Of a DNA stretch of 64,000 bases, positions 1 to 64,000 are shown piece by piece. Position numbers and translations under genes: made by a program. The DNA is from Bacillus sp. es.034 (GTDB lineage Bacteria > Bacillota > Bacilli > Bacillales > Bacillaceae_B). The notes beneath the pieces are model-generated. The model searched no databases, was not told where the DNA came from, and saw nothing but the letters and a program-made list of their open reading frames with translations. The DNA is taken from NCBI RefSeq assembly GCF_002563655.1, contig NZ_PDIY01000001.1:2950001-3014000 (forward strand), given 5' to 3'. Numbering within the stretch: position 1 is the stretch's first letter; every line of letters begins with the position of its first letter.

Positions 1-164
1 CTGTGTTGCTGAACACGGCGGTATCACAGGCAAAAGATCCAGTTAAAATGGCCAATGCCATGAGGCTTGCGATCGAAGGTGGCCGATTTGGATACGAAGC
101 CGGAAGAATCCCCCGAAAGCGCTATGCTTCAGCGAGCAGCCCGATGGAGGGGATGAGTGTTTGA
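1..164 (+). CDS. thiG: Thiazole synthase ThiG, C-terminal end (5' partial)
   Basis: This is the last part of thiazole synthase, which condenses 1-deoxy-xylulose phosphate, dehydroglycine and ThiS thiocarboxylate into the thiazole phosphate of thiamine. The reading frame enters from outside the window (first full codon at base 3) and stops at 162-164. The readable end contains [20 protein letters not shown] and the terminal SSPMEGM, all typical of the ThiG C-terminus. The stop codon overlaps the TTG start of thiF in TTGA, so the two are translationally coupled. The purine-rich stretch at 147-157 doubles as the thiF ribosome binding site. Any promoter or TPP riboswitch would lie upstream of the window. 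Confidence 0.93.
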
Positions 165-1183
165 ATGAGGAGAGATATTCAAGACAAATCTTATTTTCAC
201 CCATTGGAAGTGAAGGTCAGGAAAGAATAAGGGATAAGCATGTACTGGTCATCGGGGCGGGAGCTTTGGGCACGGGGAACGCAGAAGTCCTCGTTCGTGC
301 CGGCATTGGAAAGCTGACGATTGTGGACCGTGATTACGTCGAATGGAGCAATCTGCAACGGCAGCAGCTTTACAATGAGCAAGATGCAAAAAGTCGACTA
401 CCCAAAGCGATAGCTGCCAAAAAAAGGCTGGAGGAAATCAATTCTACGGTTGAGATCGAAGCACATATTCTTGATGTAATACCTGAAGAGTTAGTGAACT
501 TGGCCATGGGTGTGAACCTGATCATCGATGCTACAGACAACTTTGAAACGAGGATGATCATAAATGATGTTTCCCAAAAATGTTCCATACCCTGGATCTA
601 TGGAGCATGCGTGGGGAGCTATGGTATTTCATTCAGTATTCTTCCCGGCGTCACACCGTGTCTTCACTGTTTAATCGATGAAGTTCCGATAGGGGGCTTA
701 ACCTGTGATACAGCAGGAATCATCAGTCCTGCCGTCTCACAGGTGGTCGCCCATCAAACGACAGAGGCACTCAAGATTCTAGTGGAAGACCATGAATCTC
801 TTAGCCATAATGTCGTCTCTTTCGATTTATGGAAAAATGAACATACCTCACTGGATGTAAGAAAGTTGAAAAGAGAAGAGTGTCCTTCATGTGGTGTCCA
901 TCGAACGTACCCATGTCTTCGATATGAAAATCAAACCAAAACCGCCGTCCTGTGTGGAAGGGATTCCGTGCAAATCCGGCCAGCATCAAGGCACCCCGTA
1001 AATCTCTTGGACATTTCAAGAACACTTGAGAACCAAGGCATGCAGGTGGAAAGGAATCCTTATTTGATTCGGTTCAAGGTCGATTCCCTCAAAATAGTCT
1101 TATTTTATGATGGACGGGCGCTTGTTCATGGAACGAAAGAAATCAAGGAAGCCAAAACAATTTATCATCGTTATTTTGGTTGA
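161..1183 (+). CDS. thiF: ThiF, ThiS adenylyltransferase
   Basis: ThiF adenylates the C-terminus of the sulfur carrier ThiS, the first step of sulfur loading for the thiazole ring. It is an E1-like enzyme of the MoeB/UBA1 family. The ATP-binding glycine motif GAGALG is at residues 32-37. Two CxxC pairs (C167/C170 and C241/C244) form the usual structural zinc site, and C182 in TCDTAGI is at the position of the conserved crossover-loop cysteine. The protein has 340 residues, the usual length. The start is TTG at 161, overlapping the thiG stop and preceded by GGAGGGGATGAG. The order thiG-thiF-thiD matches the B. subtilis thi operon. Confidence 0.93.
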
Positions 1184-1200
1184 AAGGGGAGTGAAGATAG

Positions 1201-1998
1201 ATGGTGAATAAAGCATTGACGATTGCAGGGTCGGATAGCGGTGGCGGCGCCGGCATTCAAGCGGATCTCAAAACATTTCAAGAGTGTCATGTCTATGGGA
1301 TGTCTGCCATTACAGCCGTTACAGCTCAAAATACAAAAGGAGTGCAGGGTGTATATCCACTGTCGACATCAGTAGTCTTGGAGCAATTGATTTCCATCAA
1401 TGAAGATTTGCCGCCACAAGCCGTAAAAACCGGAATGTTAGTGAATGATGAGATCATTGCTTCTGTTGCGGATTTCGCAAGCTCCTCTAGATGGGAAAAG
1501 CTTATAGTGGATCCTGTTATGATCGCGAAAGGGGGAGCTTCTTTATTGGGAGAAAAATCCATTGAAACATTAATCCATCATTTAATTCCGATTGCTTACG
1601 TTATCACTCCCAATATTCCTGAAGCAGAAGCATTAACCGGAAGAGAGATACTGGATGTTGATGATTGCAGGAGAGCTGCGGAGGAACTATGTAAGATGGG
1701 GGCGAAACATGTTGTCATTAAAGGGGGTCACCAGCCTGATCCTTTATATGCCACTGACACCCTTTATGACGGCAAAAGATTTTATGAGTTTACGAGTCCA
1801 AGAGTCTCTACACCCCATACGCACGGAACAGGCTGTACGTTCTCTGCTGTCATCACCGCAGAATTGGCGAAAGGGAAAAGCGTATATGATTCAGTCCAGA
1901 CTGCCAAGAAATTTATCACAGCTGCCATCTCACATTCACTCGGGATTGGGAGTGGACACGGGCCAACGAATCATTGGGCTTACTATGAAAAGGTGTAA
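1201..1998 (+). CDS. thiD: Hydroxymethylpyrimidine/phosphomethylpyrimidine kinase ThiD
   Basis: ThiD phosphorylates hydroxymethylpyrimidine twice to give HMP pyrophosphate, the pyrimidine half of thiamine phosphate. The 265-residue protein is a ribokinase-fold enzyme. It begins with the family opening TIAGSDSGGGAGIQAD at residues 7-22. Near the C-terminus it has HGTGCTFSA, which holds the catalytic Cys and the anion hole, and it ends with GIGSGHGPTNHW. It starts 17 bases after thiF, with AAGGGGAGTGA upstream. The next gene, thiE, starts two bases after its stop. Together ThiD and ThiE supply and join the pyrimidine and thiazole halves. Confidence 0.94.
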   Translation: MVNKALTIAGSDSGGGAGIQADLKTFQECHVYGMSAITAVTAQNTKGVQGVYPLSTSVVLEQLISINEDLPPQAVKTGMLVNDEIIASVADFASSSRWEKLIVDPVMIAKGGASLLGEKSIETLIHHLIPIAYVITPNIPEAEALTGREILDVDDCRRAAEELCKMGAKHVVIKGGHQPDPLYATDTLYDGKRFYEFTSPRVSTPHTHGTGCTFSAVITAELAKGKSVYDSVQTAKKFITAAISHSLGIGSGHGPTNHWAYYEKV

Positions 1999-2000
1999 AT

Positions 2001-2645
2001 ATGACTCTGAGAGACTGCTTAAAGCTATATTTTGTGATGGGTACCCAAAATTGTGATAGATCTCCTGCACGTGTGTTGGAAGAAGCACTCTCAGGTGGGG
2101 TTACCATGTTTCAATTTCGTGAAAAGGGGGTTCGTTGTTTGAAAGGAAAGCCCATGGTAGAGCTGGCTCTTGAACTTCAGCATTTGTGTCAAAAGTACAG
2201 TGTTCCCTTTATTATCAATGACGATGTGGACCTAGCTTTGTCACTGAATGCAGATGGTGTACACATAGGACAGGAGGATGAATCAGTCGGAACGGTCCGG
2301 AAGAAGTTGGGTGATAAAATACTTGGGATCTCAGCTCATAATGTGAGGGAAGCAAAACTCGCTTTAGATGCAGGTGCGGATTATCTGGGTGTGGGTCCCA
2401 TGTTTCAAACTACAACTAAGAATGATTGCAGACCCGTCCAAGGACCAAGGGTGATTGAATCAATGAGAGAAGCGGGGATCCGTCTCCCCATCGTCGGAAT
2501 TGGAGGGATTCATTACGACAATGTCCATAAAGTAATCGAAGCAGGTTCAGACGGTGTGGCTGTCATCTCGGCGATTTCAAAACATCCGGAGCGTACTCAT
2601 ACACTCTTTCAAGGGGTTCAGGATAGTTTGTTAAAATCTTTCTAG
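2001..2645 (+). CDS. thiE: Thiamine-phosphate synthase ThiE
   Basis: ThiE joins HMP pyrophosphate and thiazole phosphate to form thiamine monophosphate. The 214-residue TIM-barrel protein shows the family motifs FQFREKG (pyrophosphate side), INDDVDLA, ADGVHIGQED and GVGPMFQTTTK, and the late GIGGI phosphate-binding loop. It starts two bases after the thiD stop and relies on thiD sequence (AAAAGGTG) for its ribosome binding site, so it is coupled to thiD. In B. subtilis thiE lies elsewhere with thiM; here it closes the thiazole operon. No T-rich hairpin is obvious in the 104 bases before tcyP. Confidence 0.94.
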   Translation: MTLRDCLKLYFVMGTQNCDRSPARVLEEALSGGVTMFQFREKGVRCLKGKPMVELALELQHLCQKYSVPFIINDDVDLALSLNADGVHIGQEDESVGTVRKKLGDKILGISAHNVREAKLALDAGADYLGVGPMFQTTTKNDCRPVQGPRVIESMREAGIRLPIVGIGGIHYDNVHKVIEAGSDGVAVISAISKHPERTHTLFQGVQDSLLKSF

Positions 2646-2749
2646 AAAATAAACGGACAAAGCAACATATCTTGCCCTCCGCTATCATACGATACAGTAG
2701 ACCCCGGTCTAACTTGTATCACCATCAACGATAAGAGGGAGGGTTTAGA

Positions 2750-4135
2750 ATGAATGTCTGGTTTGTTTTATTGAACATTTTGGTGTTTCTTGTTCTCATT
2801 GGTGTACTAATTCATATGCAAAGAACAAATGTTTCGTTTTCAAAGCGGGTGTTTGCCGCGCTGGGACTGGGAATTGTATTCGGTCTCGGTTTACAGTGGG
2901 TGTATGAGGCAGGGAATGAAAATGTAACCCAATCGATTGAATGGTTCAATATTGTCGGAACAGGTTATATTAAACTGCTTCAAATGATTGTCATGCCCCT
3001 CGTGTTTGTGTCAATCCTTTCAGCTTTTACAAAATTAAAACGATCTTCTAATCTAGGGAAAATTTCTGTATTGATCATCGGATTGCTTGTCGGTACAACT
3101 GCTATTGCGGCTGCAGTCGGAATTGCGACAACCGCAGCATTCGATCTGGAAGCCATCCAAATTGATCAAGGAAATGCCGAAGCGGCAAGGGGTGTTCAAT
3201 TGGAGGAGAGAGCAGCGGCTTTAGAAGGTCAAAGCTATCCTCAAAAAATCCTGGAGCTCCTGCCTCAGAATCCATTCCTTGATTTGACCGGAGAAAGAGC
3301 CACGTCGACCATAGCTGTGGTGATATTTGCAGCCTTCATCGGAATCGCCTATTTAGGGGTTCAGCGTAAGGAACCTGATGCGGCGGAATTCTTCAAAAAA
3401 ATCGTGGAGTCCATTTATGCAGTCGTGATGAGAATCGTGACCCTGGTATTGAGGCTGACGCCATTCGGTGTGCTTGCCATTATGGCGAAAACAGTCGCAC
3501 TGAGTGATTTCGATGCCATCATGAAACTGGGTGAATTTGTAGGTGCGTCCTATATTGCCCTTATCATCATGTTCTTGATTCATTTAATCTTGCTGACGCT
3601 TACGGGACTGAATCCGGTCACATACGTGAAAAAAGCACTTCCCGTTTTGGCTTTTGCCTTTACGTCCAGGTCCAGTGCAGGTACGTTACCCCTTAACATT
3701 CAAACTCAGAAAAATAAATTGGGTGTATCAGAAGGGATCGCCAACTTCTCAGGATCTTTCGGCTTATCCATTGGGCAAAACGGATGTGCCGGTGTGTACC
3801 CGGCCATGCTTGCCGTCATGATCGCACCGACGGTTGGCATCAATCCTTTTACCCCTTCATTTATTTTCACGCTCATTGCTGTCGTAGCCATCAGTTCCTT
3901 CGGTGTCGCCGGAGTTGGCGGCGGTGCCACCTTTGCAGCCATCCTCGTGCTTTCTGCCATGGATCTGCCGGTCGCGTTAGCGGGGCTATTAATTTCAATC
4001 GAACCGTTAATCGACATGGGCCGGACAGCCGTTAATGTGAGTGGTGCAATGACCTCGGGTATCATCACAAGTAAAGTAACAGGAGAATTGGATACCGAGA
4101 CTTATAATAAAGAAATAGTTGAAGCGGAAGCTTAA
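2750..4135 (+). CDS. tcyP: L-cystine uptake symporter TcyP
   Basis: This is a sodium-dependent cystine symporter of the dicarboxylate/amino acid:cation (DAACS, glutamate transporter-like) family. The 461-residue length and the opening MNVWFVLLNILVFLVLIGVL match TcyP (YhcL) of B. subtilis. Hydrophobic helices run throughout. The reentrant-loop region with SRSSAGTLP near residue 305, the later NGCAGVYPAM segment and the C-terminal GRTAVNVSG segment (around residue 425) are the family's substrate and sodium binding parts. It is a single gene with GAGGGAGGG upstream and a strong terminator at 4142-4174. In relatives it is repressed by CymR; I cannot identify a CymR box here with confidence. Confidence 0.9.
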   Translation: MNVWFVLLNILVFLVLIGVLIHMQRTNVSFSKRVFAALGLGIVFGLGLQWVYEAGNENVTQSIEWFNIVGTGYIKLLQMIVMPLVFVSILSAFTKLKRSSNLGKISVLIIGLLVGTTAIAAAVGIATTAAFDLEAIQIDQGNAEAARGVQLEERAAALEGQSYPQKILELLPQNPFLDLTGERATSTIAVVIFAAFIGIAYLGVQRKEPDAAEFFKKIVESIYAVVMRIVTLVLRLTPFGVLAIMAKTVALSDFDAIMKLGEFVGASYIALIIMFLIHLILLTLTGLNPVTYVKKALPVLAFAFTSRSSAGTLPLNIQTQKNKLGVSEGIANFSGSFGLSIGQNGCAGVYPAMLAVMIAPTVGINPFTPSFIFTLIAVVAISSFGVAGVGGGATFAAILVLSAMDLPVALAGLLISIEPLIDMGRTAVNVSGAMTSGIITSKVTGELDTETYNKEIVEAEA

Positions 4136-4141
4136 ATACCG

Positions 4142-4174
4142 AGCTGGCTCATTTTTTGATGAGCCAGCTTGTTT
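4142..4174 (+). terminator. Rho-independent terminator of tcyP
   Basis: An 11-bp inverted repeat, AGCTGGCTCAT and ATGAGCCAGCT, lies seven bases after the tcyP stop codon and is followed by TTGTTTA. It separates tcyP from the acyl-CoA locus. Confidence 0.88.
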
Positions 4175-4214
4175 ATTGGAAAAGGGAATTTTACATATTT
4201 CCGAGTATTTATGA

Positions 4215-4243
4215 TTGAAAATTCAGACTATATTCATTATTAT
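4215..4243 (+). promoter_or_regulatory. Sigma-A-type promoter of the first acyl-CoA operon
   Basis: TTGAAA (4215-4220) and TATTAT (4238-4243) are separated by exactly 17 bases. The predicted transcription start falls near 4250, directly at the TetR-type operator at 4253-4270. A repressor bound there would block initiation. Confidence 0.7.
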
Positions 4244-4252
4244 AGAAGGTAC

Positions 4253-4270
4253 ATACCGACCGGTTAGTAT
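4253..4270. promoter_or_regulatory. Palindromic operator 1, predicted TetR-family binding site
   Basis: The 18-mer ATACCGACCGGTTAGTAT is an inverted repeat in which 7 of 9 base pairs match. It lies immediately downstream of the -10 box of the first acyl-CoA operon. A near-identical 18-mer stands before the second operon at 9402-9419. A TetR-family regulator is encoded between the two sites, so it is the natural candidate to bind both. Confidence 0.75.
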
Positions 4271-4312
4271 CTTTGGTGTGTGAATGACTGTATGAAATAG
4301 GGAGGCAGGAAT

Positions 4313-5086
4313 ATGCATGTAAAAGACTTGTTTGATTTATCCGGTAAGGTGGCACTGGTGACTGGAGGAGGCAGGGGTCTTGGAAAGCAGATTGCAACCT
4401 GTTTTGCTGAAGCAGGAGCAAATGTTGTCGTCTGTTCAAGAAATGTAGAAGCATGTGATGAAGTCAAAAAGGATTTAGAGGGTATGGGTGTTCAAGCTCT
4501 TTCCTTTCAGTGTGATGTCACGAATCAGGAAGATGTCGTGAGGGTTGTAGATGAAACCAAAAAAGCGTTCGGCCGCATAGACATCCTGGTGAATAACAGC
4601 GGAGCTTCATGGGGGGCACCTGCAGAAGAAATGCCACTTGAGGCATGGCATAAAGTCATGAACGTAAATGTGAATGGGACCTTTATTATGTCACAGGCCG
4701 TAGGAAAGCTGATGCTAGAACAGCAGGAGGGTAAAATCATCAACATCGCGTCTGTAGCAGGTCTTCAAGGAACGGACCCAAGGTATATGGATGCCATCGG
4801 CTATAGTACAAGTAAAGCAGCGGTCATTAATTTCACCAAGGATCTTGCCGTGAAATGGGGGTCTCGCGGAGTCCATGTTAACGCAATCGCACCAGGCTTC
4901 TTTCCGACAAAAATGTCAAAGGGGATCCTCTCCCATGCAGGGGAAGCCATTTTAGAAGGTACGCCGTTAAATCGATTCGGCAGCGAAGATGACTTAAAGG
5001 GAGCGGCTCTTTTCCTTGCTTCCCGTGCCTCTGATTTTGTAACGGGGTCGGTCCTGGTGGTGGATGGCGGCTCATCAGCGATGTAA
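4313..5086 (+). CDS. SDR-family oxidoreductase (acyl-CoA locus, gene 1)
   Basis: This is a classical short-chain dehydrogenase/reductase of 257 residues. The NAD(P)-binding motif TGGGRGLG is at residues 17-24, NNSG is near residue 94, and the catalytic Ser147, Tyr164 and Lys168 (YSTSK) are all present. The C-terminus [15 protein letters not shown] is typical. By family it oxidises or reduces a hydroxy or keto group on an acyl chain; the substrate cannot be read from sequence. It is the first gene after operator 1, with GGGAGGCAGG as ribosome binding site. The next gene starts 28 bases after its stop, so it is cotranscribed with the ACAD11-like dehydrogenase. Confidence 0.85.
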
Positions 5087-5114
5087 CCAGATTATTTTTA
5101 ATAAGGAAGGATGT

Positions 5115-6353
5115 ATGGATGTCATGGAGTTCTCCTATTCTCCAAAAGTACAAGAATATCAAAATAAACTCTCCCGCTTCATGGAAGAGTTCGTATACCC
5201 GAATGAATCCCTTTACGAACAGCAATTAAACAGGCAGGACACCCGATGGAGTTCGGTCCCGCTCATCATGGAAGAATTAAAAACCGAAGCAAGAAAACAA
5301 GGATTATGGAACTTATTTCTACCAGACAGTGAGTATGGGGCAGGATTAAGTAATGTCGAATATGCACCGCTTTGCGAAATCATGGGCAGGTCTTTGATCG
5401 GTCCGGAAGCATTCAACTGCAACGCTCCGGATACCGGAAATATGGAAGTGTTGGAGCGTTACGGCACCCCTGCCCAAAAGGAGCAGTACCTGATCCCCCT
5501 CCTGAATGGTGAGATCCGCTCCTGTTTCTCGATGACGGAGCCGGAAGTCGCTTCATCCGATGCTACAAATATCAAAGCAAGCATCGTTAGGGACGGGGAT
5601 GAATACGTCATCAATGCCAGGAAATGGTGGTCTTCCGGCGCAGGTGATCCACGGTGCAGCTTCTCTATCTTAATGGGGAAAACAGACTCTGATGCAAGGC
5701 GCCATGAACAGCAATCCATGATCATCGTACCTTTGGACGCGGAGGGTGTAAAAATCGAACGGATGCTTCCTGTCTTTGGATACGATCACGCTCCCCATGG
5801 ACATGGAGAAATCACCTTTACCAATGTCCGGGTGCCCGTAGAGAATATGATCTGGGCAGAAGGAAAAGGTTTTGCCATTGCTCAAGGGCGATTAGGTCCA
5901 GGCAGGATCCATCATTGCATGCGTTTGATCGGTGCCGCGGAAAGAGCGCTTGAAGAATTATGTAAGCGTGTTCAAAACAGGGAAGCATTCGGAAAGAGGC
6001 TCTCAAGTCAGGGGGTCGTCATGGAATGGATCGCGGATTCACGAATTGAAATCGAGCAGGCTCGCCTTCTGACCATGAAAGCTGCTTATATGATGGACAC
6101 CGTAGGGAATAAATTGGCCAAACAGGAAATCGCGATGATTAAGGTAGTGGCTCCTTCCATGGCGTTACGTGTGATAGACCGGGCCATTCAGGCATTTGGG
6201 GCAGCCGGGGTATCCGGAGATCATTCAATGGCCGCACAATGGGCGAATGCCCGTACATTACGTCTTGCGGACGGGCCTGATGAAGTACATCGTGCCCAAC
6301 TCGCAAAATTAGAACTGAAAAAATATCAAAAAGCTTCTCCGGTAGAGAGCTAG
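5115..6353 (+). CDS. ACAD11-like acyl-CoA dehydrogenase family protein
   Basis: This is a 412-residue flavoprotein of the acyl-CoA dehydrogenase fold. FAD/substrate motifs include [14 protein letters not shown] (residues 139-152) and [10 protein letters not shown] (171-180). The C-terminal signature LADGPDEVH (384-392), following a GAAGVS segment, is that of the ACAD10/ACAD11 subgroup, not the usual YEGT. In animals ACAD11 is fused to an APH-like kinase and processes 4-hydroxyacyl-CoAs through a 4-phospho intermediate. Here the kinase-like partner is a separate gene at 9876. The start chosen is ATG 5115, preceded by AAGGAAGG at 5103-5110; an upstream in-frame start at 5064 overlaps the previous gene and lacks such a site. 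Confidence 0.85.
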
Positions 6354-6372
6354 GAAGAGAGAGTGGTAAATT

Positions 6373-7122
6373 ATGAGGCTATCGGGAAGGGTTTCAATCA
6401 TAACCGGGGCGGGCGGTGGAATAGGACGTGCGACCGCTCTAAGATTTTCTGAAGAAGGGGCGTCCGTCGTCGTGGCAGATCTGGATGAATCGAGGGGGGA
6501 GGAAACGGTAAGGCTCATCAGGGAAAAGAATGGGCATGCAATGTATGTTAGGACGAATGTCAGAGACAGTGAAAGCATGCAAGAGCTCGTACATAAAACG
6601 GTCGAGCATTTCGGAAGTCTGGATATCCTCGTTAATAATGCCGGAATCGGGCAGTCAGAAGTAAGGAGTATCGATTTAGAAGAAACAGAATGGGATGATG
6701 TCGTTGATACCAACTTAAAGAGCATATTCCTGGGAATGAAGTATAGTGTACCGGAACTCATGAAAAAAGGCGGGGTCATTGTGAACGTTTCAAGCCTTCT
6801 TGGATTGAAGGGAAGAAAATACGTATCAGCCTATAATGCGGCAAAAGGCGGAGTGGTGTTGTTGACGCAAAATGCCGCTCTGGAGTACGGAAAAGATGGA
6901 ATCCGGGTAAACGCTGTAGCCCCGGGTGTCATCGATACAAACATCATTGAAGGGTGGAAACAGGATGAAAGGAAATGGTCGGTGATTTCTCAATCGAATG
7001 CCCTCAGGAGGATTGGAAACCCGGATGAAGTGGCATCAGCGATCTTGTTCCTGGCATCGGATGAAGCCTCCTTTATTACCGGATCCACATTATCTGTAGA
7101 TGGTGGTGGATTGATCTATTAA
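6373..7122 (+). CDS. SDR-family oxidoreductase (acyl-CoA locus, gene 3)
   Basis: This is a second short-chain dehydrogenase of 249 residues. TGAGGGIG (11-18) binds the cofactor, NNAG is at residues 88-91, and the active site is Ser140/141, Tyr154 and Lys158 (YNAAK). The aspartate in VVADLDES, at the end of strand two, favours NAD over NADP. It starts 19 bases after the ACAD11-like gene and is probably translated in the same transcript. It is only moderately similar to the first SDR, so the two are likely to act at different steps, for example on the 4-position and 3-position hydroxyls of a hydroxyacyl-CoA. That division is inference. Confidence 0.83.
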   Translation: MRLSGRVSIITGAGGGIGRATALRFSEEGASVVVADLDESRGEETVRLIREKNGHAMYVRTNVRDSESMQELVHKTVEHFGSLDILVNNAGIGQSEVRSIDLEETEWDDVVDTNLKSIFLGMKYSVPELMKKGGVIVNVSSLLGLKGRKYVSAYNAAKGGVVLLTQNAALEYGKDGIRVNAVAPGVIDTNIIEGWKQDERKWSVISQSNALRRIGNPDEVASAILFLASDEASFITGSTLSVDGGGLIY

Positions 7123-7168
7123 GACCATGCAGTGGCATCTGAATAATCAAAATGGAAGGAATGATTTT

Positions 7169-8764
7169 GTGACAACTAAATCCTGGCACGTTCATTATCC
7201 TGAATCGTTCGACACTGATATACCAGCAATTGATTTCTCAATACCCCATATGCTTCAACAAACCGTATCAAGTTACCCTGAAAACCCGTGTATAAGCTTC
7301 TATCAAAAGCGCATGACGTATCGTGAACTTCAAGGTGCTGTCACATTGTTTTCCTCTTCCCTCCAGCAAATCGGCTTGGTGAAAGGAGACCGGGTGGCCA
7401 TCATGCTCCCTAACTGTCCACAATATGTCATTTCTTATTATGGGATCCTTACGACTGGCGGGATTGTTACGCAGGTGAATCCAATGTCTGTTGAAAGGGA
7501 ACTCATTCATTTACTAAATGACTCCGGGGCGGAGACGATCATTGTATTGGACCGCTTTTATCCCATGATTCAATCCATTCAAAAGGAAACAAAAGTGAAA
7601 ACAATCATTGTCGTCAGCTTCCAAGGGGAGGACCCTGCGACTGATTACAAGTTTGATGAATTTTTGAAGCTTGGGGACGGTGGGGTTACTTCCATTAAAA
7701 TAGAGCCGGAAGATGTTGCGGTCCTTCAATACACAGGTGGAACAACCGGCGTGTCTAAGGGTGTGATGCTCACACATAGCAATATTCTTTCAAATGTCAT
7801 GCAAAGTCAGCGCTTTTTTAAAGAAAGCATTCAAACAGGGGAAGAAAGAAGTCTGAGTGTGATTCCTTTCTTTCATGTATTCGGAATGAATTCATGCATG
7901 AATCTTTCCATTTATACAGCAAATGAAATGATCCTGCTGCCACGGTTTGAGCTCTCAGAAGTATTATCAACCATTAAGAGGGAGAAACCCACATTATTCC
8001 CTGGAGTGCCGACCATGTATGTGGCGATTACAAATCATCCCTCTGCTGAAGAGTATGGGATTCATTCGATCAAGCTTTGTAACAGCGGTAGCGCCCCCAT
8101 GCCTGTTGAGCTATTAAATCAGTTCGAGAAGAAAACAGGGGCAAAGATATTGGAAGGGTATGGTTTGTCCGAAGCCTCGCCGACGACCCATTGCAACCCT
8201 GCCTTCGCAGAAAGAAAGCCTGGAACTGTAGGAATCGGCCTCCCGTCTACGGATTATAAGGTAGTGGATTTAGCGACGGGCATGAAGGAAGTACCTCCTG
8301 GAGACATTGGAGAGCTGATCATCAAAGGTCCCCAAGTCATGAAGGGGTACTGGAATTTACCTGAAGAAACCGCCAATGCCCTTCGTGATGGATGGCTATA
8401 CACAGGAGACATAGCCAGGATGGATGATGAAGGGTATGTATCAATCGTGGATCGAAAGAAGGATATGATCATTGCTTCGGGATATAACGTGTATCCCCGG
8501 GAAGTGGAAGAAGTCATTTATGAACATCCCGGCGTGCAGGAAGCGGTCGTGATCGGGGTCCCTGACTCATATCGAGGAGAAACCGTGAAAGCTGTGGTCG
8601 TGTTAAAGGCTGGGGAAAAGGTGTCAGAACAAGAATTGATCAGGTTCTGTCAGGAGAATATGTCTTCATTCAAAGTCCCAAGAATCATCGAATTCCGGGA
8701 TGTACTTCCAAAGACGAGTGTAGGGAAGATTTTAAGAAGGGCCCTCCGGGAAAATGTGATATAA
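7169..8764 (+). CDS. Acyl-CoA synthetase (AMP-forming ligase)
   Basis: This enzyme activates a carboxylic acid to its CoA thioester through an acyl-AMP intermediate. It is a full ANL-superfamily ligase with the P-loop YTGGTTGVSKG, the A5 motif YGLSEASP, the hinge motif TGDIARMDDEGY and the C-terminal catalytic lysine region GKILRR. I prefer GTG at 7169 as start (531 residues), because GGAAGGA at 7154-7160 is correctly spaced. An ATG at 7127 would add 14 residues but has no ribosome binding site. In this operon it would load the acid that the dehydrogenases, kinase and hydratases then process. Substrate length is not predictable. Confidence 0.87.
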   Translation: MTTKSWHVHYPESFDTDIPAIDFSIPHMLQQTVSSYPENPCISFYQKRMTYRELQGAVTLFSSSLQQIGLVKGDRVAIMLPNCPQYVISYYGILTTGGIVTQVNPMSVERELIHLLNDSGAETIIVLDRFYPMIQSIQKETKVKTIIVVSFQGEDPATDYKFDEFLKLGDGGVTSIKIEPEDVAVLQYTGGTTGVSKGVMLTHSNILSNVMQSQRFFKESIQTGEERSLSVIPFFHVFGMNSCMNLSIYTANEMILLPRFELSEVLSTIKREKPTLFPGVPTMYVAITNHPSAEEYGIHSIKLCNSGSAPMPVELLNQFEKKTGAKILEGYGLSEASPTTHCNPAFAERKPGTVGIGLPSTDYKVVDLATGMKEVPPGDIGELIIKGPQVMKGYWNLPEETANALRDGWLYTGDIARMDDEGYVSIVDRKKDMIIASGYNVYPREVEEVIYEHPGVQEAVVIGVPDSYRGETVKAVVVLKAGEKVSEQELIRFCQENMSSFKVPRIIEFRDVLPKTSVGKILRRALRENVI

Positions 8765-8798
8765 TTCAGGTGATATTTGCAGATTGAGGGGACTTCAT

Positions 8799-9365
8799 AT
8801 GAAAGAAAAAATGACAGAGCAAGCAGTACGGTTATTTGATCAAAAAGGCTTTACCGTCACATCCATTCAGGATATCGTCGAATCGATCGGGGTGACAAAA
8901 GGAACATTCTACTACTATTTTTCCAGTAAAGAAGAGTTATTAAAGGAAATTCATATGAGATATATAGATGGTTTATTGTCCAAGCAGGAAAGAATACTGG
9001 AAGATGACAGTAAATCTTTCCGTGAGAAACTTTTTGACATCATTCATCTTTCCATCGTGGACATCAAAGAACAGGGAGCCAGTGCCAAAGTGTTTTTCCG
9101 GGAGATGAGACACTTAAGCCATGAAAGCGTGGACCAAATCGAACCCAAACGGGATATGTATCGCTATAATATTGAAAAGCTCTTGAAAGAAGGAAGAAAT
9201 TCCGGAGATTTCAGAAACGACTTTGACGTTTCCGTTGTAGCCTTCGGTATACTCGGCATGATGAACTGGAGCTATCAATGGTATAAGCCTGGCGGGGCGA
9301 AGACGGATAAAGAAATAGCAGGTACGTTTGTCGATATGGTCTTGAATGGGATTCAAACCGAATAG
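8799..9365 (+). CDS. TetR/AcrR-family transcriptional repressor
   Basis: The 188-residue protein has an N-terminal TetR helix-turn-helix (about residues 5-50, with SIQDIVESIGVTKGTFYYYF) and an all-helical ligand domain. It is the last gene of the first operon, so it is under operator 1. The matching operator 2 follows only 37 bases after its stop, in front of the second operon. This layout makes it the likely autoregulated repressor of both units, released by an acyl-CoA pathway intermediate, as for FadR-type TetR proteins of Bacillus and Thermus. Start ATG 8799 is preceded by GAGGGGA; a TTG at 8784 is less likely. Confidence 0.85.
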   Translation: MKEKMTEQAVRLFDQKGFTVTSIQDIVESIGVTKGTFYYYFSSKEELLKEIHMRYIDGLLSKQERILEDDSKSFREKLFDIIHLSIVDIKEQGASAKVFFREMRHLSHESVDQIEPKRDMYRYNIEKLLKEGRNSGDFRNDFDVSVVAFGILGMMNWSYQWYKPGGAKTDKEIAGTFVDMVLNGIQTE

Positions 9366-9401
9366 AGAGGAAGCGGTTTCAGCATTTCCTCTCTCTCTAA
9401 C

Positions 9402-9419
9402 ATACTGACTGGTTAGTAT
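9402..9419. promoter_or_regulatory. Palindromic operator 2, predicted TetR-family binding site
   Basis: The 18-mer ATACTGACTGGTTAGTAT differs from operator 1 (4253-4270) at only two positions and keeps the same inverted symmetry (7 of 9 pairs). It lies 24-41 bases before the thioesterase start, where the second unit's promoter should be. TATAAC at 9421-9426 could be a -10 box, but I see no convincing -35. Confidence 0.72.
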
Positions 9420-9442
9420 TTATAACGAAAGAAGGCGGATAA

Positions 9443-9859
9443 ATGGATTCTATCTCCGTAAGAAGTAGATTCTGCGAAACAGATGCACTGGGGCATATTA
9501 ATAATACCACTTACTTTGTCTATTTAGAGGAAGCACGAATTAAATTCTTTCAAACAATCGGATTCGATATGGACGTGAAGGACTGGCGGTTTATTCTAGC
9601 TTCCACCAAATGTGATTTCGTCTCACAGGGTTATTTCAATCAAGAACTCGTGATCACCTCCTATATTTCCAGGATCGGATCAAAAAGCTTTCAGTTAGAG
9701 CATGATATCCTGTGTGCGGAGACTCATCAACTGATCGCAAGAGGAAACGCGGTCATTGTGTATTTTGACTTTCAGGAACAACGGAGTAAAGCAATACCTG
9801 ATCTGTTAAAAGCCCAGCTAAACACTCATTTTCGTTCTGAGAAAACTGAATATTCTTGA
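9443..9859 (+). CDS. Acyl-CoA thioesterase, 4HBT family
   Basis: This is a 138-residue single hot-dog domain of the 4-hydroxybenzoyl-CoA thioesterase/YbgC type. The N-terminal motif RFCETDALGHINNTTYFVYLE carries the family aspartate (ETDALGHINN) and the helix contacting CoA. It hydrolyses an acyl-CoA, perhaps releasing product or relieving CoA trapping in the pathway. It is the first gene after operator 2, with GAAGGCGG as ribosome binding site, and the kinase-like gene follows 16 bases later. It is related to the YneP-type thioesterase at 50050 but has a different context. Confidence 0.83.
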   Translation: MDSISVRSRFCETDALGHINNTTYFVYLEEARIKFFQTIGFDMDVKDWRFILASTKCDFVSQGYFNQELVITSYISRIGSKSFQLEHDILCAETHQLIARGNAVIVYFDFQEQRSKAIPDLLKAQLNTHFRSEKTEYS

Positions 9860-9875
9860 ATCTAGGAGGGATAAA

Positions 9876-10958
9876 ATGACGGAACGGATGGAATATGAAA
9901 CGGTGTCAGTCCGAAAAGGAGAAGAATTAAATGAAAAGAAATTATATGACTTCCTGGTTGAGCATTTTCCTGATCTAGAGCAAGAAGAGTTGAGCATTAA
10001 ACAGTTTTCTGCAGGTCACTCCAATCTAACCTATTTGCTTTCAATGGGGAAATGGGAAGGGGTTTTAAGGCGTCCCCCCTTAGGGCCCGTCGCACCTAAG
10101 GCACATGATATGAAAAGGGAATTCAGGATCCTGTCAGAGATCCACCCTTTATTCGACGTTACACCAAAACCCTATGTATTCTCGGAAGATGAAGGGATAG
10201 TCGGAAGCCCATTCTTCTTCATGGAACGAAAAAGGGGGGAAGTATTTGATACTTCATTTCCACCGCATCTGGATGTGACACCTGAGGTATGCAAGAAAAT
10301 CTCAGATGAAATGGTTTCAAAATTGGTTGAGCTTCATTCCATTGATCATACCAAAACCTCACTATACGAAATCAGTAGACCCGAACACTTTATGGAGAGA
10401 CAGGTTCACGGGTGGATCAATCGCTATGAACGTGCCAAGACAAGTGAGATCCGTGATGTAGAACATCTGACACAGTGGCTGATCAAAAACGTTCCGGAAA
10501 ATGCTGAGTCCACGATCATTCATTATGACTTTAAATTAAACAATAGTATGTTCTCTGAAGACCTGACATCCATGGTGGGATTATTCGATTGGGAGATGGC
10601 GACCGTCGGAGACCCACTTGCAGATCTGGGTGTCGCCATGGGGTATTGGATCCAGCAAGATGATCCTGAATTGTTGAAATACGGCCTCGGGAAGCCTCCA
10701 GTGACCATCATGGACGGTTTTTACAGCAGAAGAGAGTTTATCGAAGAATATGCTAACAAAAGCGGCAGGGACGTGAACCACATTCATTTCTATTTGTCTT
10801 TTGCCTATTTTAAGCTGGCGGTTATTGTGCAGCAAATTTATTACCGATTTAAGATGGGTCAGACCAATGATACCCGCTTTTCCGGGTTCGATCGGTTTGT
10901 CGAGTCTTTAATTACCCTGGGTAATCAGGCAGCATTTGATTTCAGGGAAAAATTATAA
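9876..10958 (+). CDS. APH-like kinase, LvaA/ACAD11-N type (phosphotransferase family)
   Basis: This 360-residue protein has the aminoglycoside phosphotransferase fold. The catalytic loop HYDFKLNN (H216, D218, N223) fits HxDxxxxN, and DWE (D238) is the metal-binding DFG equivalent in GLFDWEMATVGDPLADL. The N-lobe has SAGHSNLTY and LRRPPLGP. This subgroup is not antibiotic resistance: it corresponds to the N-terminal domain of ACAD10/ACAD11 and to LvaA of Pseudomonas, which phosphorylate the 4-hydroxyl of 4-hydroxyacyl-CoAs. With the ACAD11-like gene at 5115 it reproduces both halves of ACAD11 as separate genes. It lies between the thioesterase and the enoyl-CoA hydratase, all in one direction with short gaps. 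Confidence 0.82.
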   Translation: MTERMEYETVSVRKGEELNEKKLYDFLVEHFPDLEQEELSIKQFSAGHSNLTYLLSMGKWEGVLRRPPLGPVAPKAHDMKREFRILSEIHPLFDVTPKPYVFSEDEGIVGSPFFFMERKRGEVFDTSFPPHLDVTPEVCKKISDEMVSKLVELHSIDHTKTSLYEISRPEHFMERQVHGWINRYERAKTSEIRDVEHLTQWLIKNVPENAESTIIHYDFKLNNSMFSEDLTSMVGLFDWEMATVGDPLADLGVAMGYWIQQDDPELLKYGLGKPPVTIMDGFYSRREFIEEYANKSGRDVNHIHFYLSFAYFKLAVIVQQIYYRFKMGQTNDTRFSGFDRFVESLITLGNQAAFDFREKL

Positions 10959-10971
10959 AGGGATGAATAGG

Positions 10972-11745
10972 ATGCAATCACTATTAGTTGAAAAGAATGA
11001 CCGTGTGTTGAATGTAACCTTGAATCGACCAGACAGCTTGAATTCTTTTGATGAGTTCATGCTTACGGGATTGATTGAAGCGCTGGAAGAGGCTGGACGG
11101 GATCAAGAGATCAGGGCGATCGTGATTCGGGGAGCGGGAAGGTCATTCTCCGCCGGTGGCGACGTGAAGACGATGGGAAGTGCGACATCTGCCCAAGTCT
11201 ATGAACATATCGGAATACTGAATTCATGTATCAAAGCCATCAATACAATAGAAAAGCCGGTCATTGCCGCCGTCCATGGTTTCGCCGCAGGTGCCGGATT
11301 TAATTTAGCACTGGCCTGTGATTTAATACTTGCATCTGAGAGTAGTCAATTTGCACTGAGCTTTTCTAAAGTAGGTCTCATTTCTGATGGAGGGGGTTCT
11401 TATTTTCTCCCACGGTTGATCGGTCCTCATCTTGCAAAAGAGTTCTTTTTTACGGGAGAACCTGTGTCTGCCCGGAGGATGTATGAATTAGGAGTGATTA
11501 ATAGACTGGTACCGGCTGATAGTCTAGAGGAAAAAACTAATGAGCTGGCTTCTGCATTAGCTGCGGGTCCAAGCAAGGCCTACGGAATGATGAAGAAAAT
11601 GATTGATCGTTCATTCACAACTACCCTGGATGAAATACTGGAACAGGAAAGAATCACTCAAACGTTGATGATTTCAACGGAGGATCATGCAGAAGGAGTT
11701 TCTGCGTTTAAAGAAAAAAGATCCCCATCTTTTTCGGGGAATTAG
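10972..11745 (+). CDS. Enoyl-CoA hydratase/isomerase family protein
   Basis: This is a crotonase-fold protein of 257 residues. The oxyanion-hole segments SAGGDV and GFAAGAGFNLALACD are intact. In the catalytic region GLISDGGGSYFLPR an aspartate stands where isomerases of the PaaG type have theirs, which points to an enoyl-CoA isomerase or hydratase rather than a thioesterase. In the pathway it could move or hydrate the double bond left by the dehydrogenase or phosphate-eliminating step. I start it at ATG 10972, spaced 9 bases from AAAGGG; starts at 10936 and 10963 are possible but worse placed. Confidence 0.83.
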   Translation: MQSLLVEKNDRVLNVTLNRPDSLNSFDEFMLTGLIEALEEAGRDQEIRAIVIRGAGRSFSAGGDVKTMGSATSAQVYEHIGILNSCIKAINTIEKPVIAAVHGFAAGAGFNLALACDLILASESSQFALSFSKVGLISDGGGSYFLPRLIGPHLAKEFFFTGEPVSARRMYELGVINRLVPADSLEEKTNELASALAAGPSKAYGMMKKMIDRSFTTTLDEILEQERITQTLMISTEDHAEGVSAFKEKRSPSFSGN

Positions 11746-11756
11746 GAGGAGTATAG

Positions 11757-12731
11757 ATGAAAGCGATCCAATTTAAGGAGTTCGGTGGTCCCGATGTGTT
11801 GGAGAATGTGGACATTGATATGCCTACACCCCATGGGAGGGAGGTATTGATCAAAGTGCATGCCTCTGCTGTCAATTATGCGGATACGGCGCGGAGAGAA
11901 GGTCAATATGTGGTAAAGACCACCCTTCCATACATTCCCGGTGCGGAAGTATCCGGCCTCGTATCCGAAGTGGGAGAAGACGTAACGAAGGTCAATGTAG
12001 GAGATCGGGTCGTAGCGATGATGGATTCAGGAGGGTATGCAGAATATGCCGTGACAGATGAACGATCTATCCTCCCCCTTCCATATTGCTTGGACTTCAA
12101 GGAAGCGGCCTCCATTCCTGTACAGGGATTGAGTGCGTATCATATGTTGAAAACGCTTGGGAGGCTCGAGCAGGGTGAGACGGTCCTCATTCATGCTGCT
12201 GCAGGTGGTGTAGGACTCCTTGCCGTTCAGCTTGCAAAGCGATTCGGTGCCGGTAAAGTAATCGCCACTGCAAGCACTGAAGAAAAGCTTCGTCTAGCAG
12301 AAGATATGGGGGCAGATGTACTAGTCAACTATACAGAGGATGAATGGGAGAAAAAAGTATTGGATGCTACAAGTGGAAAAGGTGTGGATCTTGCACTTGA
12401 GATGGCAGGTGGTGACGTCTTCTATAAAACGTTAAAATGCCTCGCCTACTTCGGAAGACTCATCATCTACGGTGTAGCAAGCGGGGAGCAAAGCAGATTC
12501 TATCCCTCTTCATTAATGGCAAAGAATCAGTCGGTCACCGGCTTTTTTCTACCTCCTCTGATGAGGGACTCCGAGTTGACCCAAAAAACCCTGCACGAGA
12601 TATTCCATTATGTGGCGAACGGAGATATTAAGGTCACAGTGGGGCATGTGTTTCCATTGGAAGAAGCGGCAAAAGTTCATTCCCTCATGCAGGGAAGACA
12701 AACAGTGGGAAAAGTGATCCTGCAGCCATAA
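11757..12731 (+). CDS. NADPH:quinone oxidoreductase family protein (zinc-free MDR)
   Basis: This is a medium-chain dehydrogenase/reductase of 324 residues. It has an N-terminal GroES-like domain and a Rossmann domain with AAAGGVGLLAVQLAK near residue 145. It lacks the Cys/His zinc ligands of alcohol dehydrogenases, as in quinone oxidoreductases and enoyl reductases. The C-terminal HVFPLEEAAKVHSLMQGR is typical of QOR proteins. A likely role is reducing a conjugated enoyl or quinone group, but the substrate is unknown. It has a strong GGAGGAG ribosome binding site and follows the hydratase by 11 bases. Confidence 0.82.
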   Translation: MKAIQFKEFGGPDVLENVDIDMPTPHGREVLIKVHASAVNYADTARREGQYVVKTTLPYIPGAEVSGLVSEVGEDVTKVNVGDRVVAMMDSGGYAEYAVTDERSILPLPYCLDFKEAASIPVQGLSAYHMLKTLGRLEQGETVLIHAAAGGVGLLAVQLAKRFGAGKVIATASTEEKLRLAEDMGADVLVNYTEDEWEKKVLDATSGKGVDLALEMAGGDVFYKTLKCLAYFGRLIIYGVASGEQSRFYPSSLMAKNQSVTGFFLPPLMRDSELTQKTLHEIFHYVANGDIKVTVGHVFPLEEAAKVHSLMQGRQTVGKVILQP

Positions 12732-12756
12732 TTTTATACTAAAAGGGGGAAGAAAA

Positions 12757-13932
12757 ATGAACTTACGCTTATCAGATGAACAAAGGATGATTCAGAAGAC
12801 CATTCGACGATTTGTAGAGAAAGAATTGATTCCTTTAGAAAATGCAGTGCTGCGAAATGAACGGGAAGGAAAGCCCAGTCTTTCTACGGAAAAAAAGAAT
12901 GAGCTGCAAATGAAGGCCAAGGATGCCGGATTCTGGGGCATCAATACTCCGGAGGAATACGGAGGAGCGGATCTCGGTCAAATGATGATGGCCATCGTCT
13001 ATATGGAAATCTCCAAGACCTTTGTTCCATTCTCCTTTGGCGGTTATGCCGATAACATACTTTATTACGCCAACGAGGAACAGAAGAAAAATTATTTGAT
13101 ACCGACTATTAATGGTGAAAAGAAATCGTGTTTTGCCATGACGGAACCCGGAGCGGGATCTGATACCCGTAATATCCGAACCACAGCCGTGAAAGACGGA
13201 AACGAATGGATAATAAATGGAGAGAAAACGTTCATTACGGGTGGAAATGAAGCAGATTTCGTCATGGTCATGGCCGTGACGGATAAAGAAAAACATCGTC
13301 GGACAGGTCGGGAAGGAGTCACTTGTTTCATCGTCGATCGCAGCATGGGCTGGAAATCCGAATATATCCATACGATGGGTGAATGGGGACCGGCAAGTCT
13401 TATTTTTGAAGATGTAAGTGTTCCTGAAGAAAACATCCTTGGTGAAATCGATGGCGGCTACGATCTAGGTTTGGAGTGGATCGGCTTTGCCCGCTGGATC
13501 GTAGGAGCCCAGGCGGTTGGAGCAGCAGAACGCCTTCTTCAAATGGCCATCGACTATTCGAAGGAGAGGGAAACCTTTGGAAAGCCTATCGCGGACCGGC
13601 AGGCGATTCAATGGCAGATTGCCGATTCAGCCGTGGAGATTGAAGCGGCCCGCTGGCTCGTGTTAAATGCGGCATTCACACTCGATCAGGGGGAAGACAA
13701 TCGCCATGTTGCGTCGATGGCCAAGCTATATGGGTCCAATATGGGCAATCGGGTCGTTGATCGCGTCCTCCAGATCCATGGTGGGATGGGTTATACAAGA
13801 GAGCTGCCGATCGAACGATGGTACCGGGAGGCAAGGTTATGGCGCATTTATGATGGAACCGATGAAATCCAAAAACTGATCATTTCAAGGAATTTATTAA
13901 AAGGTCATGTGAAACTTGGGCAATTTGTATAA
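12757..13932 (+). CDS. Acyl-CoA dehydrogenase (second in locus)
   Basis: This is a 391-residue acyl-CoA dehydrogenase with the FAD motifs CFAMTEPGAGSDT (residues 125-137) and ITGGNEADF (160-168), plus the C-terminal QIHGGMGYTRELPIER segment. At the position of the usual catalytic glutamate (YEGT) it has an aspartate, in YDGTDEIQ (D366). The base may therefore be supplied elsewhere, as in isovaleryl- or long-chain-type enzymes, with Glu240 a candidate, or Asp may serve. It would introduce the alpha-beta double bond in an acyl-CoA. It starts 26 bases after the MDR gene. The FabG-like gene's start lies 23 bases after its stop. Confidence 0.87.
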   Translation: MNLRLSDEQRMIQKTIRRFVEKELIPLENAVLRNEREGKPSLSTEKKNELQMKAKDAGFWGINTPEEYGGADLGQMMMAIVYMEISKTFVPFSFGGYADNILYYANEEQKKNYLIPTINGEKKSCFAMTEPGAGSDTRNIRTTAVKDGNEWIINGEKTFITGGNEADFVMVMAVTDKEKHRRTGREGVTCFIVDRSMGWKSEYIHTMGEWGPASLIFEDVSVPEENILGEIDGGYDLGLEWIGFARWIVGAQAVGAAERLLQMAIDYSKERETFGKPIADRQAIQWQIADSAVEIEAARWLVLNAAFTLDQGEDNRHVASMAKLYGSNMGNRVVDRVLQIHGGMGYTRELPIERWYREARLWRIYDGTDEIQKLIISRNLLKGHVKLGQFV

Positions 13933-13954
13933 TCAGATAAAGGAGGCAGACGAA

Positions 13955-14713
13955 ATGGGAGAACGATTCAGAGGAAAAGTGGCATTGGTCACGGGTGGAA
14001 GCAGAGGGATCGGCAGGGCGATTGCGGGATTACTGGCTGAAGAAGGCGCAAAGGTTGCCATCATCGATGTGAATGAAGAGGCATTGAATGAAGCAAGGGA
14101 GGTATTGAAGCAGTATGAATTGTATACAAAAGTGGCCAATGTCGTAGAATCCCAGGAAGTTGAAAATGCGATAAAGGATGTATATGAATCCTTTGGCTCC
14201 CTCGATATTGTAGTGAATAATGCAGGGGTCATCAGGGATAATCTGTTATTTAAGATGACCGAGCCTGATTGGCAGACCGTCATGGATGTGCACTTGAAGG
14301 GCTCATTCAATGTAGTGAAGACAGCCCAACAGTACATGGTTAAACAAAAGTACGGACGCATCATCAATATCTCATCCACCTCAGCACTGGGGAATCGCGG
14401 GCAGGCGAACTACGCAACGGCTAAAGCCGGTCTTCAAGGCTTGACAAAAACCCTTTCCATAGAACTTGGTCCATTCGGAATCACGACGAATGCTGTAGCT
14501 CCGGGCTTTATCGAAACCGACATGACGAAAGAAACCGCGAAACGAATCGGAATTACATTCGAGCAATTAGTCGAAGCGAGTCTCCAGGGGATTCCTGTTG
14601 GAAGAAGCGGGCTTCCTGAAGATATTGCAAATGCAGTCGCATTTTTTGCAGACGAAAAATCTTCATTCGTCAATGGGCAGGTTCTCTACGTTGCTGGAGG
14701 GCCGAAAGCCTGA
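13955..14713 (+). CDS. FabG-like SDR (3-oxoacyl reductase family)
   Basis: This is a short-chain dehydrogenase of 252 residues, close to FabG in layout: TGGSRGIG (13-20), NNAG (88-91), Ser140/141, Tyr153 and Lys157 (YATAK), and a PGFIETDM segment. It probably interconverts 3-hydroxyacyl- and 3-oxoacyl-CoA. It stands directly before two MaoC-fold hydratase genes, so the three form a hydration/oxidation module with (R)-3-hydroxyacyl-CoA as the expected intermediate. ATG 13955 is chosen because AAAGGAGG precedes it; an upstream start at 13916 would overlap the dehydrogenase gene. Confidence 0.85.
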   Translation: MGERFRGKVALVTGGSRGIGRAIAGLLAEEGAKVAIIDVNEEALNEAREVLKQYELYTKVANVVESQEVENAIKDVYESFGSLDIVVNNAGVIRDNLLFKMTEPDWQTVMDVHLKGSFNVVKTAQQYMVKQKYGRIINISSTSALGNRGQANYATAKAGLQGLTKTLSIELGPFGITTNAVAPGFIETDMTKETAKRIGITFEQLVEASLQGIPVGRSGLPEDIANAVAFFADEKSSFVNGQVLYVAGGPKA

Positions 14714-14737
14714 ATAAAGGAGAAAGGGGTGAAGATT

Positions 14738-15187
14738 ATGTTTGAATCCTATATCGGAAAGAAGTCTACTCCCACGCGAAATGCAGTGGAAAGAGGAGCG
14801 GTTCGGAAATTTGCCGAAGCCATTGGTGACCCCCATCCCCTTTATGTGGATGAAGATACCGGGAACTCTTCCTCTTACGGGGGGAACATTGCCCCTCCCA
14901 CCTTTCCGAGAGTGTTCGACTATGGTTCGCTCGAAGGCTTTCATTTACCGAATGTTGGGCTGATTCACGGTGAACAATCCTTTCATTATGAAAGACCTTT
15001 GAAGGTAGGGGAAACGATTCAATGTTACACGGAAATAAGAGACTATTATGAACGGGAAGGTACCGGGGGAAAACTGGGTTTCCTTGTCGTTGACGACGTC
15101 GGTGAAGATTCTCACGGGGAAAGAATCTTCACTTCCCAGGCGATTGTCATCATTACAGAAGAAGTCAGAAAGAGGTTGAGTAAATGA
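14738..15187 (+). CDS. MaoC N-terminal-type dehydratase subunit (HadA/HadC-like)
   Basis: This is a 149-residue single hot-dog protein of the MaoC_dehydrat_N (FAS1-like dehydratase) class, with AVRKFAEAIGDPHPLYVDED at residues 25-44 and NIAPPTFPRVF. This class usually lacks the full catalytic Asp/His pair and pairs with a catalytic MaoC protein, as HadA or HadC with HadB in mycobacteria. The catalytic-type partner follows immediately, overlapping by four bases (ATGA). The ATG start at 14738 is preceded by AAAGGGG; GTG at 14729 is possible. The expected role is reversible hydration of a trans-2-enoyl-CoA. Confidence 0.8.
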   Translation: MFESYIGKKSTPTRNAVERGAVRKFAEAIGDPHPLYVDEDTGNSSSYGGNIAPPTFPRVFDYGSLEGFHLPNVGLIHGEQSFHYERPLKVGETIQCYTEIRDYYEREGTGGKLGFLVVDDVGEDSHGERIFTSQAIVIITEEVRKRLSK

Positions 15188-15588
15188 CAACACTACAATC
15201 ATTCGGAATAGGAGATACACTTCCCCAGGTAGAACTTGCTCCGATCACGAGGATGGACCTGATCAAATACGCAGGAGCTTCCGGAGACTATAATCCGATA
15301 CACACCATCGATGAAGAAGCCTTGAAACTGGGTCTTCCAGGAATCATCGCTCATGGAATGTGGACGATGGGCAATGTGTCCAAACTTTTCAGCCTTCACT
15401 ATGAGGAAGGCTTTATCCAGGATTACTCGGTACGTTTTAAAGGAATGGTCATGTTACATGATGTGGTTACATTACGGGCAGAATTAACGGACAAACAGGA
15501 TAACCTCCTTCATTTTAGGATCTTAGCCACAAATCAAGCCGGGAAGAAAGTAATTGAGGGTAACGTCGTTTTTAAAGTCCTTGAATAG
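15184..15588 (+). CDS. MaoC-like (R)-specific enoyl-CoA hydratase, catalytic subunit
   Basis: This is a 134-residue hot-dog protein with the complete hydratase-2 motif GDYNPIHTIDEEA (Asp/His catalytic pair) followed by GLPGIIAHGMWTMG. It overlaps the preceding non-catalytic MaoC gene, which supports a heterodimer like mycobacterial HadAB or HadBC. It hydrates 2-enoyl-CoA to (R)-3-hydroxyacyl-CoA. It is the last gene of the acyl-CoA locus; the 115 bases up to the S-box promoter are AT-rich with no strong terminator visible. Confidence 0.85.
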   Translation: MTTLQSFGIGDTLPQVELAPITRMDLIKYAGASGDYNPIHTIDEEALKLGLPGIIAHGMWTMGNVSKLFSLHYEEGFIQDYSVRFKGMVMLHDVVTLRAELTDKQDNLLHFRILATNQAGKKVIEGNVVFKVLE

Positions 15589-15704
15589 TTACTCAATGCT
15601 TTATGAAAAATTGTCGTAGATCCACCCCTAATCGAATAAACATGTATGGAATGATGTTAAAATAAAATAAGACAAAAGACATAAATCCGATCGAAAAACT
15701 CGGG

Positions 15705-15732
15705 TTGACTTCTTCTGTAATTGTGATATTAT
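15705..15732 (+). promoter_or_regulatory. Promoter upstream of the S-box leader
   Basis: TTGACT (15705-15710) and TATTAT (15727-15732), with 16 bases between, form a good sigma-A promoter. Transcription would start about 10-15 bases before the SAM riboswitch. Confidence 0.75.
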
Positions 15733-15752
15733 TTAGAATATTAAAATGAATA

Positions 15753-15903
15753 ACTCTTATCCAGAGAGGTGGAGGGATCTGGCCCTATGAAGCCCAGCAA
15801 CCTACGTATTGTAAGGTGCTAATTCCAGCAAAATGTGAAGTCATTTTGGAAGATAAGGTAACCTTACCTGAACAACTTTCCAAAATGGGAAGTTGTTTTT
15901 TTC
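15753..15903 (+). promoter_or_regulatory. SAM-I riboswitch (S-box) with terminator
   Basis: The leader contains the S-box core in order: CTCTTATCCAGAGAGGTGG, GGGA, GGCCC, ATGAAGCCCAGCAACC and AAGGTGCTAATTCCAGCA, then GATAAG closing P1. An intrinsic terminator follows (AACAACTT...AAGTTGTT and a T-run, about 15871-15902). When S-adenosylmethionine is abundant, transcription stops before yezD and the cysH operon. B. subtilis uses the same type of leader for its cysH operon. Confidence 0.95.
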
Positions 15904-15936
15904 TGATCTGGATAAGATGAAAATTGGGGGTATCAT

Positions 15937-16092
15937 GTGAAAAAAGAGAAGAACCAGCAAGTACAGTTTGACTTGGTAGCAGAGAAAATCCAGTCCATGC
16001 TTGAAACCATGAGCTTTGGTTCGATCACGATTATCGTACAGGATGGGAAAGTCATTCAATTAGAGAAAAATGAGAAAGTCCGAATTAAATAA
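15937..16092 (+). CDS. YezD-like small protein (DUF2292)
   Basis: This is a 51-residue protein starting with GTG at 15937, six bases after GGGGG. It reads VKKEKNQQVQFDLVAEKIQ, then a strand-rich half with FGSITIIVQDGKVIQLEKNEK. The pattern (helix followed by GSI.I.VQDGKVVQIE) is that of the YezD/DUF2292 family, found in sulfur-metabolism operons of bacilli. Its function is unknown. It lies between the SAM riboswitch and a second hairpin before cysH, so it is under S-box control. The ATG at 15935 is directly followed by TGA and cannot be the start. Confidence 0.8.
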   Translation: MKKEKNQQVQFDLVAEKIQSMLETMSFGSITIIVQDGKVIQLEKNEKVRIK

Positions 16093-16108
16093 GCTGACTA
16101 GACAAACT

Positions 16109-16165
16109 AGAGGCGCATAACAGAGATCAAGGGACTCCCTTTATCTTGTTATCGCCTCTCTTTTA
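16109..16165 (+). terminator. Hairpin with T-run between yezD and cysH (partial terminator)
   Basis: AGAGGCG-ATAACA pairs with TGTTAT-CGCCTCT (outer arms 16109-16122 and 16147-16159), with a smaller inner stem AAGGGA/TCCCTT, and is followed by CTTTTATT. It lies inside the S-box transcription unit, so it should reduce read-through from yezD into cysH or act as a second control point. Confidence 0.65.
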
Positions 16166-16187
16166 TTGGAGTAGAAAGGGGTGTATC

Positions 16188-16886
16188 ATGCTAACCTATC
16201 GGACTTGGAAACAACCAGCTGTAAATTTTGAAGTCGATCCAGTCTACAAAGGAGCCTTGAATGTCTTGGAATGGACATATGAGCAGTATGGTGAAACGGT
16301 CGTTTATGCCTGCAGTTTTGGAATTGAAGGGATTGTCCTCATCGATCTCATTTCCAAAGTACAACCTCAGGCGGCCATCGTTTTCCTGGATACGGGTGTC
16401 CATTTTAAAGAAACCTATGAAACCATCGAAAAGGTGAAGGAAGCCTATCCGGGTCTGACCATTCATATGAAAATGCCGGAACTGACAATGAAGGAGCAGG
16501 CAGAAGCTTATGGGGATAGGCTTTGGGAGAAAAATCCAAACCAATGCTGTCAAATTCGAAAGCTTGATCCTTTAAAGGAATCCTTATCCAAAGGGAATGC
16601 CTGGATATCTGGATTAAGAAGGGAGCAATCGCCTACAAGGAGTCACATTGAGTTCATCAATAAAGATGATAAATTTCAGTCCGTTAAGATTTGCCCATTG
16701 ATTCACTGGACCTGGAAAGAAATATGGCGATATGTCCACAAGCATAATCTTACGTATAATCCCCTTCACGACCAGGGCTATCCGAGTATAGGCTGTTTTC
16801 ACTGCACGACACCAGCCGTAGACATCAATGATCTCCGCTCCGGAAGATGGAAAGGAAAAGGGAAAACAGAATGCGGCCTTCATTAA
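16188..16886 (+). CDS. cysH: Phosphoadenylyl-/adenylyl-sulfate reductase CysH
   Basis: CysH reduces activated sulfate (PAPS or APS) to sulfite with thioredoxin. The 232-residue protein has the ACSFGIEGI nucleotide-binding segment (41-49). It also has the C120-C121 and C203-x-x-C206 cysteines that bind a 4Fe-4S cluster in the APS-reductase class, and the C-terminal ECGLH (Cys229 is the active-site cysteine). The four cluster cysteines predict use of APS as well as PAPS, as known for B. subtilis CysH. ATG 16188 is preceded by GAAAGGGG. It begins the cysH-cysP-sat-cysC run. Confidence 0.93.
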
Positions 16887-16901
16887 AACTGGTGACGACC
16901 T

Positions 16902-17966
16902 TTGCTTGAACTAGCGGCCCTTTTTATTAGCCTGTTTTTCGCCATGAACATCGGTGCCAGTGGAGCGGCAGCATCTATGGGGGTTGCCTATGGAGCGGGA
17001 GCGATCAACAACATCAGGACAGCATTATGGATTTGTGCAGCAGGTGTCCTCTGTGGGGCGGTTCTCGGTGGTGGAGAGGTAGTGAAAACGATCAGTTCCG
17101 GAATCATACCCCAACATCTATTGTCGATCAAAATCGTCATCATCATTTTATTATCTGCGACGATTTCATTATTTTTGGCGAATGTAATCGGGATCCCCCT
17201 ATCAACGAGTGAAGTAACGGTGGGAGCGGTAGTAGGAGTCGGGGTGGCCTATCAGGTTCTTTACGTAAAGTCATTGGTCACCATCATGTCATTCTGGGTC
17301 ATTGTCCCGGTGATCGCCTTCTGTGTTACATGGATTTTCGGCTTGGGATTAGTACGATTAGAGAAGCGGGGATCCCACTTTGAGAAAAGGTGGCTGGCAT
17401 ATGTGTTGATCATCGCCGGGTTCTTTGAAGCTTTCTCGGCGGGGATGAATAACGTAGCAAACGCTGTCGGCCCATTGGTCGGTGCAGGCTTGCTCACACC
17501 TTCACGGGGGATTTGGCTGGGTGGTTTATTTGTAGCGCTGGGTGCCCTGTTGCTTGGGAAAAGAGTCGTTGAAACAAACGGGAAGAAAATCACCCAGTAT
17601 TCGAAAGCAGAAGGAATCCTCATCTCCTCCACTGGAGCCCTGCTTGTGATGGTAAGCTCCCTGTATGGGTTGCCGATCCCACTCACACAAGTTACGTCTT
17701 CTTCCATCATCGGACTCGGGGTGTCAAAAAACGGAAGACATATGCTGCAAAAGAAAATCGTAAAAAAAATCGTGAAAATCTGGGTGGTTTCACCCCTTAT
17801 TTCACTCAGTATTTCGTACTTTTTGGTCAAACTCCTGATCGATAGCGATCTGTATTCAATTGTCGTCCCTACAAGCGTCATCATTGCAACGGTGGGAGCC
17901 TTGTCCCTTATGAGGGTCATAAATGAAGAAAGAAGGTCTGTCCATGAGGATGGAGGAGGAATATAG
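16902..17966 (+). CDS. cysP: Sulfate permease CysP, PiT-family
   Basis: This is a 354-residue integral membrane protein of the inorganic phosphate transporter (PiT) family, the type that imports sulfate in B. subtilis CysP. It has about ten hydrophobic helices, and the inverted PiT repeats are visible as MNIGASGAAASMGVAYG near the N-terminus and GMNNVANAVGPLVGAG at about residue 180. The start is TTG at 16902, preceded by GGTGA. It lies 15 bases after cysH. Its position between cysH and sat assigns sulfate rather than phosphate as substrate. Confidence 0.88.
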   Translation: MLELAALFISLFFAMNIGASGAAASMGVAYGAGAINNIRTALWICAAGVLCGAVLGGGEVVKTISSGIIPQHLLSIKIVIIILLSATISLFLANVIGIPLSTSEVTVGAVVGVGVAYQVLYVKSLVTIMSFWVIVPVIAFCVTWIFGLGLVRLEKRGSHFEKRWLAYVLIIAGFFEAFSAGMNNVANAVGPLVGAGLLTPSRGIWLGGLFVALGALLLGKRVVETNGKKITQYSKAEGILISSTGALLVMVSSLYGLPIPLTQVTSSSIIGLGVSKNGRHMLQKKIVKKIVKIWVVSPLISLSISYFLVKLLIDSDLYSIVVPTSVIIATVGALSLMRVINEERRSVHEDGGGI

Positions 17967-18009
17967 ACTTAATTCCGATTAAAACAATATGTTAAGGAGG
18001 ATATTTGAA

Positions 18010-19152
18010 ATGAGTTTACAGCCACACGGAGGAAAGTTAGTTCAATCTTATTTACCGCAAACATCGTATGAAAGCATTCTACAAGAAATCCAACTGGATG
18101 ATATTGCGTTAAGTGACTTGGAGCTCATTGCCATAGGAGGCTATAGCCCAATCGACGGTTTTTTGACAGAAAAGGATTATCAAAAGGTCGTTGAATCATT
18201 GAGGTTAGACAATGGATGCGTTTGGAGCATACCCATCACATTGCCAGTTGAGAAAGAAAGGGCAGATTCCTTGAAAGTAGGGGTAACGGGCAGGCTCGTA
18301 TACAAAGGAGAAACATATGGCCTCATTGATGTAGAGGATATATATGAACCTGATAAACAAAAAGAGGCCCTTCTCGTTTATGGAACGACCGATATGGACC
18401 ATCCCGGCGTGAAAAAAATATTCCAGCGGGGAGAGGTGTATGTGGGGGGCAGGATTACCCTGCTTAAAAGAATCCCAAAAGCATTCAATGAATTTACCTT
18501 TGATCCAAGTGAAACGAGAACAAGGTTCAAAAATAAAGGCTGGAAGACAATCGTCGGTTTCCAGACAAGAAACCCGGTTCATCGGGCACACGAATATATT
18601 CAGAAGACGGCACTTGAAACGGTAGATGCCCTCTTTTTGAATCCATTGGTCGGTGAAACGAAAGCAGATGATATTTCAGCTGAAATCCGGATGAAAAGCT
18701 ATGATGTTTTATTAAAGAACTATTACCCTAAAGACCGAGTATTTCTGGGGGTCTTTCCCGCAGCCATGAGATATGCGGGGCCAAGGGAAGCCATCTTCCA
18801 TGCGTTAGTACGAAAAAACTATGGCTGTACTCATTTCATCGTCGGCCGTGATCATGCAGGCGTTGGTGATTATTACGGGACCTATGATGCCCAGAAGATC
18901 TTTGATCAGTTCAGCGAAGAAGAAATTGGGATCATCCCTCTCCGCTTCGAGCATAGCTTTTATTGTAAAAGGTGCGAAGGGATGGCGACCACCAAGACCT
19001 GCCCACATGAAAAAGAACAGCATGTCATTCTTTCCGGAACAAAAGTTAGGGGGATGCTTCGTAAGGGTGAAGTCCCTCCATCGACCTTTAGCCGTCCGGA
19101 AGTGATTGAAGTACTGATCAATGGACTGAAACAAGAATCTAACCAGTCGTGA
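18010..19152 (+). CDS. sat: Sulfate adenylyltransferase (ATP sulfurylase) Sat
   Basis: Sat makes adenylyl sulfate and pyrophosphate from sulfate and ATP. The 380-residue protein has the active-site motifs [13 protein letters not shown] (HxxH-like) and [12 protein letters not shown]. The zinc-binding set CKRC...TCPHEKEQH, found in bacterial homotetrameric Sat, is also present. ATG at 18010 follows AAGGAGG; an upstream in-frame ATG at 17989 has no such site. It stands between cysP and cysC, so uptake, activation and phosphorylation of sulfate are encoded in order. Confidence 0.94.
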
Positions 19153-19168
19153 TGAGGAGGAGCATAGA

Positions 19169-19771
19169 TTGAGTGAAGAACAGCAAAACATCGTTTGGCA
19201 TGAAACAGCCGTAACAAAACAAGAGCGGAGGAACCACAATGGTCATCAAAGTTTCATCCTTTGGTTTACGGGATTATCTGCATCCGGTAAATCGACTTTA
19301 GCCAATGCAGTGGCTTCTTCCCTTTTTCAACAGGGGAAGCAGGTGTATGTCCTTGATGGGGATAACATCCGTCATGGATTGAATAAAGATTTAGGCTTTC
19401 ATGAAGATGATCGAAAAGAAAATATCAGGAGAATCGGGGAAGTGTCCAAACTTTTTATCGATAGCGGTCAAATCGTCCTCACAGCCTTTATTTCTCCCTA
19501 CAGGAAAGACAGGGAACTCGTGCGTAAATTAGTCAGACCGGAAGAATTTCTGGAAGTGTTCGTCCAATGTTCTTTAGAGGAATGTGAGAAGCGCGATCCA
19601 AAAGGTCTGTACAAAAAAGCCCGTAATCAAGAGATCACTCAATTCACGGGAATCAGTGCACCATATGAAGAACCGGAAAATCCGGAGATCATTCTCAATA
19701 CAGAGAAACAATCCATAGAAGAATGTGTCGAGGCTTTACTGCTTGAATTAAAACAAAAACAACTTATTTAA
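19169..19771 (+). CDS. cysC: Adenylyl-sulfate kinase CysC
   Basis: CysC phosphorylates APS to PAPS. The 200-residue protein has the P-loop GLSASGKS at residues 35-42, the DGDNIRHGL motif, NIRRIGEV, and the lid region KGLYKKAR. The start is TTG at 19169 with GAGGAGGAG upstream. Since CysH probably accepts APS directly, CysC may be partly dispensable for assimilation, but it is kept in the operon as in B. subtilis. Confidence 0.94.
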
Positions 19772-19783
19772 GGAGAGAAAATC

Positions 19784-21394
19784 ATGGCGTATACAAAATC
19801 TTGGGAGTCAAATGAGAAACTAAATAAAACGGAAAAATGGAAGCTTGAGAAGGACGGATTGGCCATTTTTAAAGATATCCCCTATTATGCCGAAAACGGG
19901 TTCTCATCCATCCCGAAAGAAGAGTGGGATAAATTCAAATGGGCGGGTCTTTATCTGCAGAGACCTAAGGAAGACGGATATTTCATGATGAGGGTGAATG
20001 TCCCGTCCGGCATACTGAGCTATGATCAGGCAAGGGAGCTTGCTGCCATTTGTAAAGAATACGGCAGGGACGTCTATGATATCACGACCCGTCAGGCCAT
20101 CCAGTTCCACTGGTTGAAGATTGAACAAATCCCCGATATCTTCAAACGTCTGGAAAAAGTCGGATTGTCTTCTGCAGGGGCGTGTGGGGATATTACACGT
20201 AACATCGTCGGAAATCCCCTGGCAGGCATCGATCCGGATGAACTCTTTGATACAAGAGCTGTTGTGAAGGAAGTCTATGACTTTTTCCAGCATAACGAAG
20301 ACTTTTCAAATTTACCGAGAAAGTATAAAGTCGCGATTTCTGCCAATCTGAATAACGCAGCGAATGCCGAAATCAACTGTGTTTCTTTCCTTCCGGCGAA
20401 AAAGCAGATAAACGGGAAAGAGGAGTTAGGATTTCACTTGAAGGTCGGGGGTGGATTGTCTTCAAGACCTCTACTGGCACAAGAATTGGACGTATTTGTT
20501 CTTCCCCATCAAGTGAAAGACGTAACGGTTGCCCTTACGACCATTTTCCGTGACTTCGGTTATCGGGAGAAACGGCATTTAGCCCGTTTGAAATTCCTCA
20601 TGGCCGACTGGGGACCCGAGAAGTTCAAAGAAAAGCTGCTGGAATATGTGGAGCTTCCACCGGCGGGAGTCAACGCAGTACAAGGCTGGAATGCAGGGTA
20701 TTTCTACGGGGTCCATCCCCAGAAACAGGAAGGCCTGAATTATGTGGGACTGAATGTTCCTGTTGGCAGATTGAATTCCGATGAAGTATATGAGCTCGCA
20801 AGAATTTCCAAGAAATATGGAAATGGTGAACTCCGAAACTGTAATTCTCAGAATCTCATCATTCCGAATATACCCGATGAACATGTAGATGCTTTACTCT
20901 CTGAAAAAATCTTTGACCGGATTTCGACGAGTCCGTTATCTTTCATCGGGTACTCTGTTTCATGCACAGGAATCGAATATTGTAATCTTGCTTTGGTAGA
21001 GACAAAGGAGCGGATGAGACTGATTGCAAATGAATTGGACCAGGAATTGACGTTGGATGTCCCGGTCAGAATCCATATGGTCGGCTGTCCCAATTCATGC
21101 GGTCAGCGACAAATTGCAGACATCGGTCTGCAGGGGATCAAAATGAGGACGAAAGATAAGAAAATGATCGAAGCCTTTGAAATCTATGTAGGGGGTACTC
21201 TTCAGGATGGCGGGAAATTGAATGAAAAGCTAAAAGGAAAAGTGGAAGCTTCCAATCTGTCCGAGGTCGTCAAGCAACTCTTGATTCAATTCAAACAAAC
21301 GAAGGAACGGGGAGAAACGTTCTTTGACTATATCAACCGTGTCGGTACCGCTCCCCTTCAGGAATCATTGGATCAACTGCTGCAGGAAGCATAA
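19784..21394 (+). CDS. Sulfite reductase, ferredoxin-type siroheme/4Fe-4S enzyme
   Basis: This is a 536-residue member of the nitrite/sulfite reductase family, with two ferredoxin-like/sulfite-reductase domain repeats. The siroheme/4Fe-4S ligands C394-x5-C400 (CTGIEYC) and C435-x3-C439 (CPNSC) are complete. It would reduce sulfite to sulfide with six electrons. B. subtilis uses a separate cysJI pair for this step; here a single-chain, CysJ-less reductase sits within the cysH operon, implying ferredoxin or another small carrier as donor. Nitrite reduction is possible by family but unlikely in this context. It lies 12 bases after cysC. Confidence 0.88.
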   Translation: MAYTKSWESNEKLNKTEKWKLEKDGLAIFKDIPYYAENGFSSIPKEEWDKFKWAGLYLQRPKEDGYFMMRVNVPSGILSYDQARELAAICKEYGRDVYDITTRQAIQFHWLKIEQIPDIFKRLEKVGLSSAGACGDITRNIVGNPLAGIDPDELFDTRAVVKEVYDFFQHNEDFSNLPRKYKVAISANLNNAANAEINCVSFLPAKKQINGKEELGFHLKVGGGLSSRPLLAQELDVFVLPHQVKDVTVALTTIFRDFGYREKRHLARLKFLMADWGPEKFKEKLLEYVELPPAGVNAVQGWNAGYFYGVHPQKQEGLNYVGLNVPVGRLNSDEVYELARISKKYGNGELRNCNSQNLIIPNIPDEHVDALLSEKIFDRISTSPLSFIGYSVSCTGIEYCNLALVETKERMRLIANELDQELTLDVPVRIHMVGCPNSCGQRQIADIGLQGIKMRTKDKKMIEAFEIYVGGTLQDGGKLNEKLKGKVEASNLSEVVKQLLIQFKQTKERGETFFDYINRVGTAPLQESLDQLLQEA

Positions 21395-21407
21395 GGAGGC
21401 TGGATAG

Positions 21408-21632
21408 ATGAATTTATATCGATTTGAAGTCACTGCCCGGGACTTTGTCACGATTGTCGTCGTAGCAGCTGATACGGATGAGAAAGCGTTTGACCTGGTT
21501 GAGATCGAACTTGAGAAGTATTTTTTGAAAAAGCCGGATGTCGAGGATATCTCCCTTTATGAAAAAAAGAGAATCCGGGGAAATGGTGCAGGATTTGTCC
21601 TGCACGAACAGGAAACCATCATTACATCCTGA
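21408..21632 (+). CDS. DUF3906-type small protein
   Basis: This is a 74-residue protein beginning MNLYRFEVTARDFVTIVVVAAD, with a beta-rich first half and a middle rich in acidic residues and lysine (DLVEIELEKYFLKKPDVEDI). I recognise it as the DUF3906 type found beside sulfite reductase and siroheme genes in bacilli. Its function is unknown. It starts 13 bases after the reductase stop with AAGGAGG and ends 11 bases before the uroporphyrinogen methyltransferase gene. It is therefore embedded in the pathway and may assist the reductase or its siroheme insertion (inference). Confidence 0.75.
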   Translation: MNLYRFEVTARDFVTIVVVAADTDEKAFDLVEIELEKYFLKKPDVEDISLYEKKRIRGNGAGFVLHEQETIITS

Positions 21633-21643
21633 GGAGGGAAACA

Positions 21644-22408
21644 ATGGGAAAGGTATATTTAGTCGGAGCGGGACCCGGAGATCCGGAACTGATCACGGTA
21701 AAAGCGCTGAAATCCATACAAAAAGCAGACGTCATTCTTTATGACCGCCTGGTGAACAAGGAACTTCTCACATACGCGAAGAAAGGGGCGGATTTGATCT
21801 ATTGTGGAAAACTGCCAAACTATCATACGATGAAACAAGATACAATCAATCATTTTCTAGTGCGCTACGCGGCAAGCGGAAAAGTGGTGGTCAGGTTAAA
21901 GGGGGGAGATCCCTTTGTATTCGGAAGAGGCGGTGAAGAAGCGGAAGCATGCGCGAAAAAAGGGATTCCTTTTGAAATCATTCCGGGTATCACGTCAGGA
22001 ATCGCGGCAGCCGCTTACGCCGGAATACCGGTCACGCACAGGGATGCAAGCTCAAGCGTTGCCTTTGTAACGGGGCATAAACAAAACAATCAACTTGAAG
22101 ATGAAAAATGGGAAAGCTTATCGAAAGGAATCGATACCCTCGCCATCTATATGGGAGTCAGTAATCTCCCTTATATCAGAGAAAAGCTTATACAATATGG
22201 GAAATCCAAGCATACCCCTGTGGCACTTGTTCACTGGGGGACGACAGAAGTGCAAAAGACCGTTACAGGGACCCTTGATACCATCATTGATATCGTAAAA
22301 GAGGAAAAAATAGAAAATCCAAGCATGATCATCGTAGGCGAAGTGGTAAGGTACCGTGAGAAAATTCAATGGTTTGAAAAGAAAATGATCATGAGCGAGG
22401 CTTTATAG
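21644..22408 (+). CDS. cobA: Uroporphyrinogen-III C-methyltransferase (SumT/CobA; YlnD type)
   Basis: This enzyme methylates uroporphyrinogen III at C2 and C7 with SAM, giving precorrin-2, the first committed step to siroheme. The 254-residue protein has VGAGPGDPELITVKA at residues 6-20, VRLKGGDPFVFGRGGEE, and GIPVTHRD, all hallmarks of the family. It corresponds to ylnD of B. subtilis. GAGGAGGGAAACA precedes the ATG. The next gene starts on the base after its stop. Confidence 0.94.
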   Translation: MGKVYLVGAGPGDPELITVKALKSIQKADVILYDRLVNKELLTYAKKGADLIYCGKLPNYHTMKQDTINHFLVRYAASGKVVVRLKGGDPFVFGRGGEEAEACAKKGIPFEIIPGITSGIAAAAYAGIPVTHRDASSSVAFVTGHKQNNQLEDEKWESLSKGIDTLAIYMGVSNLPYIREKLIQYGKSKHTPVALVHWGTTEVQKTVTGTLDTIIDIVKEEKIENPSMIIVGEVVRYREKIQWFEKKMIMSEAL

Positions 22409-23164
22409 ATGAAACGTGCGGTATTGTATGTGTGCCATGGCAGTCGTTTGGTGAAAGCCCGTGAAGAAGCTGTTGCCTTCATCAAGCGATGTCAGGAACA
22501 TGTCGAGGCGGATATTCAGGAAATAAGCTTCCTTGAACTTGCCAGCCCTTCCATAGAAGAAGGATTCCGTTCATGCGTGGACAGAGGGGCCACTCACCTG
22601 ACTGTCGTACCACTCCTCCTTCTGACGGCGGTCCATGCCAAGAAGGATATCCCTGAAGAGATTCAAAAGTGCAAAGGCTTATATCCTCATATTAAGGTGA
22701 AATACGGACGTCCAATCGGCGTACACGATCGGATGGTCGAAAGTGTCATCAATAAGATGGAGGAGGCTGCACCACTTCATTCTTCTACAATCGCCATTTT
22801 AATCGGAAGGGGGAGTTCGGATCCGGATGTCAAGAGGGACCTCTGTGGTCTAGCTGAGCTTGTCCACAGAAAAACAGCGATAAGCGAGGTAAGAACATGC
22901 TATTTAACGGCAGCTTCCCCGAGCTTTACAGAGACTCTGGAATCTGTAAGGTATTCAGATAAAAACGTCATCTTCATTCCATATCTTTTATTTACCGGGT
23001 TACTGATGAAGGGAATTGAAAAAGAAATTCAGGGAACGAATAATGAACATATCATTCTGGGGAATTATTTAGGGTATGATCCGCTTGTGGAAGAAGCGTT
23101 CCTGTACAGGGTAAATGAGTCAATTTGGCCTAAAGGAGAAACCTATGCTGCCTGTCATGATTGA
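22409..23164 (+). CDS. sirB: Sirohydrochlorin ferrochelatase SirB (YlnE)
   Basis: SirB inserts Fe2+ into sirohydrochlorin to make siroheme. The 251-residue protein has two CbiX/SirB-type halves. The N-terminal YVCHGSR carries the metal-binding His10, VPLLLLTAVHAKKDIP carries a second conserved His, and the C-terminal half is more diverged. It directly abuts the methyltransferase gene and overlaps the following dehydrogenase gene by 20 bases, as expected for tightly coupled siroheme genes. Confidence 0.9.
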   Translation: MKRAVLYVCHGSRLVKAREEAVAFIKRCQEHVEADIQEISFLELASPSIEEGFRSCVDRGATHLTVVPLLLLTAVHAKKDIPEEIQKCKGLYPHIKVKYGRPIGVHDRMVESVINKMEEAAPLHSSTIAILIGRGSSDPDVKRDLCGLAELVHRKTAISEVRTCYLTAASPSFTETLESVRYSDKNVIFIPYLLFTGLLMKGIEKEIQGTNNEHIILGNYLGYDPLVEEAFLYRVNESIWPKGETYAACHD

Positions 23165-23714
23165 TGTCTGTGGGAAACAAGTAACCATTGTGGGTGGAGG
23201 GAAAGTGGCATTTCGTAAGCTCTCTGTATTTCTTGAGCAGAGAGCAAGGATTACCGTCATCAGTCCGGAGGTAGTCGATGAGATCAAAGTATTACATGAA
23301 GAGAATAAGATTTCATGGTTCAAGAGAGAAGTGGCAAGTGAGGATGTTAGAAACGCATTTATCGTCATCGCTGCCACAAACAAACGATCGGTGAACGAAC
23401 AGGTGAAAAAGTATTCCGAGGAAAACCAGCTATTATGTGTAGTGGACAACGGGGATTGCGGAAATATGCAGATGGTCTCCTTTAAGCAAAAAGGAAATCT
23501 GACAATCGCTGTTTCAACTGGTGGAGCAAGTCCATTCTTAGCAAAGAAGCTTACGAATCAACTGTCTCAACCATTTGATGATTTGTTCATCGAGAAGCTT
23601 GCAATCATTTCTTCTGAGAGAAAGGAAATCAAAGCGTCGGATTTACCTGAAAGGGAAAAAAGAAACCTGTTAAAAGAACTTTCTTGTAAGCTTGAGGGAA
23701 TCGAAAATGAGTAA
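23145..23714 (+). CDS. sirC: Precorrin-2 dehydrogenase SirC (YlnF)
   Basis: SirC oxidises precorrin-2 to sirohydrochlorin with NAD, between the methyltransferase and the ferrochelatase steps. The 189-residue protein starts MLPVMIDVCGKQVTIVGGG with the Rossmann motif VGGGKVAFRK, and has the family segment TGGASPFLAKKL. It lacks the methyltransferase domain fused in enterobacterial CysG. The start at 23145 follows AAAGGAG; an in-frame ATG at 23115 lies deeper in sirB and is less likely. A strong terminator overlaps its stop. Confidence 0.92.
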   Translation: MLPVMIDVCGKQVTIVGGGKVAFRKLSVFLEQRARITVISPEVVDEIKVLHEENKISWFKREVASEDVRNAFIVIAATNKRSVNEQVKKYSEENQLLCVVDNGDCGNMQMVSFKQKGNLTIAVSTGGASPFLAKKLTNQLSQPFDDLFIEKLAIISSERKEIKASDLPEREKRNLLKELSCKLEGIENE

Positions 23715-23755
23715 AGCATGGGGAAACTATACTCCCCATGCTTTACTCATCTTTC
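23708..23755 (+). terminator. Terminator of the cys-siroheme operon
   Basis: A perfect 17-bp inverted repeat (23708-23724 with 23733-23749) around an 8-base loop includes the sirC stop codon and is followed by TCTTTCCC. It ends the S-box-controlled unit. Confidence 0.88.
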
Positions 23756-23839
23756 CCTTTGTAAAGGGAATCATTAGTAAACGCTTCTTATTTCACGAAC
23801 ATTTAACTTTGAAATTGTATTAATGTTAGGAAATGAGTC

Positions 23840-23868
23840 TTTACAAAAGGATGAGTTGCCGGTATACT
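23840..23868 (+). promoter_or_regulatory. Promoter of xpt-pbuX
   Basis: TTTACA (23840-23845) and TATACT (23863-23868) with a 17-base spacer form a strong sigma-A promoter, 30 bases upstream of the purine aptamer. Confidence 0.82.
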
Positions 23869-23897
23869 AACCAATATCAAATCAATCTTTAGTTTTT

Positions 23898-24062
23898 CAC
23901 TCATATAATAGCGGGGATATGGCCCGCGAGTTTCTACCGGATTACCGTAAATGATCCGACTATGGGTGAGCAATGATAGGTGCGTCTTTATGGGCGCTCT
24001 TTGCCTAACCCAAAGGTCATTGTCTCACTCTGATGTGAGCACAATATCCTTTGGGTTTTTTA
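23898..24062 (+). promoter_or_regulatory. Purine (guanine-type) riboswitch with terminator
   Basis: The aptamer (about 23898-23969) shows CACTCATATAAT, GGATATGGC, GTTTCTACCGG, CCGTAAA and GACTATGGGTG, the conserved core of the xpt riboswitch. The C in GACTATGGG is the specificity base, predicting guanine/hypoxanthine rather than adenine. The expression platform ends in a terminator in which AACCCAAAGG (24007-24016) pairs with CCTTTGGGTT (24048-24057) before a T-run. Guanine should switch xpt-pbuX off. Confidence 0.95.
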
Positions 24063-24079
24063 GTATCTACAACAGGTAA

Positions 24080-25986
<1,907 letters not shown>

Positions 25987-25993
25987 TTTTGAT

Positions 25994-26034
25994 AAAACCG
26001 TCATTTCTATTCCATTTAGAGATGACGGTTTTTT
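25994..26034 (+). terminator. Terminator of xpt-pbuX
   Basis: AAAACCGTCAT and ATGACGGTTTT form a stem extended by TCT/AGA and followed by TTTTCTTC, starting eight bases after the pbuX stop. Confidence 0.88.
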
Positions 26035-26151
26035 CTTCGCGGTATATTTCTGAATTATCTGATAGTAAGAAGGGGAAACGGACACCCGTCACGAACATTA
26101 TGGATAGGGAATGTGTCAGAATGGAACACCTTACTTATAAGGAGGAAAAAA

Positions 26152-27714
26152 ATGTACGCAACCACTGGATCTATTTTTGACCAAACGGTAATGAAATTCC
26201 GCAATAAGGAGGCCATTGTAGAAGAGAAGACTGGTAAGCGGTTAACCTTTGGGGAGTGGCAGGATGAAGTCCATCGTGTGGCCAATGCCCTCTTGGATGC
26301 AGGTGTAAGAAAAGGGGACCGGGTTTCTACGTATCTATTCAATACATTGGAGTTAGCCAATGTCTATTTTGCATGCGGAAAAATCGGTGCCGTGATCAAT
26401 CCGATAAACTTCCGTCTGAAAGGAAAGGAAATTCACTTTATTTTAGAAGATGCAGAACCTAAGGTCGTACTGTTTGAAGAAGCTCTCTCCCAACCGATTG
26501 AAGGGATATCCAAGAACTTTCCTCAGACCCTTTTTTGGTATGTGGGGGGCAAAACGCCAGCATTTGCTTATAGCTATCATGAGGTAGTGAGTCCTTGTTC
26601 CACGGCACTTGCAGATTTTTCAGTAGAAGAAACGGACATTTATGCCATCATGTACACGAGCGGGACCACCGGGAGACCAAAAGGGGTGCTTCACAGACAC
26701 CGGGATATGGCGGAGCAAAGCTTGATCTGTACGTCGGTTATGGGGCTTACACCAAATGATATCGGACTTGTGACAGCTCCAATGTTCCATTGTGCCGAGC
26801 TTCATTGCTGTTTCCTTCCACGGGTACAAGCGGGGGCGAAAAATATCATCGTTCATCAGTTCGAGCCTCAGACGGTATTGAATGTGATACAACGGGAGAA
26901 AGTCACCAACCTTTTTGCGGCACCGACGATGTGGAATATGCTTCTTCAGCATGGGGTGGAGAAGTATGATACTTCATCACTCCGGATAGGTCTCTACGGG
27001 GCTGCCCCAATGGCACCAGTTCTTGTCAGGGCTCTTCAAGAAACGATGAATGTCGACCTGATCCAGGCGTATGGTCAGACGGAGATGGGGCCAGCGGTTA
27101 CGTTCCTGCTTCAGGATGAACAGTTAACGAAGGCTGGTTCCGCCGGTCGTGCCGCTTATAACCATGAAATACGAGTGGTAAGACCCAATGAGAACGGTCC
27201 TTCCGATCCTGATGATATGTGTAAGCCTGGTGAAGTAGGGGAAATCATTGTCAGGGGCTCATGCACAATGCTTGAATACTTTAACCGGAAGGAAGCGACG
27301 GAAAAAGCGTTGTATAAAGGCTGGTACCACTCCAGTGACTTAGGTTACATGGATGAGGAAGGATATTTGTATGTGGCCGACAGGGTGGATGATATGGTGA
27401 TTACAGGAGGGGAGAACGTCTATCCGCGTGAGGTAGAGGACGCCCTGCATGTTCATGAAGATGTGTTGGATGTCGCAGTTCTCGGTCAGCCGGATGAAAC
27501 ATGGGGAGAGCAGGTTTTGGCAGTAGTGGTGTCAAAAAATCCTTCTCTATCATCAGAGGACCTTGATTTATTTCTGAAGAATGGTGATCTGTTGGCAGAC
27601 TATAAGAGGCCACGGGAATATGTATTTGTGAATGAGCTTCCCCGTAATGCAAGTGGGAAGATTCAAAAGTTTCTGCTGAGGGAGAATGTTGTTCAAAAAG
27701 AAAAGCGACTATAG
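26152..27714 (+). CDS. Fatty-acyl-CoA synthetase (AMP-forming ligase)
   Basis: This is a 520-residue acyl-CoA ligase of the ANL superfamily. It has YTSGTTGRPKGVLHRH, YGQTEMGP, the hinge SSDLGYMDEEGYLYVADR and the C-terminal ASGKIQKFLLRE with the catalytic lysine. It activates a medium- or long-chain acid; the exact substrate is not visible. It stands alone between two terminators, away from the TetR-controlled locus, and lacks the palindromic operator, so it is regulated separately. ATG 26152 is chosen for the AAGGAGG at 26139-26145; a start at 26113 is possible but has no such site. Confidence 0.87.
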   Translation: MYATTGSIFDQTVMKFRNKEAIVEEKTGKRLTFGEWQDEVHRVANALLDAGVRKGDRVSTYLFNTLELANVYFACGKIGAVINPINFRLKGKEIHFILEDAEPKVVLFEEALSQPIEGISKNFPQTLFWYVGGKTPAFAYSYHEVVSPCSTALADFSVEETDIYAIMYTSGTTGRPKGVLHRHRDMAEQSLICTSVMGLTPNDIGLVTAPMFHCAELHCCFLPRVQAGAKNIIVHQFEPQTVLNVIQREKVTNLFAAPTMWNMLLQHGVEKYDTSSLRIGLYGAAPMAPVLVRALQETMNVDLIQAYGQTEMGPAVTFLLQDEQLTKAGSAGRAAYNHEIRVVRPNENGPSDPDDMCKPGEVGEIIVRGSCTMLEYFNRKEATEKALYKGWYHSSDLGYMDEEGYLYVADRVDDMVITGGENVYPREVEDALHVHEDVLDVAVLGQPDETWGEQVLAVVVSKNPSLSSEDLDLFLKNGDLLADYKRPREYVFVNELPRNASGKIQKFLLRENVVQKEKRL

Positions 27715-27758
27715 AGTGATGGTAAGGGTCTAGAGCTTGAATGTTTGTTGAATTATGG

Positions 27759-27790
27759 GAATGCAGTTTAACTGGCTGCATTCTTTTTTT
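27759..27790 (+). terminator. Terminator after the acyl-CoA ligase
   Basis: GAATGCAG and CTGCATTC pair around a 9-base loop and are followed directly by seven T residues. Confidence 0.9.
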
Positions 27791-27819
27791 GATTAAATGT
27801 CAGAATAATAAAATTTTTA

Positions 27820-27849
27820 TTGAAAGTGAAGGATAATATGCATTATACT
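27820..27849 (+). promoter_or_regulatory. Promoter of the RpiR-led operon
   Basis: TTGAAA (27820-27825) and TATACT (27844-27849) with an 18-base spacer precede the RpiR-family regulator by 45 bases. Confidence 0.6.
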
Positions 27850-27893
27850 ATTGGGAATGAAGGATTTACTTCAAACTTTAAAAAGGAGAAGGT

Positions 27894-28751
27894 ATGACTA
27901 ATCAATCAATTTCTCAAATCATTAAAGAGCATTACTCAACGTTATCCACCGGGCAAAAAAAAGTGGCAGAATTGATTTTGCAGAATCAAGGTGAGGCAGC
28001 GATTCTCACGGCATTTCAGATGGGGAGAAAAGTGGGTGTAAGTGAGACAACTGTCATTCGCCTGGGGTATGCATTAGGATTCAAGGGATATTCAGACATG
28101 CAGGATATAGTAAGAAAGGATTGGTTGGAAAAGAAAAATGGGAAAAAGGATGAAGTATATACTTCAGCATCAAACGTAAATGAAGGAAATGATGTATTCA
28201 GGCAGATTATTCAAAAAGAAAAATCGGTCCTTGAGCAGTTGTTTAGGCAGTTAAACGAAGAAGGTCTATGGAAAGCCGTCGATCGTTGCATTGATTCTGA
28301 GAGGGTTTACATAGGCGGATTCGGAAGTTCATACGGAGCGGCTTATTGGATGTATTACGCCCTAAAACAGTACAGAGGAAATGTATATCTCTCTAACCCA
28401 ACTGGATTTTTCCCGGAAGATATTTGTGATTTAGATGAGGATTCTACGGTAGTTCTGTTTTCATTTCCACGATTTCGAAAAGAATCTTTAGAGCTTGCAG
28501 AAAGGGTGAAGAAACAAGGTTCTTTTGTTATTGCTATAACAAATAGACAGCTATCTCCCATTGGGCAGCTGTCAGATCTGACGCTTACTACCGAAGAAGA
28601 AATGGATTCAGGACACCATTCCATTGCATCTGTCGTGAGTTTGGTCGAAATGATTCTGGTGGGCATTCAACATCGAGATCAAGACAACATCAGTCTTCGG
28701 CAAACAAAGCTTGAACAGCTATATACAAATCAAGGGTTATTTATCGAATAA
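27894..28751 (+). CDS. MurR/RpiR-family transcriptional regulator
   Basis: This is a 285-residue regulator with an N-terminal RpiR helix-turn-helix (about residues 1-77, including GVSETTVIRLGYALGFKGYSDMQ) and a C-terminal SIS sugar-isomerase-like domain (about 110-250, with GGFGSSYGAAYWMYY). Such proteins usually sense phosphosugars, but those heading amino acid operons are also known. It is the first gene of an operon with a YjiH-type membrane protein, an M20 hydrolase, a GNAT enzyme and an NSAR-type racemase, so it probably regulates the use of D-amino acids or N-acyl amino acids. I see no clear operator palindrome. Confidence 0.85.
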   Translation: MTNQSISQIIKEHYSTLSTGQKKVAELILQNQGEAAILTAFQMGRKVGVSETTVIRLGYALGFKGYSDMQDIVRKDWLEKKNGKKDEVYTSASNVNEGNDVFRQIIQKEKSVLEQLFRQLNEEGLWKAVDRCIDSERVYIGGFGSSYGAAYWMYYALKQYRGNVYLSNPTGFFPEDICDLDEDSTVVLFSFPRFRKESLELAERVKKQGSFVIAITNRQLSPIGQLSDLTLTTEEEMDSGHHSIASVVSLVEMILVGIQHRDQDNISLRQTKLEQLYTNQGLFIE

Positions 28752-28775
28752 CATGAATAGAGGGGTGGAGTTTTT

Positions 28776-30155
28776 ATGAATGGGGTTACGCAAACAAAGG
28801 AAAAGATAGAAGCTAAATCGTTCAAAAACAGTGATATTTTGACATTCTTACTTCCTTCAATAATTGGAATACTATTATTTATCGTACCTATCACTACAGG
28901 TGACGGCATTACCATTCCTGTCGCATACCTGGCAGGGCAAATCAATGTTTACGCCGGTGAACTTATTCCTCCAGTTACGGTCACAATCATGATTCTTTCT
29001 GTGATAGGATCTCTCATTGCTATCAGTTTTAAGCCTGCGTTTATTACAAAGAGCCGATACTTAACGACTCTTTTTATGATTCGTCCGTTTTGGCTCATTG
29101 CCCGTATTCTTGGTACCGTGTTTGCTGTGATGACGCTTTATCAAGTTGGACCCGGCATGGTTTTCTCAGAGAACACAGGCGGTCTCTTAATCTATGACCT
29201 TATCCCGATTTTATTTTCTACTTTTTTACTAGCGGGTTTACTGCTGCCGCTTCTCCTGAATTTTGGTTTGTTGGAGTTTTTCGGTGCATTGCTTTTAAAG
29301 GTGATGAGACCCGTCTTTACCCTGCCTGGTCGATCCTCTCTTGATTGTCTCGCATCATGGGTAGGTGATGGGACGATCGGCGTTCTTTTGACGACTAAGC
29401 AATATGAAGAAGGCTATTACACAAAGAGGGAAGCGGCTGTTATCGCTACCACTTTTTCAGTTGTTTCCATTACATTCACTATTGTCGTCATCTCCTATTT
29501 GAATTTAGAGCAATATTTCCTTCATTATTACGCTACGATCATATTTGCAGGTCTTGTAGCAGCTTTGATCATGCCACGCATACCTCCATTGTCAAGAAAA
29601 TTGGATACAGGGTATGAAAAGGCGGATTTAAAGAAAGAAACGGGGATTCCATCAGATTTCTCTGTAGTAAAATGGGGTTTTCATCAAGCGGTATCGAAAG
29701 CCAAAAAGAATAATGGACCCTTTGCTGTAGTGAAAGAAGGAGTTCAGAACGTATTGGATATGTGGCTTGGTGTGCTGCCGATCGTTATGGCTATTGGAAC
29801 GGTTGCCTTAGTGATAGCGGAGTTCACGCCAATTTTCACCTATCTTGGGAAGCCATTTGAGCCTGTTCTCATGCTTATGCAAGTTCCAGAATCCAGTGAA
29901 GCAGCCCAGACCATGGTAGTCGGATTTGCCGATATGTTCCTTCCAGCGGTCATCGGGAGCGGGATTGAAAGTGAACTAACCCGCTTTATTATCGCTTGTG
30001 TTTCTGTCACTCAATTAATCTATATGTCTGAAATGGGTGGATTGCTGCTTGGTTCGAAGTTGCCCGTCAGCATCGTCGATTTAATCTTGATTTTTTTAAT
30101 CCGAACATGCATCACATTACCAATTGTGGTCGTGATTGCCCACATGATTTTTTGA
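28776..30155 (+). CDS. YjiH-family membrane protein (nucleoside-recognition/Gate domain)
   Basis: This is a 459-residue polytopic membrane protein with about ten hydrophobic segments. The ASWVGDGTIGVLLTTKQY segment (about residue 188) and VGFADMFLPAVIGSG are typical of YjiH proteins with the Gate (nucleoside recognition) domain. The family's transport substrate is not established. Its place between the RpiR regulator and amino acid-modifying enzymes suggests it imports or exports an amino acid derivative or a peptide used by this operon. It starts 25 bases after the regulator and ends 15 bases before the hydrolase. Confidence 0.8.
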   Translation: MNGVTQTKEKIEAKSFKNSDILTFLLPSIIGILLFIVPITTGDGITIPVAYLAGQINVYAGELIPPVTVTIMILSVIGSLIAISFKPAFITKSRYLTTLFMIRPFWLIARILGTVFAVMTLYQVGPGMVFSENTGGLLIYDLIPILFSTFLLAGLLLPLLLNFGLLEFFGALLLKVMRPVFTLPGRSSLDCLASWVGDGTIGVLLTTKQYEEGYYTKREAAVIATTFSVVSITFTIVVISYLNLEQYFLHYYATIIFAGLVAALIMPRIPPLSRKLDTGYEKADLKKETGIPSDFSVVKWGFHQAVSKAKKNNGPFAVVKEGVQNVLDMWLGVLPIVMAIGTVALVIAEFTPIFTYLGKPFEPVLMLMQVPESSEAAQTMVVGFADMFLPAVIGSGIESELTRFIIACVSVTQLIYMSEMGGLLLGSKLPVSIVDLILIFLIRTCITLPIVVVIAHMIF

Positions 30156-30170
30156 TAGGAGGAAGAAAAC

Positions 30171-31290
30171 GTGAACTTTGTGGAAGAACAACATGATGAG
30201 ATTCTGAGAACCTATCAGGAGCTGCACAAACTGGCCGAGCCTAGCTGGATGGAGGAAAAAACCTCAAACTATTTAAAAACCAAATTAGCTGATTTTGGTT
30301 TTTAAAATAAAAAAATTCGATGGGCATTACGGCTTTCTAGCTGAGGTAGAAGGTAATAAAACAGAAGTGATTGCTCTTCGTGCAGATATGGATGCTTTGC
30401 TTCAGGAAGTGAATGGTGTCGTGAAGGCGAATCATTCATGTGGCCATGACGCTCACAGCACGATGGTGTTATATGCTGCACTGGCCATATCGAAAATGAA
30501 CCTAAATCATACTATTCGCTTTATCTTTCAGCCAGCTGAGGAAAAAGCGGCAGGGGCACTTAAAATGATGGAAGAGAATGTTCTTAAAAATGTGAAATTC
30601 TTAGGGGGGATTCACCTTAGACCCGAAGTGGAAGTACCCTATTATAAGGCTGCTCCTGTCATTGTCCATAGCTCAACGGCAGCGCTTAAGGGTACGATAA
30701 AAGGGGTGCCTTCTCATGCTGCCCGTCCTGAACAAGGGAATAATCCTCTGGAGTCCGCTTCTTTACTCATCCAGGCAATTGGACAGATTCGATTAGATGT
30801 CAGGGATCGTTATTCCATTAAGATAACTGAACTTCACGGAGGAGAATCCTCCAATTCCATTCCTGAACATACGCACTTCACTTTCGATGTAAGGGCGGAG
30901 TCCAATGCAACCATGACTGCATTATTGGAAAAAGCAGAACAGGTGGTAGAAGGCATTCAACTGGGGACGGGGACAACCATCAGATATAGTGTGGAAGAAT
31001 ACTTGCCTGCGGCTGTTAAGGATCATCAAGCAATAGAAATAGCACATGAAGCGATATGTTCTGTCCTTGGTGAGAAGAATACAATTTCAGAGTGCATCTC
31101 TCCTGGAGCAGAAGACTTTCATTTTTACTCAATCAAAAATCCGGGATTATCTTCTACGATGATCGGTCTTGGATGTGGTCTCACACCAGGGCTGCACCAT
31201 CCTGCCATGCGATTCAATCTCGAATCTCTTGTCTATGGAACCAAGATATTAATACAGATGATCGTAGAAGCAGATCAGAAACAATGGTAG
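30171..31290 (+). pseudogene. M20-family N-acyl-amino acid hydrolase, frameshifted
   Basis: The gene starts at GTG 30171 (preceded by AGGAGGAAG) and reads an M20 N-terminus (QELHKLAEPSWMEEKT) until TAA at 30303-30305. The rest continues in the +1 frame from 30301 to the stop at 31288-31290. The change lies in the T5 run at 30299-30303: removing one T restores GFKIKKFDGHYGF, as expected. The downstream part has the metal-binding ADMDAL, SCGHDAHS and FQPAEE motifs and the dimerisation domain, all intact. Related M20 enzymes hydrolyse N-succinyl or N-acetyl amino acids. It may be a recent inactivation, a sequencing error, or less likely a +1 recoding site at TTT-TAA. Confidence 0.8.
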
Positions 31291-31307
31291 GCAAGGAGGG
31301 GAAGAAA

Positions 31308-32129
31308 ATGAAAAATGGCATCCTTTCATCAATGAATATCAGGAAACTGCAATCAGTAGAGGAATTGGAAGTTGTAAGAAAACTGGAGTCCCTTATCTGG
31401 AGCTTTGAAGATTCTGTTCCTGTTAACCAATCTATTGCAGTCGTGAAAAATGGAGGATTCATCCTCGGGGCCTTTTATCAAGAGAAACTGATCGGTTTTC
31501 AATATAGCTTTCCAGGCTTCGACGGAAGAAAGGTATATCTCGTATCACACAGTTTAGGAATCCATCCCGATTTTAGGAAGTTTGGCATCGGGGAAATACT
31601 GAAAAAAGCACAAAGAAGCACGGCCATCGAGATGGGGTATGAACTCATCACATGGACGTATGATCCATTGGAAACAGTCAATGGGAACTTAAATTTACAT
31701 AAGCTTGGTGCAATTGTGAGTCAGTATATCCCAAATGTATATGGGGATATGGATGATCAATTGAATGCGGGAATCCCTACGGATCGATTTCTTGTAAAGT
31801 GGTGTATTCATCAATCGGATGAAAAAATTCAATCACTGGATGACATGCATCCAGTGATTGAATTGAAAGAATGCGACAATGGCTGGTCTGTTGATAAGGT
31901 GTATTTAACGCTTACACATGATCGGCTTTCCGTTTCGGTACCAGGGCATTTTCAGGAATTAAAAAAAACGGACTTTTCACTTGCCTTGGATTGGCGGAAA
32001 AAGACAAGAGATGTGTTCTCTCATTATTTACATCAGGGTTGGATCGTAACAGACTTAGTGAAAGACTATAAGCACCAAGGGCAGTACTTATACTTCCTGG
32101 AGAAAGGTGACAATCGCAATGGAAATTAA
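31308..32129 (+). CDS. GNAT acyltransferase, probable D-amino acid N-succinyltransferase
   Basis: This is a 273-residue GNAT-fold protein. The acetyl/succinyl-CoA binding region is at [24 protein letters not shown] (about 80-103) and is followed by [20 protein letters not shown]. This long-GNAT type occurs next to NSAR racemases in bacilli. In Geobacillus kaustophilus its counterpart was shown to be a succinyl-CoA:D-amino acid N-succinyltransferase. ATG 31308 is preceded by AAGGAGGGGAAG; the open frame extends upstream but overlaps the hydrolase. Its end overlaps the racemase gene by 11 bases, indicating coupling. Confidence 0.82.
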
Positions 32130-33231
32130 ACGAATCATTCTCAGACAAATCAAGATGGACTTACTGCATCCATTTACGACAAGTGTTGGAACGGAAAAGG
32201 ATAAAATGATTATCCTCGTTGAAGTAAAATCAGCATCCGGTGTGTCTGGTTGGGGAGAGTCAGTGGCAATTACCCAGCCCATTTATAATGAAGAAACGGT
32301 GGAAACGAACTGGCATATGATGAGTGACCACCTGATTCCACTTCTACAGCAGGAAGTGGTCCAACATCCTGATGAAGTATCCCATCGGTTTAAAAAAATC
32401 AGGGGCAATTATAATGCAAAAGCGGCTTTAGAAGGTGCTGTTTGGGATCTATATGCTAAAGAAAATGACATCTCATTAGCAAAAGCACTTGGAGGGACGA
32501 AAGATAGAATTGAAGTAGGGATAAGTGTCGGTATTCAGCAGTCAGAAGCCAAAATGTTAAACCAAATTGAAAACTACCTGAAAGAAGGCTATAAGAGGAT
32601 CAAAGTGAAAATTCAACCAGGCTGGGATGTCGACATCATTAAGGCGGTTCGCCAGGAATTTCCTGATACTCCCCTAATGGCTGATGCCAACTGTGCCTAT
32701 TCCTTGGATGATATTGACATCCTCAAGGAACTCGATGAATTCAATTTAATGATGATCGAACAGCCACTCGATCATGATGACATCATAGATCACGCCAAGC
32801 TTCAGTCTCAACTCCGCACACCGATCTGTTTAGACGAGAGCATTCATAGTTTTGAAGATGCCAGAAAAGCAATTGAACTCGGCAGCTGTAAAATAATGAA
32901 TCTGAAAATCGGTCGGGTTGGAGGGCTGACAGAATCCAGAAAGATCCATGATTTATGTGTAGAAGAACGTATTCCTATGTGGTGCGGGGGGATGCTTGAA
33001 GCAGGGATCGGAAGGGCTCATAATGTTGCCATTACGTCATTGAGTAACTTCACCCTGCCCGGAGATACGGCTCCTTCCTCACATTACTGGAAGAGGGATA
33101 TCATCTCAAACGGGGTGGAAATGACGGATGGGTATATAACAGTACCCGACACACCAGGAATAGGATACGAACCCGATTTCGCTCATATTGAAGCGTTGAC
33201 TATGTATAGTAAAGTGTTCCATTTTACATGA
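32119..33231 (+). CDS. N-succinylamino acid racemase / o-succinylbenzoate synthase family (MenC-like)
   Basis: This is a 370-residue enolase-superfamily enzyme of the MLE/OSBS branch. The catalytic KxK (K162, K164), the metal ligands D189, E214 and D239 (in CLDES), and the second base K263 (NLKIG) are all present. The family contains both o-succinylbenzoate synthase and N-succinylamino acid racemase, often in one protein. The setting beside a GNAT and an M20 hydrolase, with no other men genes, argues for racemase as the main role: N-succinyl-D- to L-amino acid. Start ATG 32119 is spaced 8 bases from GAAAGGTGA. Confidence 0.88.
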
Positions 33232-33345
33232 CATTAAAAGGCCTGAATGGTGTTTCGTAAAAAAGGTGGAAACATTTGTTCTGTTATTAAAAATCAAGCA
33301 TATCGGGCAGTAAACAAGAGATATTTCAAGAAATCTAAAGATATA

Positions 33346-33380
33346 AGTAGAGCCTGGAAAATTATTTTCCAGGCTCTACT
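33346..33380. terminator. Perfect 16-bp hairpin after the racemase operon
   Basis: AGTAGAGCCTGGAAAA and its exact complement are separated by TTA, 115 bases beyond the racemase stop. The downstream side is ATTATTTC, so it probably ends the operon. It also marks the edge of a decayed region. Confidence 0.75.
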
Positions 33381-33469
33381 ATTATTTCTCGCAATTAGTA
33401 GAATATAAGACCGGCACCCCGCATACGTCACTTTTCATAACGGCGCTGAAAACAGTCGAGGCTACTCCA

Positions 33470-33760
33470 GTGAAGTTATTACACAGGTTAGAGATATCAT
33501 CGTTTAAAAAACTGAATTCCTGGAAGAACACCAGGAAAAAATTACTTTCAAATAAAGAGATGGGGGAATTTAACAATCCGGGGTTTTCTTATGAAATAGG
33601 AACCTTACGTGGAAAAGAACTAAAAGAGTTTGGATTTAACCTGGACTTTTCACCTGTACTAGATGTCAACAGCAATCCGGATGATCCAGTAATCGGAAAC
33701 CGTTCCTTTGGCCGTAATCCTGCGACAGTGAAATCTTATTTAGGTGGATTCATTTCATAA
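33470..33760 (+). pseudogene. Fragment of a NagZ-type beta-N-acetylglucosaminidase (GH3)
   Basis: The last 65 or so codons of this open frame read NPGFSYEIGTLRGKELKEFGF, then LDFSPVLDVNSNPDDPVIGNRSFG, then a stop at 33758. This is the middle of the GH3 catalytic domain of NagZ-type enzymes (FAPVLDVN and NPVIG.RSFG). The usual N-terminal part and all of the C-terminal part are missing, including the catalytic Asp/His loop. The first 30 codons do not resemble NagZ. It is a degraded remnant, possibly of a cell-wall recycling locus. No intact nagZ, murQ or amiE is nearby. Confidence 0.75.
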
Positions 33761-34253
<493 letters not shown>

Positions 34254-34286
34254 AGCATAGAGAGTCCCTGGAGTCCTCTCTATGCT
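34254..34286 (-). terminator. Terminator of the staygreen-like gene
   Basis: AGCATAGAGAG and CTCTCTATGCT form an 11-bp stem. On the minus strand it follows the staygreen-like stop by a few bases and leads into TTATTTTC. Confidence 0.8.
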
Positions 34287-34292
34287 CTAACA

Positions 34293-34751
34293 TTATTTAA
34301 TGAGATATTGTCTTGGTGTCCCGAAATAAAGCGTTTGCTGATATTCAGGGTATATGGATTCGAAGCAGATGATAATGGGCGCATCAAGGAGCCACGGATA
34401 ATACGTGTAAAAGTCTTTATCCCCGTTCACCATTGCTGCGAGGGCCAGTGGCAGCTCCTTTTTGAAGATCATGAATCGAACGTGTGAGAGCTGCTGATCG
34501 AATTCTCCCCCACTGACAAATACAGTCCCGGTCAGCGTATATTGACCCAGGTTCCGTCTCCATTCTCCCAACACTTCGTCCCTCATCGTCAAATTGATTT
34601 TTTCAAGATCATAGTGGCAGCCGATACTTAAGTATAGTTCGCCTGTCGTATCGGAATGGGTTAACGTGTACTTCCTGTTATCAATCGGATTGAAGATGGA
34701 TGCAGGCGGCAGATATTGAACCGTCAATTTTTCAGGTTTAAATTCACTCAT
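34293..34751 (-). CDS. Staygreen-family protein (bacterial SGR homologue)
   Basis: This is a 152-residue protein with the Staygreen domain pattern: KLTVQYLPP near the N-terminus, KYTLTHSDTTGELYLSIG (about 27-44), MRDEVLGEW, VFVSGG, and FKKELPLALAAMVNGD followed by LLDAPI. Plant SGR proteins remove Mg from chlorophyll a. Homologues in non-photosynthetic bacteria can show the same Mg-dechelating activity, but their natural substrate is unknown. The start has AAGGAGG upstream. It is a single gene with its own terminator. The genus has no chlorophyll, so the role here is open. Confidence 0.82.
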   Translation of the reverse strand: MSEFKPEKLTVQYLPPASIFNPIDNRKYTLTHSDTTGELYLSIGCHYDLEKINLTMRDEVLGEWRRNLGQYTLTGTVFVSGGEFDQQLSHVRFMIFKKELPLALAAMVNGDKDFYTYYPWLLDAPIIICFESIYPEYQQTLYFGTPRQYLIK

Positions 34752-34818
34752 GTATAAGCCTCCTTTACAGTAATGGGCTTATAACAGAGTATGAAACCTG
34801 CCTAGAAACGGTTCCTTT

Positions 34819-35583
34819 TCAATTTTCTCTCCACTTAATTTTAATCAACTTCCATTTACCTTTTTCATAATACCAATAAGAAGTGGCTGTTCCAATGCCA
34901 TCAGCATGATAGGCGCCACTGATTTGCTGGTAACCCTTCAGCCCTTTACCGGGTTTCCCAAAAATCTTGACCGGTTCGAAAAAGGCATACGGTCCCACCA
35001 TCAATTCCATTGGTTCATTTAGATGTCCGTCGGTATAAATCCCCAGTCTTTCATAATCCTCTTTCCGATCGCTTAAATCCACTGTGTAGGATTGATTTGT
35101 ATCCACGAACGTAATGGATGCCTTGTATTGATCTTCAAATTGAGCTTGGATCGTAAGGGGCTCAGGCAGTCCGATATCCACGAGCTTATTGTCGGCCAAT
35201 GTATGGAGAGCCATATTGTAAAGGCCGCCGCTACCACCTGTTGCAGCTGAATACAGCATATCCTTAATACCATCATGATTTAGATCAACGAATTGAATTT
35301 TTGGTTCATAACCACCCTCATAATCAATCCGGATGTCGCTTCCCTTGGACGTTTTGATATCCGCCCAGATTTGCTTGAGAAACAGGGCATCCGGAGAAAA
35401 AGGAATCGCCTTGAGTGTGATTGTATCTTTCTTACCATCACCTGTCACATCCTTTTTATATACTGTTACAGTCATTTCATTTACCGGTTGTTTTTCTGTC
35501 GGTTCTGCAGAATAGTTACCGGCAATGGCATGGAGCGACATAATAAAGAAAGCACCAAATGCAAATAGTAATTCTCTTCTCAT
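34819..35583 (-). CDS. Secreted protein with VCBS/FG-GAP-like repeats, unknown function
   Basis: This is a 254-residue protein with an N-terminal signal peptide (MRRELLFAFGAFFIMSLHAIAG, probable cleavage after Ala20-Gly22). Calcium-binding-like repeats appear as KDVTGDGKKDTITL (about 44-57) and VDLNHDGIKDMLYSA (about 98-112), each D-x-[ND]-x-D-G-x-x-D. The C-terminal third, with GYQQISGAYHADGIGTATSYWYYEKGKWK, resembles the end of other extracellular Bacillus proteins of unknown function. The gene is monocistronic. I cannot name a function; a surface or sporulation role is only a guess. Confidence 0.7.
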   Translation of the reverse strand: MRRELLFAFGAFFIMSLHAIAGNYSAEPTEKQPVNEMTVTVYKKDVTGDGKKDTITLKAIPFSPDALFLKQIWADIKTSKGSDIRIDYEGGYEPKIQFVDLNHDGIKDMLYSAATGGSGGLYNMALHTLADNKLVDIGLPEPLTIQAQFEDQYKASITFVDTNQSYTVDLSDRKEDYERLGIYTDGHLNEPMELMVGPYAFFEPVKIFGKPGKGLKGYQQISGAYHADGIGTATSYWYYEKGKWKLIKIKWREN

Positions 35584-35669
35584 GATTCTCTCTCCTCAGT
35601 GGAATATTATTCGTCATTATTTTCTCCAGAGAAGGTAATTCTATGTAATTCTTATTCATCTTTAATTAA

Positions 35670-35704
35670 TAAAAAAAATGACCAGCCCATCTTCGGGCCG
35701 GTCC
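35670..35704 (-). terminator. Terminator of alsT
   Basis: On the minus strand GACC-G-GCCC pairs with GGGC-T-GGTC (one mismatch) around a short loop and is followed by eight T residues. It begins a few bases after the alsT stop. Confidence 0.88.
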
Positions 35705-35711
35705 ATTCTTG

Positions 35712-37136
35712 TTATTGTTGTTCTCTTGCTTCAGGCTTTGCTTCCCAGCTTTCAATGCCTTTTAACCCATTAATCGAATCAGAGTAGAAAACAGGATCCT
35801 TCCCCTGCCTTTTTTGCTCTCTATAATCCTTTAATGCTGCAATAGCAATTTTGGCTAGTAATGTAATGGCAATCAAGTTGATGATGGCCATCATACCCAT
35901 GAATAAATCGGCTAAGCTCCAGACGATATCGAGTTTCACAACCGCTCCGAATATCACCATGCCTAGAACCGCGATTCGATAGATAAATAAGGTGACCGGA
36001 CTGTATTTAATGAATTCAATATTGGTTTCCCCGTAATAGTAGTTTCCGATGATTGAACTGAAAGCGAACAGGAATATGGCGACAGCTACAAAGGTATCCG
36101 CCCATGAACCCACGTGAAAGCTCAATGCTGCCTGCGTCAACTGAATGCCATCGATCCCGGTTGTATATTGGTTGGATAAGATGATCATAAAGGCAGTAGC
36201 AGTACAGATCAATAACGTATCTGTGAAAACACCCAGAGTTTGGATCAATCCTTGTTTAACCGGGTGTGTAACCCCGGCGGACGCAGCTGCGTTGGGTGCA
36301 CTACCCATACCCGCTTCATTCGAGAATAATCCACGCTTGATTCCCATCATGATGGCTGCTCCGACACCGCCGCTTGCTACTTCACGAATACCGAATGCAT
36401 TCTCGAAGATGACGACAAACATATCTGGAAGCATGGTAATATTGGTGATTAGAATATAGAAAGCAAGAATCAGATAAAGGACGGCCATGATCGGAACGAC
36501 GATTTGAGTGACACTCGCGATCCGCTTGACTCCGCCGAAGATTACCAGTGCAGTGAGCACGGCCAGAATGATGCCGACTGTCATACGGTCGAATGAATAG
36601 GCTTCTTCCATAGCAAGTGAAATGGTATTGGATTGGACCGAGTTAAATACAAGACCAAAACAGAAGGTGATGATGATGGCAAACAGAATTCCCATCCAGC
36701 GGGCATTTAATCCTTTTTCCATGTAGTAAGCAGGACCACCACGATACCCGTCCTTTCCGTCTTTCACTTTATAGATCTGAGCAAGTGTACTTTCCACGAA
36801 ACTGGTTGCTCCACCGAGTAAGGCGATAAGCCACATCCAGAACACAGCCCCTGGCCCTCCGCCTGCGATCGCTGTTGCCACACCGGCAAGGTTACCGGTA
36901 CCGACACGCGAAGCCGTACTGATCGTGAATGCCTGGAAAGAAGAAATCCCCCGTTTTCCTTCTGAAGAAATGGTCGTTTTATCAGTTAGTAGTCTGCCCA
37001 TTTCTCCTAAATAACGGAACTGTGCGAATTTAGTGCGTAACGAGAAGTATAACCCCAGTCCGATTAAAGCCACGATCAGTATGTATGACCACATATAATC
37101 ATTCAAGGTGCCTACGATGCTTGTTAATAACTCCAT
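35712..37136 (-). CDS. alsT: Sodium:alanine/glycine symporter AlsT (AGCS family)
   Basis: This is a 474-residue amino acid carrier protein with about eleven membrane segments. The AGCS signature GTGNLAGVATAIAGGGPGAVFWMW (residues about 78-101) is complete, as are EAGMGSAPNAAA and the preceding RGLFSN. It imports alanine, glycine or, as reported for B. subtilis AlsT, glutamine, with sodium. Its place after parC matches B. subtilis. The start ATG 37136 has AGGGGGAAC upstream. A pair of perfect 13-bp inverted repeats about 145-180 bases upstream (37280-37316) may control it. Confidence 0.9.
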   Translation of the reverse strand: MELLTSIVGTLNDYMWSYILIVALIGLGLYFSLRTKFAQFRYLGEMGRLLTDKTTISSEGKRGISSFQAFTISTASRVGTGNLAGVATAIAGGGPGAVFWMWLIALLGGATSFVESTLAQIYKVKDGKDGYRGGPAYYMEKGLNARWMGILFAIIITFCFGLVFNSVQSNTISLAMEEAYSFDRMTVGIILAVLTALVIFGGVKRIASVTQIVVPIMAVLYLILAFYILITNITMLPDMFVVIFENAFGIREVASGGVGAAIMMGIKRGLFSNEAGMGSAPNAAASAGVTHPVKQGLIQTLGVFTDTLLICTATAFMIILSNQYTTGIDGIQLTQAALSFHVGSWADTFVAVAIFLFAFSSIIGNYYYGETNIEFIKYSPVTLFIYRIAVLGMVIFGAVVKLDIVWSLADLFMGMMAIINLIAITLLAKIAIAALKDYREQKRQGKDPVFYSDSINGLKGIESWEAKPEAREQQ

Positions 37137-37279
37137 AATTGTTCCCCCTAGTTGTTTTGTTTATTTTTTGACAAATAATGGTTGGGCCAATGTATGTTTA
37201 CCCATTCCGACATTGTTTTAATCTATCAAAAAAAAGATTTTCCTTCAACAGAAAGATTCATATTTTTGAAAGAATATGA

Positions 37280-37316
37280 ATTGTAGTACAATCAAATACA
37301 TGTATTGTACTACAAT
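37280..37316. repeat. Paired 13-bp palindromes upstream of alsT, probable operator
   Basis: ATTGTAGTACAAT (37280-37292) and its exact reverse complement ATTGTACTACAAT (37304-37316) are separated by 11 bases. Each copy is itself a palindrome apart from the central base. The centres are 24 bases apart, a little over two helical turns. The spacing and symmetry look like two dimer sites for a GntR-like or similar repressor rather than a terminator, since there is no T-run. Confidence 0.6.
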
Positions 37317-37361
37317 GATGAATGAATATACATTTATCATTCACACTTACCCTTATGATGG

Positions 37362-37389
37362 AAAAAAGAGACCAGAATCATTTCTGGTC
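37362..37389 (-). terminator. Terminator of parE-parC
   Basis: GACCAGAA and TTCTGGTC pair around a short loop. On the minus strand the stem is followed by CTCTTTTTTC, 14 bases after the parC stop. Confidence 0.88.
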
Positions 37390-37402
37390 GCTTTCTGAAT
37401 GT

Positions 37403-39841
37403 CTATTCTTTTACTTCGGGGGTCCTGGATTCTGCCCAGGTTTCACAGACGGAGCCGCTCTCCCCTTCATCAATCACAAATGATCCATTTGAATAGCGGT
37501 CATTTGGTCTAAGGTCTGAGACATTTACCTCTTCTGTTTTCCCTTTTGTTGTTAAAAGCCCTACTTTATCTGTATCTTTCACTGCTTCTATGCTCACCAC
37601 TCGATGAGGATTGGATTTCAACTCCCGGAGCATGATGACTCCACGTTTAGCCCTTGACGTTTTTTCGAATTCAGCCAGTTTCATTTTCTTCACGGCCCCA
37701 CGTTGCGTAGCCAGGAAAATGAAGTCCTTCGCTGGATCTCTTATGATCTTACCGGATACGACAAAGTCGTCATCCTTGAGGTTGACCCCTTTGACACCCG
37801 CTGCCCTTGGCCCGACGATGTTCACATCTTCTTCTGCGAACCAAAGCCCGTAGCTTAAGTGCGTGGCAATGAAAACATCATTCGATCCATCTGTAATATG
37901 GACATCCACGAGCTCATCGTCACCTTTAAGGTTGATTCCTACAAGTGGACGGGAATAGCGTTGTGCTTTGTATTGAGGCAGCTCGGACCTCTTGATCATA
38001 CCGTTCTTTGTGACAAACAGTAAGTAGTGCGACGGGTCAAATTCTTTAATCGGAATCGCTTTGAGAACCTGTTCCTCCCGTTCGATCGGGACAATATTCC
38101 CTACATGCTGGCCAAGATCCTTCCACCTGATATCCGGAAGTTCATGGACAGGACAATAAATATAGTTCCCTCTGTTTGTAAATACAAGTAGGACATCTGT
38201 TGTATTCATTTCAAATTGTCCCAGGAGCCTGTCTGTTTCTTTCATGGCAAGATCCTGACCATTTGATGCAGAATATGAACGAAGGCTGGTTCGTTTCATA
38301 TACCCATCCCGGGTCACGGTGACCATGACATCTTCACTGGCAATCAGGACTTCGAGGTTAATTTTGATTTCTTCGATCTTTTCCTCGATTTGAGTACGTC
38401 TCGCGTCAGCAAATTGCTTTTTGATTGCTTTCAGTTCTTTTTTGATCACACTGTAAAGTTTGCTTTCACTTTCCAGTATAGCCGTTAGTTCTTCAATCGT
38501 TTTCGCTAATTCTTCCGCTTCTGCCTGTAGGGCAGTAATATCCGTATTCGTCAAACGATAAAGCTGCAAGCTGACAATCGCTTCAGACTGCGCTTCCGTA
38601 AACTGGAACTTCTGAATTAAGTTATCCTTTGCATCTCGTTTATCCTTTGAAGCCCGGATGGTTGCAATCACCTGATCTAAAATAGACAGTGCTTTCATAA
38701 GACCTTCAACGATATGCTGACGATCCTTTGCTTTATTTAAATCGTGTCTGGTCCGGTTGGTCACCACTTCTTTTTGGTGCTGTATGTATGCATCCAGCAG
38801 TTCACGAAGTCCCATCAATTTAGGACGTCTCTTATGTATGGCAACCATATTGAAGTTATAGGTGATTTGAAGATCACTGTTTTTATAGAGATAGTTTAAG
38901 ACGCCTGATGCATCCGCATCTTTCTTCAGTTCAATGACGATGCGCATCCCGTCGCGATCCGTTTCATCCCGGACTTCTGCAATCCCTTCCACTTTCCGGT
39001 CCACGCGAAATTCATCCATTTTTTTGACGAGATTTGCTTTATTGATTTCATAAGGAATTTCCGTAATGACGATCTGTTGTTTGCTTCCACGGATGTTTTC
39101 AATGTCTGCTTTCCCTCTTACGACAACCTTCCCTTTTCCGGTTTCGTATGCTTTCCGGATACCATCAACCCCTTGGATGATGCCCCCTGTCGGGAAGTCC
39201 GGTCCTTTTATTACCGTCATAAGATCATCGACTGTACACTCCGGCTTGTCCATCCGCATGATGGCTGCATCGATCACTTCACCGAGGTGATGAGGAGGGA
39301 TATCCGTAGCATAACCTGCCGAAATACCGGTGGAACCGTTGACGAGTAAGTTTGGGAACCGTGACGGCAATACAGTCGGTTCACTTGATGTGTCATCGAA
39401 GTTCGGAACAAACTCTACGGTTTTTTTATCGATATCACGAAGAAGTTCCATGGATATCGCAGAAAGACGGGCTTCGGTGTAACGCATCGCAGCGGGCGGA
39501 TCTCCGTCGACGCTACCGTTGTTACCGTGCATTTCAACCAGGTAGTTGCGGACCTTCCACGTTTGACTCATACGTACCATGGCATCATACACAGAGGTGT
39601 CACCATGGGGATGATAGTTACCAATAACATTACCGACGGTTTTCGCTGATTTCCGGAATCCTTTTTCCTGCGTGTTCCCGTCCACATACATGGCGTAAAG
39701 AATACGCCTTTGTACCGGTTTCAATCCATCACGTGCATCCGGTAATGCCCGCTCCTGGATGATGTATTTACTATAACGTCCAAATCGGTCGCCAAGCACC
39801 TCTTCCAGAGGTAAGTCTTGATATCTTTCTACAGTTGTCAT
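37403..39841 (-). CDS. parC: DNA topoisomerase IV subunit A, ParC
   Basis: ParC is the DNA cleavage/rejoining subunit of topoisomerase IV, which decatenates daughter chromosomes. The 812-residue protein has the catalytic tyrosine Y121 in AAMRYTEA, the GyrA-type winged-helix and tower domains, and a C-terminal beta-pinwheel with variable blades. The quinolone pocket reads HPHGDTSVYDAM, with Thr82 and Asp86 where many ParC proteins have Ser and Glu. It follows parE with a three-base gap and shares its LexA-type control. The order parE-parC-alsT is as in B. subtilis. Confidence 0.97.
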   Translation of the reverse strand: MTTVERYQDLPLEEVLGDRFGRYSKYIIQERALPDARDGLKPVQRRILYAMYVDGNTQEKGFRKSAKTVGNVIGNYHPHGDTSVYDAMVRMSQTWKVRNYLVEMHGNNGSVDGDPPAAMRYTEARLSAISMELLRDIDKKTVEFVPNFDDTSSEPTVLPSRFPNLLVNGSTGISAGYATDIPPHHLGEVIDAAIMRMDKPECTVDDLMTVIKGPDFPTGGIIQGVDGIRKAYETGKGKVVVRGKADIENIRGSKQQIVITEIPYEINKANLVKKMDEFRVDRKVEGIAEVRDETDRDGMRIVIELKKDADASGVLNYLYKNSDLQITYNFNMVAIHKRRPKLMGLRELLDAYIQHQKEVVTNRTRHDLNKAKDRQHIVEGLMKALSILDQVIATIRASKDKRDAKDNLIQKFQFTEAQSEAIVSLQLYRLTNTDITALQAEAEELAKTIEELTAILESESKLYSVIKKELKAIKKQFADARRTQIEEKIEEIKINLEVLIASEDVMVTVTRDGYMKRTSLRSYSASNGQDLAMKETDRLLGQFEMNTTDVLLVFTNRGNYIYCPVHELPDIRWKDLGQHVGNIVPIEREEQVLKAIPIKEFDPSHYLLFVTKNGMIKRSELPQYKAQRYSRPLVGINLKGDDELVDVHITDGSNDVFIATHLSYGLWFAEEDVNIVGPRAAGVKGVNLKDDDFVVSGKIIRDPAKDFIFLATQRGAVKKMKLAEFEKTSRAKRGVIMLRELKSNPHRVVSIEAVKDTDKVGLLTTKGKTEEVNVSDLRPNDRYSNGSFVIDEGESGSVCETWAESRTPEVKE

Positions 39842-39844
39842 TGA

Positions 39845-41821
39845 TTACCCCTCCTCTCGGACCGTAATGTTTTCGTTTTCGAGAATGCTTCCGTCTTCTT
39901 CGAGTCCAAAGGCTACATTGCTTTCAATCCATTTACGGCGTGGTTCTACTTTATCACCCATTAAAGTGGTCACACGGCGTTCAGCTCGTGCAGCATCATC
40001 AATGCGTACCCGGATCAATGCCCGTGTTTCGGGATCCATCGTCGTTTCCCATAGTTGATCGGCGTTCATTTCTCCAAGACCTTTATAACGCTGGATCATA
40101 TATCCTTTCCCCACTTTGGAGATGGCCCCTTGAAGCTCATCATCTGTCCATGCATATTCAAGCTTCTGCTTCTTCCCGGTTCCCTTGCTTACTTTGTACA
40201 GGGGTGGAAGTGCAATATACACTTTTCCCGCCTCTAACAATGGTTTCATATAGCGGTAAAAGAAGGTCAGTAAGAGAACCTGTATATGAGCTCCATCCGT
40301 GTCTGCATCTGTCATGATGACAATTTTGTCATAATTGATGTCGTCAACATTGAATTCAGGTCCGACTCCACCGCCAATGGCATGGATGATCGTGTTGATC
40401 TCTTCGTTTTTGAAGATGTCCTGAAGTTTGGCTTTTTCCGTATTGATGACTTTTCCCCGAAGTGGAAGAATTGCCTGGAATTTGCGGTCCCGTCCTTGCT
40501 TCGCGGAACCCCCTGCTGAATCTCCCTCCACCAGATAGAGCTCGTTACGCTGAGGATTTCTTGATTGAGCCGGTGTTAACTTCCCGGATAGGACGGTTTC
40601 AGAACGCTTACGCTTCTTTCCATTACGTGCATCTTCTCTTGCTTTACGTGCCGCTTCACGGGCCTGGGCCGCTTTAATGGATTTCTTGATAAGAAGGGAA
40701 CTCGTTTCAGGATTCTCTTCCAGGAAATAGAGAAGATGTTCTGACACGACCGCATCAACGGCTGATCGCGCTTCGCTTGTCCCGAGTTTCCCTTTTGTCT
40801 GCCCTTCGAATTGAAGAAGATGTTCTGGTATACGTACAGAAACGATACTCGCCAGTCCTTCACGAATATCGGTTCCTTCAAGATTCTTATCCCTGTCCTT
40901 TAGAATCCCCGCTTTTCGGGCGTACTCATTAAAAACACGGGTCATGGCCGTCTTCGCTCCGGCTTCATGGGTTCCTCCGTCTTTTGTCCGGACATTGTTT
41001 ACAAAGGATAATATGTTTTCTGAAAATCCATCATTGAATTGAAAGGAAAATTCCACTTCAATAGTATGATTTTCCCCTTCAAAGAAGGCTACGTTATGAA
41101 GGACGTCTTTTTCTTCATTCAGGTATTGAACAAATGCCTGGATACCACTTTCGAAATGAAAGACTTCTTTCTGATCATGACGTTGATCAATGATCTCGAT
41201 TTTCAACCCTTTTAACAGGAAGGCAGATTCCCGCAGGCGTTCGCATAGTGTTTCATAATTATAAGTGGTATTACTGAAAATTTCGGGATCAGGTTTGAAA
41301 TGGATGCATGTACCTGACTTTTTAGTCTTACCGATCTTTTCGAGGGTGGTTTCGGGCTTACCCCCATTTGTGAAACGCTGTTCATATTTCATGCCATCCC
41401 GTTCGATCGTGACGACAAGCCACTCGGATAGTGCGTTTACAACAGAGGCCCCTACACCATGGAGTCCACCACTTGTTTTATAGCCTCCCTGGCCAAATTT
41501 CCCTCCTGCATGAAGAACGGTCAGGATGACTTCAGGTGTCGGCTTCCCGAGCTTATGCATTCCCGTCGGCATACCCCGTCCTTTATCCTGGACTGAAATG
41601 CTATTATCTTTATGTATCGTAACAATAATCTCATTCCCGAAGCCTGCTAATGCTTCATCGACTGAGTTATCGACAATTTCGTATACTAAATGATGCAAGC
41701 CTCTTGAATCGGTAGAGCCTATATACATACCAGGTCTCTTACGGACGGCTTCTAAGCCTTCTAATACTTGTATGGCATCATCATTGTAATCCATGGTCTT
41801 ATTCTGGTTGGCCACGAACAT
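39845..41821 (-). CDS. parE: DNA topoisomerase IV subunit B, ParE
   Basis: ParE is the ATPase subunit of topoisomerase IV. The 658-residue protein has the GHKL ATP-binding motifs EIVDNSVDEA, DKGRGMPTGMHK and GGLHGVGASVVNALS. It also has the TOPRIM motifs LVEGDSAGGSAKQGRDR and MTDADTDGAHIQ, with PLRGKVINTEKA between. The start ATG 41821 is preceded by GAAAGGGGAA. A LexA-like box lies 80-95 bases upstream, with a TATAGT -10 element beside it, so it is probably SOS-linked as in B. subtilis. It is the first gene of the parE-parC operon. Confidence 0.97.
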   Translation of the reverse strand: MFVANQNKTMDYNDDAIQVLEGLEAVRKRPGMYIGSTDSRGLHHLVYEIVDNSVDEALAGFGNEIIVTIHKDNSISVQDKGRGMPTGMHKLGKPTPEVILTVLHAGGKFGQGGYKTSGGLHGVGASVVNALSEWLVVTIERDGMKYEQRFTNGGKPETTLEKIGKTKKSGTCIHFKPDPEIFSNTTYNYETLCERLRESAFLLKGLKIEIIDQRHDQKEVFHFESGIQAFVQYLNEEKDVLHNVAFFEGENHTIEVEFSFQFNDGFSENILSFVNNVRTKDGGTHEAGAKTAMTRVFNEYARKAGILKDRDKNLEGTDIREGLASIVSVRIPEHLLQFEGQTKGKLGTSEARSAVDAVVSEHLLYFLEENPETSSLLIKKSIKAAQAREAARKAREDARNGKKRKRSETVLSGKLTPAQSRNPQRNELYLVEGDSAGGSAKQGRDRKFQAILPLRGKVINTEKAKLQDIFKNEEINTIIHAIGGGVGPEFNVDDINYDKIVIMTDADTDGAHIQVLLLTFFYRYMKPLLEAGKVYIALPPLYKVSKGTGKKQKLEYAWTDDELQGAISKVGKGYMIQRYKGLGEMNADQLWETTMDPETRALIRVRIDDAARAERRVTTLMGDKVEPRRKWIESNVAFGLEEDGSILENENITVREEG

Positions 41822-41891
41822 TCCCCTTTCAAAACTTCTCTAGCCGTAATAGTGTGGTTCTTGTAAGCTATTATCGGTTATGTCTCTATTA

Positions 41892-41916
41892 ACTATAACA
41901 CAAGAACGTCTGTTCG
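41892..41916 (-). promoter_or_regulatory. LexA/DinR box and -10 element before parE
   Basis: On the minus strand CGAACAGACGTTCT (41903-41916) matches the Bacillus LexA consensus CGAAC-N4-GTTCG at all but the last base. TATAGT (41892-41897) lies five bases downstream. The box falls within the expected -35 to -10 spacer, where LexA would block initiation. In B. subtilis parEC is reported in the LexA regulon. Confidence 0.78.
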
Positions 41917-42062
41917 TTTACCTGTTTTGATCAATCTTAAGGTAAACCACTATTGCTTATTGTAGCGTTTTATTTGATTTTCGCAAATGGAATTTCCGTG
42001 AACCCCTTAAAATCTGCCATGTTGTCCCCGGGAATATTCCCTTTGTCAACGTGAGGTCTGGA

Positions 42063-42093
42063 CGAAAAAAACAAGCGGTCAGAGCCGCTTGTT
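42063..42093 (-). terminator. Terminator of yneT
   Basis: AACAAGCGG and CCGCTTGTT form a stem. On the minus strand it is followed by a T-run, 12 bases after the yneT stop. Confidence 0.9.
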
Positions 42094-42104
42094 ACGAGTG
42101 AGGA

Positions 42105-42512
42105 TTATTTGGTTAAAGCATGTTCAACCTTAATACAGCGATCCATAATGACTGTATACCCACGTTCCTTTAAAAAGCGATAAGCCTCTTCATTCATGAC
42201 ACCAAGTTGCGCCCAAAATACGTTTGAATCGATTTGATCGAATTCTTCCGCAATTTGAGGTAAAAATTCTGAGCGGCGAAATACATTGACAATATCAACG
42301 GGTCCCTCTATCTCCTGCAGGGAGGATACAGCCTTTACACCCAATGCCGACTCGATGGTAGGGTTTACGGGAATGATCTCATATCCCTGGTCCTGCATGG
42401 CTTGAGACACCATATAGGATGTCCGTTCAGGATTATCACTTAAACCAATCACTGCGATGCGTTTGGATTGTTTCAGAATGTTTCCGATTTCTTGTCTTGA
42501 TGGGTTTTCCAT
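42105..42512 (-). CDS. yneT: CoA-binding domain protein YneT/YccU
   Basis: This is a 135-residue single-domain Rossmann protein of the CoA_binding_2 family. It has IAVIGLSDNPERTSYMVSQAM at about residues 18-38, the central VDIVNVFRRSEFLP, and VIMDRCIKVEH at the end. The function is not known; homologues are thought to bind CoA. In B. subtilis yneT lies between plsY (yneS) and parE. Here it is still next to parE but is separated from plsY by the opuC operon and an NCS2 permease. It has its own terminator and reads in the same direction as parE. Confidence 0.88.
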   Translation of the reverse strand: MENPSRQEIGNILKQSKRIAVIGLSDNPERTSYMVSQAMQDQGYEIIPVNPTIESALGVKAVSSLQEIEGPVDIVNVFRRSEFLPQIAEEFDQIDSNVFWAQLGVMNEEAYRFLKERGYTVIMDRCIKVEHALTK

Positions 42513-42641
42513 GGTTGTCTACCACTCCTTCATTGATCCTTAACGATAAAATCTTGAACTGTTTCTTAAGTCCTATTCTTCTTTTATACCATATTTCCCT
42601 TTAATTTTTCAAAATTTCATAAAATTATCTAAATGAAAGGA

Positions 42642-42705
42642 AGTGTCAAGAGGGAAGTCAGGAAGCGTTTTGGTATTCCGCTGTACCTCCTTCCACGTTG
42701 ACACT
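42642..42705 (-). terminator. Long imperfect hairpin after the opuC operon
   Basis: AGTGTCAA (42642-42649) pairs with TTGACACT (42698-42705), with inner pairing between GGGAAG/AGG and CCTCCTTCC. On the minus strand it begins about ten bases after the substrate-binding protein gene, and its 3' side runs into TTCCTTTC. It is a likely but untypical terminator. Confidence 0.5.
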
Positions 42706-42715
42706 CCTAATATAC

Positions 42716-43615
42716 TTACTTTTTGATTAACCCTTTAGATATAAGGAATTCACGTGCGACATCTTTGGGATCTTGTTTATCCATATCGACTTTAGCATTC
42801 AATTCGCTCATTTCTTCTTCCGAGATTTTGCCTGATAATTCATTCAATACTTTCTCTACTTCAGGATGCTCTTTCAATACTTCTTGACGAATGACCGGTG
42901 CAGCATCGTATGGTGGAAAGAATCCTTTGTCATCCTCTGTCGTTTTTAACTTATAACGCTGGATCCTTCCATCGGTTGTAAAAGCAGGAATGATGTCTAC
43001 ATCCCCGTTTTTGACGGCTTCATACATAATGTTCGGGTCAAAACTCTTCTTTTCTTTGAATTTGAATCCATATGCTTCACTGAAGGCATCGTATCCGTCC
43101 CCTTCGCGTTCATAGAACTGGTGGGGTGCACCGAAGCTCAAGTCTTTGGATAGTGGAACGATGTCTGAGAAAGTCTTTGCATCAAAGTCCTGATCTCCGG
43201 TATAAGCAAGTGTATACGTATTTTCAAAGCCTAGTGGCTTCAACCAGGTGACATCGAACTTTTTCTCATAGCCTTTACGCACTTGTGAAAGGATTTCATC
43301 AGCTGAAGCGCCTTCTTTTGCTTGTTCTTTCAAGACCGCTTCAAGGCCGGTACCTGTATATTCCACATAGACATCAATGTCGCCTTTTTCAAGTGCTGGT
43401 GTGAGGATCGATACTTCCCCTAACCCTTCCTCGACTTTTATATCAAGATCTGTCCTTTCTTTGAGAAGTTCAGCCATCATTTGTGTAAGGATGAATTGCT
43501 CCGTCCACATCTTTCCTGAAACGGTGATGGTATCTTTATCCCCGCCATTTCCGCATCCTGCGATAAGGATGGATAATACAGTGAGTATGATAAAACCTTG
43601 TAATTTCTTTTTCAT
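42716..43615 (-). CDS. opuCC: Osmolyte ABC transporter substrate-binding lipoprotein (OpuCC-like)
   Basis: This is a 299-residue lipoprotein with signal peptide and lipobox LIAGC (Cys21), then a type II periplasmic-binding fold of the OpuAC/ProX family (GKMWTEQFILTQMM, DIDVYVEYTGTG, and DVDIIPAFTTDG near residue 205). By family it binds glycine betaine, carnitine, choline or related quaternary amines at the membrane surface. Some relatives bind ergothioneine, so that should be kept open. It is the last gene of a three-gene unit with the permease and ATPase. The usual second permease (OpuCD) is absent. Confidence 0.83.
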   Translation of the reverse strand: MKKKLQGFIILTVLSILIAGCGNGGDKDTITVSGKMWTEQFILTQMMAELLKERTDLDIKVEEGLGEVSILTPALEKGDIDVYVEYTGTGLEAVLKEQAKEGASADEILSQVRKGYEKKFDVTWLKPLGFENTYTLAYTGDQDFDAKTFSDIVPLSKDLSFGAPHQFYEREGDGYDAFSEAYGFKFKEKKSFDPNIMYEAVKNGDVDIIPAFTTDGRIQRYKLKTTEDDKGFFPPYDAAPVIRQEVLKEHPEVEKVLNELSGKISEEEMSELNAKVDMDKQDPKDVAREFLISKGLIKK

Positions 43616-43639
43616 TCTTACTCTCCTTTGGATATTGTT

Positions 43640-44296
43640 TTATTTTCGTGCTTTCAATCCTTTAGGTGTTGTCAATTTTTCCAGGATCTTTAATATGAAA
43701 TCAAATCCTAATGCAAGTAGTGCCGCTGGGATGGCCCCGGCAAGGACCAGTGCATTATTCCATGTGGAAAGTCCCCTGTAGATAAGGTCTCCAAGTCCTC
43801 CTGCCCCGACAAAGGTTGCAAGTGTGGCCACACCTACTGTCAGCACAGTAGCAGTGCGGATCCCTGCCATGATAAACGGCAGGGCAAGCGGCAGCTCCAC
43901 TTTGAATAACAGTTGGGAGTTGGTCATCCCCATGCCTCTACCTGCCTCAATCACGCCTTCATCCACCCCGATTATGCCTGTGTATGTGTTCCTCAGGATC
44001 GGAAGAAGTGCGTATACCGTCAGGGCAATGATCGCCGTGATACTGCCTGTACCAAGGAGGGGGATAAGAAATCCGAATAGAGCAAGACTTGGTATCGTTT
44101 GAAAGACGGCTGTGATCCCGATGAAAAATTCGGCCGATTGCTTCTTTCGTGATATGTAAATACCCAGAGGCAGGGATATCGCAATCGCAATGAAAATCGA
44201 CACAAAAGATAAATAAAGATGTTCAAATAATCCCGTTAAAATTGCATCCGACCGGTTTGAAATGGTTTGGATGAACAGGAGGGAAAATGTATTCAT
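43640..44296 (-). CDS. opuCB: Osmolyte ABC transporter permease (OpuCB-like)
   Basis: This is a 218-residue permease with about six membrane helices and the ABC EAA-type loop GVDEGVIEAGRGMGMTNSQLLFKVELPLALPFI. It belongs to the OpuCB/ProW class. It overlaps the ATPase gene by four bases and is followed 24 bases later by the binding protein gene. No second permease gene is present, so the transporter probably uses a homodimeric membrane part. In the B. subtilis opuC operon two permeases, OpuCB and OpuCD, occur. Confidence 0.85.
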   Translation of the reverse strand: MNTFSLLFIQTISNRSDAILTGLFEHLYLSFVSIFIAIAISLPLGIYISRKKQSAEFFIGITAVFQTIPSLALFGFLIPLLGTGSITAIIALTVYALLPILRNTYTGIIGVDEGVIEAGRGMGMTNSQLLFKVELPLALPFIMAGIRTATVLTVGVATLATFVGAGGLGDLIYRGLSTWNNALVLAGAIPAALLALGFDFILKILEKLTTPKGLKARK

Positions 44297-45276
44297 AGAG
44301 TACCCGCCTCCTTATTTCCTTCTGAAGCCACATTCCTAAGAATGTCACTGGATGTGACGGTCCCTATCTTCCTGTCGTCTTTCGTCACCATAAGATATGG
44401 TTTACCCGATGACAGGAGCAGCCTTGCTGCTTCATGGATGGATGCATCAAATGGGATCATTGAGTATTCCTGTTCCTCAAGCAGGATGTGGAAATCGTTC
44501 TCATCGTCCCTCATGATGTCAGATACCTGTTTATGCGGCTTATGAACGCTGAGTCGGTTTTCACCGATGAAGGCGCGTACAAATTCATTGGCAGGTTCTG
44601 ATAGAAGGTCAGCTGGTGCTGCAATCTGTTCGATTTTACCATCACGCATGACAGCGATCACATCCGCGATCTTTAACGCTTCATCAATGTCATGAGTAAC
44701 GAACACAATGGTCTTATGTATCGTATTTTGAATGCTTTTCAATTCATCCTGGAGCTGTTCCCTGCTAATCGGGTCCAGGGCGCTGAATGGTTCATCCATG
44801 AGGATGATCGGTGGTTCCGCTGCAAGGGCACGTATCACCCCGACCCGCTGCTGCTGTCCACCACTCAATTCGAGTGGATACCTTTTCTTGTATACGCCGG
44901 GTTCCAGTCCGACGAGATGAAGAAGCTCATCGACACGTCCCTCATATTTTTCCTTCTTCCATCCCTTTAGACGGGGGATGAGACTGATGTTCTCTTCAAT
45001 CGTCATATGAGGGAGCAGTCCGATCCGCTGAATGACATATCCGATGTTCCGCCTGAGCTCCACTTCATCCGTTTCTGAAATGTCTCTTCCATCAATCCGG
45101 ATGGTCCCCCCTGATGGAGCTATCAGTTTATTGATCATCTTCATGGTAGTCGTTTTCCCGCATCCGCTCGGTCCGATTAACGCAACAAGCTTTCCTTTTG
45201 GAATCGTGAGGTCGATCCCCTTTATGGCTTCTGTCCCATCCTCGTAGACTTTTGTGACATTTTGGAATTCAATCAT
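44293..45276 (-). CDS. opuCA: Osmolyte ABC transporter ATPase with CBS domains (OpuCA-like)
   Basis: This is a 327-residue ATPase with Walker A GPSGCGKTT (about residues 34-42), signature LSGGQQQR and Walker B ILMDEPFSALD. The C-terminal part (about 250-320) is a CBS pair region (HEAARLLLSSGKPYLMV, then KIGTVTSSDIL), which in OpuCA/OpuA-type proteins senses ionic strength or c-di-AMP. It is the first gene of the unit, read from the strong promoter at 45333-45360. Confidence 0.87.
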   Translation of the reverse strand: MIEFQNVTKVYEDGTEAIKGIDLTIPKGKLVALIGPSGCGKTTTMKMINKLIAPSGGTIRIDGRDISETDEVELRRNIGYVIQRIGLLPHMTIEENISLIPRLKGWKKEKYEGRVDELLHLVGLEPGVYKKRYPLELSGGQQQRVGVIRALAAEPPIILMDEPFSALDPISREQLQDELKSIQNTIHKTIVFVTHDIDEALKIADVIAVMRDGKIEQIAAPADLLSEPANEFVRAFIGENRLSVHKPHKQVSDIMRDDENDFHILLEEQEYSMIPFDASIHEAARLLLSSGKPYLMVTKDDRKIGTVTSSDILRNVASEGNKEAGTL

Positions 45277-45324
45277 TTTTACACCTGCTTTATGTACTGA
45301 GAAATTTTACTAAACATAGAAGGG

Positions 45325-45360
45325 ATACCCTCATTATACAAAAGGTAAACATGTTGTAAA
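45325..45360 (-). promoter_or_regulatory. Overlapping sigma-A and sigma-B-like promoters of opuC
   Basis: On the minus strand, TTTACA (45355-45360) and TATAAT (45333-45338) with 16 bases between form a strong sigma-A promoter. Interlaced with it, GTTTAC (45345-45350) and GGGTAT (45325-45330) with a 14-base spacer fit the general-stress sigma-B pattern GTTTAA-N12-14-GGGTAT with one mismatch. Dual control would suit an osmolyte transporter. Confidence 0.68.
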
Positions 45361-45428
45361 AGTATATGCCCCTTAGTTTGTGATGAATGTCGGATGGGCA
45401 TACAGCTTAATCCCTTTTTCGATAGATA

Positions 45429-45465
45429 AAAAAGTCCAGCACACTAATGGTTAACTGGACTTTTT
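45429..45465 (-). terminator. Terminator of the NCS2 permease gene
   Basis: AAAAAGTCCAG and CTGGACTTTTT pair as an 11-bp stem that includes the stop codon of the permease gene. On the minus strand the 3' arm and following bases give a T-rich end. Confidence 0.85.
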
Positions 45466-46725
45466 GATGATATATTGTTCCACTAGGATTGCTGTTATCG
45501 TACCGAGTATCAATCCATTATTCAAAATGGAAGCAACGACGACCGGCATGTCCTTAAAGGCTGTGGCCGGAACAAACATGGCTCCGACTCCGACAATGAG
45601 TGAGATCCCCGCCACGAAGTGGATTCTTTCTACGTCTTCCTCTTTACGGTATTCGGATAATGCGAGTCCGACCATCTTGATGAAAATGACCGTCGTCACG
45701 GCATACCCTACAGGTGCAGGGAGACTGGCGAACAGATTCATGATCTTAGGTATCAGGCTGATGACCATGATGATCCCGCTGCCTATGATGAAGGGGATGA
45801 TGGAATACATTCGTGTCGCTGCGACAAAGCCTGCAGACCCAGAAATGGGAACTGAGCCGATAGCAGAAAACACTCCCCCGAACAGCTGATTCAGGCCTGA
45901 TGCGAAGCCGCTCTTCGTATACCGTTCATATGTAGGCTGTCCCTTTGCCCTCATCACCTCTTCCATCACCCGTATGGAAGCAATCATATTCGTCGTTAAC
46001 AGGAAGGTGATGAATATGGAAGTCACGATGACACCCGTATCAAACACAGGTGCCCCGAATACGAACATATGAGGTAAAGAAAACCAGCTGTCTGAAACGG
46101 ACGTACTTTCAGAAAGCCCCATGATGATGAATATGAGCCATCCGGCGAGCAGGGCAAGGATAATGGAATATTGCTGGATCCACTTAACCTTATGACTTGA
46201 AAAGTATAAGGCTGCAAGGATCGTGAGAATACTTCCAAGTAAGACAAGCGGCTCCATGGATTGGCCTTCATGCTGGATCCCGAACATCCCTTTAATGAAT
46301 GATCCGCTTAATTGCAGAATTAACAACATCAAATAAATGAACGTAATGGTTGGAGTGAATAAAGAAGATAAGCGTTTTAAAAGTCCTGTGGATGAGAGAA
46401 GGAAAAAAATCACTCCACTGACGATCATCCCCCCCTGCAGTACGGTCAGAACTTCTTCGTGACTGCTATAAAGAGTTCCTGAAAACCCTGCATAAATGGC
46501 AAAAACACCCCACCACAGTCCCGCCGGCCCTTCATTGATCGGTAGTTTATGACCAAATAGTGCCTGGATCAGGCTTGCGAGCCCCAAAACGAATATGGTC
46601 CGCTGAATGAATCCGGCTGTATCAGCTGGAGACAATTGGAACAAGTCAGCAATCGCGATGGGTGCGGCGATAGATCCCGCCACCATGAAGGCCACCCATT
46701 GAAAAGCTGATAAAAGTATTTGCAT
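45451..46725 (-). CDS. Purine/pyrimidine permease, NCS2 family (YwdJ-like)
   Basis: This is a 424-residue nucleobase transporter with about twelve to fourteen membrane segments. It is a diverged NCS2 member: the FQWVAFMVAGSIAAPIAIADL opening corresponds to the QH.L..F.A....P segment of PbuX or UraA, and GGVFSAIGSVPISGSAGFVAATRM corresponds to the substrate-site helix. The closest type I recall is YwdJ-like purine permeases of unknown substrate. It stands alone between the opuC operon and plsY and separates genes that are neighbours in B. subtilis. No riboswitch is visible in its leader. Confidence 0.75.
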   Translation of the reverse strand: MQILLSAFQWVAFMVAGSIAAPIAIADLFQLSPADTAGFIQRTIFVLGLASLIQALFGHKLPINEGPAGLWWGVFAIYAGFSGTLYSSHEEVLTVLQGGMIVSGVIFFLLSSTGLLKRLSSLFTPTITFIYLMLLILQLSGSFIKGMFGIQHEGQSMEPLVLLGSILTILAALYFSSHKVKWIQQYSIILALLAGWLIFIIMGLSESTSVSDSWFSLPHMFVFGAPVFDTGVIVTSIFITFLLTTNMIASIRVMEEVMRAKGQPTYERYTKSGFASGLNQLFGGVFSAIGSVPISGSAGFVAATRMYSIIPFIIGSGIIMVISLIPKIMNLFASLPAPVGYAVTTVIFIKMVGLALSEYRKEEDVERIHFVAGISLIVGVGAMFVPATAFKDMPVVVASILNNGLILGTITAILVEQYIIKKSS

Positions 46726-46922
46726 TTATGTACACCTTCATTTCTACTATGTAAAGTGTGTTCATTTTACCATATTTCATTCTTTATGTGAGGATGAAGG
46801 AGGAATTTAAATTTATTATATCTACTTTTAAGAACAGGTACTAATTTTTTCGCTTATTTCTCCCCTTTGGATGGAAAACATGTTAAAATAAGAACCGATT
46901 AGTTATTTTCAAAGGAGCAGTG

Positions 46923-47507
46923 ATGATGATTTTTGCCCTTATACTCATACTTTCTTATTTATTGGGTTCCATTCCATCAGGTTTATTGATCGGTAAGACG
47001 TTCTACGGCAAAGATATCCGTGAACATGGGAGCGGAAACCTTGGGGGAACGAACACGTTCAGGACCCTGGGTGTGAAAGCCGGTATGATTGTGACGATCA
47101 TGGATATCCTCAAAGGAACCCTGGCCACTTTGCTGCCATTGATGTTAGCAAGTGACGTACATATGCTGCTTGCAGGGGTATTCGCCGTCATCGGTCATAT
47201 GTATCCCGTTTTTGCAAACTTCAGGGGAGGAAAAGCAGTGGCAACCTCGGCTGGTGTCCTTCTAGGGTACAATTACATCTTATTCTTAATCTTGCTGGCT
47301 GTCTTTTTTATCTGCTTGTATGCAACGAAGTATGTGTCCCTATCCTCTATGATTGCAGCGGTACTTGCCTTTACGTACTCGGTCTTCACTGGCGATATTC
47401 CACTCATCATTGTTGTTGGCATCCTGACCATCTTTGTTATTTACAGACACAGGGCAAATATTGTCCGGATCAAAAATAAAACCGAACCCAAAATTAAATG
47501 GCTCTAA
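46923..47507 (+). CDS. plsY: Acyl-phosphate:glycerol-3-phosphate acyltransferase PlsY
   Basis: PlsY transfers the acyl group of acyl phosphate to glycerol-3-phosphate, starting phospholipid synthesis. The protein of about 194 residues has five membrane segments. The three conserved motifs are [28 protein letters not shown] and [10 protein letters not shown], all intact. AAAGGAG at 46911-46917 precedes three consecutive possible starts (GTG 46920, ATG 46923, ATG 46926); I take 46923. It reads opposite to parE and yneT, as in B. subtilis, but is displaced from them by about 5 kb. Confidence 0.94.
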
Positions 47508-47509
47508 CG

Positions 47510-47571
47510 AAAAAGCGACCTATGCACGGGGTACCGGACTCTCGGATACCTAAGCAAAGGTGGCTTTTTTT
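47510..47571 (+). terminator. Terminator of plsY
   Basis: AAAAAGC-ACCT and AGGT-GGCTTTTTTT form the outer stem around an inner hairpin GGTACCG...CGGATACC. It starts three bases after the plsY stop. Confidence 0.75.
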
Positions 47572-47735
47572 ATTGTGGCGTGCGAATGTATACGCATTCT
47601 CTCATTTGACAAAGATGAGGAATAAAAAAACCGTATTCAAAAAATGATAATATTCTTCAGAATTCTCTAAATTTCTCCCCTTTCTCCTTCTTTTTTTTGT
47701 AAAATGGAAGTAGAGCATAATAAAGGATGATGAAT

Positions 47736-48893
47736 ATGAATAAAAAGCGAATGATAACAGGGATGATTCTCTGTATTCCGTTCCTACTGATGATCGGTTT
47801 CCTGCTAAACAGGCAGTATGCCGACTGGAACACCTCATCTAAAGGAGTTGAAGTAAATTCCCTCCTCCATTCGACCAGGGAGGTACAGGCATCGGGCAAA
47901 TCAATCAAAGCCAATGCTTCCATCGCTGCAATCGGGGATATCCTCATTCATGATACCGTCTATAATGACGCAAAGAAACAAAATGGGTATGATTTTACAC
48001 CGATGTTCTCACCCATTAAGGATATGCTTTCTGCACCGGATTTTCTGATTGCCAATCAGGAATCAACCCCGGGTGGTGTGGAACTTGGCGTTTCAAGCTA
48101 CCCCCTATTCAACAGTCCCCAAGAAGTGGTTAAAACACTCCAGGAGGTTGGAGTGGATGCTGTGACCACTGCCAATAATCATTCGTTGGATCAGGGCGAA
48201 AAAGGTCTATTGAATGCGATTGATTATTATGGGGAGATATCGATGCCGTATGTCGGATCATTTAAAAGCCCGGAAGACCAAAGCCGGATACGTACATTTA
48301 ATGTAAATGGAATCAAATTTGCCCTTCTTTCTTATACCTATGGTACAAATGGGATTCCTGTCCCTGAAGGAAAAGAGTATTTAGTTAATGTAATAGATGA
48401 ACAAAAAATGATCCGGGAAATCCAGAAAGCCAAAAATCTGGACGTTGATTTAGTGGTCATGAGCCTTCACTGGGGAAATGAATATCAACGGTTCCCTACG
48501 GAGGAACAGCAGAGACTTGCCAAGGTGCTGACGAATAATGGGGTCGACATCATTTTCGGACACCATCCACATGTCCTGCAGCCGATCCAGACCTATAAAA
48601 CGAGTGATGGACGGGAAGCGGTTGTCATTTATTCTCTTGGGAATTTCGTTTCCGGTCAAAAGGATGATTTCAAGGATATCGGTGGCATGGTGACGGTTCA
48701 GGTTGAGAAAACAATGAATCCGGCGGGTTCCAAAATCACCTTCCCTTCCATTGGATTCCAGCCTACTTTTGTATCAGAGAATCATTACAAAAACTACCGC
48801 ATCTACCCTCTCGATTTTGCCAGAAAAAATGGCATGATTGCATACACGGAAGAGGAAATGGTATCCCATATGGTGAACGGGGTGCCGGAATAG
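47736..48893 (+). CDS. CapA-family metallophosphatase-like protein
   Basis: This is a 385-residue protein with one N-terminal membrane anchor (about residues 8-24) and an extracellular CapA domain. The calcineurin-like metal motifs are visible: AIGDILIHD (about 69-77), NQES, TANNHSLDQG, and GHHPHVLQP. Named for poly-gamma-glutamate capsule protein CapA/PgsA, such proteins act on cell-surface polymers. There are no capB, capC or capE genes nearby, so capsule synthesis is not implied. ATG 47736 is spaced 8 bases from AAAGGA. A strong terminator follows. Confidence 0.85.
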   Translation: MNKKRMITGMILCIPFLLMIGFLLNRQYADWNTSSKGVEVNSLLHSTREVQASGKSIKANASIAAIGDILIHDTVYNDAKKQNGYDFTPMFSPIKDMLSAPDFLIANQESTPGGVELGVSSYPLFNSPQEVVKTLQEVGVDAVTTANNHSLDQGEKGLLNAIDYYGEISMPYVGSFKSPEDQSRIRTFNVNGIKFALLSYTYGTNGIPVPEGKEYLVNVIDEQKMIREIQKAKNLDVDLVVMSLHWGNEYQRFPTEEQQRLAKVLTNNGVDIIFGHHPHVLQPIQTYKTSDGREAVVIYSLGNFVSGQKDDFKDIGGMVTVQVEKTMNPAGSKITFPSIGFQPTFVSENHYKNYRIYPLDFARKNGMIAYTEEEMVSHMVNGVPE

Positions 48894-48917
48894 CTGGAAG
48901 GCTTATAGTATGAACGG

Positions 48918-48960
48918 AAAGAACGAGCTTCCTTATGCTCATAAGGAAAGCTCGTTCTTT
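48918..48960. terminator. Bidirectional terminator between capA-like gene and small membrane protein gene
   Basis: AAAGAACGAGCTT-CCTTAT and ATAAGG-AAAGCTCGTTCTTT form a long stem with T-rich ends on both strands. It serves the CapA-type gene on the plus strand and the converging small gene on the minus strand. Confidence 0.88.
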
Positions 48961-49223
48961 TAATGTCCACCGAATATCATTGAATTAAAGAATATGCCAG
49001 CTAGAGCTAAAATAGCCAACAAAGTATTAGCCAACAAGAACGTTTTACGGGTTCCCTTAAAGTACAGAGTCACCATTCCATAATAAATGACTGCAGCAAT
49101 GACAATAAAGGTCCCTGCTTCGATCTGGTATTTGGCTTCATGCAATTGTAATAGGGTTAATATACTTAATCCGGCAAAGATAAAGGCACCAATGTAATAT
49201 AATAATGCTTGTGTTTTCATCAT
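48960..49223 (-). CDS. Small membrane protein, unknown function
   Basis: This is a protein of about 87 residues with three hydrophobic segments (ALLYYIGAFIFAGLSIL, GTFIVIAAVIYYGMVTLYF and FLLANTLLAILALAGIFF). It has no recognisable domain. The ribosome binding site GAAGGG is followed by GTG, ATG and ATG in frame at 49229, 49223 and 49220, so the start is uncertain by a few residues. It lies between capA and yneR, as a single gene with a shared terminator. Confidence 0.7.
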   Translation of the reverse strand: MMKTQALLYYIGAFIFAGLSILTLLQLHEAKYQIEAGTFIVIAAVIYYGMVTLYFKGTRKTFLLANTLLAILALAGIFFNSMIFGGH

Positions 49224-49343
49224 ACTCACCCTTCATACGTATTAGTAGATGTTCCGGCTTCATTATGTTTATAATAGGAAATGAAACTTTCTTTGTCCAG
49301 GATCACTCTGGAAAAATACCAAGTAGAGAAAGGAGTCTCACCA

Positions 49344-49634
49344 ATGAACATACATATTTCAGAAGAAGCTCTTACGTGGTTTAAAGACGAGATGCTTGTG
49401 GAGGAAGGCGAACAAGTCCGTTTTTATGTACGATATGGAGGTTCCAGTCCTCTCCACGATGGTTTTTCATTAGGAGTGAACAAAGACGAACCAGTGGATG
49501 CTGGTGAACGGATCGAAATCGACAAACGGGAATTTTTTATAGAAGAAGGAGATTTGTGGTTCTTTGATGGCCATGATTTATATGTTGAGTTTGATGAAAA
49601 GCTTCAAGAACCATCATATGAGTACAAGAAGTAA
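49344..49634 (+). CDS. yneR: HesB-like domain protein YneR
   Basis: This is a 96-residue protein of the HesB/IscA fold (MNIHISEEALTWFKDEM, RFYVRYGGSS, then a beta-rich half). It has no cysteine at all, so it cannot bind an iron-sulfur cluster in the manner of IscA or SufA. The function of the YneR branch is unknown. ATG 49344 is preceded by AAAGGAG; an upstream in-frame start at 49281 lacks one. Its place between plsY and yneQ is as in B. subtilis. Confidence 0.85.
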   Translation: MNIHISEEALTWFKDEMLVEEGEQVRFYVRYGGSSPLHDGFSLGVNKDEPVDAGERIEIDKREFFIEEGDLWFFDGHDLYVEFDEKLQEPSYEYKK

Positions 49635-49640
49635 CGGAAG

Positions 49641-49672
49641 GTAGAAAGGCTGGCATATGCCAGCCTTTCTAC
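49641..49672. terminator. Bidirectional terminator between yneR and yneQ
   Basis: A perfect 32-base palindrome, GTAGAAAGGCTGGCAT and its complement, lies seven bases after the yneR stop and 16 bases beyond the converging yneQ stop (49688). Confidence 0.8.
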
Positions 49673-49687
49673 TTTAGAGGCGTCCCC

Positions 49688-49993
49688 TTACTTTTTTACA
49701 AAACGGGAAATATGGTCCTGGAGGCCTTCTTTCATCAGGATTTCATATTGTGTGTCTCCTAATAAATCAAAATGTGGAAAGCCGTCTTTCCTTTGATGGA
49801 TCCATTCCTTTTTCAAGCCATACTTCTGTCCCCAACGGGCTAATGCATCAATGTCACAGCAGCCCACTTTCGTTACAGAGCGCACTTCGGGAAATCGGTC
49901 ATCCAGCCAGTAATGGGTAAGGAAGGCAATCTGCCCATTCCTCACCTGTTGTTTCCATCCGTTTAGCTCTTGTTTGGTTAATCCGAATGCCAA
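49688..49993 (-). CDS. yneQ: YneQ, conserved protein of unknown function
   Basis: This is a 101-residue soluble protein (MAFGLTKQELNGWKQQVRNG, then THYWLDDRFP and KVGCCDIDALARWGQKYGL). I recognise it by sequence and by its place between yneP and yneR as the YneQ type. No catalytic motif is evident; two adjacent cysteines (near residue 45) are a possible feature. It is read in the same direction as yneP, 57 bases downstream, with AAGGGAAAGGAAGAGGG upstream. Confidence 0.8.
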   Translation of the reverse strand: MAFGLTKQELNGWKQQVRNGQIAFLTHYWLDDRFPEVRSVTKVGCCDIDALARWGQKYGLKKEWIHQRKDGFPHFDLLGDTQYEILMKEGLQDHISRFVKK

Positions 49994-50049
49994 GGCCCTC
50001 TTCCTTTCCCTTTTAAAAAAAGTTCTCGCAGAAAACCCTTATGTAATGA

Positions 50050-50466
50050 TTATTTTTTTGCTTTTTCATAGGCGTCGTGCCAATCTGGGAACATCTTCCG
50101 AATGGATATCGGACGAAAATTCTCTTGCTTGACGCACACATGTTTCGACTGCCCGGTAATGGCCAGTTGGTTCTGTCCGTTATAAATTTCGTAAGCATAT
50201 GTAATCCGGAGTCCATCATATTCTTCTACCCATGTTTTAATAAAGGCTTTTTCACCGTAACGAACAGGTGACTTATAGCTTACATTCAGGTCAATGACCG
50301 GGGAAAGAATTCCTTCTTTTTCGATATCCGCATATCTGAAGCCCAGATCTTCAATCAATTGTGTACGACCAAGCTCCATCCAGACAAGGTAGTTTGCATG
50401 ATAGACAACCCCCATTTGATCCGTCTCTGCGTAACGCACTTCAATGGTTTTTTCTGCAATTTGCAT
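50050..50466 (-). CDS. yneP: Acyl-CoA thioesterase YneP (4HBT family)
   Basis: This is a 138-residue hot-dog thioesterase. The motif RYAETDQMGVVYHANYLVWMELGR (residues about 11-34) holds the catalytic Asp and the CoA-binding helix of the YbgC/FadM type. It hydrolyses acyl-CoAs of unknown chain length. It corresponds to YneP of B. subtilis by position (between tlp and yneQ). It has AGAGGGTG upstream. It is only distantly like the thioesterase at 9443. Confidence 0.88.
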   Translation of the reverse strand: MQIAEKTIEVRYAETDQMGVVYHANYLVWMELGRTQLIEDLGFRYADIEKEGILSPVIDLNVSYKSPVRYGEKAFIKTWVEEYDGLRITYAYEIYNGQNQLAITGQSKHVCVKQENFRPISIRKMFPDWHDAYEKAKK

Positions 50467-50588
50467 CCTTTACACCCTCTTCATCTATTCAGTATCCTAT
50501 CCCATTTTATCATACAAGCCACAGGCATAGAATTAATCGGCTTGAACGAAAGTCGGATAGGTGAGGACAAAGGGGTAAGTAACATCAT

Positions 50589-50633
50589 GACCCGGATAAA
50601 AAAGGCATATATAAGAACCTTTCTGTCCGGGTC
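50589..50633 (-). terminator. Hairpin after tlp
   Basis: GACCCGGA and TCCGGGTC pair, with AAGG/CCTT pairing inside. It lies 18 bases beyond the tlp stop on the minus strand and separates sspN-tlp from yneP. Confidence 0.6.
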
Positions 50634-50650
50634 ATTGAAACCTTTATCCT

Positions 50651-50878
50651 TTATTGCTTTGTATGATTCGCTTCATCTTTTATTTCATTGCGGAAAGCCT
50701 CTAGACTCTCACGGCGGCATTCATTCTTTGCCTGGATGGACTGAAGCTGCTCTTCACTGTCCGTATAGGCCATCGACTTCTCGGCCTGGTCCATATTCTC
50801 AATCGTATGCTGAACCATACCCTGAAGCTTCTCTACATTATCACTGCGGTCATCCGGATTTGGTTTATCCCATGCCAT
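50651..50878 (-). CDS. tlp: Small acid-soluble spore protein Tlp
   Basis: This is a 75-residue spore protein, expressed in the forespore under sigma-G in B. subtilis. It is highly charged and helical, without cysteine pairs despite its name (thioredoxin-like protein). The sequence MAWDKPNPDDRSDNVEKLQ with EKSMAYTDSEEQ matches the Tlp family. sspN lies 71 bases upstream in the same direction, as in the B. subtilis sspN-tlp operon. An AGGAGG precedes the ATG. Confidence 0.92.
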   Translation of the reverse strand: MAWDKPNPDDRSDNVEKLQGMVQHTIENMDQAEKSMAYTDSEEQLQSIQAKNECRRESLEAFRNEIKDEANHTKQ

Positions 50879-50907
50879 CCTGCATTCCTCCTGTGATCAA
50901 TAGTATA

Positions 50908-50919
50908 AGGGACGGACCT
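50908..50919 (-). repeat. Short dispersed repeat AGGGACGGACCT, copy 1
   Basis: The 12-mer AGGGACGGACCT lies between tlp and sspN. Its reverse complement occurs twice at 51478-51489 and 51527-51538. Near it GGTCCCT recurs (50928-50934), so this copy may form a weak hairpin. Confidence 0.55.
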
Positions 50920-50949
50920 CTATGGCTGGTCCCTCTTCAAACGAATGAA

Positions 50950-51093
50950 TTATTCACCCTTTGTTTGAATCACTTGTGCATGCTTACCTGATTTATCCTG
51001 CATTTGTTTTCCTTTGTTGCCTCCTGCAGACCTCGATTGTGTCCCGATATGGTTAGGTGCGAAGTGATTCGGACTTCCCTTTGAGTTACTCAT
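50950..51093 (-). CDS. sspN: Small acid-soluble spore protein SspN
   Basis: This is a 47-residue protein beginning [20 protein letters not shown], then [11 protein letters not shown], and ending in VIQTKGE. It matches the SspN family of minor forespore proteins. It is preceded by AAGGGGGGAT and stands upstream of tlp. It was too short to appear as a conventional long open frame. No signal peptide or domain is present. By analogy it is transcribed by sigma-G RNA polymerase late in sporulation. Confidence 0.92.
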
Positions 51094-51197
51094 GAATATC
51101 CCCCCTTACTAGTATGATTACCAAAATGACTAGGAAGAATAGGCGTAATAATTGGAAGTAATATTATCAGGGCAAAAAAAATAAGCCTCGTAATTTC

Positions 51198-51344
51198 TTA
51201 CTCGGCTTTGCTTACTGGACGCTTTATTTCAAGTCTTGCATCAATGCGCTCTTCAATGGCATCAATGGCATCCTGATCCAACAGAAGTTGTTGTTTGTTT
51301 TCTTTCACCAGATCTGCAAATGATTTTTTACGTGGTCTGCGCAA
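51198..51344 (-). CDS. FbpB-like small basic protein
   Basis: This is a 48-residue protein starting at TTG 51344 behind GAGGGGA. It begins MRRPRKKSFADLVKENKQQL, then LLDQDAIDAIEERIDAR. The R/K-rich start and the F.ELV..NK..LL.D...I..IE..I..R pattern are those of FbpB, a Fur-regulated co-regulator acting with the small RNA FsrA in B. subtilis. I do not see a Fur box upstream. TTTAAA and TATACT with a 16-base spacer (51378-51405 region) may be its promoter. A longer start would lack a binding site. Confidence 0.75.
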   Translation of the reverse strand: MRRPRKKSFADLVKENKQQLLLDQDAIDAIEERIDARLEIKRPVSKAE

Positions 51345-51477
51345 TACAATCCCCTCGCTCTCTATTGTGGTTTGTATAAATAGTATATCCAAATGTCAGA
51401 TATTTTAAACAAAGGACACAATTGATAGTGGGGTTTGATTTGGGACTGGCCTGAGATAAGTGGTTCCCATTTATTTG

Positions 51478-51538
51478 AGGTCCGTCCCTTCTGTTCGCGC
51501 AATCATAAGGTTAGGGCTCTCTTTTCAGGTCCGTCCCT
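51478..51538 (+). repeat. Short repeat AGGTCCGTCCCT, copies 2 and 3
   Basis: Two direct copies of AGGTCCGTCCCT (51478-51489 and 51527-51538) are 37 bases apart. Copy 3 touches the yneN stop codon. The inverted copy at 50908-50919 is about 560 bases away. They mark the gene-free stretch between the FbpB-like gene and yneN. Confidence 0.6.
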
Positions 51539-52125
51539 CACTTAATCAATGCTGTGAGGGAATGTATATTGGTGATTGCTCCGATTTGTTTGTGGGTGAT
51601 GATGCCTTGTTCGTTGATGATGAACGTGGTGGGGACGGTCAGGATGTCATAAGCATTATTGATTTTGTCATCGGTGTCCAGCAGGATCGGAAATGAGAGT
51701 CCCAGTGATTTCTGGTATTCCTTGACGTTATATTGTGGATCGATATTGATAGCAAGGACTTCAACATCTTTCCCGTATTTCGTATAAAATTCCTGCATGA
51801 CAGGCATTTCTTCTTTGCAGGGAGGGCACCACGTAGCCCAGAAGTTCACAATCACTTTCTTTCCCTTCAGTTCAGATAAGGTAATGGATTTGCCATCCAG
51901 GGTATCCAGCTTAAAATCAATGGCCCGGTCCCCTACATTCGGTCCCGGTACATTTTCCACTGGAGTAGTTTCAGAAACCTCCCCTTCTTCTATATCGATC
52001 AATTGGTTGTATTCATCAGCTTGTTGAAACGCGCTTTTCGAAAAGGATGCGGGGTCGGATTTATTCTCAATATAGAATGAGAAGAATAATAAGGTGACAA
52101 GTAAAACGCCAAATACGGATTTCAA
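51538..52125 (-). CDS. yneN: Membrane-anchored thiol-disulfide oxidoreductase YneN (TlpA/ResA-like)
   Basis: This is a 195-residue protein with an N-terminal membrane anchor (residues 4-19) and an extracytoplasmic thioredoxin domain. The redox motif WCPPC is at residues 99-103 (C100, C103). The preceding DFKLDTLDG and the cis-proline TVPTTF are typical of ResA/TlpA reductants. It probably keeps exported or spore proteins reduced; CcdA would be the electron source but is not in the window. It lies after citB as in B. subtilis, where it is called yneN. GAGAGGAGAGC precedes the start. Confidence 0.88.
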   Translation of the reverse strand: MKSVFGVLLVTLLFFSFYIENKSDPASFSKSAFQQADEYNQLIDIEEGEVSETTPVENVPGPNVGDRAIDFKLDTLDGKSITLSELKGKKVIVNFWATWCPPCKEEMPVMQEFYTKYGKDVEVLAINIDPQYNVKEYQKSLGLSFPILLDTDDKINNAYDILTVPTTFIINEQGIITHKQIGAITNIHSLTALIK

Positions 52126-52225
52126 AGGAGTGCTCTCCTCTCATGTAAATGATTTTACTATCATCATATGTAGGCTTGTCTCCCTTTAGTCATATATTTT
52201 TTGCACTTCTTTACGAGGAAATGAG

Positions 52226-52255
52226 AAAAAGCCCCGGGGATTTCCCCGGGGCTTT
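52226..52255 (-). terminator. Terminator of citB
   Basis: AAAGCCCCGGGGA and TCCCCGGGGCTTT form a 13-bp GC-rich stem with a TT loop. On the minus strand it is followed by TTCTCAT, ten bases after the citB stop. Confidence 0.92.
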
Positions 52256-52264
52256 CAGCATGTA

Positions 52265-54976
52265 TTATGCTTGTAATTTATTACGAAGAACCATTTGTAG
52301 GATACCGCCATGACGGTAGTAGTCTACTTCTACATCGGAATCAAAACGTGCAAGTACTTCGAATTCAGTCTTAGAACCGTCTTCAGCCACAGCTGTCACC
52401 GTTAGGATATCACGAGGTTTTACATCGTTTGTTACATTTACGGAAATCGTTTCTCTACCCGTCAATCCTAATGACTCAGCGCTGTCACCCTTCTTGAATT
52501 GAAGTGGAAGAACTCCCATCATCACAAGGTTCGAACGGTGAATACGCTCATAGCTCTCAGCGATGACAGTCTTGATACCAAGTAGATTCGTCCCTTTTGC
52601 TGCCCAGTCACGAGAAGATCCCATACCGTAATCTTTTCCTGCAAGAACAACTAATCCAGTTCCATCTTGTTGATACTTCATGCATGCATCATACATCGGC
52701 ATCACTTCATCTTCCGGCCAGTAAGTGGTGAATCCACCTTCTGTGCCAGGAGCGATTTGGTTACGGATACGGATATTTGCAAATGTACCGCGCATCATCA
52801 CTTCATGGTTACCGCGACGGGAACCGTACGAGTTGAAGTCACGTGGCTCTACATTATTTGCACGAAGGTATTTACCTGCTGGTGTATCTTTACCGATTGC
52901 ACCTGCTGGTGAAATATGGTCCGTCGTGACTGAATCTCCAAATTTACCGACAACGCGAAGTCCGTTCAAGCCTTGAATGTCTTCAGGCGTCGTCGCAAGC
53001 CCTGTAAAGAACGTTGGATTTTGGATGTAAGTCGAATTTTCATCAAAGCTGTAAAGTGGTTCGTTACTTGTCTTGATTTCATTCCAGCGCTCGTTTTCAG
53101 AGAAAACATGCTCATATTCTCTACGGAATAATTCAGGAGTAACGGTTGATTTCACAGCATCCTTCACTTCATCCTGTGAAGGCCAGATATCTTTGAAGAA
53201 CACGTCATTTCCATCTTTGTCCTTACCTAAAGAATCTTTTTGAAGATCGATGTCCACAGTACCTGCAAGTGCATAAGCAACTACGAGTGGTGGTGAAGCA
53301 AGGTAGTTTGCTTTCACAAGTGGATGGATACGCCCTTCAAAGTTACGGTTACCTGACAGGACGGACGTTAACAATAGATCAGCATCCGATACAGCCTTTT
53401 CGATTTCAGGGCGAAGTGGACCGGAGTTACCGATACAAGTCGTACAACCATATCCGACAAGGTTGAATCCGATATCTTCAAGATAAGATAAAAGTCCTGA
53501 ATCTCTCAAGTAACCAGTTACAACTTTAGAACCTGGTGCTAGAGATGTTTTGACGTAATCAGGAACATTCATTCCAAGTTCCACTGCTTTTTTCGCAACT
53601 AAACCGGCACCTAACATAACATATGGATTTGATGTGTTTGTACAAGATGTGATCGCAGCGATTCCGATCGCACCAGTCGGCATCTCGACATCTTTACCAT
53701 CTTCTGTTGTATATTTAGCCGTCTTGTTGATTTCAGATGCATCCAGACCAAAGCCTTGAACGCCTTCTTTAGCCGTGATGGACTTATGGAAAGCTTCTTT
53801 CATATCAGAAAGAGGAATTAAATCCTGTGGACGTTTTGGTCCTGAAAGATTTGGTTCCACTGCTGAAAGATCGATTTCCACTACATCTGTGTACGTTGGT
53901 TCTTCTTTTTCAGGAGTGAAGAACATCTCATTTTTCTTTAAGTATTCTTCAACCATTTTGATATGTGTTTCGTCACGGCCAGTCAGACGCAGATAATCCA
54001 ATGATTCTGAATCAACCGGGAAGAAGCCGCAAGTCGCACCGTATTCAGGAGCCATGTTGGCAATCGTTGCACGGTCGGCAAGTGGAAGAGTTGCTACACC
54101 TGTACCGAAGTACTCGACAAATTTCCCTACTACCCCTTTTTGACGCAGTACTTGTGTCACTTTAAGGGCTAAGTCTGTAGCGGTTGCTCCATTAGGAAGC
54201 TCACCAGTCATTTTGACCCCGATAACTTCAGGGATTGGGAAGTATGAAGGCTGACCAAGCATTCCAGCTTCCGCTTCAATACCGCCAACGCCCCATCCAA
54301 GTACACCGATACCGTTGATCATGGTTGTATGAGAGTCAGTACCAACCAATGTATCAGGGTATGTTTCAAAATCGCCTTCAGTAGTTTCAACAGCGTGAAC
54401 AACATTGGCTAGATATTCTAAGTTTACCTGGTGAACGATACCTGTTGCCGGCGGGACAGCACGATAGTTTTCAAATGCTTTTTGAGCCCAGCTAAGGAAC
54501 TGGTAACGCTCAGCGTTTCGTTCAAATTCAAGGTCCATATTGGCCTGCAGTGCGTTAGCCGTACCATATTTATCAACCTGTACTGAGTGGTCGATTACCA
54601 AATCTACAGGGATTTCAGGATTGATCTTTTGTGGATCTCCACCGATATCTGCCATTGCTTTACGTAGAGACGCTAAATCAACTACAGCCGGAACACCGGT
54701 GAAATCCTGAAGGATAACACGTGAAGGTTTGAAAGGAACTTCTGCATCCTTTACTTCAGTTGATCCCCAGTTTGCCAGATTTTCAACATGGTCTTTGTTA
54801 ATGACACGTCCGTCAAATTGACGAAGGACACTTTCCAAGAGTACCTTCACACTGTAAGGTAAGCGGTTAATTTTTGTTACTCCTGCTTCTTCAAGCGCTT
54901 TTAAACGATAATAATGATAACGTTTTCCTTCTAGTTCGAAAGAAGATCGTGCATTAAATACATCGTTCTTTGCCAT
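52265..54976 (-). CDS. citB: Aconitate hydratase CitB (aconitase, IRP type)
   Basis: This is the TCA-cycle aconitase, converting citrate to isocitrate, and in Bacillus also an iron-responsive RNA-binding protein. The 903-residue protein has the aconitase A/IRP layout. It includes [23 protein letters not shown], the first cluster cysteine in [10 protein letters not shown], the two others in [10 protein letters not shown], and the swivel domain with [13 protein letters not shown] and [15 protein letters not shown] 54976 has AGAGGGGGAA upstream; an in-frame ATG at 55003 is less likely. A promoter at 55053-55081 and CcpC-type sites lie upstream. yneN follows. Confidence 0.97.
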
Positions 54977-55052
54977 TTCGATTCCCCCTCTAAACTGCAT
55001 CAAACAATAAGTCGAAAAGTTTTCGTTTTAAACGAACTTTTCTCACATTTAC

Positions 55053-55081
55053 ATCTTAATACAAGCGATTACATAAGTAAA
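55053..55081 (-). promoter_or_regulatory. Promoter of citB
   Basis: On the minus strand TTTACT (55076-55081) and TAAGAT (55053-55058) are 17 bases apart, giving a transcription start near 55046. Confidence 0.68.
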
Positions 55082-55119
55082 TAACAATAAAGTTATTGTT
55101 TTTGATAAGTTTTACTTAT
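55073..55119 (-). promoter_or_regulatory. CcpC-type operator region of citB
   Basis: ATAAGTTTTACTTAT (55105-55119) is a perfect ATAA-N7-TTAT dyad, centred about 66 bases before the predicted start. ATAA at 55073-55076 is a half-site near -27 to -30. In B. subtilis CcpC uses a dyad near -66 and a half-site near -27 to repress citB. A further inverted repeat AACAATAA-AG-TTATTGTT (55083-55100) lies between them. Confidence 0.72.
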
Positions 55120-55296
55120 CTAAATGATTAAACTCCTTAAGGTTTCTAGAAAAATATTGGTATAACAACATTTCTGGCCTTGTCAAATCGTGTCAGCTCG
55201 TCTAAAACATTATTTTAAAAAAATGAATCTGTTAGCGATTCCCTATTATAGATGGTCACAGATGGTGGCATTCTATCCTTATGGAGGTGTTCTACA

Positions 55297-55446
55297 TTGG
55301 CAAAACGTAAAGCAAACCATGTCATGAATGGAATGAATGCAGCAAAAGGACAAGGCCAAGGTGCCGGTTACAATGAAGAATATTCGAATGAACCATTGAC
55401 TGCAGCACAACGTCAGTTCAATAAAAAAAGAAAAACCAATCAGTAA
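55297..55446 (+). CDS. sspO: Small acid-soluble spore protein SspO
   Basis: This is a 49-residue spore protein starting at TTG 55297 (GGAGGT eight bases upstream): [20 protein letters not shown], then [19 protein letters not shown]. This matches SspO (CotK) of bacilli. It diverges from citB, as in B. subtilis, where sspO and sspP form an operon. Here sspP is separated from sspO by a helical-protein gene on the other strand. By analogy it is a sigma-G-dependent forespore product. A longer in-frame start at 55252 is not supported by a binding site. Confidence 0.93.
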
Positions 55447-55556
55447 AAAATAAAAGGGTGGCGATCAACGTTCTGCAAAAAATTTGTAGATATGGTCACC
55501 CTCCCTCCCTTGGAACTATTTTCATCTATCTTCCCCTACCCTCTTCGTTCAAATAT

Positions 55557-55590
55557 AAAACCCACCCTTATCATTCGCAGGGTGGGTTTT
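55557..55590. terminator. Terminator between sspO and the small minus-strand gene
   Basis: AAAACCCACCCT and AGGGTGGGTTTT pair as a 12-bp stem with A/T ends on both sides. It can serve both the plus-strand sspO and the minus-strand gene ending at 55620. Confidence 0.85.
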
Positions 55591-55619
55591 AATTTGGCGG
55601 AACCAAAAGGTTGATCCTT

Positions 55620-55877
55620 TTATTGTTCATTCACTTCATTCACAATGGATGACAAGTCGGATTTGAATTGTTGAAGTTGTGCCCGTTGAGTATCCGAAGC
55701 GACTTCAAGTGCATTTTCAATTTGTTGATAAGCCTCATTTACCTCATTTTTGAGATGGGCCAATTGAGAGCCGTAGCTTGCTCCATCCAGTACCAGTTCG
55801 TTGATGGTATGCTGTACTTCCGTCACGCTTTGCTCGGCAGCCTGGAAGGCTTGTTGTTTATTTTTATTGTAAGGCAT
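55620..55877 (-). CDS. Small helical coiled-coil protein, unknown function
   Basis: This is an 85-residue, almost entirely helical, Gln- and Glu-rich protein (MPYNKNKQQAFQAAEQSVTE, then ASYGSQLAHLKNEVNEAYQQ). Heptad-like spacing of hydrophobic residues suggests a coiled coil or a small helical bundle. I know no function. Its position among spore genes (sspO, sspP, cotM) suggests a sporulation role (inference). ATG 55877 has AAGGAGAGA upstream; an in-frame start seven codons earlier is less likely. Confidence 0.75.
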   Translation of the reverse strand: MPYNKNKQQAFQAAEQSVTEVQHTINELVLDGASYGSQLAHLKNEVNEAYQQIENALEVASDTQRAQLQQFKSDLSSIVNEVNEQ

Positions 55878-55995
55878 TGATGATCTCTCCTTATTCATAA
55901 ATTAGCTTCTTTAGTTTAACCAAAACATCAGGAACCTATACGCGTGAATAAACGGATCATCAACTTAGCATCCTAAAGAGTAGGAGGGATGATAC

Positions 55996-56133
55996 ATGAA
56001 CAAAAATGATGGCAAAGATATGCGTAAGAATGCTCCGAAACAATCAGGACAGCCGGAGCCGTTAAGTGGTTCACATAAAGTGAAGAACCGTAATCATACC
56101 CGTCAGAAAAATAATAGTAACCACGATATGTAA
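55996..56133 (+). CDS. sspP: Small acid-soluble spore protein SspP
   Basis: This is a 45-residue spore protein ([20 protein letters not shown], then [20 protein letters not shown]) that matches SspP (CotL). It starts at ATG 55996 with AGGAGGGATG upstream. In B. subtilis sspO and sspP lie together next to cotM; here the order sspO, small gene, sspP, selA, cotM shows an insertion. A terminator-like hairpin (56144-56176) follows. Confidence 0.92.
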
Positions 56134-56143
56134 GAGATGATAC

Positions 56144-56176
56144 AGGGAGTGCCGGCGCTTTATGCCTGCACTCCCT
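56144..56176. terminator. Shared terminator between sspP and selA
   Basis: AGGGAGTGC-C-GGC and GCC-T-GCACTCCCT form a stem with one mismatch, ending two bases before the selA stop and eleven after the sspP stop. Confidence 0.75.
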
Positions 56177-56177
56177 T

Positions 56178-57590
56178 TCAGTCTGTTCCTTGTATGGTCT
56201 TTAAAGCGTGGAGGATTTCCATCTGCTCGTCCATGGAAACGGTCCGGAGATCAAAGAGTGTGACACCGTCCTGGATCCTTGTAAGAATGGAAGGATTCCC
56301 CCTTCTGAACTTTTCATGAATAAGCTGTGATGAATCAAAAGCGTGGGAGACAGTGACAATGTACGTGTCTAATTCCACATCCGGCATCGTTCCTCCCCCG
56401 ATCTGACTTTGTCCTTCAATGATGGATGAGGTGTAACCGCTCCCGAGTCCCTGTACATCCTCCACGAACTTCCGGGACTGATGCAGGATTTCTTCTTTGG
56501 GCCGGGTGATGGCTCTGATGGTTGGATTCTTCTCTTGTTCCTCCCCCTTTATGTATTGTAATAGAGTCATTTCCAGAGCGGCCAGTGTCATCTTATCTAC
56601 CCTGAGGACGCGGGCAAGCTGATGCTTCTTTAATTTATCGATCAAACCCTTTTGTCCTGCAATGATTCCGGCCTGAGGTCCCCCTAATAATTTGTCTCCG
56701 CTGAATGAGACGATGTCTGCCCCTTTATCAAGCACTGACTTAACCATAGGCTCATCTCCAATTCCCAGTCGGGTGAAATCGTAAAGAGCACCGCTTCCTA
56801 AATCTTCATAATAATGGACATTGGAATGCATGCGGGATAATTCAGCGAGTTCTCCCGTCTGTACAGAAGCAGTAAACCCTTTCATGACAAAATTACTTTG
56901 ATGAACCTTCATGATCATTCTAGTTTCATCGTTCACCGCTTCGTCATAGTCTTTTAAATGGGTCTTGTTTGTTGTGCCTACCTCATGAAGGAGAGCGCCG
57001 CTTTCTTCCATGATAGAAGAGATCCGAAATGATCCGCCGATCTCCACCAATTCTCCCCTTGAAACAATCACTTCTTTTTGCTTGGCAAGAGCAGTAAAGA
57101 TAAGAAAAACAGCTGCTGCATTATTATTGACAACCATGGCTGCTTCCGCCCCGGTCAATTCACAAATGAGCCTCTCTGCATGACTATGCCTCGAACCCCT
57201 GACACCTTCATCGATGTCATATTCCAGATTGCTGAAATGACAAGATGCAGTCATGACATGGTTCATCGTTTCCTGACCTAGCCGTGCCCGCCCCAGGTTC
57301 GTATGTAAGATGGTTCCTGTTGCATTTATGATCCTCCTGAGGGACAGGGAATGAGATTTGCGTGCCAAAGCTTCAGTTTGGCCAAATACCTCATCAATGA
57401 AATCTGTTGAAGATGGATGAGGTCCCTTCCACTCTTCATTCAGGATGCTCGTCCTGCAAATCGAGATCACCTTTTTCAAGAGGTCCGTCCCTCTTTCCGT
57501 CGAAAGGTTGTGATGATCGAGGAAAGTATGGAATTGTTTGGTCTGCTTCAATTCGTGTATGGATGGAATGTGTCTGACAAGATGGTTCAT
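56178..57590 (-). CDS. selA: L-seryl-tRNA(Sec) selenium transferase SelA
   Basis: SelA converts seryl-tRNA(Sec) to selenocysteyl-tRNA(Sec) using selenophosphate from SelD. The 470-residue PLP enzyme has INATGTILHTNLGRARL (88-104), the EYDIDEG region, VVNNNAAAVF, and the PLP lysine K300 in SFSGDKLLGGPQAG. Length and motifs match bacterial SelA. AAGAAGGGGC precedes the start. It is transcribed away from cotM and lies 1 kb from selD and the SelW-like selenoprotein gene. selB (elongation factor) and selC (tRNA) are not in the window. The gene is inserted among spore genes that adjoin in B. subtilis. Confidence 0.95.
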   Translation of the reverse strand: MNHLVRHIPSIHELKQTKQFHTFLDHHNLSTERGTDLLKKVISICRTSILNEEWKGPHPSSTDFIDEVFGQTEALARKSHSLSLRRIINATGTILHTNLGRARLGQETMNHVMTASCHFSNLEYDIDEGVRGSRHSHAERLICELTGAEAAMVVNNNAAAVFLIFTALAKQKEVIVSRGELVEIGGSFRISSIMEESGALLHEVGTTNKTHLKDYDEAVNDETRMIMKVHQSNFVMKGFTASVQTGELAELSRMHSNVHYYEDLGSGALYDFTRLGIGDEPMVKSVLDKGADIVSFSGDKLLGGPQAGIIAGQKGLIDKLKKHQLARVLRVDKMTLAALEMTLLQYIKGEEQEKNPTIRAITRPKEEILHQSRKFVEDVQGLGSGYTSSIIEGQSQIGGGTMPDVELDTYIVTVSHAFDSSQLIHEKFRRGNPSILTRIQDGVTLFDLRTVSMDEQMEILHALKTIQGTD

Positions 57591-57689
57591 GACTTTTGCC
57601 CCTTCTTTCTTTTCCCTGATTATAACACCCTCACCATTTATAGTAGAAAGAATACTATATGTAAAAGAGTTGTTGGGGGTCAGGTGTAA

Positions 57690-58082
57690 ATGAGTAAGGA
57701 TAAGGAGGATTTCTATCTAGAGAAATGGGAGGAGAGTATGAAGGATTGGTTATTGGATCCTGCTACGGTTCAGTTGGATGAACAAGAATTCCGTGTGGAT
57801 TTTCTTGATACGACGGAATCGTTCATAGTGGAGATCGAGACAGAAAATATTTGTCCCGAAGAATTGATTATTAAAAAAAAGGATACGCAATTGCTGGTAT
57901 TGATCATGCTGAAAGACGAAAGTAAAATCAGAAAACGATCCATTCGTTTTCCTTTCTGCTTAAAACAACGGGCCATTACCTATTCCATAGAGCATCATAC
58001 AATCGAAATCAATGTGCCTAAAAAGGCATGTTCCACCCCCTCATCCATCGTGATTCGAGTTCAGGGATTGTCGAGTGAATAA
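57690..58082 (+). CDS. cotM: Spore coat protein CotM (HSP20-like)
   Basis: This is a 130-residue alpha-crystallin/HSP20-like protein (VDFLDTTESFIVEIETENI, later VLIMLKDESKIRKRSIRFPF and IEINVPKKA). It matches CotM of B. subtilis in length and position near sspO and sspP. CotM is a spore outer coat protein made in the mother cell, under sigma-K. GGGGGTCAGGTG precedes the start. It diverges from selA; the 99-base gap must hold both promoters. Confidence 0.88.
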   Translation: MSKDKEDFYLEKWEESMKDWLLDPATVQLDEQEFRVDFLDTTESFIVEIETENICPEELIIKKKDTQLLVLIMLKDESKIRKRSIRFPFCLKQRAITYSIEHHTIEINVPKKACSTPSSIVIRVQGLSSE

Positions 58083-58104
58083 CCGTCATTCTTTAAATAG
58101 AAGA

Positions 58105-58136
58105 AAAGGTCATCAGCCCGTGCTGATGACTTTTTC
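58105..58136. terminator. Bidirectional terminator between cotM and the SelW-like gene
   Basis: GTCATCAGC and GCTGATGAC pair around a short loop. AAAAG on the left and TTTTT on the right give T-runs for both directions. Confidence 0.88.
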
Positions 58137-58144
58137 TATGTGCT

Positions 58145-58384
58145 TTACTGCGACTCAATGATTGAAATGGTCTCGTTGATATCAGGAAAAACGCCTGTAT
58201 CGAGTTTGGAGTAAATCTTTTTACCGTCTACTGTAATCTCGAATGCCCCTCCGGAAGACGGTACTAACGTCAGTTCCTTGATATCGGATCTGAAATGGTT
58301 GAATAACTGTTCCGCGAAACTCGCGGCTTTAGGTGCATAGTTTCACATCATACAGAATTCAATCGTCATTTTCACAACGTTCAT
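58145..58384 (-). CDS. SelW-like (SelT/SelW/SelH, Rdx) selenoprotein with in-frame UGA
   Basis: Reading the minus strand from ATG 58384 (GGAAGGAGG upstream) gives MNVVKMTIEFCMM, then TGA at 58345-58343, then NYAPKAASFAEQLFNHF and onward to TAA at 58145. Read with TGA as selenocysteine, it is a 79-residue thioredoxin-like Rdx protein. The CMMU motif is at 11-14, and the family ending VPSSGGAFEITVDGKKIYSKL and FPDINETI follows. The CxxU motif is the expected redox site. A GUU-loop hairpin (58312-58326) follows the UGA. Neighbours are selA and selD. The partner and function of bacterial SelW proteins are unknown. Confidence 0.88.
58312..58326 (-). promoter_or_regulatory. SECIS-like hairpin of the SelW-like gene
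   Basis: On the minus strand CCGCGA-GTT-TCGCGG forms a perfect 6-bp stem with GUU loop. It begins 16 bases after the UGA at 58343-58345 and lies within the coding region, as bacterial SECIS elements do. Confidence 0.7.
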
Positions 58385-58499
58385 CAAAATCAGCCTCCTT
58401 CCAAGATCACTTCCACGTGTATGTTCATTTTATTATAGGGGGAATACTTGTGCAAATATTCAGTCCTCTCCATCTTTTCCATTTCTCTCTACTTCACCT

Positions 58500-58529
58500 T
58501 TGCTCAATTGTATTTTTATCCTGTACAAT
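58500..58529 (+). promoter_or_regulatory. Possible promoter of selD
   Basis: TTGCTC (58500-58505) and TACAAT (58524-58529) with an 18-base spacer lie 31 bases before the selD start. The -35 match is weak. Confidence 0.45.
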
Positions 58530-58560
58530 GAATTTATTCATACATAAAGAGGTGAATAGA

Positions 58561-59613
58561 ATGAGCAAGGAAGAGATCATCCGCTTAACAGAACTTTCTT
58601 CAAAAGCTGGCTGAGGCTGTAAACTTAGTCCTAGTGACTTGACGCAAGTTTTGCGTCAACTACCTCCTCAACCATTTACGAAAGAATTATTAGTAGGGAA
58701 TGAATCATCCGATGACGGCGGCATCTTTCAGCTGACAGATGACCTCGCTATGGTTCAAACGGTTGATTATTTCACTCCGATTGTGGACGACCCTTACCAA
58801 TTTGGTCAAATTGCAGCAGCAAATGCTTTAAGTGATGTGTATGCGATGGGTGGAACGCCGAAAACCGTTTTAAACATTGTAGGCTTCCCCATTAAGAAGC
58901 TTGGAAGCGAGATGCTTGCGGCTATCCTTAAAGGGGCACAAAGCAAAGTGATCGAAGCCGGTGCCGTAACCGTGGGAGGACATTCCATTGACGATCAAGA
59001 GCCTAAATTCGGCCTGAGCGTGACAGGAATCGTTCATCCGAAAAAATATTGGACCAATACAGGTGCCCAAGAAGGAGACGTCATTGTATTGACAAAGCCA
59101 TTGGGTGTTGGAATCCTGACAACTGGTATCAAGCGAAAGGTTGTGACTCCCTCCCAGGAAGCGTCTGTCATCGAGGTGATGAGCATGCTGAATAAAACGG
59201 CTGCAGAATTGCTGCGGAAATTTCATCCTAATGCCGTGACCGATGTGACAGGGTTTGGGTTAATGGGGCATGCATATGAAATGGCGAAAGGCAGTAACGT
59301 ATCAATTGAATTCTCTTATTCCTCCATCCCGCTTTTAGAAGGGACGAAGGAATTAGCAGATCAGGGAGTCATTCCCGGGGGATCAAAAGCGAACGCCACT
59401 TGGCTTCAAGACATGGTGCACTATGAAGCAGGCCTTACCCAGGAAGAACGATGGATCCTCTCTGATGCCATCACTTCCGGAGGTTTACTTGTCAGCCTGC
59501 CTCGTTCCGAAGGACAAAAATATGTAGAAGAACTTCAGCGCCACTCCATCTCTGCGAGTATCATTGGACATGTCCGACCACAGCGAACGTGGAGTATAAC
59601 GGTAGAAAAATAA
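58561..59613 (+). CDS. selD: Selenide, water dikinase SelD, itself a selenoprotein
   Basis: SelD makes selenophosphate from selenide and ATP. The gene starts at ATG 58561 (AGAGGTG upstream): MSKEEIIRLTELSSKAG, then in-frame TGA (58612-58614), then GCKLSPSDLTQVL. The resulting G-U-GCK is the active-site motif (usually GCGCK), with selenocysteine at residue 18. The rest shows DDGGIFQLTDDLAMVQTVDYF, GGTPKTVLNIVGFP, GGHSIDDQEPKFGLSVTG and TDVTGFGLMGHA. Total length is about 350 residues. Calling it from TTG 58639 removes the catalytic N-terminus. A GUU-loop hairpin follows the UGA at 58639-58659. Confidence 0.96.
58639..58659 (+). promoter_or_regulatory. SECIS-like hairpin of selD
   Basis: TTGACGCAA-GTT-TTGCGTCAA is a perfect 9-bp stem with GUU loop, beginning 24 bases after the UGA. 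The same A-GUU-U loop closes the hairpin of the SelW-like gene. Confidence 0.75.
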
Positions 59614-59614
59614 G

Positions 59615-59665
59615 AAAACGGGGATCCATTCGAGGAAGAAAGCAGCTCAAATGGATCCCCGTTTT
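59615..59665. terminator. Bidirectional terminator between selD and the helicase gene
   Basis: A perfect 16-bp inverted repeat (AAAACGGGGATCCATT, 59615-59630, with 59650-59665) lies between the two converging genes, with T-runs on both sides. Confidence 0.9.
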
Positions 59666-61888
59666 TTATTCTTCAATCATTTTGAAGAACTGGCGGGTTA
59701 TTTTTTTGGATAAGATTCTCACCTGGAACGGAAATCGATTCGATACCTTTGTAAAAGAATTGAACCAGATTACTTTTTCATCGAATGCGATGAATGGTAT
59801 CTGGGTGGTGGATTTTTTTATTTTGACGCTTGAAGACAAATGTATACCACTGCCTGTTCGAGTGAAAATCGTCACCTCTTTATCCTTTGCTGCCATTTGT
59901 AAGGCACGCATCATATCGTTTGGAATTCCCCTTAAATCCTGGACATTCACTATGATTTCTGTTTTTGCAGCTGCCATATCTTTACCAAGCTTATGATGGT
60001 CATGTGTTCTGAACCACTTCATTTTCTTTGTGGAAGTTGGCACGAGTGAGGCGCTCGTTTCGTTATGCGTTTCCTTCTGAAGGTGAGAAATGAATTGATG
60101 CACAGGTTTAGAAGGATGAGTCTTTTCCTGAATGAATCCATCATTCCCCACTAAAATGAATTTCCCCTTGGCGCGGGTGACGGCTACGTTGATCAGTCTT
60201 TCGCTGCCTTTCCGGGTAATCAACGTACCCGGACTGCCGTGGGATTCCCCGTCGACTAAATCGAATAGAATCATATCATTTTCCGACCCTTGAAAACCAT
60301 GAACCGTGGCGGCGTAGAGGTCGGCTGAAGGGGCAATACTCTTTACCAGCTCATCTAGTAAGAGATTATACCATTTGGCCTGGGCACGGTACGGTGTCAC
60401 AATCCCAACAGAAAGTAACCCATCCCGTATGGACTGAAGCGTCAGCTGGATCGTGACTAAGCTTGACAACAGATTCCATCGCGATCCTTTTTGAGTTTCT
60501 GCCCACTCCGTCCCTTCTGTCAGGGAAAATAGGACCGCTCCATGTGACGGGAAAGGTTTCTTATTGGTGATGTTCTCCCGAATCGTTTTGACCGAATGAT
60601 GATCCCCCACCCTTGACTGATAAATATATCGATTGGTGAATGCCGAAATGCTTGGGTGCATTCTCCTTTGTTCCGGGAGTAATAAGAGATGCGGGTGAGT
60701 CAGTCCTTTCCCGACGGCTCCTGCCACTCCGGCTGCATGAAAGATGTCTTCCTTCAGCCACTTGGCTGCCAGGGGATGAAAGGAAGTTGAGATGGGTGGA
60801 AGTTGTTTGAAATCGCCACAAATGATGATTTTCTTTCCCAGGGATGCAGCGAATGCCACTTGAGGTATATAGGCCATGCTTGCCTCATCCACAATCACTA
60901 AATCGAATTCCTCTTCATACAGAAGTCGGTCAATGGCCGCCTTTGAGAGGGTGGTTCCGATCACCTTGGCCTCCGAAACCAACTCTCCTTCCCTTCGCTT
61001 GAACGTTTCTTTGATTTTTTGATAGTGGACCTCAAGATGGGACAACCTCTCTGAATCATAAGAAGAATAGGTTTTCGACAGTTTGTTCTTTAACCTTCTC
61101 CTGTATTTTTCTACCTTCCCTTTTTCCTCGGAAAGAGTCGGATCCTGTTGTTCCAGTAATTGAAGAGCGCTTAAATCCGTCACATCGTCCCTATAGGTTT
61201 TCCTACTTGTACCGTACCGGATCACCTCTCCGGGGGTCCAACGGTCATGGTTGCTTAGAAAATGATGCATTTCTTCTATTAATACATCCACTGCTGCATT
61301 ACTATGGGATAGAAGCAGCACTCTCTTCCCTTCTGAATAATGATAAGCCGCCACTCTTGCCAGGGTATACGTCTTGCCTGTTCCAGGCGGTCCCCACAGA
61401 TACGTAACAGGATTATATTTACTTCTGACATAAGCTTCATGCAATGGGGTCTTGTATTCGGCTGCTGGCTGCCTTTGAGCATTCTCCGGAAACATCACCT
61501 TCTGGATTCGCTGGGTTTTCCCGTGTCGTTCCCTTGCTTCATCCAACCGTTCCATCAGCTTCTCAAGGATATCCCAGGGCTCGTGAAGAATCTGTCCGTA
61601 TGATACTGTATCCCCGAGGAACTGATCGAGCTCTATGATGCATTCCCGTTCCTCTGAATTAATCACGACGCCCTGGGTTGAAGAATGCTTCCGTTTATAC
61701 ATGACGCTTCCCCCTTCAGGCAGGGAAGCGGGATAGTGAAGGGTGAACCAATAAATATAGGCACCTTCTTCTTTACGGATGCATCTTCCTTCATCGATGA
61801 GGATCCCATTCGTTTCCCGTTTTTTTAACTGCAGGATCTCCATATCCAAAGCAGATTTCCACTCTTCTATCATGTCTGTTATCTTCAT
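59666..61888 (-). CDS. UPF1/Dna2-like superfamily 1 helicase
   Basis: This is a 740-residue helicase-type protein. Walker A GPPGTGKT is at residues 166-173, motif II is VIVDEAS, motif III is GDFKQLPP, with later LPEQRRMHPSIS, VGIVTPYRAQA, TVHGFQGSE and motif VI VNVAVTRAKGK. The N-terminal 140 residues form a small beta-rich part that binds nucleic acid in related enzymes. The last 100 residues (after residue 630) resemble the end of PLD-like domains but show no HKD motif. The role in Bacillus is unknown; RNA or DNA remodelling is likely. It is the only gene of its unit. Confidence 0.83.
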   Translation of the reverse strand: MKITDMIEEWKSALDMEILQLKKRETNGILIDEGRCIRKEEGAYIYWFTLHYPASLPEGGSVMYKRKHSSTQGVVINSEERECIIELDQFLGDTVSYGQILHEPWDILEKLMERLDEARERHGKTQRIQKVMFPENAQRQPAAEYKTPLHEAYVRSKYNPVTYLWGPPGTGKTYTLARVAAYHYSEGKRVLLLSHSNAAVDVLIEEMHHFLSNHDRWTPGEVIRYGTSRKTYRDDVTDLSALQLLEQQDPTLSEEKGKVEKYRRRLKNKLSKTYSSYDSERLSHLEVHYQKIKETFKRREGELVSEAKVIGTTLSKAAIDRLLYEEEFDLVIVDEASMAYIPQVAFAASLGKKIIICGDFKQLPPISTSFHPLAAKWLKEDIFHAAGVAGAVGKGLTHPHLLLLPEQRRMHPSISAFTNRYIYQSRVGDHHSVKTIRENITNKKPFPSHGAVLFSLTEGTEWAETQKGSRWNLLSSLVTIQLTLQSIRDGLLSVGIVTPYRAQAKWYNLLLDELVKSIAPSADLYAATVHGFQGSENDMILFDLVDGESHGSPGTLITRKGSERLINVAVTRAKGKFILVGNDGFIQEKTHPSKPVHQFISHLQKETHNETSASLVPTSTKKMKWFRTHDHHKLGKDMAAAKTEIIVNVQDLRGIPNDMMRALQMAAKDKEVTIFTRTGSGIHLSSSVKIKKSTTQIPFIAFDEKVIWFNSFTKVSNRFPFQVRILSKKITRQFFKMIEE

Positions 61889-61967
61889 TTTAAATCACCT
61901 TTGTCATCCGATAAAAATTCAAGACCTTTATCATAACAATTTATTGAAGGAGTGTATAGGAATTCAA

Positions 61968-61999
61968 AAAAAGAACCATTTCAAAGAAATGATTCTTTC
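61968..61999 (-). terminator. Terminator of the lytic transglycosylase gene
   Basis: AAAGAA-CATTTC and AAATG-TTCTTT pair with one mismatch. On the minus strand it is followed by TTTTTTTG, about 15 bases after the stop. Confidence 0.82.
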
Positions 62000-62013
62000 T
62001 GATGAGTCATCCA

Positions 62014-62655
62014 TTACATTGGATGCCCTGTATTATCCTCGTCCTCTTCCACGAATCGGTCCGCATAATACAGGACATCTTCAACATATTGTTCGCTATG
62101 GTTATATGCAAATACAGCTTGTTCGATCTTTCCTTCAGCAGCTCCGTTATGAGCGAGATAGTTGGCTGCACTGAATATGGCATCCTCCATCTGAAAAGGA
62201 TCGGCTTTACCATCCCCGTTTGCATCCACGCCGTATCCGCCATATTTTTCAATGACGGCAGGGTCCGTTTTTTGATCTGGAGGGATATCCCCTTTACCAA
62301 GTCCAGAGCAACTTGGGTGGGACCAGCCTACAAAGGTACAGGGCATAAACTGCATGTGGCCCTCTGCCCCCGCTGGAGAGACGAGGGACTTCATGGTCGA
62401 GAATTTCGTTTCAACCCTGTGGTGGGCGGCCAGAAGATACCAGGGTACCCCATATTCCTCTTCAGCTGCCTTATAGATGGGGATATACTCAGAAGGTATC
62501 TCATCTTTTCCGAGGGATGAGAGGTTAAATGAAGGGTCATCATAATGGAGGACATAATAAATAGCTAAAATGATAATGGGGATGAGCAGGATTCTAAAGA
62601 GTGATGATTGCTTTCTTTTGCTGGACTGCTTTTTTCTGGCCGGTTTTTTTGTCAT
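62014..62655 (-). CDS. Membrane-anchored lytic transglycosylase (SLT domain)
   Basis: This is a 213-residue protein with a lysine-rich cytoplasmic start, one membrane segment (about 19-37) and an extracellular lysozyme-like SLT domain. The catalytic Glu82 lies in AAHHRVETKFS. The following SPAGAEGHMQFMPCTFVGW and the YNHSEQYVEDVLYYADRF ending are typical of the CwlT/YddH-type muramidase domain. It would cut peptidoglycan glycan strands for wall growth or assembly of envelope machinery. It ends 125 bases before the helicase start, in the same direction. Confidence 0.88.
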   Translation of the reverse strand: MTKKPARKKQSSKRKQSSLFRILLIPIIILAIYYVLHYDDPSFNLSSLGKDEIPSEYIPIYKAAEEEYGVPWYLLAAHHRVETKFSTMKSLVSPAGAEGHMQFMPCTFVGWSHPSCSGLGKGDIPPDQKTDPAVIEKYGGYGVDANGDGKADPFQMEDAIFSAANYLAHNGAAEGKIEQAVFAYNHSEQYVEDVLYYADRFVEEDEDNTGHPM

Positions 62656-62741
62656 TGAAGTCGATCCTTTACAAGGTTATAGCTGCTCCTTGTATTCTAA
62701 TATGAGAATTCATTTATGACAATCCATTTATGTATAAAAAA

Positions 62742-62784
62742 AGATGCCCCTAAGCAGAAGGCTCTCTGCAGCTAAGGGGCATCT
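62742..62784 (-). terminator. Terminator of the YjcZ-type gene
   Basis: AGATGCCCCT and AGGGGCATCT form the outer stem with an inner CAG/CTG pairing. On the minus strand the 3' side runs into TTTTTTTATAC. Confidence 0.88.
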
Positions 62785-62803
62785 ATCCATTATCTATTTA
62801 TTG

Positions 62804-62935
62804 TTAACAAACAAACGCTGCTCCAACGATAATTAATAGGATGAACAGAACTACGATTAACGCAAATCCACCAGCATAGCCGCCACCGCAGCCACCACCG
62901 TAGCCGTATCCAGGGTATCCATATCCATACATCAT
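62804..62935 (-). CDS. YjcZ-family sporulation protein
   Basis: This is a 43-residue protein starting [19 protein letters not shown] and ending in one membrane helix ([20 protein letters not shown]). The Gly/Tyr-rich start followed by a single hydrophobic helix is the YjcZ/SscA pattern of small sporulation membrane peptides. GGAGGTGA precedes two consecutive ATGs (62935 and 62932); either may be used. It was too short for the usual length cut. Its function is unknown, but B. subtilis relatives act in coat assembly or spore germination. Confidence 0.88.
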
Positions 62936-63129
62936 CAGTCACCTCCAGTTATCTTACTACGATATTAATGTATGTAGTGGACAAAATGTAGGTTAATTAA
63001 AATCATCCACCACTTTTTATCAATGTTCTGTAAACGGCTTGAAGTATGCATGAATAAAGGCTTTTTAATAAATTACTGGAAGGAAAAATGAGTAAAATGT
63101 CTAGGTGAACCTTATCAGGACATAAATAA

Positions 63130-63153
63130 AGCGCCTGGAAGTTTCCAGGCGCT
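63130..63153 (-). terminator. Terminator of the BCCT transporter gene
   Basis: AGCGCCTGGAA and TTCCAGGCGCT form an 11-bp stem with a two-base loop. On the minus strand TTTATTTATG follows, ten bases after the stop. Confidence 0.9.
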
Positions 63154-63163
63154 ATTAAGTCGT

Positions 63164-64000
63164 TTACATATGTTCTTTAGGTTCTTTTGTCTTTCTTGGC
63201 TTAGGTTTGATGTATAAGCCAAGTTCTTTTTTCTCCTTATTCAGTGACTTGTACAGAGAAACCATCATGAGTGCCATGATCACCGAGAACGGCAATGCTG
63301 CGACAATCAATGCATTCTGTAAAGCCTGTAACCCACCGCTATATAGTAAAATTAATGCAACGGTAGACTGTGCCAGTCCCCAAGTTAATTTCACATAGTT
63401 TGGCGGGGTTAACGAACCATAAGTCGTTTGCATCCCTAACACGAATGTAGCCGAGTCAGCAGATGTAATAAAGAATGTTCCAATCAGTGTGATGGCAATG
63501 ACTGAAAGAATCGTTGACCATTCAAATCCGTTAAAGACAGCAAACAGTACTTCTTCCGTTTTTAAATCCGAAAGAGCTGCGCCGGCTTGCTGAACTTCAA
63601 TCGCGGAAGTACCAAAGACAGCGAACCAAAAGAAGCTGACAAGAGCAGGTAATAGTAATACCCCGATCAGGAATTCACGGATGGTTCTACCTCTTGAAAC
63701 ACGTGCGATGAAGATTCCAACGAATGGTGACCAGGAAATCCACCAAGCCCAGTAGAAAATGGTCCAGCCGTTGATCCATGTGCGGTGCTCTTCATTTAAT
63801 GGAGCGATCCTGAAGCTCATAGCAGCGATATTTTGAATATAAGCTCCGATTGTGTCAGTAAACATATTGAGAATTAATAAAGTCGGTCCAATAAAGAATA
63901 CCAATACGAGAAGTAATACGGCAAGAACCATATTTGTATTGGATAAGTACTTAATTCCTTTACTTAATCCGGACCATGCAGAAATCATGAACAGCACTGT
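63164..64000 (-). CDS. BCCT-family glycine betaine transporter, C-terminal part (5' partial)
   Basis: This is the last 278 residues of a betaine/carnitine/choline transporter of the OpuD type. The family core [20 protein letters not shown] (the BCCT tryptophan motif, substrate site) is present, followed by [22 protein letters not shown] and [19 protein letters not shown]. The C-terminal tail is short and basic. It uses sodium to take up compatible solutes. The reading frame is open through 64000, so the N-terminal half lies outside. It complements the opuC-type ABC system at 42716-45276. Confidence 0.92.

Follow-up and report, generated by a model that had tools for sequence, protein, structure and literature searches.

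Bacterial SelW-like selenoproteins have been known since 2005 or before, and their CXXU motif and the kind of SECIS element that accompanies them are familiar too, as passages of the papers cited here indicate. With 48 genes, SelW-like outnumbered every other selenoprotein family in the Sargasso Sea set, and the same text takes the CXXU motif to suggest a redox function and reports SelW as found to interact with glutathione (PMC1088965). The relevant passages of a 2006 survey give 10 SelW-like members, count three selenoprotein families for Firmicutes/Bacillales and note that SelW-like has Cys homologues rarely or not at all in organisms that use Sec (PMC1794560). A 2016 survey, in its corresponding section, has SelW-like proteins in 35 organisms (PMC5029168), and a 2026 review lists them as predicted with high confidence (excerpt of PMC13188914). 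Excerpts of two papers cite AOH51717.1 as a SelW-like example (PMC9312934, PMC13188914); this example quite possibly belongs to a member of Bacillota, in which case the gene described below would be less novel still. Among the listed matches from the SelW and selenocysteine literature, no title or opening of an abstract mentioned SelW in Bacillales, near-universal SelW among the Sec users of this order, or a place for the gene beside selA.

We analyzed a window of 64,000 nucleotides from Bacillus sp. es.034 that contains a selW-like gene. The gene resembles the known bacterial SelW-like selenoproteins (SELENOW-like, PF10262, as partially described in the sources above) in family, CxxU motif and bacterial SECIS, and differs from them in lying beside selA and selD in Bacillota and in being present, always with TGA, in 165 of the 397 genomes sampled from one order. 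We are nearly certain that the gene is functional and encodes a bacterial selenoprotein of the SelW-like (Rdx) family, with Sec at UGA codon 14 inserted through SelB and a downstream hairpin. Its less ordinary features are that it sits with selA in a Sec locus and is found in 164 of 179 selB-carrying genomes, while the FdhA of the same genome is without Sec.

The selW-like coding sequence runs on the minus strand at 58145..58384 and, from sequence, family match and conservation, encodes 79 residues from ATG to a TAA stop at 58145-58147. Its single in-frame TGA (58343..58345, minus strand) is codon 14, the proposed Sec of a Cys11-x-x-Sec14 site, and the translation begins MNVVKMTIEFCMMUNYAPKAASFAEQ. 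A Shine-Dalgarno-like AAGGAGG lies 9 nt 5' of the ATG (58394..58400, minus strand), and a terminator-like hairpin, found by consensus scan only, lies at 58102..58137, where selW and the Hsp20-like gene converge. The first-pass annotation had proposed that reading through the TGA yields a complete Rdx/SelW protein of this length; both the frame and the Rdx match extend across the codon, and the C-M-M-U, SSGGAFEI and YSKL motifs that it pointed out are all present in the translation. Without read-through, as it also remarked, 13 sense codons are left before the TGA, and the ordinary list of open reading frames holds no minus-strand frame of at least 40 aa at this position.

Membership in the Rdx family was clear from profile searches, which had been suggested as a check of the candidate. 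Pfam Rdx (PF10262) matched SelW at 7.8e-22 and 77.7 bits (cut-off 22.6) over residues 5-77, on both sides of the TGA, and TIGR02174 of NCBIfam matched at 66 bits, nearly twice its cut-off of 34.2. The SelTWH_Campy equivalog NF041051 scored 78.7 bits, under its cut-off of 88. Six solved Rdx proteins (2fa8, 2obk and four others) aligned with SelW at E values of 1.8e-13 to 7.6e-9, and 2npb, an entry named Selenoprotein W, aligned weakly (E 0.019). The alignments to the six Cys-type structures cover the greater part of the domain and take in the CxxC/CxxU site; these proteins differ in being longer (103-108 aa), and in the two alignments inspected a Cys stands opposite the TGA codon of SelW. An AlphaFold model built with 16 aligned relatives had a mean pLDDT of 91.4 and the element order E-H-E-E-E-H (beta-alpha-beta-beta-beta-alpha), so that the predicted structure qualifies as a thioredoxin-like fold. 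In this model, C11-M-M-U14 lies ahead of the first helix, which starts at residue 17, and C11 and C/U14 were invariant in 16 of 16 alignment rows when TGA was read as C. The nearest named relative, from Rossellomorea vietnamensis NBRC 101237, was 99% identical over 73 columns, which makes Rossellomorea the probable genus of the window.

The TGA codon is conserved across relatives. A wider scan of genome contigs returned 44 SelW relatives, and a comparison of the TGA position, also suggested beforehand, gave a Sec or Cys codon in all 44: TGA in 42, TGT in one (L046, Cytobacillus eiseniae) and TGC in one (L049). We then considered 397 genomes of the window's order and found a SelW homologue (E <= 1e-3) in 165 of them, from 61 genera. 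The best match in each of the 165 carried one TGA at the site, counts that do not represent independent events since the sequences are related; they comprise 150 listed matches in 150 genomes and the 15 remaining genomes, which were searched again. No Cys form and no internal TAA or TAG occurred among the best matches of these 165 genomes. A second, fragmentary match in G097 had one TGA and one TAA. Downstream of the TGA, dN/dS was 0.03-0.25 in 12 of 14 pairs of relatives and could not be computed in the other two; the frame beyond the TGA is under purifying selection.

The genome has the machinery to decode UGA as Sec. Loss of selA, selB or selC had been named in advance as evidence against the candidate, and we found all of these genes together with selD. 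The selA gene, for L-seryl-tRNA(Sec) selenium transferase, lies at 56178-57590 on the minus strand (TIGR00474, 534.7 bits, cut-off 267.9); selD in the window scored 400.5 bits in a profile search, selB in the genome scored 362 bits (cut-off 242), and the tRNA-Sec, over the Rfam cut-off, has the anticodon TCA. Together, the Rdx match, the TGA shared by all 165 homologues from the order and this machinery support the earlier proposal of a real selenoprotein.

Presence of selW closely followed presence of selB. Across 36 genomes of the genus, selW, selB over the cut-off and selD were each found in 30, and these were the same 30; the other six (G004, G011, G012, G013, G014, G022) lacked all three. 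In the order sample (n = 397), selB was present in 179 genomes: 164 genomes had both genes, 15 had selB only, one had selW only and 217 had neither. Fisher tests of the association gave 1e-92 for the order and 5e-7 for the genus, figures that are not true probabilities given the relatedness of the genomes. The one genome with selW only is G232, a draft assembly in about 480 contigs; its selW lies near a contig end, with a TGA-type selD at the same locus, so selB may have fallen into a gap of the assembly. The selB-carrying genomes in which no SelW homologue was found at E <= 1e-3 (15 of 179) were G043, G079, G088, G094, G135, G158, G215, G239, G256, G282, G318, G330, G343, G358 and G395.

These distributions bear on whether the TGA could be decoded without Sec-tRNA, for example by a near-cognate Trp or Cys tRNA, with the sel genes serving selD only. 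A Sec-type selD does accompany selB equally well in the genus, and Sec at the selW codon is a prediction from sequence. Against this, 217 of the 218 genomes of the order without selB over the cut-off had no selW homologue. Moreover, both Cys homologues have a reduced stem in the hairpin described below (four and three of six pairs), and the genome of L046 still has selB. We regard decoding by another tRNA as very unlikely, and as the alternative that fares best.

A hairpin that qualifies as a bacterial SECIS, with putative recognition by SelB, starts 16 nt after the UGA. Identified from conservation and covariation, it lies at 58312..58326 on the minus strand and has a 6-bp stem (CCGCGA/UCGCGG) and the loop GUU. 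The bSECIS consensus, as given in an excerpt of PMC13188914, has a loop of 3-9 nt, a stem of 4-16 bp, a G in the first two loop positions, a UGA-to-loop distance of 16-37 nt and an MFE <= -7.5. By that published outline, the hairpin in the window agrees on each point, with a loop of 3 nt, a stem of 6 bp, G at the first loop position, 22 nt from UGA to loop and -9.3 kcal/mol. We compared 175 sequences (174 loci and the window), of which 147 could be aligned at the hairpin site; compared across the codon and the 45 nt that follow, 90 of these were distinct, 88 with TGA and two with Cys. With respect to the same outline, the loop G was present in 88 of 88 distinct TGA sequences and the MFE threshold was reached in 85. 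All six stem pairs were complete in 82 of the 88, five pairs formed in four and four pairs in two. At the 29 other offsets tried (0-29 nt after the UGA), full stems were limited to a single instance at one offset. At the distant loci L045 (Verrucomicrobiota) and L047 (Planctomycetota), a stem CCGTC-GGTCT-GACGG occurs at equal distance in other letters, and at L054 and L055 the hairpin has only four of the six pairs.

A stem of this kind could also arise simply from the codons chosen to encode the conserved AASFAE peptide. The stem does lie within conserved codons, and synonymous-codon shuffles, drawn from the codon usage of four genes in the window, already averaged 3.94 of six pairs. Nevertheless, the shuffles would yield full stems in 3.06 of 88 sequences, against the 82 observed. 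Pairs were also counted in an alignment of the 88 TGA sequences, from which the two Cys sequences were left out and in which the window stood for L014, identical over this stretch. Two-sided changes occupied 56 cells compared with 9.4 in the shuffles, none of the 500 shuffles was as high, and sliding the partners by one to three columns gave at most 13 such cells. The changes fell in five of the six pairs, a count that is a weak measure because 23 of the 500 shuffles also reach five two-sided pairs. Stems in the alignment included CCGCGA/TCGCGG, CTGCGA/TCGCAG, CCGCAA/TTGCGG and CCGTGA/TCACGG, and these compensatory variants argue against codon choice, which we find still less credible than decoding by another tRNA. 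The weakest alternative, a pseudogene in which an ancestral Cys-type SelW gene was broken by a nonsense mutation, would fit the 13-codon ordinary reading and the lack of a listed minus-strand frame of at least 40 aa, but the TGA conserved in every one of the 165 homologues across 61 genera, with no TAA or TAG in a best match, shows it to be wrong unless a whole clade lost the gene at once, and with low dN/dS beyond the TGA and a covarying hairpin we give it almost no weight.

If the gene is a selenoprotein gene as we propose, SelD would make selenophosphate and SelA would convert Ser-tRNA(Sec) to Sec-tRNA(Sec). SelB would then bind the hairpin, which starts 16 nt further on, and deliver Sec-tRNA(Sec) to the ribosome at UGA codon 14. 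The result would be the full 79-residue thioredoxin-like protein with the active site Cys11-Met-Met-Sec14, in which Cys11 and Sec14 may cycle through a selenenylsulfide, the product acting as a thiol/selenol oxidoreductase. We infer both the insertion of Sec at codon 14 and the oxidoreductase role from knowledge of the pathway and of the family. A link between SelW and bacillithiol or thioredoxin would be a guess, and its partner may also be a protein.

One relative suggests what happens when Sec is replaced. In C. eiseniae (L046, around 4040), SelW has Cys (TGT) and the stem is reduced to four of six pairs, while a TGA-type selD lies next door and selB is kept in the genome. The other of the two Cys sequences retains three of six pairs. 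In a poorly resolved tree of 45 SelW proteins (74 columns, 13 of 42 inner branches starred), L046 grouped with the Sec form of C. firmus, with support of 98/71 on a branch that was not starred. L046 is likely a Sec-to-Cys change with SECIS decay and retained machinery, a single case placed on that tree. It means that a Cys form exists in a related genus, though none was present in the order sample. The Sec-only pattern within the order agrees with the remark on scarce Cys homologues in the 2006 survey passage (PMC1794560).

The selD gene of the same window is itself a TGA selenoprotein gene. Identified by profile match as encoding selenide water dikinase, it lies at 58561..59613 on the plus strand, and its TGA is codon 18 (58612-58614), within SSKAGUGC. 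A SECIS-like hairpin with a 9-bp stem, UUGACGCAA/UUGCGUCAA, and the loop GUU follows at 58639..58659 on the plus strand, supported by conservation. Like SelW, SelD thus combines an in-frame TGA with a downstream GUU-loop hairpin; it differs in being another protein, in the distance from UGA to hairpin start (24 nt versus 16 in selW) and in the stem (9 bp versus 6). Across 125 loci where the site could be aligned (68 distinct sequences), the selD codon was TGA, a sample that is not a fair one because most of these loci were fetched on account of selW or selD. The hairpin was in the same place in the 68 distinct sequences, with eight of eight pairs in 56, seven in 11 and six in one, and the loop was GTT in 50, GTG in 11, GTC in five and GTA in two. 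In the genus, 29 of 30 selD matches had one TGA. The remaining match, in G023 (G023:C1:3031338-3032042, L148), is partial, begins at profile position 77 and contains an in-frame TAG; the start of this gene does carry the TGA (L071, L148), and the gene may be broken or affected by a sequencing error. The mechanical list of open reading frames began selD 3' of its TGA, at TTG 58639, and the first-pass annotation included neither this TGA nor the hairpin of selW. We also searched the 4.5-Mb genome for the core CGCRRGKYTYGCG, which occurred three times (selW, selD and one further place), compared with two occurrences of a reversed-pattern control. By eye, the third place (L177) lacked a suitably spaced TGA on the matched strand and lay in a membrane-protein-like coding stretch, and we judged it to be a chance occurrence.

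Maintenance of the Sec trait has been attributed to FdhA or SelD, according to passages of two sources (PMC1794560, PMC13188914). The selenoproteins we looked for in the window genome were Rdx (by protein search), FdhA and SelD, and its own FdhA has no TGA. In the genus, FdhA was over the cut-off in 10 of 36 genomes, with TGA in none of the ten, one of which (G022) lacks selB. The only TGA-type FdhA match of the genus, in G019 (G019:C118:33162-35153), scored 663.5 bits, just under the cut-off of 666.25. Set against the presence of selW and selB in the same 30 of 36 genomes, these counts indicate that SelW tracks the Sec trait better than Sec-FdhA in the genus, and Sec-type SelD tracks it as well as SelW does. 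In the order sample, 272 of 397 genomes had an FdhA match at 1e-150, with no internal stop among the best matches, which are the ones listed; TGA types may lie among the weaker matches.

We tentatively suggest that the order keeps its Sec machinery chiefly for SelW, a reading we hold to be possible and rather less likely than its opposite. In this reading, selW belongs to the sel locus, is nearly always of the Sec type and comes and goes with selB, and FdhA, the client usually credited with keeping the trait, is Sec-less or absent in the genus. The 15 selB-carrying genomes without SelW mean that it is not the only reason for Sec everywhere. If the suggestion were true, SelW would play an important part that demands Sec in these bacteria, many of which are aerobic. 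As far as the passages on trait maintenance go, the order looks like a place where SelW joins FdhA and SelD as maintainers of the Sec trait (PMC1794560, PMC13188914). The locus is also an unambiguous example of a small selenoprotein from Bacillus-type bacteria whose SECIS is readily visible, and the genus provides a strain set (30 with the gene, six without) in which to study the function of SelW and the reasons for keeping Sec.

The neighborhood of selW is largely conserved. The placement of the gene between selA and selD, as described in the first-pass annotation, was confirmed, with the addition of a convergent 130-aa Hsp20-like frame (57690..58082, plus strand) between selA and selW. This frame had no Pfam or NCBIfam match at 1e-3 and is named after the syntenic Cytobacillus spongiae gene, annotated as Hsp20/alpha crystallin family. 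We examined 34 Bacillota loci of the first scan, with flanks of 4 kb wherever the contig was long enough. In 33 of them, selA lay within about 4 kb of selW in the same direction; selD was nearby in 29, an Hsp20-like gene in 17 and selB in 10. None of these four genes was found near selW at L048 (Melghirimyces). Two layouts recurred: that of the window, selW-(Hsp20-like)-selA with a divergent selD, and a same-strand selB-selW-selA. Among loci from the order search, with flanks of 1.5 kb and species overlapping those of the first scan, selA, selB or selD was present in 45 of 47. No sel genes were found at ten loci outside Bacillota, a distance at which the queries are insensitive.

Gene callers had been expected to miss selW, and the one syntenic annotated record we examined agrees. 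The C. spongiae gene table, which is stated to be incomplete, reads selD - gap - Hsp20 - selA - acnA and has no CDS or other feature at the selW match. A gene of 165 of the 397 sampled genomes is omitted by the one table examined. Elsewhere in the window, a purine riboswitch (23881-23982) and a SAM riboswitch (15754-15859) were well over their Rfam cut-offs and appear ordinary.
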